NCBI GenBank assembly: GCA_945874695.1
Contig: CAMCHP010000032.1
Span: forward strand, 1-34,467
Source: Chryseobacterium gleum
GTDB taxonomy: Bacteria > Bacteroidota > Bacteroidia > Flavobacteriales_D > Sanyastnellaceae
Direction of reading: 5' to 3'
DNA: 34,467 nucleotides
The translations under genes were made by a program, and so were the position numbers. Shown piece after piece: positions 1 to 34,467 of this stretch. The notes under the pieces were generated by a model. It searched no databases. It was not told where the DNA came from and saw only the letters and a program-made list of their open reading frames with translations. The stretch's first letter is position 1. Every line of letters begins with the position of its first letter.

Positions 1-1
1 A

Positions 2-520
2 TTCTCAGAAGGAGAGTCGGTGCGCGTTGCAGGGTTTCGAATCGGTGCAGAGTACATGCGTGTACATCGCTTCGGTTTTGGCGTGTACGATCTCAGTGCC
101 CCTGTACGAAAAACGACCTATACCAATGCAGATACGTCGTTTGCTCCCGCCAGCTTAACCCTGCGCTACAATAGCATTTACTACGAGCGGGTGCTTTACT
201 TCGACCGATCGTGGGAAGTTTCAGGAACCGGACATTTAGGCGCAGGACAAATCATTGTCAACAAGCCCGATGAACTCACCGGTGTGTTCCGATTCTATGA
301 AACACTCGACGTTACCCCGCTCGAACTTTCAGCATCGGGGTACTACCATTTAACTTGGTGGCTCAGTGCGGGCTTGGGTTTGGGCTATCGCGTAATGCTG
401 AACACACCGCGCGAAATAATGCCCTTGTACAATTCGTCGGTGTACCTCGCCAAAGTTAAAGTGCGCGTAGGTAAAGCAACGCGCATGCTTTGGAACAAGA
501 ATGCGCGCAACGAATATTGA
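2..520 (+). CDS. Outer-membrane beta-barrel-like protein, C-terminal part (5' truncated)
   Basis: The reading frame is open through the left edge, so this is the tail of a longer gene; a GTG at position 20 is the first possible start inside the window but is unlikely to be the real one. The 172 visible residues alternate polar and aromatic/hydrophobic residues in short strands separated by turns (for example around GLGLGYRVML), as in porin-like or OprD/TonB-type barrels. The protein ends in a short polar tail rather than the usual terminal aromatic residue. I do not recognise a specific family. It is convergent with the secreted SprB-repeat gene, with only 11 bp between stop codons. An envelope location is inferred from the strand pattern only. 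Confidence 0.55.
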   Translation, partial: FSEGESVRVAGFRIGAEYMRVHRFGFGVYDLSAPVRKTTYTNADTSFAPASLTLRYNSIYYERVLYFDRSWEVSGTGHLGAGQIIVNKPDELTGVFRFYETLDVTPLELSASGYYHLTWWLSAGLGLGYRVMLNTPREIMPLYNSSVYLAKVKVRVGKATRMLWNKNARNEY

Positions 521-531
521 GGCGCATTGCG

Positions 532-3354
532 TTAGTTCTTGAAGAACTGCTTGCTGAATGCGCCAGCCTCCGTTACAACTTGCAAATAGTAGCTCCCCAC
601 AGGCAAGGTCTCTACGTTCACGATGGCCTCAAGCACTGAAGCGATTGGCAAATCGAACACCACACGGCCTTGCAAATCAAGAAGAGTAACCTGACGAATC
701 GGTTCGGTTGAAGCGATCGTAACAAACGCACGCGCAGGGTTAGGGTACATCTGGAAACCGAAATCGACCAACTCAAAGATCGAAGTCGTTAAATCGGCAT
801 CCAAGGTTGTTGTACATCCCAAAGCATCGGTGACGGTAACGGCATAGTTTCCTTCTTCAGCAAGCAATTCAATATTTTGAGTGGTTTGCCCTGAATTCCA
901 AACGAAGCTATAAGGCGGTGTACCGCCCGTAACGTCGATTGCAATTGACCCTCCACCCAAACTGATATCTGTTGGAATAGGAATGAGATCAACCAAAATA
1001 ACCTCGAGCAATTCAGGCTCATTGAGCGTGAAGTTGTCATTCCAAATGCAGCCATTGCCATCGGTAACAACTACAGAATACGTGTCAGCAACCACGTCAA
1101 CGAGGTTTAGTGAAGTACTGCCATTCGACCATGATGCAGCAGGCGTTCCGGTACCGCCGCTGAGTTCGAGCACAATGCTTCCTGTCGCAGTTCCAAAACA
1201 AGCCACATCTTCGAGGGTTGCACTTCCCGTGAACAACGCGGGTTCAGTGATCTCAAGGTCTTGCACGAAAGAACAGCCGTTCTCATCGGTGACCATGATT
1301 TCATAGAATCCAGCCTCGAGGTTAATCGGATCACTGTTCAACCAGGTGATGGTGCTTTCACCAGTTCCGCCGGTGGCCACAGCCGTGCCTTGGGTTGAAC
1401 CGCCAAAACAGGCGATGGGTGCAAAGTCAACATTTAATTGCAGTTGCGGCGTGTTTGCAACGCTGTAGGTTCCTACGACGACACAGCCCGCGCCGTCGGT
1501 GATGCTTACGCTGTAATCGCCTGAGCAAAGGTCGGTGATGCTCGCACCGGTTGCTTCATTGCTCCAGGCGTAGCTTACCGGTTCAGTGGCGTTTTCAAGC
1601 GACAAGGCAATGCTGCCATCGCACGAATCAAAACAAAGTGGTGCAAGTGATGCAGCGCTCACGGTTGGACCATCGACTGCAGTAACGGTAGCAACGGTAG
1701 TTACGGTGCAGCCATTTGCGTCAATCACTTCGATCGGATAGGTTCCAGCGAAGTTGACTTCAATCGATCCTGCACCTTGGTACGGCGGGGTGCCGCCCGT
1801 TGCTTCAACTTCGATAAAGGCTACCCCACCAGCGCAGGGGAGTTCTGCGGGTGTAGTGGCCACTTCCAATGGGGTTGGGGCAACAACCGAAACGGAGGTC
1901 GACGTAGTGCAACCGTTCGCATCGACCACGTCGAAGGTGTAGTCTCCGGGTGCAAGCGAGAAGGTACCTGTGCCGCTGAATGGCGCAGTGCCGCCGATGG
2001 CGCTCACGGTAACCTCAGCTTCTTCACCAAAACAGCCAATGTTTGCGATGTCGGTCGTGAGTTCGAGGACTTCAGGTTCGTCAATTTCAAAGATGAATTC
2101 AAGGTTGTAACCTACAGCATCGGTAACGAGCAATCCATAAACACCCGCATTGAGGTTGGTCAATTGCTCACCTTGGCTCCATGTGAAAGTATAGGGTGGG
2201 GTAGCTCCAACAACGCTCACCAATTCGAGGGCTCCATCCGCAGCTCCGAAACAACTCACGTTTACGGTGTTTACATCAACCACCAACGGTTGCGGTGCGG
2301 TGACCGTAAACGAGGCATTGGTTGTGCAGTTGTTGTTATCGGTTACCGTGTAGTTGTAGGTTCCAGGTGCAATGTTGAGCGGAAAATTTGCCACAGCACC
2401 AATGCCCGCGATCGTGAAGGTATAATTGGGAGTACCGCCATTGGCGACCAAATTTACACTGCCTTGACCATCAGGAAAGAGCGCGTTTACAACCGTTGCA
2501 CTCGTTGTTAACGCAGGCGGGGCGGTAAGCGTAGCTTGCTCAGTGAATTGTTGCCCAACGGCATCTGTAATGGTTACTCCGTAGGTTCCGGCAGCGAGGT
2601 TGGTGCGGTCTTCAGCAGTTGAACCATCTGACCACAAGAATGAATAAGGGGGCACACCTGTATTTACAGTTACCATAATGCTGCCATTGGCGCTGCCCGC
2701 GCAGGTAGGATTCGCCGCTTGCACCGATGCCGTTAAAGCTTGCGCTTGGGGTAGCACTAAGAAAGTTGAGCCGCTTCCGTCGCCAGATGTGGCATTGTTG
2801 AGGTTGACTGAGTTCCCCGAAGCCGTAAAGCGCACCGAGCCCTGTCCGACTGCCGGTGCAGTCCACTGGAAGTTGAATTGGTTGTTTGGCGTAACCCCAT
2901 CATGCTCAACGTAAGTTCGGCCGTTTTGTGGGCCAACGGTGAGTGTTTTCTGTTTCACGTTGGAAGCCAAGTTCGAATACCCCGCCAAGGGCTGATTGCC
3001 CGGCGTGGTTAAACACGTCATTTGGAAACCGCGACCGCCGGGCGTACCCGAAGTATTGTTCACCGTTACCCGCATGTCGTAGGTTGTTCCGGGCACGTAG
3101 GCCAGAACAGGATCGGTTGTACCAACTTCAAAAATGTTGATGATGACGCTTACCGTTCCAAATGCGCTGCCGCCGTGGCATTGTGCACAGGTTGTTTCAC
3201 CAGGGGCACCGGTGTTGCCCGCATTGGCTTGTGTGGCTCGGCCGTTTGAGTTCGATGAAAGCGTTACAACTACGAATGCAAAAAGGCAGAAGGTGATGGC
3301 ATAACGGTATTTCTGAACGAATTTCGTTCGTGTAGCGAATGTCAGCATAAACAT
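532..3354 (-). CDS. Secreted SprB-repeat protein with N-terminal CXXCH/Reeler-like (choice-of-anchor V) domain and T9SS type A sorting tail
   Basis: This is a 940-residue secreted protein. Residues about 15-40 form a signal peptide with a long hydrophobic core. A CAQCH motif (residues 56-60) followed by GG opens a domain to about residue 200 that resembles the Reeler-like choice-of-anchor V domain of Bacteroidota proteins. About nine SprB-type repeats follow (roughly 210-850), each with a GG-TPPY-F-W core, a G-Y-V-TD strand and often a D-NGC turn. The last 75 residues carry the T9SS type A pattern: YPNPA, then LLDLQGRVV, LPVGSYYLQV and a terminal basic KQFFKN. Family knowledge says such proteins pass the outer membrane through the type IX system and are surface-anchored or released; SprB itself is a gliding adhesin. 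A role in adhesion is inference. CXXCH could bind c-type heme, or may only be a conserved cysteine pair of this domain. Confidence 0.9.
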   Translation of the reverse strand: MFMLTFATRTKFVQKYRYAITFCLFAFVVVTLSSNSNGRATQANAGNTGAPGETTCAQCHGGSAFGTVSVIINIFEVGTTDPVLAYVPGTTYDMRVTVNNTSGTPGGRGFQMTCLTTPGNQPLAGYSNLASNVKQKTLTVGPQNGRTYVEHDGVTPNNQFNFQWTAPAVGQGSVRFTASGNSVNLNNATSGDGSGSTFLVLPQAQALTASVQAANPTCAGSANGSIMVTVNTGVPPYSFLWSDGSTAEDRTNLAAGTYGVTITDAVGQQFTEQATLTAPPALTTSATVVNALFPDGQGSVNLVANGGTPNYTFTIAGIGAVANFPLNIAPGTYNYTVTDNNNCTTNASFTVTAPQPLVVDVNTVNVSCFGAADGALELVSVVGATPPYTFTWSQGEQLTNLNAGVYGLLVTDAVGYNLEFIFEIDEPEVLELTTDIANIGCFGEEAEVTVSAIGGTAPFSGTGTFSLAPGDYTFDVVDANGCTTSTSVSVVAPTPLEVATTPAELPCAGGVAFIEVEATGGTPPYQGAGSIEVNFAGTYPIEVIDANGCTVTTVATVTAVDGPTVSAASLAPLCFDSCDGSIALSLENATEPVSYAWSNEATGASITDLCSGDYSVSITDGAGCVVVGTYSVANTPQLQLNVDFAPIACFGGSTQGTAVATGGTGESTITWLNSDPINLEAGFYEIMVTDENGCSFVQDLEITEPALFTGSATLEDVACFGTATGSIVLELSGGTGTPAASWSNGSTSLNLVDVVADTYSVVVTDGNGCIWNDNFTLNEPELLEVILVDLIPIPTDISLGGGSIAIDVTGGTPPYSFVWNSGQTTQNIELLAEEGNYAVTVTDALGCTTTLDADLTTSIFELVDFGFQMYPNPARAFVTIASTEPIRQVTLLDLQGRVVFDLPIASVLEAIVNVETLPVGSYYLQVVTEAGAFSKQFFKN

Positions 3355-3379
3355 GTTTTGGTAATACGTCTCTTAATGG

Positions 3380-3411
3380 CGAAGGTAAGCCATGCTAAGC
3401 ATAAACTTCAA
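3380..3411 (-). promoter_or_regulatory. Putative promoter of the SprB-repeat gene
   Basis: On the minus strand TTG (3411-3409) is followed after 21 bp by TACCTTCG (3387-3380), one base off the Bacteroidota -7 consensus TAnnTTTG. The predicted start of transcription lies about 20 nt before the ATG. Confidence 0.4.
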
Positions 3412-3469
3412 CGCCACGGCGAATGTTCAAAAACTAATGCGATTTATCAGCATCATGTATGTGCAATTC

Positions 3470-5572
<2,103 letters not shown>

Positions 5573-5582
5573 CTTGCAGCGA

Positions 5583-6776
5583 ATGATCGATCGAGCCCAA
5601 ACTCCATTCCAATTTTGGAAGAGCTCTGCAGCGCTGTTTGTGTTGTGCCTCATTTTTGGCGCACTCAACATTTACAACGACCGCTTTGAAATGCGCGATA
5701 TGCAGGTGTATTTCGATGCGGCCGGTAAATTGTTGGCAGGGGAGAGTCCGTATGGGCAAGCTTTCGGATTGAGTTCAGGGTTTTACAAGTATTCTCCAGC
5801 GGCAGCTTTGGTGTTTGCGCCCTTTCATGCGGTGGGTTGGTTTACGGCGCGGGTGATATTTTACCTCATCATTGCGGCATCAATTGCTTGGCATCTCCCG
5901 CGATTTATGGCTCGAATTGCAGACCAGTTTAACCGTCAATCTGCTGTTACCACAGGGGCCATTGCCTTGACTACTTTGACCTTGGCGGGGCATTTTTCGC
6001 GCGAGCTGCTCTTAGGAAACGTGAATTGGTTGTTGCTTGTGCTGCTGTTGCTTGCTTTCTTCCGCATGGAGCGCCAGCCCTACCTTTCAGGCGTGCTATT
6101 TGCTTTCGCCTTGGCATTTAAGCCTCACTTTGCGGTGCTAATTCCTTGGTTTTTGCTGCGCCAACAGTTTGCCGTTTTAATGGCGGCAGCCTCTGCTTTG
6201 TTGGTTTTATTTTTTCTGCCTGCGGCAGGATGGGGGATGGCCCACAACCTCGATTTGTTGCACGAATGGCTCGATGCGATGCGGGCACACAACCAGGCCT
6301 TGGCTGACAGTCCGAATACCCTCTACGGCGTACCGTCGCGTTGGTTCGGTATTGAAGGAAGTTGGTTGGTGCTTATGACCTTGGCGATTGTTGCCGTATC
6401 CTTGGGCGTGTGGATTTTAATGAACTGGTACCGCGAGTCGCTCGGTCGCTTGAAGCCGCGCCACAATCTGTTTTTAGAGTACGCACTCATTCTCGCCATC
6501 ATCCCGAACCTTGTGCACACCGACACAGAGCACTTCATGTGGACCTTTCCTTTGTTGGCCCTGTTTTTTATGCTGCTTCCAGCCCTTGCAATGAAATGGA
6601 GGGTATTGTTGCTCGCTGTTTGGGCGCTATGTGTGATTCCGTTCACCTTAGCTACGCCAGACCTCTGGGGAGCCGATGGCTCGCGTTGGCTTGAACAGAG
6701 CGGTGTTTTGGGCTGGGCAAATGTTGCACTGTGTGGGTTGGCCTTGACGGCGCGTCGTTTAACGCGCGGGCAATGA
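5583..6776 (+). CDS. GT87-type (DUF2029) integral membrane glycosyltransferase
   Basis: The product is about 397 residues with roughly ten hydrophobic segments. An early extracytoplasmic loop, DMQVYFDAAGKLLAGESPYG, is followed by FYKYSPAAALVFAPF; this D-Y-AA-L-G-PY pattern is characteristic of the DUF2029/GT87 family of GT-C enzymes. Family members such as actinobacterial PimE transfer mannose from polyprenyl-phosphate-mannose at the outer face of the cytoplasmic membrane. The acceptor here cannot be read from the sequence. The ATG at 5583 is 10 bp after the ligA stop; a TTG at 5574 in the same frame is an alternative start. Linkage to ligA probably reflects packing rather than shared function. 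Confidence 0.82.
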   Translation: MIDRAQTPFQFWKSSAALFVLCLIFGALNIYNDRFEMRDMQVYFDAAGKLLAGESPYGQAFGLSSGFYKYSPAAALVFAPFHAVGWFTARVIFYLIIAASIAWHLPRFMARIADQFNRQSAVTTGAIALTTLTLAGHFSRELLLGNVNWLLLVLLLLAFFRMERQPYLSGVLFAFALAFKPHFAVLIPWFLLRQQFAVLMAAASALLVLFFLPAAGWGMAHNLDLLHEWLDAMRAHNQALADSPNTLYGVPSRWFGIEGSWLVLMTLAIVAVSLGVWILMNWYRESLGRLKPRHNLFLEYALILAIIPNLVHTDTEHFMWTFPLLALFFMLLPALAMKWRVLLLAVWALCVIPFTLATPDLWGADGSRWLEQSGVLGWANVALCGLALTARRLTRGQ

Positions 6777-6816
6777 TCGCCTACGTAATCGCCGGTTTAA
6801 GTGGCGTTTTTGATAA

Positions 6817-6835
6817 TTAGGAATTCAATTCCTAA
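6817..6835 (+). promoter_or_regulatory. 19-bp perfect palindrome upstream of the ATPase gene (putative operator)
   Basis: TTAGGAATTCAATTCCTAA is a perfect odd palindrome (9-bp arms around one C). It ends 20 bp before the GTG start at 6856 and runs into AAATTTAC, which could serve as a degenerate TAnnTTT box. Its position suggests an operator overlapping or adjoining the promoter; no regulator gene is next to it. Confidence 0.45.
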
Positions 6836-6855
6836 ATTTACAAAAATTATGTACT

Positions 6856-8010
6856 GTGATCATTGCGCGAGAAATTGCACCCAAAATTAGAGAGGCGCTC
6901 GATAAATACCCCATCGTTGCGATAACCGGTCCGCGTCAATCGGGTAAAACCACCTTGTCGCAAATGATTGCTCCAGGCTACACCTATGTGAATTTGGAAG
7001 ATCTTTCATTGCGTGAATTTGCCGTGTCAGATCCCAAAGGCTTTTTGGAAACTTATAATTCAGGGGCAATTCTCGACGAGATTCAATATGCACCGGGCTT
7101 GTTTTCGTATCTGCAAGTGAGGACTGACGTGAGCAAGCAGAATGGCGAATACATTATCACAGGTTCGCAAAATTTCTTGCTTTTGGAGCGAATAACGCAG
7201 TCACTAGCAGGTAGAGTTGCGCTTTTTAATTTGTTGCCCTTTTCGGTTGATGAGTTGAAGTCGGGTAATTTTAATTTTCCCAGTTGGGAAGAATACCTGC
7301 TTTTTGGTTCATTTCCACGGAAGTGGGTGAATGCTATTGATGCTTTCGATTTTTATGCGAATTACCTGAGAACATATATCGAACGCGATGTACGTTTGAT
7401 TAAGAACATCAAGAATTTAGAAACATTTCAGAAGTTTGTGCGCTTACTCGCGGGGCGGGCGGGGCAACTCTACAACCAAAGCAGCTTGGGTAATGAATTG
7501 GGCTTAGACAACAAAACGATTGATTCTTGGATGAATTTATTGGAGGCGTCGTTTGTTGCATTTCGACTGAAGCCCTATCATTCCAATTTCAATAAGCGTT
7601 TGATTAAGACCCCTAAGGTGTATTTTTATGACACCGGGTTGTTAGCCTATTTATTGGGCATCCGTTCGGCAGAAATGTTGAATTTACACTTTGCCAAGGG
7701 GCAATTGTTTGAGAATTTTATTCTTCTCGAGAAGATTAAACATGCGTGGAATTACAGTACCCACGAACAATTTTATTTCTGGCGTGATGCGCTTGGAAAC
7801 GAGATTGACCTACTCATTGAACGCGATAATTCACTGCTGGCTGTAGAGATTAAATCTTCGAAAACGATTCATCAAGATTTTTTCAAAGTTTTACGTGACT
7901 TCAGTAAAGGCAAACCGCAAGTGACAAGCTTTCTGGTACATGGAGGAACCGAAATCCAAAAACGTTCTGACGTCACTGTGCTGAGTTTTGCTGCCCTGAA
8001 TGAGATATAA
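6856..8010 (+). CDS. AAA ATPase with C-terminal DUF4143 (PD-(D/E)XK-like) domain
   Basis: The 384-residue protein has a P-loop GPRQSGKTT (25-33), a Walker B strand ending ILDE (72-75), and a sensor-like YIITGSQNFLL. The C-terminal part is DUF4143; its core E316-I-D318 ... E331-I-K333 follows the spacing of PD-(D/E)XK nuclease folds. These proteins are common, patchily distributed and functionally uncertain; links to mobile elements or defence are suggested by their distribution, not shown here. The GTG at 6856 is chosen because IIAREI before the P-loop is where the family begins. An ATG at 6849 is out of frame. The gene is visibly richer in A/T and uses different codons from ligA and the GT87 gene, suggesting transfer. 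A palindrome lies just upstream. Confidence 0.92.
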   Translation: MIIAREIAPKIREALDKYPIVAITGPRQSGKTTLSQMIAPGYTYVNLEDLSLREFAVSDPKGFLETYNSGAILDEIQYAPGLFSYLQVRTDVSKQNGEYIITGSQNFLLLERITQSLAGRVALFNLLPFSVDELKSGNFNFPSWEEYLLFGSFPRKWVNAIDAFDFYANYLRTYIERDVRLIKNIKNLETFQKFVRLLAGRAGQLYNQSSLGNELGLDNKTIDSWMNLLEASFVAFRLKPYHSNFNKRLIKTPKVYFYDTGLLAYLLGIRSAEMLNLHFAKGQLFENFILLEKIKHAWNYSTHEQFYFWRDALGNEIDLLIERDNSLLAVEIKSSKTIHQDFFKVLRDFSKGKPQVTSFLVHGGTEIQKRSDVTVLSFAALNEI

Positions 8011-8063
8011 TCTAACTGAATCGTAAAGATTTATAGACTTTTCTACGCTATCGAATTTCAAAT

Positions 8064-8963
8064 ATGAAGCAAAGCATCTACCAAATCGTTTATTCGAAGC
8101 ACATCAATTGGCTGCTTCGCAATGCGAATCGTCATGTGAATCGCATACTCGGCACCTCGTTTGAGTTGCCACCGTCAGGGGCGCTTCGGGTGCATGCAAC
8201 GGGCGGACAACCCTTCAGCATGCTTACCAACCAAACGAATTATGTGACGCACCTCATCTTTTGGCGCGGCTATCAAAACTTTGAGTACACCAAGATTTTT
8301 GTCAAACTCTTGCCGAAGATTAATGGCTTCTATGATGTAGGAGCCAACATTGGTTATTACAGTTTGCTCGCAGCATCGATTCGGCCTGAGCTCCAGATTA
8401 CTGCTTTTGAACCTTCGCGTGGACCGCTTCACTACCTTCGAGCGAATTGCGACATCAACCGCTTCCAAAACATCCTTGTTGAAGATCTGGCCTTGGCCGA
8501 TGTGGTTGGTGAGATCACATTCTACGAGAACCAAAGCAAGAAGTACACTTACGTGAAACACAACTTAGGTGGCGAAGGGAACGCGGGCAGCAAAACCAAT
8601 GCGGGACAGTTCTCAACCAACACCGTGAAAGCAATCACTTTTGATGCGTACACGAAGCTGCACCAGCCTCAGCACATTGATCTAATCAAGATCGACACGG
8701 AGGGAACAGAACATTTGATCTTAGGTTCGGCACAAGAAACACTCAGAAAGTACCGACCCATTGTGATCTGTGAAACCTTGTTCAATGCGAATGAAGGCGA
8801 ACTGGAGCAAATTTTTGCTCCGCTTGATTACGCCTTCTACAATGAAGCTCCGAATAAATTGGTGCGCGTTGAGAGCATTCAACGAACGACCGACAACGGA
8901 ATTCGCAATTGCTTTTTCGTTCCCAAAGAAAAACAACACCTCATTGCAGAATTTACCGTCTGA
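8064..8963 (+). CDS. FkbM family SAM-dependent methyltransferase
   Basis: This is a 299-residue class I methyltransferase. SAM-binding motif I is DVGANIGYYS (91-100), with the ribose-binding acidic residue in AFEP (E116). The FkbM hallmark IDLIKIDTEGTEHLIL lies at 205-220. Family members O-methylate sugars or polyketides and are frequent in surface polysaccharide loci; the substrate here is unknown. The gene stands alone, 53 bp after the ATPase gene, and converges on the M1 peptidase gene with 5 bp between stops. Its last 29 bases form one arm of the opposing gene's terminator. Confidence 0.9.
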   Translation: MKQSIYQIVYSKHINWLLRNANRHVNRILGTSFELPPSGALRVHATGGQPFSMLTNQTNYVTHLIFWRGYQNFEYTKIFVKLLPKINGFYDVGANIGYYSLLAASIRPELQITAFEPSRGPLHYLRANCDINRFQNILVEDLALADVVGEITFYENQSKKYTYVKHNLGGEGNAGSKTNAGQFSTNTVKAITFDAYTKLHQPQHIDLIKIDTEGTEHLILGSAQETLRKYRPIVICETLFNANEGELEQIFAPLDYAFYNEAPNKLVRVESIQRTTDNGIRNCFFVPKEKQHLIAEFTV

Positions 8964-8969
8964 GGTGTT
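8924..8969 (-). terminator. Rho-independent terminator of the minus-strand M1 peptidase gene
   Basis: A 9-bp stem AACACCTCA/TGAGGTGTT (8935-8943 with 8961-8969) with a 17-nt loop begins at the peptidase stop codon. Read on the minus strand, it is followed by GTTTTTCTTT. It lies within the 3' end of the FkbM gene and may also slow transcription from that side. Confidence 0.7.
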
Positions 8970-10837
8970 TACATTTCATTAAGCAGTTCGTCAATTGAGT
9001 TCACCGCCACGGCGTGGTAGCCAGCACGTGCTTTTTTGTAAATATCGAGGGCGAGTTGCTGTTGCCCGCTTGCTTTGAGCGCCTTGTACAAGGGGTAATT
9101 GAACTTCCGACGTCCAACTTCAACCAAGAAATCTTCAAGCACGCCATACGCAGGCGTGTATTGATTTTTTACGGATTGCTCTAACCAAGCAAAGAGTACC
9201 TCATTGTTACCAGTTTCAGAAATGGCAAACGCATCATCGAGCTCTTGCAAGCGCGGCGCACCAATGCCTGCTGGAATGTTCGTCAAGAAGCGGAAACGCT
9301 CTTGATATACCCAGTTCCCCCAAGGCAACGATTTGGTTGCAAGCTCTCCATCGAGCCATTGCTGTAGGGCCTCATCAACCGCGTTGAGTCGGTCTGACAC
9401 AATTACAGGGCAATTATCAGGGAGACCAGGTCCGTAAACCCAGGCATCGATATTCACGGTCGCAACCTGCTCTTCCGTAAGCAATTTCGCCTTCAAATAA
9501 TCAATGAAGCGTTCGGTATCCATGACCGTGAACGCATGCTCAGCGAAGTAGGTCTTCAAGAAGGCATCAAAGGCTGGTCGGCCTACAGTTTCTTCGATCA
9601 AGCGCAAAAAGAAGTAGCCTTTGTCATAAGCAATGGCCGACATGCCATCGTCGGGGTTTCGTCCTTCCAGGTGCAGTTTCAAGTGGGTATCGTTCGGATT
9701 GCGATCCATGATCTCGGTGACTTCATCGCGCAGGCCTTGGTAGCTGAGCAACGAAAGCATTTCAGAGATCTCACGTCCGTAAACGGCCTCCATGATGCGG
9801 TTTTCAAAGTACACGGTGAAACCTTCATTGAGCCAGAAATCGTTCCAGGTGGCGTTGGTTACTAAGTTACCTGACCATGAGTGCGCCAATTCATGCGCAA
9901 CGAGTGCCGTCAACGACCGATCACCCGCGATAATTGTCGGCGTTGCAAACGTCAACATCGGATTTTCCATGCCTCCAAAAGGAAAGGCAGCGGGCAAGAT
10001 CAATAAGTCGTAGCGATCCCATGCGTAGGCGCCATAAAGCCCTTCGGCGGCCACGAGCATTTCTTCCATTTCAGCAAATTCCCAAGCTGCTGCGTCGATC
10101 AAATCAGGTGTGGCATAAACGGCAGTGCGTGCACCGACTTCGCGGTATGCAATGTCGCCAGCCGCGAGCGCCATCAGGTATGCAGGAATCGGCTTGTTCA
10201 TGCTGAAGCTGTACTTCCCGTCAGCCGATTTCGCCGTCGGATTGGTCGCGCTCATCAAGGCTAAACTTCCGGCAGGTACGGTAACATCCGCATCGTAGGT
10301 GAATCGAATACCCGGAGAGTCTTGGCAAGGAATCCAGGTACGGGCCAGAATCGCCTGCGACTGGGTGAACAAAAACGGTGTTTCACCTTCAACCCAAAGC
10401 AAAGCCTCCGCATCTGGCGAGGTGGTATATTCGATCACAACCTTTTCGGTTTGCGGCGTAATGGGAATCACCAAAGGCTGACCCAAGAATTCAGCTGCAG
10501 GTCCCACCTCAAAGGCAACATCGCCGCCGTCGTTGGTTGAAACCTTGTGAATGGTGAGTTGATTGATGTCGAACACGATCTCCTTCGCGCCTTCAAACTG
10601 CTCAATGCTGTACGACGCAATGCCGTTGATCGTGCGCGTGGCAAAGTCAACTGTAGCTGTCCAATTCAAATGATTTACACGGGCTTCGTTGGGGCGTGCA
10701 AACGAGTGGTGGTCGCGAACAAGTTTCATTTCAGCAATTTTTTCTTGGCTTTTCTCGCTGCGCTCGGATGGTTGATCACCGCAGTTTGTAGTGAGAACAG
10801 CGAATAAAACAGCAAGGGGGAGGAGGTTAAATTTCAT
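8969..10837 (-). CDS. M1 family zinc aminopeptidase, probable lipoprotein (leukotriene A4 hydrolase-like)
   Basis: The 622-residue product has the M1 gluzincin signature HELAH (315-319) with the third zinc ligand E338 in WLNEGF, and the exopeptidase motif GGMEN (288-292) that binds the substrate amino terminus. An N-terminal beta domain (about 50-235) and a helical C-terminal region resemble the leukotriene A4 hydrolase/cold-active aminopeptidase branch. The N-terminus is a short signal sequence ending LTTNC (Cys19) followed by a polar linker, a plausible if loose lipobox; Bacteroidota lipoboxes are permissive. It should act in the periplasm or on the outer membrane, trimming peptides for uptake. 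It is the last gene of the minus-strand run, 30 bp after bioY, and has its own TACCTTTG box and terminator. Confidence 0.95.
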   Translation of the reverse strand: MKFNLLPLAVLFAVLTTNCGDQPSERSEKSQEKIAEMKLVRDHHSFARPNEARVNHLNWTATVDFATRTINGIASYSIEQFEGAKEIVFDINQLTIHKVSTNDGGDVAFEVGPAAEFLGQPLVIPITPQTEKVVIEYTTSPDAEALLWVEGETPFLFTQSQAILARTWIPCQDSPGIRFTYDADVTVPAGSLALMSATNPTAKSADGKYSFSMNKPIPAYLMALAAGDIAYREVGARTAVYATPDLIDAAAWEFAEMEEMLVAAEGLYGAYAWDRYDLLILPAAFPFGGMENPMLTFATPTIIAGDRSLTALVAHELAHSWSGNLVTNATWNDFWLNEGFTVYFENRIMEAVYGREISEMLSLLSYQGLRDEVTEIMDRNPNDTHLKLHLEGRNPDDGMSAIAYDKGYFFLRLIEETVGRPAFDAFLKTYFAEHAFTVMDTERFIDYLKAKLLTEEQVATVNIDAWVYGPGLPDNCPVIVSDRLNAVDEALQQWLDGELATKSLPWGNWVYQERFRFLTNIPAGIGAPRLQELDDAFAISETGNNEVLFAWLEQSVKNQYTPAYGVLEDFLVEVGRRKFNYPLYKALKASGQQQLALDIYKKARAGYHAVAVNSIDELLNEM

Positions 10838-10853
10838 GCAAACAAGATTTGGT

Positions 10854-10861
10854 CAAAGGTA
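10854..10861 (-). promoter_or_regulatory. -7 promoter box before the M1 peptidase gene
   Basis: On the minus strand TACCTTTG is a perfect TAnnTTTG match ending 16 nt before the ATG. It overlaps the stop region of bioY. I see no TTG at the usual distance, so this may be a secondary promoter within the operon. Confidence 0.4.
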
Positions 10862-10867
10862 TGCTTT

Positions 10868-11440
10868 TCAGATTTTCGGTGACATTGAGCGCCGTTCAAG
10901 TGCGCGCTTCAAAATGATGTACACCACCATGCCCATCACGCTTTTCATCAACAAGGCGGGCAGAAACACTTCCAATTGTACGCCATAGTCGAAATCTTCT
11001 TGCCGCACACCTTCCATCCAGTATAAACCCGCAAGTAAGATGAGCAACTGACCCAAGGTTAAGATCAACACCAAGGCCATCGTTTCCATTTTATAGGTGA
11101 ACTGCCCGAAGAATCCTGCCAAATTCGCTACAAAGAGAAATGCGATCAAGAAACCGCCCGAGTCTTGGGTGAAAATCTCCCAACCTGATGCACCGCCTGC
11201 GAATATAGGAGCCCCCAATCCGCCCAAAACCAAATAGGCCAAAACACTCAACGCACCGGGTGCCCAGCCGAAAATGAGTGGCAGCAGCACAACCAACAAC
11301 GATTGAAACGTTAAAGGCACGGCCAGCGACCAATCGAGCTTCAACTGCCCGAGGAATACCAAAATAACAGTGCTCAGTACAAACTTGAAGACGAAGTCAA
11401 AACGCCGATCTGCATGCAGGATTAAGTTCTTGTGCAGCAT
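10868..11440 (-). CDS. bioY: BioY-type biotin transporter (ECF S component)
   Basis: The 190-residue protein has about six membrane segments and the BioY signature GGLGAPIFAGG (73-83), followed by GW-IF-DSGGFLIAFL. BioY is the biotin-binding S component of energy-coupling-factor transporters. No energising BioM/BioN genes are nearby, so it either works alone, as reported for some solitary BioY proteins, or uses a shared ECF module elsewhere. The ATG at 11440 is chosen because upstream codons of the same frame overlap the M1 peptidase gene and do not look like BioY. It follows that gene's stop by one base, so translation is probably coupled. Confidence 0.9.
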   Translation of the reverse strand: MLHKNLILHADRRFDFVFKFVLSTVILVFLGQLKLDWSLAVPLTFQSLLVVLLPLIFGWAPGALSVLAYLVLGGLGAPIFAGGASGWEIFTQDSGGFLIAFLFVANLAGFFGQFTYKMETMALVLILTLGQLLILLAGLYWMEGVRQEDFDYGVQLEVFLPALLMKSVMGMVVYIILKRALERRSMSPKI

Positions 11441-11441
11441 G

Positions 11442-13307
11442 TTAATTTTTGAAGTAGAATAAAGTGTTGGGCTCAATGTCAACGCGGTTGTTGCTGCGGT
11501 CAAGGTCGGCCATGCCTCGCGCAGGATCAATTTCAATCGACTCGACGTCGTTGATGTTGATTTCCAATTCGAGAGTGCGTGTTGGATGCGTCCATGGCCA
11601 ATCTTGCAATACGACGTAGTTCGACTCGAATCCAACAGGCGCTGCCTTACTGCTGCGCATCATCTCCAAGGGCAAGTTGTACATGTGCTGTGAACCGTCG
11701 CGGAAAGTAATGACCAAATCAACAGGCATGGGCATAATGCCAATGCGCTCAAGGGTGAGCGTGATGCCTTGGCTGTTTCCGATGACCTCGCTGATTGCAT
11801 AATCAATGGTATGTGTGCTTCGCTCAAAGTACTCGAAGTACCAATCGAGCTCAAAGCCACTTTCTTTTTCCATTGACCGCTTGAAATCTGTCGAAGTTGG
11901 ATGCTTGAATTTCCACGCTTCGTAATAACGCAACAAGCCGCGATCGCGCACATCTTCACCGATGATATAGCCGAGTTGCGCCAATAGGGTTTCACCCTTG
12001 CTGTATGCCGCTGTGCCGTAGGCTGTGTTCGTGGTGTAGTGGTCGGCGTGGGTAATCAATGCATTTTCTTTTCCGTCGCGCGCCAAAGCCAAGTACCCTT
12101 GGTAGGCTTGTTGGTGCGGCTTGCGCAGCGGGTCAACGAACAAGTGAGCCATGGTTTCACTCGATATGTACGAGGTAAAGCCTTCATCCATCCATTCATA
12201 CAAAGCTTCGTTGGTTGCCAATACGCCTTGGTACCAGTTGTGCGCCAATTCGTGCACCGATACACCGACTAAGCTTCGAAGTGAGCGATGCCCTGTGATC
12301 AAGGTTGCCATGGGGTACTCCATGCCACCGTCACCGCCTTGAATGAAGCTATATACGGGATAGGGATACTTTCCGTAGCGCTCACTCATAAAGGTGAGGG
12401 CTTTGGCCATGTAGCCGCCGAGTTCTTGCCAATTCTGATCAAAATCCGGATTCGGCTGGTAAATCATGCGCAAAATCGGCCCGTTCGGGACTTGGGTTGT
12501 AATGTGTTTGTAGTCTGGATCAGCGGCCCACACGAAATCGTGAACGTTCTTTGCTTCCCATTTCCAAGTTAGTTTGCCGTTTACCGGTTTGGGTTTAGCT
12601 TTGTCGCTGCCATAACCGAAACCAATTTCTTCGGCATTTGATAATTCGCCCGTGGCACCAATAAGGTAGCGCTCATCGATCGTGATGTTGATTTTAAAAT
12701 CGCCCCATACGCCATGGAATTCACGACCTACGTACGGATTCGCGTGCCATCCTTCTAAATCGTATTCGCACATTTTCGGATACCATTGGGCCATCGAAAA
12801 CTCAATGCCCTCACTGCTGCTCCGTCCTGAACGGCGCACCTGCAAAGGAACCTGGGCATCCCATGTCATTTCGAAGGTCACTTTTTTCCCCGGCAGAATC
12901 GCGGCGTCTAAATCAACCTCGAGGATGGTGCCAACCGTCGTATAGCGCACGGGCTTGCCATTCATGGTCAGGCTTTTGATGCGCATCCAACCTTGCTCTT
13001 CGGGTGTAAGTTTTGAAATGCGATCGCCAACACGTGGATCCGGATCAACAATGGTGCGTGAACGCACATCCATCATACTTCCTGGCTGAAAAGCATTGAA
13101 ATACAAGTGGTAGAATACGCGATTGAGCGCATCGGGTGAATTATTGGTGTACACCAGCTTTTGCTGCCCTGAATACTGATAGGTTTCAACGTTTACGTCA
13201 ATGTTCATGGTGTATTCAGCACGTTGTTGCCAATACCCACTTTGCGCGTAAGTCGGAAAATATGAAACCAATAAAAGCCCCACGAAAGTCAAGATCGTTC
13301 TCATCAT
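11442..13307 (-). CDS. M1 family metallopeptidase, secreted
   Basis: The 621-residue product begins with a signal peptide (MMRTILTFVGLLLVSYFPTYAQ, likely cleaved after the AQ region). It has GGMEY (327-331) in place of GGMEN, the zinc site HELAH (352-356) and E375 in WMDEGF. This branch lacks the long C-terminal helical domain of classical aminopeptidases and ends with a short beta region of about 100 residues; Bacteroidota genomes often carry several such copies. It is distinct from the downstream M1 gene (different GxMEN form and different N-terminal domain), so the two are not a recent duplication. The ATG at 13307 (with a second at 13304) is chosen because it opens the signal peptide; the longer frame would run into the 3' end of the GT22 gene. 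Confidence 0.94.
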   Translation of the reverse strand: MMRTILTFVGLLLVSYFPTYAQSGYWQQRAEYTMNIDVNVETYQYSGQQKLVYTNNSPDALNRVFYHLYFNAFQPGSMMDVRSRTIVDPDPRVGDRISKLTPEEQGWMRIKSLTMNGKPVRYTTVGTILEVDLDAAILPGKKVTFEMTWDAQVPLQVRRSGRSSSEGIEFSMAQWYPKMCEYDLEGWHANPYVGREFHGVWGDFKINITIDERYLIGATGELSNAEEIGFGYGSDKAKPKPVNGKLTWKWEAKNVHDFVWAADPDYKHITTQVPNGPILRMIYQPNPDFDQNWQELGGYMAKALTFMSERYGKYPYPVYSFIQGGDGGMEYPMATLITGHRSLRSLVGVSVHELAHNWYQGVLATNEALYEWMDEGFTSYISSETMAHLFVDPLRKPHQQAYQGYLALARDGKENALITHADHYTTNTAYGTAAYSKGETLLAQLGYIIGEDVRDRGLLRYYEAWKFKHPTSTDFKRSMEKESGFELDWYFEYFERSTHTIDYAISEVIGNSQGITLTLERIGIMPMPVDLVITFRDGSQHMYNLPLEMMRSSKAAPVGFESNYVVLQDWPWTHPTRTLELEININDVESIEIDPARGMADLDRSNNRVDIEPNTLFYFKN

Positions 13308-13359
13308 TCTTTTTTGAAAGCCGTAAAAATACGCTTTTAAGCGCTTTGTTGGTTTAGCC

Positions 13360-14889
13360 CTACGGGCAGATGCGCTCCGGATAAGCACGGTAGATGTGAA
13401 CCGTTTCGAGTTTGTTGTTGTTCGGATTCAATCGGTGCAACACGCGATCAAGGAATCCGGGCTCAATCGTGGTTGCGTAATCGATGCCGCCCCACTCAGC
13501 GTTAAAAAGCGCGACGTGCTCATCTAAACCGCGATCACCATAAAACAAGATGTAGTTGGGAATCGTACGTCGGTCAGCCATGCGGCAAATGTCGCTGTGC
13601 TGAATGTCGGCTTTGGTTTGTCCGGGTTGAAACCAATAATTCGCTTCCCACGAACCGGTGTAAAAAAGGGGTGGCATCGATGCACTTTCAAGAAACACGG
13701 TCATGAAGTTCTCAAGGTCACCTTGCCTGTACAAGTAACTCATGCTTTCAACGCGCGATCGCTTGCCATAGGTGAAGGTTAAGACCAGCAATCCGGCCGT
13801 GTTGAGCACTAAAAATATGGCAAGCAAGGTGCGCCATAGTTTGGTGCGTGCTTGCCAAAAGGCCGAACGCTGCATCCACGCAGACCAACCAATCACACCC
13901 AATATGGCGATGTAAGGGATCACAGGGAAGATGAACCGTTCTTGCTTATTCGGGAAAACACTGTGAAACACAAGGAAAACCAAAGCAGGTAAGGCAACGA
14001 GCAAATGTTTTCGAACCGAGGCAAAAAAACCAAACAGCAAGAAAACGCTCAAAGGCGGCACAAGAAATCCGGCCAGTGTGAGCAAATACATGTACCACGG
14101 TCCGTTCGGATAGTTGCCTGCATGCGTGTCATTGTAAGAAATGTACGCGCGAAGCTGGGTAAAAGGCTCTCCCCAAATAAAGTAATCTTGAATTTGAGCA
14201 ATCGCAAATGCCATGAGCGACACCATCCCTAAGAGCATGGCACCCAAAAACTGCCGTTTGAAAAGGAGTGCAAGCCCAAAGCCGATTCCGAACATGCCGC
14301 ACTGGAAACGAAATCCGGTCGCCAGACCGATACCTAAACCCGCCCAAACAAAGTGTTGCCAACGCAAGTTTGCTTGGTGCTTAACCAAAACCCAGGTGGC
14401 CCATAAAAGGGGAGGAATGCAGATGAATTCAACCAATTGCCGCACGGAAAAATTAGGCATGATCGCCGCGGCTGCCAAAAACAAACCCACGAGCAGCGCG
14501 TTTCGATCGTTGCTCAGTTTTTGCGTGATCTTGAAAGCGAAGAAAACGATGAGCAAACTGTACAAGCCGTGCAGAAAACGAACAACCAACATCTTCATTT
14601 GGGGATCTTCGAACCCGAGGGCGTTCAAGGCTTCAAACACAACGTACTGCGTGCCGACGTAGGCAAAATTCGCCGGGTGAACCACTTTTTCTCCCTTTTG
14701 GTTCCATGGCAACCAGTTGTCGTAATCTTCACCGTCGGCCCAACTTGCAGCGGCTTCAACAACCAAAAAATGATCATCGTGCATGAGATAGCCGGGCGCT
14801 GTGAACACGGCCAACAAGCGCAACGCAAAGGCGATCAACATGACATTGCGGAGCGGACGATCGAGGAGGGGCGCAAGAAGTTGATTCAT
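13360..14889 (-). CDS. GT22-like (ALG9/PIG-B type) membrane mannosyltransferase
   Basis: The 509-residue protein has about ten membrane helices. The first extracytoplasmic loop carries the acidic pair HDDHF (37-41), a GT-C catalytic feature. The loop NKQERFIFPVIPY (314-326) matches the GT22 hallmark (H/N)KExRF-PxxPY, and YPNGPWYMYLL (260-270) matches a second conserved loop. GT22 enzymes move mannose from a polyprenyl-phosphate donor to glycolipid or glycoprotein acceptors; bacterial members are common and their acceptors mostly undefined. It sits 24 bp after the asparagine synthase gene. A link between the two, for example in making an amide-bearing surface glycan, is inference. Confidence 0.8.
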   Translation of the reverse strand: MNQLLAPLLDRPLRNVMLIAFALRLLAVFTAPGYLMHDDHFLVVEAAASWADGEDYDNWLPWNQKGEKVVHPANFAYVGTQYVVFEALNALGFEDPQMKMLVVRFLHGLYSLLIVFFAFKITQKLSNDRNALLVGLFLAAAAIMPNFSVRQLVEFICIPPLLWATWVLVKHQANLRWQHFVWAGLGIGLATGFRFQCGMFGIGFGLALLFKRQFLGAMLLGMVSLMAFAIAQIQDYFIWGEPFTQLRAYISYNDTHAGNYPNGPWYMYLLTLAGFLVPPLSVFLLFGFFASVRKHLLVALPALVFLVFHSVFPNKQERFIFPVIPYIAILGVIGWSAWMQRSAFWQARTKLWRTLLAIFLVLNTAGLLVLTFTYGKRSRVESMSYLYRQGDLENFMTVFLESASMPPLFYTGSWEANYWFQPGQTKADIQHSDICRMADRRTIPNYILFYGDRGLDEHVALFNAEWGGIDYATTIEPGFLDRVLHRLNPNNNKLETVHIYRAYPERICP

Positions 14890-14913
14890 GGGCTACAAAG
14901 GAAAGAAGAAAAA

Positions 14914-16758
14914 TCAATCGTGCTGATTCAACCATGCAGCAAGTACAACAACACTCCAGAGCAAGGTGGTTAAGCGATTGTCACCTTGCAAGAAGCGATC
15001 GATGCTGTGGTTTAAACGTTTGTTATCAATGGCCAATTCGCCAAAATGAGTCGTGCGCAAGGCTTCAACACGGTGCCGAATTCCTTCGCGCAACAACCAC
15101 TCCAACGGGATTTCAAATCCTTGCTTGCGACGCGCTAGAATCGCTGGTGGCAATAGGTTTCCGAAGGCACGGTGTAAAATTATCTTTCCGTTTTTGTGGG
15201 TGTATTTTGCGTTCGCCGGGAGCGCATTGGCCACCGCAATCACCCGCGGATCGAGAAAGGGAACCCGCACCTCCAAGTTGTAGCGCATGCTCATCAAATC
15301 AACTTTGGTCAGCATGTCATACGGTAACACCTGAAGCTGGTCATACAGCAACACTTCTTGCAGCTCGTCGCGCGTAAATACATGCAATTTTGGTTGCGCC
15401 AACCGAATGCCCAGGGCCTCTTCAATAAGCTGGTCGGGGGTAAACTGACACCAATATTGATAGCGTTCAGCAGCATTAAGTCGAGCTGCTTCAACAAAGC
15501 GAATAAGCTGCCTTTTTCGGTCTGATGCGGCATTCTCACGTGAGAAGGCTTCACTTTTTTGTTTCGCTCTAACGAGCGGATGCAGCAATGAACCTAGTTT
15601 TCCTAAGCTATGAACAGCCAGGGCGTGTCCGCGGTGTTTGCGGTATCCTCCAAACAGTTCGTCAGCGCCATCGCCGCTTAAGACAACTTTCACTTGTGCG
15701 CGCGTGTTTTCAGCAAGAAATGAAACAGCGATAGAAGACGCGTCGGCAAAGGGCTCATCAAGATGCGCCAAGAAACGTTCAGCGTGTATTACCAAATCAT
15801 CAGCGGTCATTTCAAATGCAGTATGCCGACTGTTGATGTGTTTGGCCATACCTAGCGCATACCCACTTTCATCAAGATAACCGAAGGCTTTAAAGCCCAC
15901 GCTAAACGTCGATAAATTGGGCTGATGCTCAGCAGCGAGGGCTGACACGATCGAAGAGTCCAATCCACCACTGAGGAAGGTACCTACCGCAACATCTGCT
16001 TCGAAGCGCTCCACAACGGCTTCACGCAATGCTGTGCGCAAAAGCCCGATGCTTGGTGCTTCGTGGGGCTTTCCAAAGGTCAACTTGAGGTCGTACCAGC
16101 ACACTTGCTCACCCGTACCTGGGAAGGTGACGTAATGCCCAGGCTTTACCTTTTGCACCCCTTGTTGGGCACTTTCGGGGCCGGGTATATAGGTCAGCCG
16201 AAGGAAATCATGCAGGGCATTTTCATTCAATGCCCGCGCGGGCTGACTGGGTAAAGCTTTACGTTCGCTTGCAAATTGGATGTGGTTGTTGGGCAAGTGC
16301 TCAATCCACAACGGATTGATCCCCATGCGGTCACGCACCAAAGTGAGCTGATTGGTATGGGTGTCAATGAATGCAAACGCGAAGCACCCATTGAGTTTTG
16401 GTAATCCAGCCACGCCGTGAATCCGCATCAAATGCAGCAACACTTCGGTGTCGCCTTCCGTTGCAAAGGTGAGGTCAGGATCGGTCACGAGCAACTCAGC
16501 GCGAAGCGCTTTGTAATTGTAGATTTCGCCATTGAACACCAGGACATAGCGCCGGCAAGGCGACCAAAAGGGCTGGTTCGATCGTGGATCAAGGTCAACA
16601 ATCGCGAGCCGTGTATGGATTAACGCGAACTGCGGTTCAATAAGAATACTGGCATGATCAGGGCCGCGGTGATTTAAACGCTCAGCCGCACGTTCGAGTT
16701 CCGCTTCAGTGATTTGAAGCGGGGTAGCAGAAGCATATACGCCGGCAATTCCGCACAT
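14914..16758 (-). CDS. asnB: Asparagine synthase (glutamine-hydrolysing)
   Basis: The 614-residue class II amidotransferase begins MCGIAG, placing the nucleophile Cys2 at the mature N-terminus, with the R-LAIVD and NGEIYN glutamine-binding segments at about 50 and 76-81. The synthase half holds the PP-loop SGGLDSS (263-269) and the SGDGADELFGGY motif. It converts aspartate, glutamine and ATP to asparagine. The length and the C-terminal KQGFEIPLEWLLR segment are those of the larger AsnB group, which includes both true asparagine synthetases and enzymes amidating sugars in capsule and O-antigen clusters. The glycosyltransferase gene next to it makes the second role possible. It starts 6 bp after ribH. 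Confidence 0.9.
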   Translation of the reverse strand: MCGIAGVYASATPLQITEAELERAAERLNHRGPDHASILIEPQFALIHTRLAIVDLDPRSNQPFWSPCRRYVLVFNGEIYNYKALRAELLVTDPDLTFATEGDTEVLLHLMRIHGVAGLPKLNGCFAFAFIDTHTNQLTLVRDRMGINPLWIEHLPNNHIQFASERKALPSQPARALNENALHDFLRLTYIPGPESAQQGVQKVKPGHYVTFPGTGEQVCWYDLKLTFGKPHEAPSIGLLRTALREAVVERFEADVAVGTFLSGGLDSSIVSALAAEHQPNLSTFSVGFKAFGYLDESGYALGMAKHINSRHTAFEMTADDLVIHAERFLAHLDEPFADASSIAVSFLAENTRAQVKVVLSGDGADELFGGYRKHRGHALAVHSLGKLGSLLHPLVRAKQKSEAFSRENAASDRKRQLIRFVEAARLNAAERYQYWCQFTPDQLIEEALGIRLAQPKLHVFTRDELQEVLLYDQLQVLPYDMLTKVDLMSMRYNLEVRVPFLDPRVIAVANALPANAKYTHKNGKIILHRAFGNLLPPAILARRKQGFEIPLEWLLREGIRHRVEALRTTHFGELAIDNKRLNHSIDRFLQGDNRLTTLLWSVVVLAAWLNQHD

Positions 16759-16764
16759 GGCGAA

Positions 16765-17283
16765 TTACGATCCGATCGACAAGCCCCAAGAGGCGGTAAG
16801 GGAACGGTTGATCTGCACCATTTTCAAACAAGCGACAGCAGCTTCAATGCCTTTGTTGCCGTGCTTTCCGCCTGATCGATCGATGCTTTGTTGGCGGTTG
16901 TCATCGGTGAGTACACCAAATATAACAGGCCGCATGAATTTGAGGGAGACATCTTTGACCCCTTGCGCCACAGCTTGGCAAACAAAATCAAAGTGCGCCG
17001 TTTCACCGCGAATCACACTGCCAAGCGCGATCACGCCGTGCATGCGTGAATTTTCGAGCAGCCAAGCAGCACCGAGCGGTAATTCATAACTGCCTGGGAC
17101 GTGAACCACACGCAAGTTATCTTCGGGGAGGCCTGCCTGTTTAAGTACGTCGAGCGCACCTTTTAAAAGGTTGCCGGTGATGTCATCGTTCCATTCAGAA
17201 ACAACAATCCCGATGCGCATGGTTGCGGCATCGGGAAGTGTTGATGAATCAAACGACGAAAGATTGGTTTCTGCCGTCGCCAT
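16765..17283 (-). CDS. ribH: 6,7-dimethyl-8-ribityllumazine synthase
   Basis: RibH condenses 5-amino-6-ribitylaminouracil with dihydroxybutanone phosphate, the penultimate step of riboflavin synthesis. The 172-residue product shows all core motifs: SEWNDDIT near 29-36, GSYELPLGA (64-72), GSVIRGETAHFDFV (88-101) with the catalytic His97, GVLTDDN, and a C-terminal SWGLSI that closes the subunit interface. About 20 N-terminal residues are poorly conserved extension. No other rib gene is in the window. The gene lies 7 bp after the TPR gene and 6 bp before asnB, so all three should share a transcript. Confidence 0.97.
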   Translation of the reverse strand: MATAETNLSSFDSSTLPDAATMRIGIVVSEWNDDITGNLLKGALDVLKQAGLPEDNLRVVHVPGSYELPLGAAWLLENSRMHGVIALGSVIRGETAHFDFVCQAVAQGVKDVSLKFMRPVIFGVLTDDNRQQSIDRSGGKHGNKGIEAAVACLKMVQINRSLTASWGLSIGS

Positions 17284-17290
17284 TCGAATA

Positions 17291-17980
17291 TTATTTGTGA
17301 CCCAAGTAGGCTGCGTAACGCTGCGCTACCGCAAAGTTTTGCGATTCAGGGTAGTTCTTTACGATTTGTTCAAAGTGCTTTGCCGCTTTTTCGCGCTCAT
17401 TGAGCTCGAGGTAAACGATGCCTGCTTTAAAGTGCATGGTGGGCGCTAGTAGATTTTCGCCTTTGCTGCCTTTCGAACGAGACACGGCGCGCTCAAAGGT
17501 TTTTGCTGCCTCAGCTACATTGCCCAATTCAACTTGGCAGTCGCCAATACCTGCAATCGCCAATACACTTACGACGTCGTCGCTCAAATCTACCTTTTCA
17601 AAGTAGTTCAGCGCGTCTTCGAATTCACCACGGTCGCGGGCAATTACCGCCAAGGCGTAGTTGCCACGTGCTGCTGCTTTGGTGCCACTGTGCTTGTTTA
17701 CTACATCTTCTAAACCGGGGTAAAGGCCATCTCCATACAACGCCAAGTCGATTGAATCGATTTCGAAGTATTGCTCAGCCTTCCAAATGTCGGCTGCTGC
17801 TGCTTGCTCTTTCGGCTTTGCGATGAGGTAGTAGTAACCGGCGCCCAATGCGATCACACCAATAACGGCGATCAAGGCAATGGTTAAGATTTTTCTGTTG
17901 CGGTCAATGAACACCTCTGTGCGGCTGTAAACTTGACTAACATCAACAATGATTTCTTCCTGGTCTTTCTTTTTGGCCAT
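17291..17980 (-). CDS. Membrane-anchored TPR protein (YfgM-like)
   Basis: The 229-residue protein has a charged cytoplasmic N-terminus (MAKKKDQEE), one membrane helix at about 30-54, and an outer region of tetratricopeptide helices with repeated A-ARG-YALA, A-IGDCQVELGN-AEA and KAAKHFEQIVKNYP motifs. Layout and length match the YfgM/TPR_21 group, periplasmic helpers around the Sec translocon in E. coli; Bacteroidota proteins of this shape are poorly studied, so the role is uncertain. It is the first gene of the minus-strand run and is divergent from recF with about 107 bp between starts. The ATG at 17980 is chosen because the longer frame would overlap the recF promoter region and adds non-conserved residues. 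Confidence 0.82.
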   Translation of the reverse strand: MAKKKDQEEIIVDVSQVYSRTEVFIDRNRKILTIALIAVIGVIALGAGYYYLIAKPKEQAAAADIWKAEQYFEIDSIDLALYGDGLYPGLEDVVNKHSGTKAAARGNYALAVIARDRGEFEDALNYFEKVDLSDDVVSVLAIAGIGDCQVELGNVAEAAKTFERAVSRSKGSKGENLLAPTMHFKAGIVYLELNEREKAAKHFEQIVKNYPESQNFAVAQRYAAYLGHK

Positions 17981-18000
17981 GGTTTGGTTATTAACGGGGG

Positions 18001-18008
18001 CAAAAATA
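18001..18008 (-). promoter_or_regulatory. -7 promoter box of the TPR-ribH-asnB run
   Basis: Minus-strand TATTTTTG matches TAnnTTTG and ends 20 nt before the TPR gene ATG. No clear TTG lies at the usual distance. It would drive the seven-gene minus-strand run. Confidence 0.4.
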
Positions 18009-18032
18009 GTTATTTTTATGTTACCTCGAGCG

Positions 18033-18065
18033 TTGTCATCCTTCTCTTCATCTATGCTACCTTTG
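18033..18065 (+). promoter_or_regulatory. Promoter of recF-dciA
   Basis: TTG (18033-18035), a 22-bp spacer and a perfect TACCTTTG box (18058-18065) lie 22 nt before the recF GTG. It is divergent from the box serving the minus-strand genes. Confidence 0.6.
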
Positions 18066-18087
18066 CAGGGAGAATAAATCGGTCGCT

Positions 18088-19224
18088 GTGATCTTAAAAC
18101 ACCTGTCAATTGTCAACTTTCGCAACTATGCCGACGCAGAACTCGAGTTCTGTTCAGGAGCCAATTGCTTAGTTGGAGACAATGGGTCAGGTAAAACTAC
18201 AGTTCTCGATGCGATTCACTACCTCTCTTTTTGTAAAAGTTATTTCAATCCGCTCGATCAACAGAACATACGATACGAAGAAGGCTTCTTTTTGGTTCAG
18301 GGTTCGTTCGAAAAACAGGGCGAACTTGACAAGTTGAGCTGTGGCGTGAAAACGGGCATCAAGAAACAGTTTAAACGCAACGATAAGGAATACAGTCGCT
18401 TGGCTGATCACATTGGCAAGTATCCGGCAGTGATGCTCACCCCAAATGACATCGATTTAATTAAAGAGGGCAGTGAAGTTCGCCGCAAGTTTATGGATGC
18501 CATTATCTCGCAATACAACCGCGAGTACCTCGATAAACTCATGGCTTACAACCGCGCAATGGTGCAACGCAATAACCTCTTGCGCTATTTCGCTGAAAAC
18601 AACACCTACGATGAAGACATGCTTTTGGTGTGGGACGAACAACTCATTCAACACGGAACGTTTATTCATGCTGAACGGGTCAAATTTGTGAATGACTTCA
18701 TTCCGGGTTTTAATAGCCTCTACCACGAAATTGCCCCGGGCGCTGAATCGGTTAGCCTGAAGTACCTAACTGAACTCGATGACAACAGCTTATTTCGCTT
18801 ACTGCAAGCTTCAAGATCGGCTGATCGCGCGGCGCGCAGAACAACGCAAGGAATTCACAAAGACGATCTCGACTTCTTGATCGACGGAAATCCGATTCGG
18901 AGATTCGGCTCACAAGGTCAACAAAAGACCTATCTCATTGCATTAAAATTGGCTCAATTTGAGTTCGTTGAGCGTGCAACAGGGGTGAAGCCGGTGCTCT
19001 TACTCGACGATATTTTCGATAAAATCGACGATAAACGCGTGGCAGCGCTTATGGCTTTAGTGAACCAGCATCGCTTTGGTCAAATCTTCATTACCGACAC
19101 CAGCGAAGAACGAATTCCGAAAATGTTCCGTGACATTGGTGCAGAGTTGCGTATCTTTCACGTCGATCGCGGACAAGTCCAATCGGTTGATTTAGAACCC
19201 CTGAACCATGGCACGAAAGAGTAA
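18088..19224 (+). CDS. recF: DNA replication and repair protein RecF
   Basis: RecF is an SMC-like ATPase that with RecO and RecR loads RecA at single-strand gaps. The 378-residue product has Walker A GDNGSGKTT (30-38), the ABC-type signature in GSQGQQKTYLIALKLAQ, and Walker B VLLLDDIFDKID at about 303-314. The start is a GTG at 18088; ILKHLSIVNFRNY directly after it is the usual RecF beginning. The stop lies 17 bases inside the dciA-like gene, so the two are translationally linked. Confidence 0.97.
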   Translation: MILKHLSIVNFRNYADAELEFCSGANCLVGDNGSGKTTVLDAIHYLSFCKSYFNPLDQQNIRYEEGFFLVQGSFEKQGELDKLSCGVKTGIKKQFKRNDKEYSRLADHIGKYPAVMLTPNDIDLIKEGSEVRRKFMDAIISQYNREYLDKLMAYNRAMVQRNNLLRYFAENNTYDEDMLLVWDEQLIQHGTFIHAERVKFVNDFIPGFNSLYHEIAPGAESVSLKYLTELDDNSLFRLLQASRSADRAARRTTQGIHKDDLDFLIDGNPIRRFGSQGQQKTYLIALKLAQFEFVERATGVKPVLLLDDIFDKIDDKRVAALMALVNQHRFGQIFITDTSEERIPKMFRDIGAELRIFHVDRGQVQSVDLEPLNHGTKE

Positions 19225-19501
19225 TGAGCAAAGTCTCGGGCAGGTCATCTCTGACATGTTGAAGGTGTATCGCTTGGAAGGCAAGATGAAGGAACTCGAT
19301 GTCGAAGCGGCCTGGAACCAAGTTATGGGGCCCGTGGTCGAGAAAAAGACCCGCGACGTAACGCTGCGCGGAAAAGTATTGTCGGTTACCATCGATAGCG
19401 GCGTAATGAAAGAAGAGTTTTCATACGCCAAGCAGCGCATCATTACCCTCATCAATGAACACCTCGGAGAAGAGGCCATCACCGACGTTCGCATTTACTA
19501 A
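19208..19501 (+). CDS. DciA-like DUF721 protein
   Basis: This 97-residue protein belongs to DUF721, the family of DciA, which helps load the replicative helicase DnaB in bacteria lacking DnaC/DnaI. Visible family features are LGQVISDMLKVYRL near the N-terminus, a conserved tryptophan in AAWNQVMGP, and a beta strand GKVLSVTIDSGVMKEEFSYAKQRII. It is short and consists of the core domain only, as is usual in this phylum. Overlap with recF and closeness to dnaE fit a replication role; function in this organism is inferred. Confidence 0.88.
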   Translation: MARKSNEQSLGQVISDMLKVYRLEGKMKELDVEAAWNQVMGPVVEKKTRDVTLRGKVLSVTIDSGVMKEEFSYAKQRIITLINEHLGEEAITDVRIY

Positions 19502-19522
19502 TCGCGTTTTCTGGTCAGCACC

Positions 19523-19543
19523 CATCCGGCCGTTTAGGCCGAA
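19523..19543 (+). repeat. REP-like hairpin repeat, single copy
   Basis: A 21-bp element reads CATC, then an inverted repeat CGGCC-GTTTA-GGCCG, then AA and an A tract. The same element occurs at 24579-24599 and, inverted with one change, at 24501-24521. It lies in the 190-bp gap between dciA and dnaE; the rest of that gap holds the dnaE promoter and a 12-bp direct repeat (19581 and 19641). Confidence 0.7.
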
Positions 19544-19643
19544 AAAAGATTTACATGTTCGGCCGCACTGCGCAGCGCAAACGTTGATTGCCACACGTGT
19601 TCGCGTCGTTTTCGAATTGTGGATATCGCAGGCCAACAGCACG

Positions 19644-19673
19644 TTGATTGCCTGCGTGTGTTGGTTAACTTTG
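19644..19673 (+). promoter_or_regulatory. Promoter of dnaE
   Basis: TTG (19644-19646), 19-bp spacer and TAACTTTG (19666-19673), a perfect -7 box, end 18 nt before the dnaE ATG. Confidence 0.6.
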
Positions 19674-19691
19674 ACTGCCTAATGCACCCCC

Positions 19692-22600
19692 ATGATTCTC
19701 ATTTTTGATACCGAAACAACGGGATTGCCCCGCGATTACAATGCCCCGTTAACTGATTCTGATAACTGGCCGCGCGTGGTTCAACTGGCTTGGCAGTTGC
19801 ACACCCCTGAGGGTCAACTCGTCAACCGCGGCAACCTCATTGTGCAGCCTGATGGTTACACCATTCCCTATAACGCAACGAAAATTCATGGCATTTCTAC
19901 CGAACGCGCACAACGCGATGGCGTGCCCTTGTCAGCCGTTATAGCAGCCTTTACAGCCGACCTCGAGCGTGCGACCTATGTCATGGGGCACAACGTAAGC
20001 TTCGATGTAAGCGTGCTTGGAGCTGAATTTATTCGTGCCGGGCACGATGAGAAATTATTGACCACCAAAGCAGTCATTGATTCGAAAGATGAATCGACCG
20101 AATTTTGTGCAATTCCCGGCGGAAAAGGAGGCAAGTTCAAGTGGCCCAATTTGACCGAACTCCACATGAAGCTGTTTGGTTCGCCGGTTCAAGAGGCGCA
20201 CGATGCGGCTTATGACGTCGATGCCACGGCAAAGTGCTTTTTCGCACTCGTTCAACGGGGTGTGATTCGTCGCGAGGGCTTCCCACCTGCGCAAGCCATA
20301 AACTACGAGGCTCCGTCGCTCGAGGCCGCTAACTTTGAAGATTTGCGCCTATCGGCGGATGCACCCACGCAAGTTGCTCAACCTGCACTTGACAAGCAAA
20401 CACCGCAAGACTTGGGGGCATTGAAGGATGCGTCCTTTGTTCACTTGCACTGCCATTCACAGTTCTCAGTATTGCAGGCCGTATCTGAAGTTGATGAGTT
20501 GGTGCAAACAGCAAAAAGCATGGGCATGCCCGCCATTGCAATCACCGACCACGGCAATATGATGTCGGCATTTAACTTCGTTAAAGCCGCGCTGAAAGCT
20601 GATATTACTCCCATTGTGGGCTGCGAGTTTAACCTCTGTCGCGATCATGCCGATCGGTCGATGAAAGATGATGGATTTCAAACCGTAGTCCTCGCAAAGA
20701 ACAAAGTGGGTTACCACAACCTGGCCAAGTTAGCATCATTGGCTTACACTGCAGGATTTTATTACCTCCCACGCATTGATAAAGACCTGTTAGTCCAGTA
20801 CAAAAGTGATCTGATTGTTACCACAGGCGGCCTGTGGGGCGAAGTGCCCTATACCTTATTGAATGTTGGCGAACAACAAGCCGAAGAGGCATTTGTGTGG
20901 TACAAAGAACAGTTCGGCGATGATTTTTACGCGGAGCTCAATCGCCATGGATTGCCCGAGGAGGAGGTGGTGAATGAGACCCTTTTGCGCTTTTGCGCAA
21001 AACACAACGTGAAGTATTTCGCATCGAACAACACTTATTATACCCGAAAAAGTCAGGCTGCCGCGCACGACATTCTGCTCTGTGTAAAAGATGCAGAGAA
21101 TGTGAGCAAGCCTAAAATGTACATTGGCAAGCGCGGCCGAGAATACCGCTTCGGTTTTCCCAACGATGAATTTTATGTGAAGTCGCCCGATGAAATGAAG
21201 GCGAAGTTTGCCGATTTACCCGAAGCCATTTTAACCACAGCAGAAATTGCGGCCAAAATTGAACGCTACACCTTGGCACGTGAAGTCTTGCTGCCGAAGT
21301 TTGATATCCCCGCTGAATTTGTTGATCCGAAAGATGATGAAGACGGCGGCAAGCGAGGCGAGAATAACTACCTCCGCCATTTGACCTACGTTGGGGCTGA
21401 AAAACGGTACGGAACAATTACAAATGACATTCGAGAACGCCTCGATTTTGAGCTAGCAACCATTGCCAATACCGGGTATCCAGGCTACTTTTTGATTGTT
21501 CAAGATTTTACCCGTGCAGCGCGTGACATGGGAGTTTCTGTTGGCCCTGGTCGTGGTTCGGCTGCTGGTTCTGCAGTAGCGTATTGCGTAGGAATCACCA
21601 ACGTTGACCCGATTAAGTACGATTTGCTCTTCGAACGTTTCTTGAATCCTGAACGGGTGAGCATGCCCGATATCGATATCGACTTTGATGACGAAGGACG
21701 CCAAAGTGTCATCGATTATGTCATTAATAAGTACGGTTCAAATCAGGTTGCCCAAATCATTACCTATGGCACAATGGCCGCTAAATCATCGTTGCGCGAT
21801 ACTGCACGTGTAATGGAGCTCCCGTTGCCTGATGCTGATCGCTTGGCTAAGTTGATGCCAGATATCAGCCTCGGTAAACTCTTCAAGCTCGAGGGCAAGG
21901 CACTCAGCGACCAGCTTAAAAACAACAAAGAAGACCTCGAGCGCGCAAGCCAATTTAAATCCATCGCGAATGGAAACGACCTTGAATCGCGCACCATCAA
22001 TACCGCGCGAGAACTCGAAGGCTCAGTCCGAAATACAGGTATCCATGCGTGCGGCGTGATCATCACCCCAGATGACATCACCAATTTTGTGCCCATCGCA
22101 ACCGCGAAAGACAGCGATATGGCATGCACCCAATTCGATAACGCTGTAGCTGAAGAGGCAGGCTTGTTGAAGATGGACTTTCTTGGTTTGAAAACCTTGA
22201 CTCTGATCAAAGACGCCGTGAAGAACATCGCGGAGCGACATAAGATTCAGCTCGATGCCGATGAGTTTCCATTAGATGACAAGGCCACCTATGCTTTATT
22301 TCAACGCGGTGAAACAGTCGGGATATTCCAATATGAATCGGCGGGGATGCAGAAGTATCTCAAAGAATTAAAGCCAACGGTGTTTGCCGATTTGATTGCG
22401 ATGAACGCATTGTATCGTCCGGGCCCGCTTGAATACATCCCTTCATTCATCAAACGTAAGCACGGTACTGAGCCCATCACGTATGACATTGAGGTCATGC
22501 GCGAGTACTTGGAAGAAACCTACGGCATCACCGTGTACCAAGAGCAAGTGATGTTGCTCTCACAAAAGCTCGCCTCGTTTACAAAAGGTGAAGCCGATAC

Positions 22601-23987
22601 CTTGCGTAAAGCAATGGGTAAGAAAAACGCTGAACTGCTCGCGAAGCTCAAACCCCAGTTTTTGTCGCAAGGGGCAGCAAACGGCCACGATGCCACAGTA
22701 CTTGAGAAAGTATGGAAAGATTGGGAAGCCTTTGCGAGCTATGCATTTAACAAGTCGCACTCGACCTGTTACGCATGGGTCGCCTACCAAACCGCGTTTT
22801 TGAAGGCGAACTACCCGGCTGAGTACATGGCATCGGTGTTGTCAAACAACATGAACGACATCAAGCAGGTAACCTTCTTTATGGAAGAGTGTCGCCGCAT
22901 GGGGATCCCCGTGTTAGGACCTGATGTAAACGAATCAGCCTATAAATTCAGAGTGAATAAGGCTGGCGCCATCCGCTTCGGTTTAGGTGCGATGCGCGGT
23001 GTAGGCGAGGGGGCAGTAAACAGCATTGTGGCATGCCGCCAAGAAGAGCCTTACCAGAACATCTTTGATTTTGCGCGCAAGGTGAGTTTGAAAGACTGCA
23101 ACAAGCGGGTGTTTGAAAGTTTGGCGCTCGGTGGAGCGTTTGACTGCTTTGAAGGCATAAACCGTTCGCGCTATTTCGCACCCGATGATAAAGGGCGAAC
23201 GACGATCGAAAATGCCATTCGCTATGGCAACGCCTTTCAAGAAGGCCAAAATTCATCGCAGGTGAGCCTGTTCGGAGATGTTGAAACCGAAGACATCCCT
23301 GAACCTTTTGTTCCCGACGCCGAGGAATGGAATATTTTGGAGAAACTCAACCGTGAGAAGGAGGTCGTTGGCATTTACATCTCAGGGCACCCCTTAGATG
23401 ATTTCCGGTTTGAGATGGAGCACTTTTGCACCACCGGCGGATTGGCCGTGCTGAGCGAGGATAGAAAAATTGCCGGACGAGAAATGGCTTTTGGAGGCAT
23501 GATTACCGGATGCGAACATCGCGTTGGCAAGAACGGCAAGCCTTTCGGAAGCTTCAGTTTGGAAGATTATACCGCTTCAGAACGTTTTTTCATGTTCGGT
23601 GAAGACTATGTGAAGTTCAGAGAATACATGAACGACGGGTACACCGTTTTTGTAAAAGGGAGCATGCGCGAGCGTGGTTTCAAACGCGAAGCGAATGCTG
23701 AACTCGAGTTTCGAATCAGCAGCATCGAGCTGTTGAGCTCGGTCAAAGAGAAGTTCAAAGGCGCTTTGCGCTTGAGTTTTGAACTCGACGATTTGAACGA
23801 TCGCCTCCTTGCTGATTTGGAAGGATTGGTTGCGCAACACCCAGGAAGCACACCCATGACCTTAGAAATTCGAGATACGGGCATTGCCATTTCGATGCCT
23901 TCAAAGACAACGCGCGTGGAGTTAGGTAAGTCGTTGCTCGATGCCCTCGACCGCTTGGATGCTGTGAAATACAAGGTTGAACGATGA
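19692..23987 (+). CDS. dnaE: DNA polymerase III alpha subunit with N-terminal DEDDh proofreading exonuclease domain
   Basis: The 1431-residue product fuses two activities. Residues 1-190 are a DnaQ-like 3'-5' exonuclease with all DEDDh residues: DTET (D6, E8), GHNVSFD (D105) and HDAAYD (H170, D175). A linker of about 50 residues leads to the PHP domain (HLHCHS 251-256, TDHGN 285-289) and the polymerase core with GPGRGSAAGS from 618 and the metal-binding aspartates of PDIDIDF (D660, D662, D664). The finger and tandem HhH regions follow, then an OB-like segment near GMITGCEHRVGKNGKPFGSF. It is the main replicative polymerase; with exonuclease in cis, a separate epsilon subunit may not be needed. 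E. coli DnaE has no such domain, and PolC carries its exonuclease inserted within PHP instead. I recall related fusions in Bacteroidota but cannot confirm their spread here. Confidence 0.97.
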   Translation: MILIFDTETTGLPRDYNAPLTDSDNWPRVVQLAWQLHTPEGQLVNRGNLIVQPDGYTIPYNATKIHGISTERAQRDGVPLSAVIAAFTADLERATYVMGHNVSFDVSVLGAEFIRAGHDEKLLTTKAVIDSKDESTEFCAIPGGKGGKFKWPNLTELHMKLFGSPVQEAHDAAYDVDATAKCFFALVQRGVIRREGFPPAQAINYEAPSLEAANFEDLRLSADAPTQVAQPALDKQTPQDLGALKDASFVHLHCHSQFSVLQAVSEVDELVQTAKSMGMPAIAITDHGNMMSAFNFVKAALKADITPIVGCEFNLCRDHADRSMKDDGFQTVVLAKNKVGYHNLAKLASLAYTAGFYYLPRIDKDLLVQYKSDLIVTTGGLWGEVPYTLLNVGEQQAEEAFVWYKEQFGDDFYAELNRHGLPEEEVVNETLLRFCAKHNVKYFASNNTYYTRKSQAAAHDILLCVKDAENVSKPKMYIGKRGREYRFGFPNDEFYVKSPDEMKAKFADLPEAILTTAEIAAKIERYTLAREVLLPKFDIPAEFVDPKDDEDGGKRGENNYLRHLTYVGAEKRYGTITNDIRERLDFELATIANTGYPGYFLIVQDFTRAARDMGVSVGPGRGSAAGSAVAYCVGITNVDPIKYDLLFERFLNPERVSMPDIDIDFDDEGRQSVIDYVINKYGSNQVAQIITYGTMAAKSSLRDTARVMELPLPDADRLAKLMPDISLGKLFKLEGKALSDQLKNNKEDLERASQFKSIANGNDLESRTINTARELEGSVRNTGIHACGVIITPDDITNFVPIATAKDSDMACTQFDNAVAEEAGLLKMDFLGLKTLTLIKDAVKNIAERHKIQLDADEFPLDDKATYALFQRGETVGIFQYESAGMQKYLKELKPTVFADLIAMNALYRPGPLEYIPSFIKRKHGTEPITYDIEVMREYLEETYGITVYQEQVMLLSQKLASFTKGEADTLRKAMGKKNAELLAKLKPQFLSQGAANGHDATVLEKVWKDWEAFASYAFNKSHSTCYAWVAYQTAFLKANYPAEYMASVLSNNMNDIKQVTFFMEECRRMGIPVLGPDVNESAYKFRVNKAGAIRFGLGAMRGVGEGAVNSIVACRQEEPYQNIFDFARKVSLKDCNKRVFESLALGGAFDCFEGINRSRYFAPDDKGRTTIENAIRYGNAFQEGQNSSQVSLFGDVETEDIPEPFVPDAEEWNILEKLNREKEVVGIYISGHPLDDFRFEMEHFCTTGGLAVLSEDRKIAGREMAFGGMITGCEHRVGKNGKPFGSFSLEDYTASERFFMFGEDYVKFREYMNDGYTVFVKGSMRERGFKREANAELEFRISSIELLSSVKEKFKGALRLSFELDDLNDRLLADLEGLVAQHPGSTPMTLEIRDTGIAISMPSKTTRVELGKSLLDALDRLDAVKYKVER

Positions 23988-24061
23988 CAGATCAACGCAA
24001 TTCGCTGCCAAAACTCGCGTTAGATGTCAAATTGACAGGTAATAAAGAGATGGTATTTATT

Positions 24062-24091
24062 TTGTTCAGTGAGATAAGAAGAGTACTTTTG
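24062..24091 (+). promoter_or_regulatory. Promoter of trxA
   Basis: TTG (24062-24064), 19-bp spacer and TACTTTTG (24084-24091) form a full consensus promoter 29 nt before the thioredoxin ATG. Confidence 0.6.
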
Positions 24092-24120
24092 ACAACTAAG
24101 TTTTAAGCAACCCCAATATT

Positions 24121-24438
24121 ATGGCTGTAGAATTAACAGATGCGAACTTTGAAGAGCTCGCGCTTGGGTCAGATAAGCCCGTTATGATCGATTTTTGGGC
24201 AGAATGGTGCGGTCCTTGCCGCATGGTTACCCCGATCGTAGAAGAAATGGCGAACGAATACGGCGATAAAGCCGTGATCGCTAAAGTGAACGTAGACGAG
24301 AATCCGAATATCTCGATGAAATTCGGAATCCGAAACATTCCAACCATCATATTTCTCCGCAACGGGGAATTGGTTGACAAAAGCGTTGGGGCAGTGCCGA
24401 AAAACGTGTTAACCGAGAAATTGGACAATATGCTCTAA
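24121..24438 (+). CDS. trxA: Thioredoxin
   Basis: A single-domain thioredoxin of 105 residues with active site WCGPC (29-33), a buried aspartate in MIDFWAEW (D24), the cis-proline in RNIPTI, and the glycine of SVGAVPKN. It reduces cytoplasmic disulfides with electrons from thioredoxin reductase. There is no signal peptide, so it is cytoplasmic. It has its own promoter and a strong terminator and is probably monocistronic. Confidence 0.97.
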   Translation: MAVELTDANFEELALGSDKPVMIDFWAEWCGPCRMVTPIVEEMANEYGDKAVIAKVNVDENPNISMKFGIRNIPTIIFLRNGELVDKSVGAVPKNVLTEKLDNML

Positions 24439-24456
24439 GCGAGCATCGCAACGTAT

Positions 24457-24493
24457 AAAAATCCCTGTCATCTTGATGACGGGGATTTTTTTT
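24457..24493 (+). terminator. Rho-independent terminator of trxA
   Basis: A long stem pairs AATCCC-T-GTCATC with GATGAC-G-GGGATT around a tiny loop, followed by eight T residues. It begins 19 bp after the trxA stop. Confidence 0.9.
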
Positions 24494-24500
24494 ACCTTTT

Positions 24501-24599
24501 TTCGGCCTGAACGGCCGGATGGGGGAGCAATTGATTCACCGTGATCGCTGAACAAACACTACCTTTAAGCACGTAATCCATCCGGCCGTTTAGGCCGAA
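24501..24599. repeat. Inverted pair of REP-like hairpins (REPIN-like doublet)
   Basis: Two copies of the 21-bp hairpin element (24501-24521 inverted, 24579-24599 direct) differ at one loop base and face each other across 57 bp. Each folds alone (CGGCC/GGCCG stem, 5-nt loop), and together they could pair into one long stem. A T or A tract adjoins the outer end of each copy. The doublet fills the gap between the trxA terminator and the DUF58 start. Confidence 0.65.
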
Positions 24600-24611
24600 G
24601 AAAAAAAAAGT

Positions 24612-25547
24612 ATGGCCATCAACATTGATCGAAAGTCGTTTCAGCAATTGAGCCGACTTGAATTTCTTGCCAAGCAAGCCGTTGAAGGATTCATTACGGG
24701 CCTGCATAAAAGTCCGTTTCATGGCTTCTCGGTTGAATTTGCTGAGCATCGCCTGTACAACACGGGCGAGTCAACGCGGCACATCGATTGGAAGCTCTAC
24801 GCGCGAACCGAGAAGCTTTTCACCAAGCGCTACGAAGAAGAAACCAATTTACGTTGTCAGTTGGTGATCGATCACAGCTCATCGATGTATTACCCCGGGC
24901 CAGTTTCGGTGGAAAGTGATGCATTCAATAAGCTGAAATTCAGCGTTTATGCTGCCGCCGCGTTACTTGAATTGTTCAAGAAGCAACGCGATGCGGTGGG
25001 AGTGAGTTTTTTCGCTGACACCTTAGATTTGCACACGCAAACGCGCTCCAATGCTCAACATCATCGCTATTTGTACGCTCAACTCGAGGAGTTGCTGAAT
25101 ACAGCAGGGGAGAAGCAACAGCAACGCACACTCGCCGTGGAGGCATTGCATGCCATCGCTGAGCAAGTGCACCGCCGATCGCTGGTGGTGATCTTCTCTG
25201 ACATGTTCGACATGGGCGAGCGGAGTGATGCACTTTTTGCGGCGTTGCAACACCTCCGTCACAACAAACATGAGGTGATTCTCTTTCACGTGGTCGATAA
25301 GAAAACCGAACTCAACTTCGAATTCGATAACCGTCCGTACACGTTCATTGACCTCGAGACAGGACAGCAGGTCAAAGCCAATCCCGCAGATATCCGCGAG
25401 AATTACCTGACACAAATGGCCAAATTCTATGGTGATTTGAAAATTCGCTGTGGGCAATACGGCATTGATTTTGTCGAAGCTGACATTGCTGGTGGGGTAA
25501 ATCCGATTTTGCTGCAGTATTTGATCAAACGACAAAAACTTTATTGA
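24612..25547 (+). CDS. DUF58 domain protein (VWA-like fold)
   Basis: The 311-residue soluble protein contains the DUF58 hallmark RHIDWKLYART (56-66) followed by KRYEEE, and a VWA-type metal site DHSSSMYY (87-94). A conserved later strand reads RRSLVVIFSDMFD. DUF58 proteins are usually encoded with MoxR AAA ATPases and membrane VWA proteins in a cluster of chaperone-like function; the Bacteroides aerotolerance operon is an example. No MoxR gene adjoins it here, so the partner must be elsewhere. The ATG at 24612 comes 12 bases after a REP-like element, and the intervening bases are nearly all A, leaving no ordinary ribosome-binding site. Confidence 0.9.
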   Translation: MAINIDRKSFQQLSRLEFLAKQAVEGFITGLHKSPFHGFSVEFAEHRLYNTGESTRHIDWKLYARTEKLFTKRYEEETNLRCQLVIDHSSSMYYPGPVSVESDAFNKLKFSVYAAAALLELFKKQRDAVGVSFFADTLDLHTQTRSNAQHHRYLYAQLEELLNTAGEKQQQRTLAVEALHAIAEQVHRRSLVVIFSDMFDMGERSDALFAALQHLRHNKHEVILFHVVDKKTELNFEFDNRPYTFIDLETGQQVKANPADIRENYLTQMAKFYGDLKIRCGQYGIDFVEADIAGGVNPILLQYLIKRQKLY

Positions 25548-25608
25548 TTGACAATCAGACAGAAAAGTTCGCAGTTAAAAAAAAGTTAAGATCAGCATGT
25601 AAAAATGC

Positions 25609-25640
25609 TTGCACAGTTAAATCAGTTTTGCGTACATTTG
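25609..25640 (+). promoter_or_regulatory. Promoter of tRNA-Asp
   Basis: TTG (25609-25611), 21-bp spacer and TACATTTG (25633-25640) lie about 75 bp before the tRNA. The intervening leader contains a 7-bp stem GCGTTGG/CCAACGC (25667-25673 with 25701-25707), possibly a processing hairpin. Confidence 0.6.
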
Positions 25641-25715
25641 CCACCGCTTTGGAAGCAAAGCAAGTAGCGTTGGTAGAATTAAAATCTCGGCTTACACCAC
25701 CCAACGCATATTTAT

Positions 25716-25789
25716 GGTCTGGTAGTTCAGTTGGTTAGAATACATGCCTGTCACGCATGGGGTCGCGAGTTCAAGTCTCGTCCAGACCG
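25716..25789 (+). tRNA. tRNA-Asp (anticodon GTC)
   Basis: The cloverleaf is complete: acceptor GGTCTGG/CCAGACC, D stem GTTC/GAAT, anticodon stem CATGC/GCATG around loop CTGTCAC (anticodon GTC), variable loop GGGTC, T stem GCGAG/CTCGT with loop TTCAAGT, and discriminator G. CCA is not encoded. It is followed by three partial, altered copies of its own sequence. Confidence 0.97.
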
Positions 25790-25804
25790 CAACTGAATGT
25801 AATT

Positions 25805-25837
25805 AAAAGGTCACCCTCAAAGGTGACCTTTTATTTT
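25805..25837 (+). terminator. Terminator of tRNA-Asp
   Basis: An 11-bp stem AAAAGGTCACC/GGTGACCTTTT with a 6-nt loop runs into a T-rich tract, 15 bp after the tRNA end. The same hairpin recurs after each pseudo-tRNA unit. Confidence 0.85.
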
Positions 25838-25858
25838 AGCACAAATTTTCCTTTAAAG

Positions 25859-25927
25859 CGTTCTGTTGGTTCGAATATCCCGACACGTCGGGAGGGTCGC
25901 GAGTTCAAGCCTAGCTGTCCAGACCGC
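25859..25927 (+). pseudogene. tRNA-Asp-derived pseudo unit 1
   Basis: This 69-nt segment aligns to tRNA-Asp from the D arm to the 3' end (GTTC-GTTGGTT-GAAT, GGTCGCGAGTTCAAG, GTCCAGACCGCAACTG). It lacks the 5' acceptor strand. The anticodon arm is replaced by a 16-nt palindrome, TCCCGACACGTCGGGA (25878-25893), and the T stem is broken by CTAGCTGT. It cannot form a cloverleaf. Confidence 0.8.
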
Positions 25928-25941
25928 AACTGAATGTTATT

Positions 25942-25974
25942 AAAAGGTCACCCTCACCGGTGACCTTTTATTTT
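25942..25974 (+). terminator. Terminator after pseudo unit 1
   Basis: Same 11-bp stem as after the tRNA, with the loop changed to CTCACC, followed by a T-rich tract. Confidence 0.75.
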
Positions 25975-25995
25975 ACCACGAAATTCCCTTCAAAG

Positions 25996-26064
25996 CGTTC
26001 AGTTGGTTCGAATATCCCGACACGTCGGGAGGGTCGCGAGTTCAAGTCTAGCTGTCCAGACCGC
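25996..26064 (+). pseudogene. tRNA-Asp-derived pseudo unit 2
   Basis: Second copy, exactly 137 bp after unit 1. It differs from unit 1 at only two positions in 69 and keeps the tRNA-like GTTCAGTTGG of the true gene. The same palindrome replaces the anticodon arm. Confidence 0.8.
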
Positions 26065-26078
26065 AACTGAATGTAATT

Positions 26079-26111
26079 AAAAGGTCACCCTCAAAGGTGA
26101 CCTTTTATTTT
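26079..26111 (+). terminator. Terminator after pseudo unit 2
   Basis: Stem and CTCAAA loop are identical to the tRNA-Asp terminator. Confidence 0.75.
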
Positions 26112-26132
26112 AGCACAAATTCCCCTTTAAAG

Positions 26133-26201
26133 CGTTCTGTTGGTTCGAATATCCCGACACGTCGGGAGGGTCGCGCGTTCAAGTCTAGCTGTCCAGACCG
26201 C
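26133..26201 (+). pseudogene. tRNA-Asp-derived pseudo unit 3
   Basis: Third copy, again at 137-bp spacing, with one additional change in the T stem (GCGCG for GCGAG). The 3' GTCCAGACCGCAACTG is intact. Confidence 0.8.
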
Positions 26202-26215
26202 AACTGAATGTAATT

Positions 26216-26240
26216 AAAAGGTCACCGGTGACCTTTTATT
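26216..26240 (+). terminator. Terminator after pseudo unit 3, loop deleted
   Basis: The six loop bases are missing, leaving a perfect 22-bp palindrome (11-bp arms with no loop) before a T-rich tract. This looks like a precise deletion of the loop. Confidence 0.65.
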
Positions 26241-26266
26241 TAAATCGCAAATTCCCCTTTAATGTG

Positions 26267-26534
26267 AATCCGAGGTTGGTTTGACCTCGGATTAAAGGGA
26301 TTTACACGGATATTATGCTTCTCGGTTTAAAGAATCTGTGCGAATCTGTTCAATCCGTGGTTGAATTAACCTGGGATTAGAGGGATTTACACGGATGTTA
26401 TGCTTCTCGGTTTAAAGAATCTATGCGAATCTGTTCAATCCGTGGTTGATCTGACCGCGGATTAAAGGGATTTACACGGATGCTATGTTTTCGGTTTAAA
26501 GAATCTGTGCGAATCTGTTCAATCCGTGGTTAAC
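26267..26534. repeat. Tandem 85-bp repeats, three units
   Basis: Units start at 26267, 26352 and 26437 (85, 85 and 84 bp), with a terminal fragment at 26521-26534. Each contains GGGATTTACACGGAT, CGGTTTAAAGAATCT and GCGAATCTGTTCAATCCG. Unit junctions form hairpins: at 26267-26293 a perfect 10-bp stem AATCCGAGGT/ACCTCGGATT, and at the next junctions the arms change together. The two ends of a unit are also imperfect inverted copies of one another. Similar 'ACGGATT...AATCTGTG' repeats are common in bacterial genomes of this type, as far as I recall. The rest of the gap, 26535-26702, is A/T-rich and shows nothing I recognise. Confidence 0.8.
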
Positions 26535-26702
26535 TGATCAAGAGTTTTTTGTAGCATTTTTTATATCCTCATTATTTCTTAATAGCACTGCCTTGTTGAC
26601 ATTAAGCTAAGCTTAGTTGCACAGCATTCACTCTTGTACTATTAATATTAGATTATATCCACTTAGCCAATCTGACATGTAAGCCGTTTGTACTTTATAA
26701 GC

Positions 26703-26733
26703 TTGAGCATCTAGTTTTAAATGTCTAATTTTG
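26703..26733 (+). promoter_or_regulatory. Promoter of the LPP20-PEGA-FGE cluster
   Basis: TTG (26703-26705), a 20-bp spacer and TAATTTTG (26726-26733) end 22 nt before the ATG at 26756. Confidence 0.6.
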
Positions 26734-26755
26734 CAGTTCCTTAATCTTAAGTTAG

Positions 26756-28618
26756 ATGACTGGTTTGAATCTACTTCGCCTCTCACTCGTGCTATTGTTC
26801 TTTCCTGTGACATTTTCTCAAGCCCAATCGGTTGAAGAAATAAAAAGCAAACGCGACATTTACCTTTGGGGTGAGGGAACGGGCAATACACTCAAACGTG
26901 CCGATGATGAAGCGTTGGCCGACTTGATCAGCCAAATCTCTGTTAGTGTTTCGAGTAGCTTTGAAAACGAGGTTATCGAAACAAAGGTGCGTTCTGGCAA
27001 CACGACCCAGTCAGCCTTTGAAGAGAATGTGCGAGGGATCATCAGCACCTATTCCCAATCTGCACTCACGAACACTGAACGCATTGTTATAAGTAACGAG
27101 CCCGATGCCAAAGTGCTGCGCTTCATTAAACGTGAAGATGTAAGCAAGGTGTTCAATGAACGCAAAGCAAAGGTTTACGACTACGTCGCCGTAGCCGAAG
27201 AACACGAAGAAAAGTCGCGGTTGAGCGATGCTTTGCGCTACTACAATTGGGCGTTGGCTCTCCTAAGAAGTCATCCCGAGTCAAAAAGTATTTTGTCCGA
27301 ACGTCCAGCAGGAAGCGCCTACATGCAGGCCTACATCACCGAGCGGATCAGTGGAATCCTCGACGATATCCAATTCACGTTCAGCGCATTAAATGATGAA
27401 GACAACCACCGTGAAATTGTGCTCAATTGCTCCTTCCGCGGTAACCCCGTACTCAATCTCGATTACTCGTTTTGGTTTGGTACAGATTGGTCGCGCCTGC
27501 ACAGTGTGAAAGACGGACGAACACTTGTCGATTTCTACGGCGATAACGCCCAATCGTGGGAAAAAACCAATTTCAAAATCGAATACGCATACACCGAACA
27601 GCTCTTCGGTGATAAAGAACTCGAAGAAATCTATCGGTTGATGGATCCGCCTTACTTTACCAAAGCAGCGAGAGAGGTGAAGTTTACCGATGCATCCAAA
27701 CCTACGGTTAAAGCAGAAGCGCCAAGCATTCCAAATGTAGCGCAAGCAACGAACACCGGGCCCATCGCGCATGAGTTGGTGAAAGTTGACGCTGCACCGT
27801 TTAAAGCTGCAGTTGATGCGATTGCAACGGCGACGCGAACCCGCAACGCGGAGAGTGTGCGCGGTATGTTTACCCCAGAAGGATTCGAGGTCTACGAAAA
27901 ACTACTGCTTTACGGAAAGGCACGTCCCGTCGATGATCGAAACTTTGAAGTGTACCGCAACAACGATCGCTTCATCGCCCGCGGAAAATACATGACCTTC
28001 GACTTCCAAGGTGGAAACAAGTCATTCGTCGAAGAGGTGGTGTTTCATTTCAATGCCGATCAAAAAGTAACTACGGTCGCCTTCGGCTTAGGTGAGATCG
28101 CGACAGCCGATATTTACAATCACCCGGCATGGTCTGAAGAAGAAAAGTTCGTCCTCGTCGATTTTCTCGAGCAGTATAAAACAGCTTTTGCCCTGAAAAG
28201 ACTCGATTACCTCGAAGCGGTGTTTGATGACAATGCGGTCATCATTACAGGAACGGTCTTGAAGAAAAAACAAGAAATTGACGGACGTCCAGCTGAAAAC
28301 CTATTCGCCGACAATCAAATCGTTCAGTACAACCGCTTCACCAAACGGGAGTACATGCAACGCCTCGACCACGTGTTCCGAAGCAAAGACTTTGTCAACA
28401 TCGAATTTGAAGACAATACCCTGCGCAAAAGCAACGCCAATCCGAACTTGTTCGGTATCCAAATCAAACAAAATTACCGGTCTAACAACTACGGCGATCA
28501 GGGGTATTTGTTCTTGTTAATCGATTTCAGTGTGCGCAATGAGCCATCGATACACGTGCGAACTTGGCAACCTGAAAAAGATCCAGACGGAAGAATTTAT
28601 GGACTTGAAGATTTTTAG
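26756..28618 (+). CDS. Secreted LPP20-like protein with NTF2-like C-terminal regions
   Basis: The 620-residue protein starts with a signal peptide (hydrophobic to about 20, AQ near 24). Residues about 30-130 resemble the LPP20 domain: YLWGEGTGNTLKRADDEALADLISQISVSV, in which a short glycine turn precedes a helix of acidic and alanine residues. Two later regions (about 345-440 and 455-600) have the helix-then-curved-sheet pattern of NTF2/SnoaL-like folds, for example FLEQYKTAFALKRLDYLEAVFDDNAVII. No catalytic residues can be assigned. It overlaps the next gene by 20 bases. Co-location with PEGA and FGE-like genes resembles clusters I recall from other Bacteroidota; a cell-envelope role is inferred. 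Confidence 0.7.
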   Translation: MTGLNLLRLSLVLLFFPVTFSQAQSVEEIKSKRDIYLWGEGTGNTLKRADDEALADLISQISVSVSSSFENEVIETKVRSGNTTQSAFEENVRGIISTYSQSALTNTERIVISNEPDAKVLRFIKREDVSKVFNERKAKVYDYVAVAEEHEEKSRLSDALRYYNWALALLRSHPESKSILSERPAGSAYMQAYITERISGILDDIQFTFSALNDEDNHREIVLNCSFRGNPVLNLDYSFWFGTDWSRLHSVKDGRTLVDFYGDNAQSWEKTNFKIEYAYTEQLFGDKELEEIYRLMDPPYFTKAAREVKFTDASKPTVKAEAPSIPNVAQATNTGPIAHELVKVDAAPFKAAVDAIATATRTRNAESVRGMFTPEGFEVYEKLLLYGKARPVDDRNFEVYRNNDRFIARGKYMTFDFQGGNKSFVEEVVFHFNADQKVTTVAFGLGEIATADIYNHPAWSEEEKFVLVDFLEQYKTAFALKRLDYLEAVFDDNAVIITGTVLKKKQEIDGRPAENLFADNQIVQYNRFTKREYMQRLDHVFRSKDFVNIEFEDNTLRKSNANPNLFGIQIKQNYRSNNYGDQGYLFLLIDFSVRNEPSIHVRTWQPEKDPDGRIYGLEDF

Positions 28619-30818
28619 CATTGTAGCCATCTTTTTTACTTGCTCGGGTTTGTTTTCGGCCTCATCGGCCGGATGTCAGGATCTCGATGTAAGTGGTTTT
28701 GTGGCCTTGCCCAACGACATGACTGCACGGACTTTGGCTCCGGTGCGCGATGCCAATGGCGAATTAACAGCATTGATTAAAGTGGTAACTGTTCAGGATG
28801 GCTTCATCTTTGAAGGCGGATCACTCGGTATTGTCAAGGCTGAACAAAAAGAAGGCGAGTGGTGGGTTTACATCCCCGCAGGGGCGCGCACCATTACCAT
28901 TCGGCACCCGCGATTGGGCGTGTTGCGAAACTATGCATACCCCGTTGCCATTACCTCAGGTGCCGTATACGAAATGAAGCTCGTACACGGCGTGGTTGAA
29001 ACCGTCATTCGCGAGCGTCAAATCTTGAGTGAATTCGTGGTCATCGAGTCTGACCCTCCCGGTGCAGATGTTTACCTGAACAATGAGCCCGTCGGCAAAA
29101 CTCCTTTCGCCTCTGACAAGCCTGAAGGCCGCTATGAGTGGCGTGTCGAATCGAATTTGTACCTGCCCGAAGCGGGCATCTTCGAGTTAAAAGCGGGCGA
29201 AAAGGTTCGCTTAGATGTTGTACTCAAGCCCAATTTCGGGGCGCTGTTCATCACCTCAACACCCGAAGGTGCAGCTGAGATTTTGATTAACGGCATGCGG
29301 ATGAACAAAACAACCCCCGCTACCATTCCTGACTTGCCAACGGGTGAACACACACTCACCTTGTCGCATCCTTGGTACGAAACTAAAACACAAAAAGTCA
29401 CGGTTTTGGCGGGTGAAACGCAAAATGTTGAGGTTGCGATGAAGCCCAATTTTGCTGATTTGACAATCACGGCTGAGTCCAATGAAGAGGTGTTCCTAAA
29501 CGGGGCACGCAAGGGCTTGGGGACATGGAATGGCCGACTATCACCCGGGGTATATCAGATTGAGGTGCGCAAAGCGTCGCATAAAACGGCGACACGTCAA
29601 CTTTCATTGAAGTCAGGCGATAAAGAATCGATTAAACTCGAACCAACGCCTATCCTGAGTGTGCTGAAAATACAGTCAACACCGCTCGATGCAGAGATTT
29701 ACTTGAACGGTAAAAACTACGGCAACACACCCCAAATTGTGCGCGATTTGTTGATCGGTACCTACGAACTCGAACTCCGTAAAGCGGGTTTTGGCGCCAT
29801 GAAGCGCCAGGTTGAAGTGCGCGAAGGTGAAACCGTTGAATTGAACGAAACGCTGAGCTCAAACGGCAGCTTGAGTTTCACCAGCAATGTGCCCGGTACT
29901 GAGGTCTACGTTGACGGGGCGTACAAAGGAACAACGCCATTGACTATATCTGATCTCACGCCTGCGAGCTACAATTATGAGCTCAAGAAAGCAGGCTACG
30001 AGGCGGCCAAGGGTTGGACCTATGTTGAGGCGGGCAATACGGCCGAGGTGAACGCAAACTTACTCGTGCTCGGAGGTACGGTTTCATTGTATTCTGAACC
30101 TTCAGGCGCAGAGGTCTTCATTGAAGGCACCTACCGCGGCGTGACGCCTTTGATGATCAACGGATTGTCGCCAAACGCCTACATCGTCGAGTTCCGTAAA
30201 AGTGGATACACTTCGCAAAAGAAACGGGTGTACGTAAAGAGTGGCGAAAAGACCCAAGAAACAGCGGTGATGAAGCAAACGCGTCAGGCACGCACTGCTG
30301 CGCGCAGCGATGCCGGTTTTATGCTCTACACCTATGAAGATGACCGTCCGATCGGCTTGTCTTTTGGTGCGCTAAATAACCAAGCTTTAGGAATGTATGC
30401 CAACTTTGCCTTGAGTCCATCGGTGCTCACCACAACCCTTTACGAAATCGATGATAACGGATCAACCGATTCGCCCTGGGCCTTGGTGCGCACCGGCGAG
30501 GTTCGCGAAGGCAATTTCAGCACATCACTCGGATTAACCATCCCAGTTATTTATCCACTCTGGGCCTATGTGGGTGCTGGCTTTGGCATCAAACGATACC
30601 TTGTAGAAGTGGAGGAGTATGGGTGGTCAACAGGTGATTTCTATGGAAAGGAGTGGTACGAAAATCCAACCCGTTCAGGCACTGAACTTTTCCCAGAGGT
30701 GGGATTAATGTTGAAATTGGGCAATGCGCTGGTATTGAAGTACGGCATAACACCTGAAAATGGCAATATCCCAATGGATGGCCGCAGACACCAATTCGGC
30801 TTTGGTTTCCAATTCTAA
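28599..30818 (+). CDS. PEGA-repeat protein with C-terminal beta-barrel-like domain
   Basis: The 739-residue protein starts at ATG 28599, which opens a signal peptide; an upstream in-frame extension would lie inside the previous gene. The signal ends SAGC (Cys26), either a lipobox or a type I site. Residues 30-140 are an N-terminal domain shared with the proteins at 31748 and 33103 (LPNDMTARTLA, then WVYIPAGARTITIRHP and NYAYPV). Six PEGA-type repeats follow at about 145-210, 214-282, 285-347, 354-420, 424-489 and 493-557, most with a G-x-VYLNG-xxxGxTP core. From about 573 to the terminal F739 the chain looks like short membrane strands of a small outer-membrane barrel. PEGA domains are carbohydrate- or surface-binding-like beta sandwiches; joining six of them to a barrel suggests a display stalk on the outer membrane, which is inference. 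Confidence 0.85.
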   Translation: MDLKIFSIVAIFFTCSGLFSASSAGCQDLDVSGFVALPNDMTARTLAPVRDANGELTALIKVVTVQDGFIFEGGSLGIVKAEQKEGEWWVYIPAGARTITIRHPRLGVLRNYAYPVAITSGAVYEMKLVHGVVETVIRERQILSEFVVIESDPPGADVYLNNEPVGKTPFASDKPEGRYEWRVESNLYLPEAGIFELKAGEKVRLDVVLKPNFGALFITSTPEGAAEILINGMRMNKTTPATIPDLPTGEHTLTLSHPWYETKTQKVTVLAGETQNVEVAMKPNFADLTITAESNEEVFLNGARKGLGTWNGRLSPGVYQIEVRKASHKTATRQLSLKSGDKESIKLEPTPILSVLKIQSTPLDAEIYLNGKNYGNTPQIVRDLLIGTYELELRKAGFGAMKRQVEVREGETVELNETLSSNGSLSFTSNVPGTEVYVDGAYKGTTPLTISDLTPASYNYELKKAGYEAAKGWTYVEAGNTAEVNANLLVLGGTVSLYSEPSGAEVFIEGTYRGVTPLMINGLSPNAYIVEFRKSGYTSQKKRVYVKSGEKTQETAVMKQTRQARTAARSDAGFMLYTYEDDRPIGLSFGALNNQALGMYANFALSPSVLTTTLYEIDDNGSTDSPWALVRTGEVREGNFSTSLGLTIPVIYPLWAYVGAGFGIKRYLVEVEEYGWSTGDFYGKEWYENPTRSGTELFPEVGLMLKLGNALVLKYGITPENGNIPMDGRRHQFGFGFQF
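28655..28675 (-). repeat. REP-like hairpin inside the PEGA gene signal-peptide region
   Basis: This 21-bp segment matches the intergenic hairpin repeat (inverted orientation) at 18 of 21 positions. The CGGCC/GGCCG stem is intact and only the loop differs (TCATC). It encodes Ser-Ala-Ser-Ser-Ala-Gly-Cys, the end of the signal peptide, and is preceded by a T tract like the other copies. Confidence 0.5.
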
Positions 30819-30831
30819 TTCAAGCCTGCAC

Positions 30832-31680
30832 ATGGCATGCAAGCGGTTGCAAGCGTCCACATCGCTCATTCCGCAAGGCTTTCAGCGTATACTATTACAC
30901 ACCACCTTGCTGAGCAGTATTTTTTTATCAGCCTGGTCGGCTGGATGTCAGGAATTCCCCAGCAGTCCTTCTGAATTAGAGGCCGTGCATCAAGCCATCG
31001 CTGAAAGTATGGTATTCGTAGAGACGGGCAGCTTTGAGATGGGAAGCGACCGGATGCGGGTGCGTTACGTCAGTGAATTGCCTGTTCACCCCGTGGCCGT
31101 AAGTAGTTTTCAAATCAGTAAGTACGAAATAACCCAAGCGCAATGGCGCGCCGTGATGGGCAATAATCCGAGCGATTTTGAGGACTGCGATGATTGTCCG
31201 GTTGAGCGCGTAAGCTGGAATGATGTCCAAGTGTTTATCACCAACTTAAATCAACAAACCGGTCGCAACTATCGGCTCCCGACCGAGGCTGAATGGGAGT
31301 TTGCCGCACGCGGCGGGCGCTTGAGCCAAGGTTATCGGTATGCAGGGAGCAATCGCTTGCGCAAAGTGGCATGGTTCGAAAGAAACAGCGGGGGACGAAC
31401 ACATCCGGTTGGGACGAAAGCCCCGAACGAGTTGGGTTTGTACGACATGTCAGGCAATGTGTGGGAGTGGTGTCAAGATGTTTTCGCTCGTTATACCGAT
31501 TTGCCGCAAACCGACCCAATCGTTGAAGGTGATGAAGGATCGCGCATTTTGCGCGGCGGTGGATGGCATGATCGGCGCGATTTTAATCGGGTCACCTACC
31601 GCAATGCACTCAAACCTAAGTATGCTGAACACCGCTACGGACTTCGATTGGTATTGCCAATATCGAGTGGTGGTTTGTGA
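30832..31680 (+). CDS. FGE-sulfatase (SUMF1) domain protein, probable lipoprotein, non-catalytic
   Basis: The 282-residue protein starts at ATG 30832, 13 bp after the PEGA gene. A signal sequence with basic n-region ends SAGC (Cys39), a plausible lipobox. The rest is one formylglycine-generating-enzyme fold: FVETGSFEMGSD, ISKYEITQAQWRAVMG, CDDCPVERVSW, RLPTEAEWEFAARGG, LGLYDMSGNVWEWCQD and ILRGGGW. True FGE needs a cysteine pair after the RGGSW motif; here that stretch (HDRRDFNRVTYRN) has none and the terminal GFRC is YGLRL. It is therefore unlikely to oxidise sulfatase cysteines and is better seen as a binding or structural relative. No sulfatase gene is in the window. Confidence 0.85.
   Translation: MACKRLQASTSLIPQGFQRILLHTTLLSSIFLSAWSAGCQEFPSSPSELEAVHQAIAESMVFVETGSFEMGSDRMRVRYVSELPVHPVAVSSFQISKYEITQAQWRAVMGNNPSDFEDCDDCPVERVSWNDVQVFITNLNQQTGRNYRLPTEAEWEFAARGGRLSQGYRYAGSNRLRKVAWFERNSGGRTHPVGTKAPNELGLYDMSGNVWEWCQDVFARYTDLPQTDPIVEGDEGSRILRGGGWHDRRDFNRVTYRNALKPKYAEHRYGLRLVLPISSGGL
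30927..30947 (-). repeat. Diverged REP-like hairpin in the FGE-like gene signal-peptide region
   Basis: This segment matches the intergenic repeat at 15 of 21 positions. Two of the differences are a paired change (G to A and C to T) that preserves the stem as CAGCC/GGCTG. It encodes Ala-Trp-Ser-Ala-Gly-Cys and follows six T residues, as in other copies. Confidence 0.4.
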
Positions 31681-31735
31681 TTTCAATCGACGCGTATTTT
31701 CTGGAATACTGAACACGAAAGGCAGATGATTTTGT

Positions 31736-31743
31736 TATTTTTG
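31736..31743 (+). promoter_or_regulatory. -7 promoter box before the second FGE-like gene
   Basis: TATTTTTG matches TAnnTTTG and ends only 4 nt before the ATG, which would give a leaderless or nearly leaderless message. No TTG is seen at the expected distance. Confidence 0.3.
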
Positions 31744-31747
31744 TTGC

Positions 31748-32689
31748 ATGCTTAAATTCCTAACAACATGCTTTTTGCTTTGCGCTGCAACCTTCGTGTT
31801 CAGTCAAGAGCAATTGAGTATAGCTGCCTTCACGCCGCTCCCGAACGACATGACCGCCCGCACGCTCGCTCTAGAGCGCGATGACCAAGGTAATCTTCGA
31901 GCATTGCGCATAGCAAGCCATACAGAAACAAATTCAGAAATTGAATTCGGCACGACGCTCGAAATTGTTCAAACGCCGATACAAAACCTTTCAACAAGTG
32001 ATGCCAGTGATTTCGACCTCGAAATGGTGTTCGTTGAAGGCGGAAGGTTCAAAATGGGCTGCAGACGTGAAGAAATGGGTGATTGCTTTGAAGAGCTCCT
32101 TCCAGCGCATTACGTGACGGTGAGCGACTTCTATATCGGTAAGTATGAGGTCACCCAAGCTCAGTGGCGGGCTGTAATGGGCAACAATCCAAGCCATTTC
32201 ATCGGATGTGACGATTGCCCGGTAGAAAAGGTAAGTTGGAACGAGGTGCAAGACTTCATTCAGAAACTGAACCAGCTTTCGGGCAAAAACTATCGTTTGC
32301 CGACCGAAGCGGAATGGGAATACGCAGCAAGAGGAGGTAACAAGAGCCAAGGATTCTTGCACGCAGGGGGCAACGATCTTGATAGCTTAGGCTGGTATGC
32401 AAGCAACAGCACAATGCGAACCAATGTCGTGGGACAATGGTACGGAAACCAGCTCGGTATCTATGATATGTCCGGCAATGTAAGTGAATGGTGCGAAGAT
32501 TGGTATGGAGAGTACCCTAATGAAGAGCAAATCAATCCCAAAGGCCCTTTGAACGGAGAAAGACGCGTTCTTCGCGGCGGCAGTTGGAACGACACATGGG
32601 GGAGATGCGTCGTTGCTGCTCGCGACAATGGAGGTTCTACAATTCGACTTATGTTTAATGGCTTTCGCTTGGTTCTGCCCGCAGAGTAG
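31748..32689 (+). CDS. Secreted protein with PEGA-associated N-terminal domain joined to an FGE-like domain
   Basis: The 313-residue protein has a signal peptide (to about FVFSQ, residue 20). Residues about 25-75 are the front part of the domain that opens the PEGA proteins (FTPLPNDMTARTLALERD). This is followed directly by an FGE/SUMF1 fold from about 92 (MVFVEGGRFKMG) to LRGGSW and GFRLV. The FGE part is close to that of the upstream neighbour (both have QAQWRAVMGNNPS and CDDCPVE). The catalytic region (NDTWGRCVVAARDN) keeps a single cysteine and the terminal GFRC cysteine is absent, so oxidase activity is unlikely. The protein looks like a domain exchange between the two gene types of this cluster. 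Confidence 0.85.
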   Translation: MLKFLTTCFLLCAATFVFSQEQLSIAAFTPLPNDMTARTLALERDDQGNLRALRIASHTETNSEIEFGTTLEIVQTPIQNLSTSDASDFDLEMVFVEGGRFKMGCRREEMGDCFEELLPAHYVTVSDFYIGKYEVTQAQWRAVMGNNPSHFIGCDDCPVEKVSWNEVQDFIQKLNQLSGKNYRLPTEAEWEYAARGGNKSQGFLHAGGNDLDSLGWYASNSTMRTNVVGQWYGNQLGIYDMSGNVSEWCEDWYGEYPNEEQINPKGPLNGERRVLRGGSWNDTWGRCVVAARDNGGSTIRLMFNGFRLVLPAE

Positions 32690-32818
32690 AGCGACCAGCG
32701 GCGCTGCATTTGTTAGGATTAGTCACGAGGCCTCTGACTAAATCTGGAAATAAGCCAAATCTCTAGCGTATTTGTAAGTCATCGTTTGAGCATCATTCAT
32801 GGCGAAGCTTAGGTTTGA

Positions 32819-33046
32819 AAATCGCCCGATCAATGGAATCTGATCGCCAGGTTGAGTACGCTCATCGACGGATTTGAAGGGAAGCTAACCTCGTCGAAAT
32901 GGGCCAAGATTGCCAAATGCTCGCAAGATTCTGCCGTGCGCGACATCAACGACTTAATCGCCAAAGGGATCATCCAAAAAGAAGCTGCTGGAGGAAGAAG
33001 CACGAGTTACCAACTTTGCATTGCGTCAGAAGCGAATAACATCTGA
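32819..33046 (+). pseudogene. Remnant of a Fic family protein (C-terminal winged helix)
   Basis: From about 32852 the frame reads STLIDGFEGKLTSSKWAKIA, then KCSQDSAVRDINDLIAKGII and AGGRSTSYQL, which is typical of the C-terminal helix-turn-helix of Fic/DUF4172 AMPylating proteins. The Fic catalytic core (HPFxxGNGR) is absent. Just upstream, the -1 frame reads ESDRQVE, which fits the residues expected before LIDGFEG, so a frameshift near 32855 is likely. The remaining part of the 413-bp gap (32690-33102) holds nothing I recognise apart from the downstream promoter box. Confidence 0.65.
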
Positions 33047-33087
33047 TTGTAGTGCCATACCTCAGAAGGTTGTCACTCCAATTCTTT

Positions 33088-33095
33088 TATCTTTG
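33088..33095 (+). promoter_or_regulatory. -7 promoter box of the second PEGA gene
   Basis: TATCTTTG is a perfect TAnnTTTG match ending 7 nt before the ATG, so transcription could begin at or near the start codon. A TTG at 33070-33072 is slightly too close (15-bp spacer). Confidence 0.4.
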
Positions 33096-33102
33096 TGAAA
33101 GA

Positions 33103-34467
33103 ATGCAAACAGTACGCCTAATTTTAATTGCACTCACTTTGCTGAGTGCCTCCGTTGCCTTAGCGCAAGGCCTTGCCGTTGAAGCCTTTACACCCCTCCC
33201 CAACGACATGGCCGCCCGTACGCTCGCTCCCGAGCGCGATGCCAATGGCAGTCTCACGGCATTGATCAAGGTTGTAACTGCTGAATCGGGCTTTGAGTTT
33301 GAGGGCGGTTCGTTGGGCATCGTCAAAGTCGTGCCAAAAACAGCTGAAATTTGGGTGTACGTGCCTTCTGGTGCGCGAACGATAACTATAAAACACCCAC
33401 AACTGGGCATTCTGCGCAACTACGCCTATCCCGTTGCCATTGAGGCGGGGAGTGTGTATGAGATGAAGTTGACGCACGACGAGCTCGAGGTCAAAGTCAA
33501 AGAGCGGCAAATCGTCACTGAATTTGTAATCATCACAAGCGAACCCTCGGGTGCTGATGTGTATTTGAACAACGAACCGGTAGGTAAAACACCTTTTCAA
33601 GCTGAAAAGCCTGAAGGACGCTATGAATGGCGCGTTGTTCGCGACCTCTACCTTGCCGAAGCAGGCGTGTTCGAGTTGAAGTCTGGCGAGAAACAAAAGC
33701 TCAGTTTGCAATTAAAACCCAACTACGGCACACTGGAGGTGATTTCAGTACCCGAGGCGGGTGCGACCATCGCTGTGAACGGATTTAAAACAGGTAAAAG
33801 CACACCAGCCACACTTGACGAAGTGCCGTCTGGCGAGCAAACCTTAACGCTTACCCACGCGTGGTATGAAACCACCACCCAAAAAGTAACCGTGGTTGCC
33901 GGTAAATCTGAGCAAGTGCGCATCACCATGCAGCCCAACTTCGCTGAGCTTACCGTCGCAGCCAAGGCTGACGAAGAGGTTTACCTGAACGACAGTTTCG
34001 AAGGTAAAGGCACACTCACCGAGCGTTTGGCACCGGGCGTTTACCGGGTTGAAGTCCGCAAAGCAGGTCACACCCCTGCAACCAAACAATTAACTCTTTC
34101 ACGGGGCGATAAAGAAACCCTTTCGTTGACTCCAATACCCATTTTAAGTGCCCTGAAAGTGCTCTCAGAACCCATGGAGGCCGAAATTTACCTCAACGGC
34201 AAGTTGGTGGGTACCACGCCGCAAATTGTGCGCGACCTGCTCGTAGGCGACTACGAACTTGAGCTGCGCAAGTCCGGTTATGGCAGCACCAAGCAAACGG
34301 TCACGGTCAAAGAAGGACAAACGGTTGAGGTGAACCTCACCCTAACGAGTACAGGGTCAATTGCCTTTACGAGCGAACCTTCGGGCGTCGACCTCTACAT
34401 AAACGGCAGCTACAAAGGCCGCACACCCTATACAGCGAGTGATGTACCTGCAGGCAGCTACACTTAC
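33103..34467 (+). CDS. PEGA-repeat protein, N-terminal part (3' truncated by window end)
   Basis: The frame is open from ATG 33103 through the last base (455 codons visible). A type I signal peptide (hydrophobic core LILIALTLLSASVALA, cut before QG) is followed by the shared N-terminal domain (FTPLPNDMAARTLAPERD, WVYVPSGARTITIKHP) and at least five PEGA-type repeats, the last one incomplete. It aligns with the 28599 protein along its whole visible length with conserved repeat order, so the two are paralogues. Unlike that one, its signal peptide has no cysteine. Whether it too ends in a barrel domain cannot be seen. Confidence 0.88.
   Translation, partial: MQTVRLILIALTLLSASVALAQGLAVEAFTPLPNDMAARTLAPERDANGSLTALIKVVTAESGFEFEGGSLGIVKVVPKTAEIWVYVPSGARTITIKHPQLGILRNYAYPVAIEAGSVYEMKLTHDELEVKVKERQIVTEFVIITSEPSGADVYLNNEPVGKTPFQAEKPEGRYEWRVVRDLYLAEAGVFELKSGEKQKLSLQLKPNYGTLEVISVPEAGATIAVNGFKTGKSTPATLDEVPSGEQTLTLTHAWYETTTQKVTVVAGKSEQVRITMQPNFAELTVAAKADEEVYLNDSFEGKGTLTERLAPGVYRVEVRKAGHTPATKQLTLSRGDKETLSLTPIPILSALKVLSEPMEAEIYLNGKLVGTTPQIVRDLLVGDYELELRKSGYGSTKQTVTVKEGQTVEVNLTLTSTGSIAFTSEPSGVDLYINGSYKGRTPYTASDVPAGSYTY

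Follow-up and report, generated by a model that had tools for sequence, protein, structure and literature searches.

Three tRNA-derived units stand in tandem behind a tRNA-Asp gene of the window, by which we mean the whole 34,467-nucleotide stretch of DNA that was analysed. This array is probably what is left of a GIY-YIG endonuclease element associated with tRNA genes, namely its tail, multiplied in tandem and without the gene. The anatomy of such elements, the two-way association between the gene and the tRNA copies, presence or absence and copy-number variation at one site, and a tandem intermediate with a deleted gene were all observed at the loci described below.

Structure of the array behind tRNA-Asp

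The single tRNA gene in the window was identified as tRNA-Asp(GTC) by ARAGORN and Rfam. A previous sequence-only reading had described this intact gene and its terminator as being followed by three units at an exact 137-bp spacing, which was confirmed by ARAGORN, Rfam and TRF (Table 1). TRF returned a period of 137 with 3.4 copies and 93% matches (25760-26226), and GTCCAGACCGCAACTG was found to occur four times at exactly this spacing (25780, 25917, 26054 and 26191), against a chance expectation of 0.23 even with 3 mismatches. The same reading had each unit consist of a D-arm-like part, the tRNA 3′ end and its own terminator, with no 5′ acceptor strand, and had called the units near-identical; both descriptions held, apart from the third terminator having no loop. 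Within the tRNA-like part 2-3 of 64 positions differed between units, compared to 14-17 of 59 between a unit and tRNA-Asp. In the 3′ end and terminator only 2-7 of 67-73 positions differed from the copy belonging to tRNA-Asp itself.

Table 1. Position of the tRNA-Asp gene, its derived tails and their terminators in the window
Feature	Position	Strand	Evidence
Intact tRNA-Asp(GTC), parent of the units	25716..25790	+	ARAGORN; Rfam RF00005 66.9 bits
tRNA-Asp intrinsic terminator (AAAAGGTCACCCTCAAAGGTGACCTTTT)	25805..25832	+	Sequence; fold -17.8 kcal/mol, z -4.5
Tail 1: D-arm-like part, hairpin for anticodon arm, broken T arm, tRNA 3′ end; without 5′ acceptor strand	25860..25926	+	
Tail 1 hairpin TCCCGACACGTCGGGA	25878..25893	+	
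Tail 1 terminator copy; both stem-side changes relative to the tRNA's copy fall in the loop	25942..25969	+	
Tail 2	25997..26063	+	Sequence, alignment
Tail 2 hairpin	26015..26030	+	
Tail 2 terminator copy	26079..26106	+	
Tail 3	26134..26200	+	Sequence, alignment
Tail 3 hairpin	26152..26167	+	
Tail 3 terminator copy, loop deleted, stem kept (AAAAGGTCACCGGTGACCTTTT)	26216..26237	+	

Alignment to tRNA-Asp revealed that the anticodon arm of each unit has been swapped for the hairpin TCCCGACACGTCGGGA and that the T arm is damaged (CTAGCT), after which GTCCAGACCG, the trailer and the terminator are retained. Neither the hairpin nor the broken T arm had featured in the sequence-only reading, and the same is true of a second, unrelated tandem array of 3.1 copies of 85 bp (26267-26531, ~90% alike), which lies ~30 bp past the last tail and has related copies on at least eight other contigs of the same genome. 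Folding of the tRNA-like parts of the units was not improved over that of shuffled sequence (z 0.1 to 0.3). In an Rfam search of the window nothing but tRNA reached the gathering score, and there was no match to the rtT model. The unit was also considered as a dispersed repeat of its own genome and rejected as such, as it is confined to the tRNA-Asp locus. Further along the window (28530-32689), a PEGA-repeat protein is followed by two FGE-sulfatase-type (SUMF1-like) proteins, all encoded in one direction.

An HMM search over all six frames found neither an endonuclease gene nor a GIY-YIG remnant in the window. The array was therefore classed as a gene-less derivative and not as an element, and the link between array and element rests on anatomy and on sister loci.

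GIY-YIG elements and hairpin-bearing tRNA copies in Bacteroidota

At sister loci the complete element consists of an intact tRNA gene, a terminator, a GIY-YIG gene of about 80-135 codons, a tail and a further terminator. The tail is a displaced tRNA copy running from approximately position 8 to the 3′ end, in which a GC-rich hairpin, mostly TCCCGA..TCGGGA, takes the place of the anticodon arm or interrupts it, and often does the same to the T arm. There is often a mirror copy 55-110 bp upstream of the intact tRNA, comprising the tRNA 5′ half and a hairpin of this kind. L134 has the complete form at a tRNA-Asp gene: the tRNA and its terminator come first, then the GIY-YIG gene, and then an Asp tail that bears a hairpin and is followed by a second terminator. 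A functional tRNA together with the endonuclease gene and the displaced 3′ end is present at L134, at the tRNA-Val loci L292 and L232 and at others, and the window has the displaced ends only.

The genome that contains the window also encodes such elements. A search of its 3.09-Mb assembly with TCCCGAN{1,10}TCGGGA gave nine sites (one match for the reversed control pattern), eight of which are within tRNA-derived copies: three in the window, two in a tRNA-Asn-like array on contig C12 and three at a tRNA-Val locus on contig C108. The ninth, on contig C48, is near an apparent coding start. The order at C108 is a hairpin-bearing tRNA-Val 5′ half, the intact tRNA-Val, a terminator, a first GIY-YIG gene (88 codons), a hairpin-bearing tail, a terminator, a second GIY-YIG gene (133 codons, the frame running into the tail) and another tail, again with a hairpin. 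Compared with each other, the two genes show purifying selection (dN 0.11, dS 0.50). The array on C12 (L204, 45400-47400) has a 122-bp repeat whose first copy is the 3′ half of the tRNA from the anticodon on; there is no intact tRNA-Asn within this 2-kb stretch, and misassembly is possible.

The tRNA-Asp locus itself was compared between relatives. In G005, a related genome, the orthologous tRNA-Asp has the DUF58 gene and upstream sequence of the window in front of it and two gene-less 126-bp units behind it, which share the tRNA 3′ end and terminator with the units of the window and have a quite different middle part, with the hairpin TTCCCGAAGTTTCGGGA at the T arm. G015 and G030 have extra Asp copies upstream of tRNA-Asp instead, with the 5′ half kept, and most other relatives examined have no repeat at this gene. 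Arrays therefore come and go at one site.

A series of states was found at the tRNA-Val locus of genus g47. This locus is empty in G113 and carries two complete units in G148, a presence/absence polymorphism at one site among relatives; in G148 the flanks resume past the last tail terminator, and the terminators of the intact tRNA and of the tails are nearly identical. In G554 there are two 176-bp tails carrying a GIY-YIG gene with an internal deletion, and one more truncated GIY-YIG gene, and G523 has four gene-less 150-bp tails. The sequence-only reading had proposed a comparison of copy numbers, and the variation it looked for is thus present between species at the equivalent tRNA-Val locus of one genus. 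The gene-less tandem tails of G523 are the state that the window appears to show at tRNA-Asp.

A pattern composed of the D arm and the hairpin was scanned over 84,980 genomes and gave at least 118 stretches. The matches listed are nearly all from Bacteroidota, of several orders, and lie beside tRNA-Val, Asp, Met, Asn, Lys, Pro and others; a few are real tRNAs, or chance matches in the coding DNA of actinobacteria. The innermost pair of the stem, which the pattern left free, is paired in 105 of the 108 copies listed compared to at most 83 in shuffles, a difference inflated by relatedness and by selection through the pattern. The T loop is broken in 65/74 upstream and 16/30 downstream copies among the matches listed, which would fit protection from re-cutting but also fits plain loss of tRNA function. 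In the 0.52 Mb around the pattern loci, 26 more TCCCGA..TCGGGA hairpins were found outside the pattern (reversed control, 1); by reading, nearly all of these occupy the anticodon, T or D loop of a tRNA-derived copy. Although several loci come from metagenome-assembled genomes, arrays are present in isolates too (Pedobacter jejuensis, Marinirhabdus gelatinilytica and Algoriphagus formosus). A genus-level search of g39 matched 1/81 genomes; the element is therefore sporadic, and g39 was of no use for orthologue comparison.

As the pattern itself required the hairpin, three hairpin-independent searches were run. In the first, 20 genomes were searched with the D arm only; the partial copies found had TCCCG..CGGGA or TTCCGA..TCGGAA arms, except at one locus, the tRNA-Asp of G101. 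At this locus (L214, contig C33) tRNA-Asp lies between a 170-bp array and a 163-bp array, both with tRNA pieces and no TCCCG hairpin. The second, a hairpin-blind survey of tRNA-Val in Bacteroidota, covered 68 loci, of which 11 had partial copies (reversed-query control, 0), nearly all with a [TC][TC]CCG..CGG[AG][AG] hairpin. The hairpin being an artefact of the search pattern was rejected, since it was seen by the D-arm-only, tRNA-Val and endonuclease-first searches as well. Some GIY-YIG frames run into the tail (e.g. ...GSEHPDFSREGH) and others end at the D-arm TAG; coding for protein was rejected as the general cause of the hairpin being kept, as upstream copies and gene-less tails have no frame.

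Many copies are positioned 350-450 bp behind an intact tRNA, and the gap contains a small GIY-YIG frame, for which the TAG within the tRNA-like TAGCTCAG can serve as stop codon. Such a frame was found at ≤900 bp on the same strand at 56/118 of the loci listed, using an HMM built from frames of this kind. The density of GIY-YIG frames is 0.371/kb within 900 bp of the copies and 0.002/kb beyond 1.5 kb, a ~190-fold difference. At the 68 tRNA-Val loci, copy and GIY-YIG gene occurred together at 7, a copy only at 4, a GIY-YIG gene only at 2 and neither at 55 (Fisher p 1.1e-5). No nearby GIY-YIG gene was found for 16/30 tRNA-downstream copies among the pattern matches listed. In the other direction, homologues of the C108 GIY-YIG gene were found in 45/99 Bacteroidota genomes. 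For 30 loci, the best per genome, 25 of the genes are directly behind or overlap an intact tRNA (Val, Asn, Asp, Met, Pro, Ala, Arg, Gly or Ser), 4 have a tRNA-like tail only and 1 has neither; as the query was a tRNA-associated gene, this result describes its own family and not all GIY-YIG genes.

The frames match Pfam PF01541, the GIY-YIG catalytic domain, at E 1e-13 to 5e-19, and the catalytic motifs YIL, YIG, R...H and RE are kept in 33 distinct ORFs. The closest solved structure by sequence is that of the UPF0213 protein BH0048 (1zg2, E 0.0014). Phage and plasmid collections gave no match to the elements at E≤1e-5, and the D-arm and hairpin pattern found only a real tRNA-Met, and no pseudo-copy, in 2.9 million viral contigs. 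Carriage by a virus or plasmid was rejected on these grounds. At L332 (G090 contig C34), approximately nine GIY-YIG genes and their tRNA tails form a tandem series with a period of ~365 bp, and the hairpins are of another type (TCCGCC..GGCGGA). L136, from a genome labelled Zixibacteria, has an upstream 5′-half copy, a tRNA-Val and a GIY-YIG gene, and is a possible case outside the Bacteroidota or a binning error.

Alternative explanations and a proposed mechanism

An array of this form could be produced with no nuclease, by slippage or unequal crossing-over that duplicated the tRNA 3′ end and terminator in tandem, with decay afterwards. The exact 137-bp register, the near-identity of the terminator part to its parent and the lack of an ORF in the unit agree with this, and tandem duplication, one of the origins offered by the sequence-only reading, stands as to the form of the array. 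As a full account it is nonetheless unlikely, as it does not account for the recurrence of one kind of hairpin, in place of the anticodon arm, at different tRNAs and across several orders, and is weakened by the enrichment of GIY-YIG genes at such copies; the agent indicated is an endonuclease gene with a tRNA-derived tail. The same agent bears on the suggestion that the units are serial attachment scars, left by tyrosine-recombinase elements at the tRNA 3′ end. The repeated intact 3′ end is generally known as the usual attachment region of such elements, and the idea of an element using the tRNA survives in spirit. The tyrosine recombinase does not, because it is GIY-YIG genes that lie between tRNA and tail at sister loci, with two in the genome of the window. 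The identity also runs on through the terminator, the units are 126-176 bp with no cargo and the viral contigs held no pseudo-copy. A search for an integrase using this tRNA end had been suggested, and none was present among the nine window genes searched with Pfam or apparent on reading the other ORFs. Taken together, these findings make attachment scars very improbable.

Each unit ends in its own terminator and the inner pairs of the hairpin are kept, to an extent inflated by relatedness and pattern selection (see above), as might be expected if the units were small terminator-bounded RNAs acting as decoys or sponges, in the manner of the rtT RNA of the Escherichia coli tyrT operon. This proposal of the sequence-only reading found no support: a strong terminator stands ahead of each unit, the tRNA-like parts showed no folding signal, Rfam recognised only tRNA and the arrays are sporadic between related species. 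We give it scarcely any weight, slightly less than the attachment scars.

The reading of the array as the multiplied tail of a GIY-YIG element suggests the following mechanism, in which, as in every functional statement made here, we infer from sequence. The GIY-YIG enzyme would home by cutting tRNA genes, and repair would copy the endonuclease gene and the tail in behind the functional tRNA. Because of its hairpins the tail would not act as a tRNA and would probably also escape renewed cutting. The array may then grow and shrink through repeated breaks and unequal recombination. In the lineage of the window the endonuclease gene would have been lost and a shortened unit amplified to three copies, the terminator part staying parent-like through duplication or gene conversion.

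Comparison with known systems

SegB of T-even phages is a small free-standing GIY-YIG homing endonuclease encoded beside phage tRNA genes; it is reported to cut within tRNA genes and, through recombination, to drive the tandem amplification of the tRNA together with segB, truncated segB copies included (PMC13096335). In our analysis its reported motif, RAWTSGAAC, resembles the reverse complement of a tRNA T loop. The Bacteroidota elements likewise have a small free-standing GIY-YIG enzyme adjoining tRNA genes. In contrast to SegB, they are in cellular genomes and at many different tRNAs; SegB is phage-borne, and no displaced hairpin-bearing tRNA copy is described for it in PMC13096335. In fungal mitochondrial mORFs (the atp6 hybrid, Allomyces macrogynus, Glomus) a LAGLIDADG or GIY-YIG gene lies behind a host gene whose end has been duplicated, the displaced end being downstream and mostly unexpressed (PMC3630166). 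This arrangement of endonuclease gene and displaced host-gene end is shared with the Bacteroidota elements. The hosts of mORFs are protein-coding genes, whereas those of the Bacteroidota elements are tRNA genes, with hairpins in the displaced end and tandem multiplication.

Bacterial group I introns with homing endonucleases are likewise selfish DNA using tRNA genes (reviewed in PMC3984707). No intron was seen in the Bacteroidota elements, where the tRNA would stay functional through the intact copy upstream rather than through splicing. The introns are sited in the anticodon loops of tRNAs. The rtT repeats of the E. coli tyrT operon are tandem repeats behind a tRNA, each with a tRNA 3′ end; they differ from the units of the window in length, sequence and hairpin, and to our knowledge no endonuclease is associated with them. 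REP palindromes with RAYT transposases are short, GC-rich and present in many copies, whereas the Bacteroidota hairpins are almost only inside tRNA-derived copies. The likeness of the hairpin sequences is explained neither by the homing mechanism nor by the SegB precedent or the fungal mORFs. A wider interpretation, which we regard as possible but doubtful, is of phylum-wide undescribed selfish elements in which a minimal GIY-YIG nuclease would cut tRNA genes and insert behind them with a displaced copy. The displaced copies would be systematically rewritten into hairpins of one sequence type, TCCCGA..TCGGGA, itself the recognition or immunity signal of the enzyme, and gene-less arrays such as that of the window would not be debris but would serve as landing pads or immunity arrays.

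No description of tRNA-associated GIY-YIG elements in Bacteroidota was found in the open-access papers searched, which is weak evidence of absence. The elements account for a class of tRNA-like repeats that cause breaks or confusion in the annotation and assembly of many Bacteroidota genomes, and tie such repeats to a small nuclease family whose genomic context was likewise not found described there. They also offer a testable cellular counterpart of phage SegB, in which tRNA cutting leads to tandem amplification, and of the mobile ORFs of fungal mitochondria.
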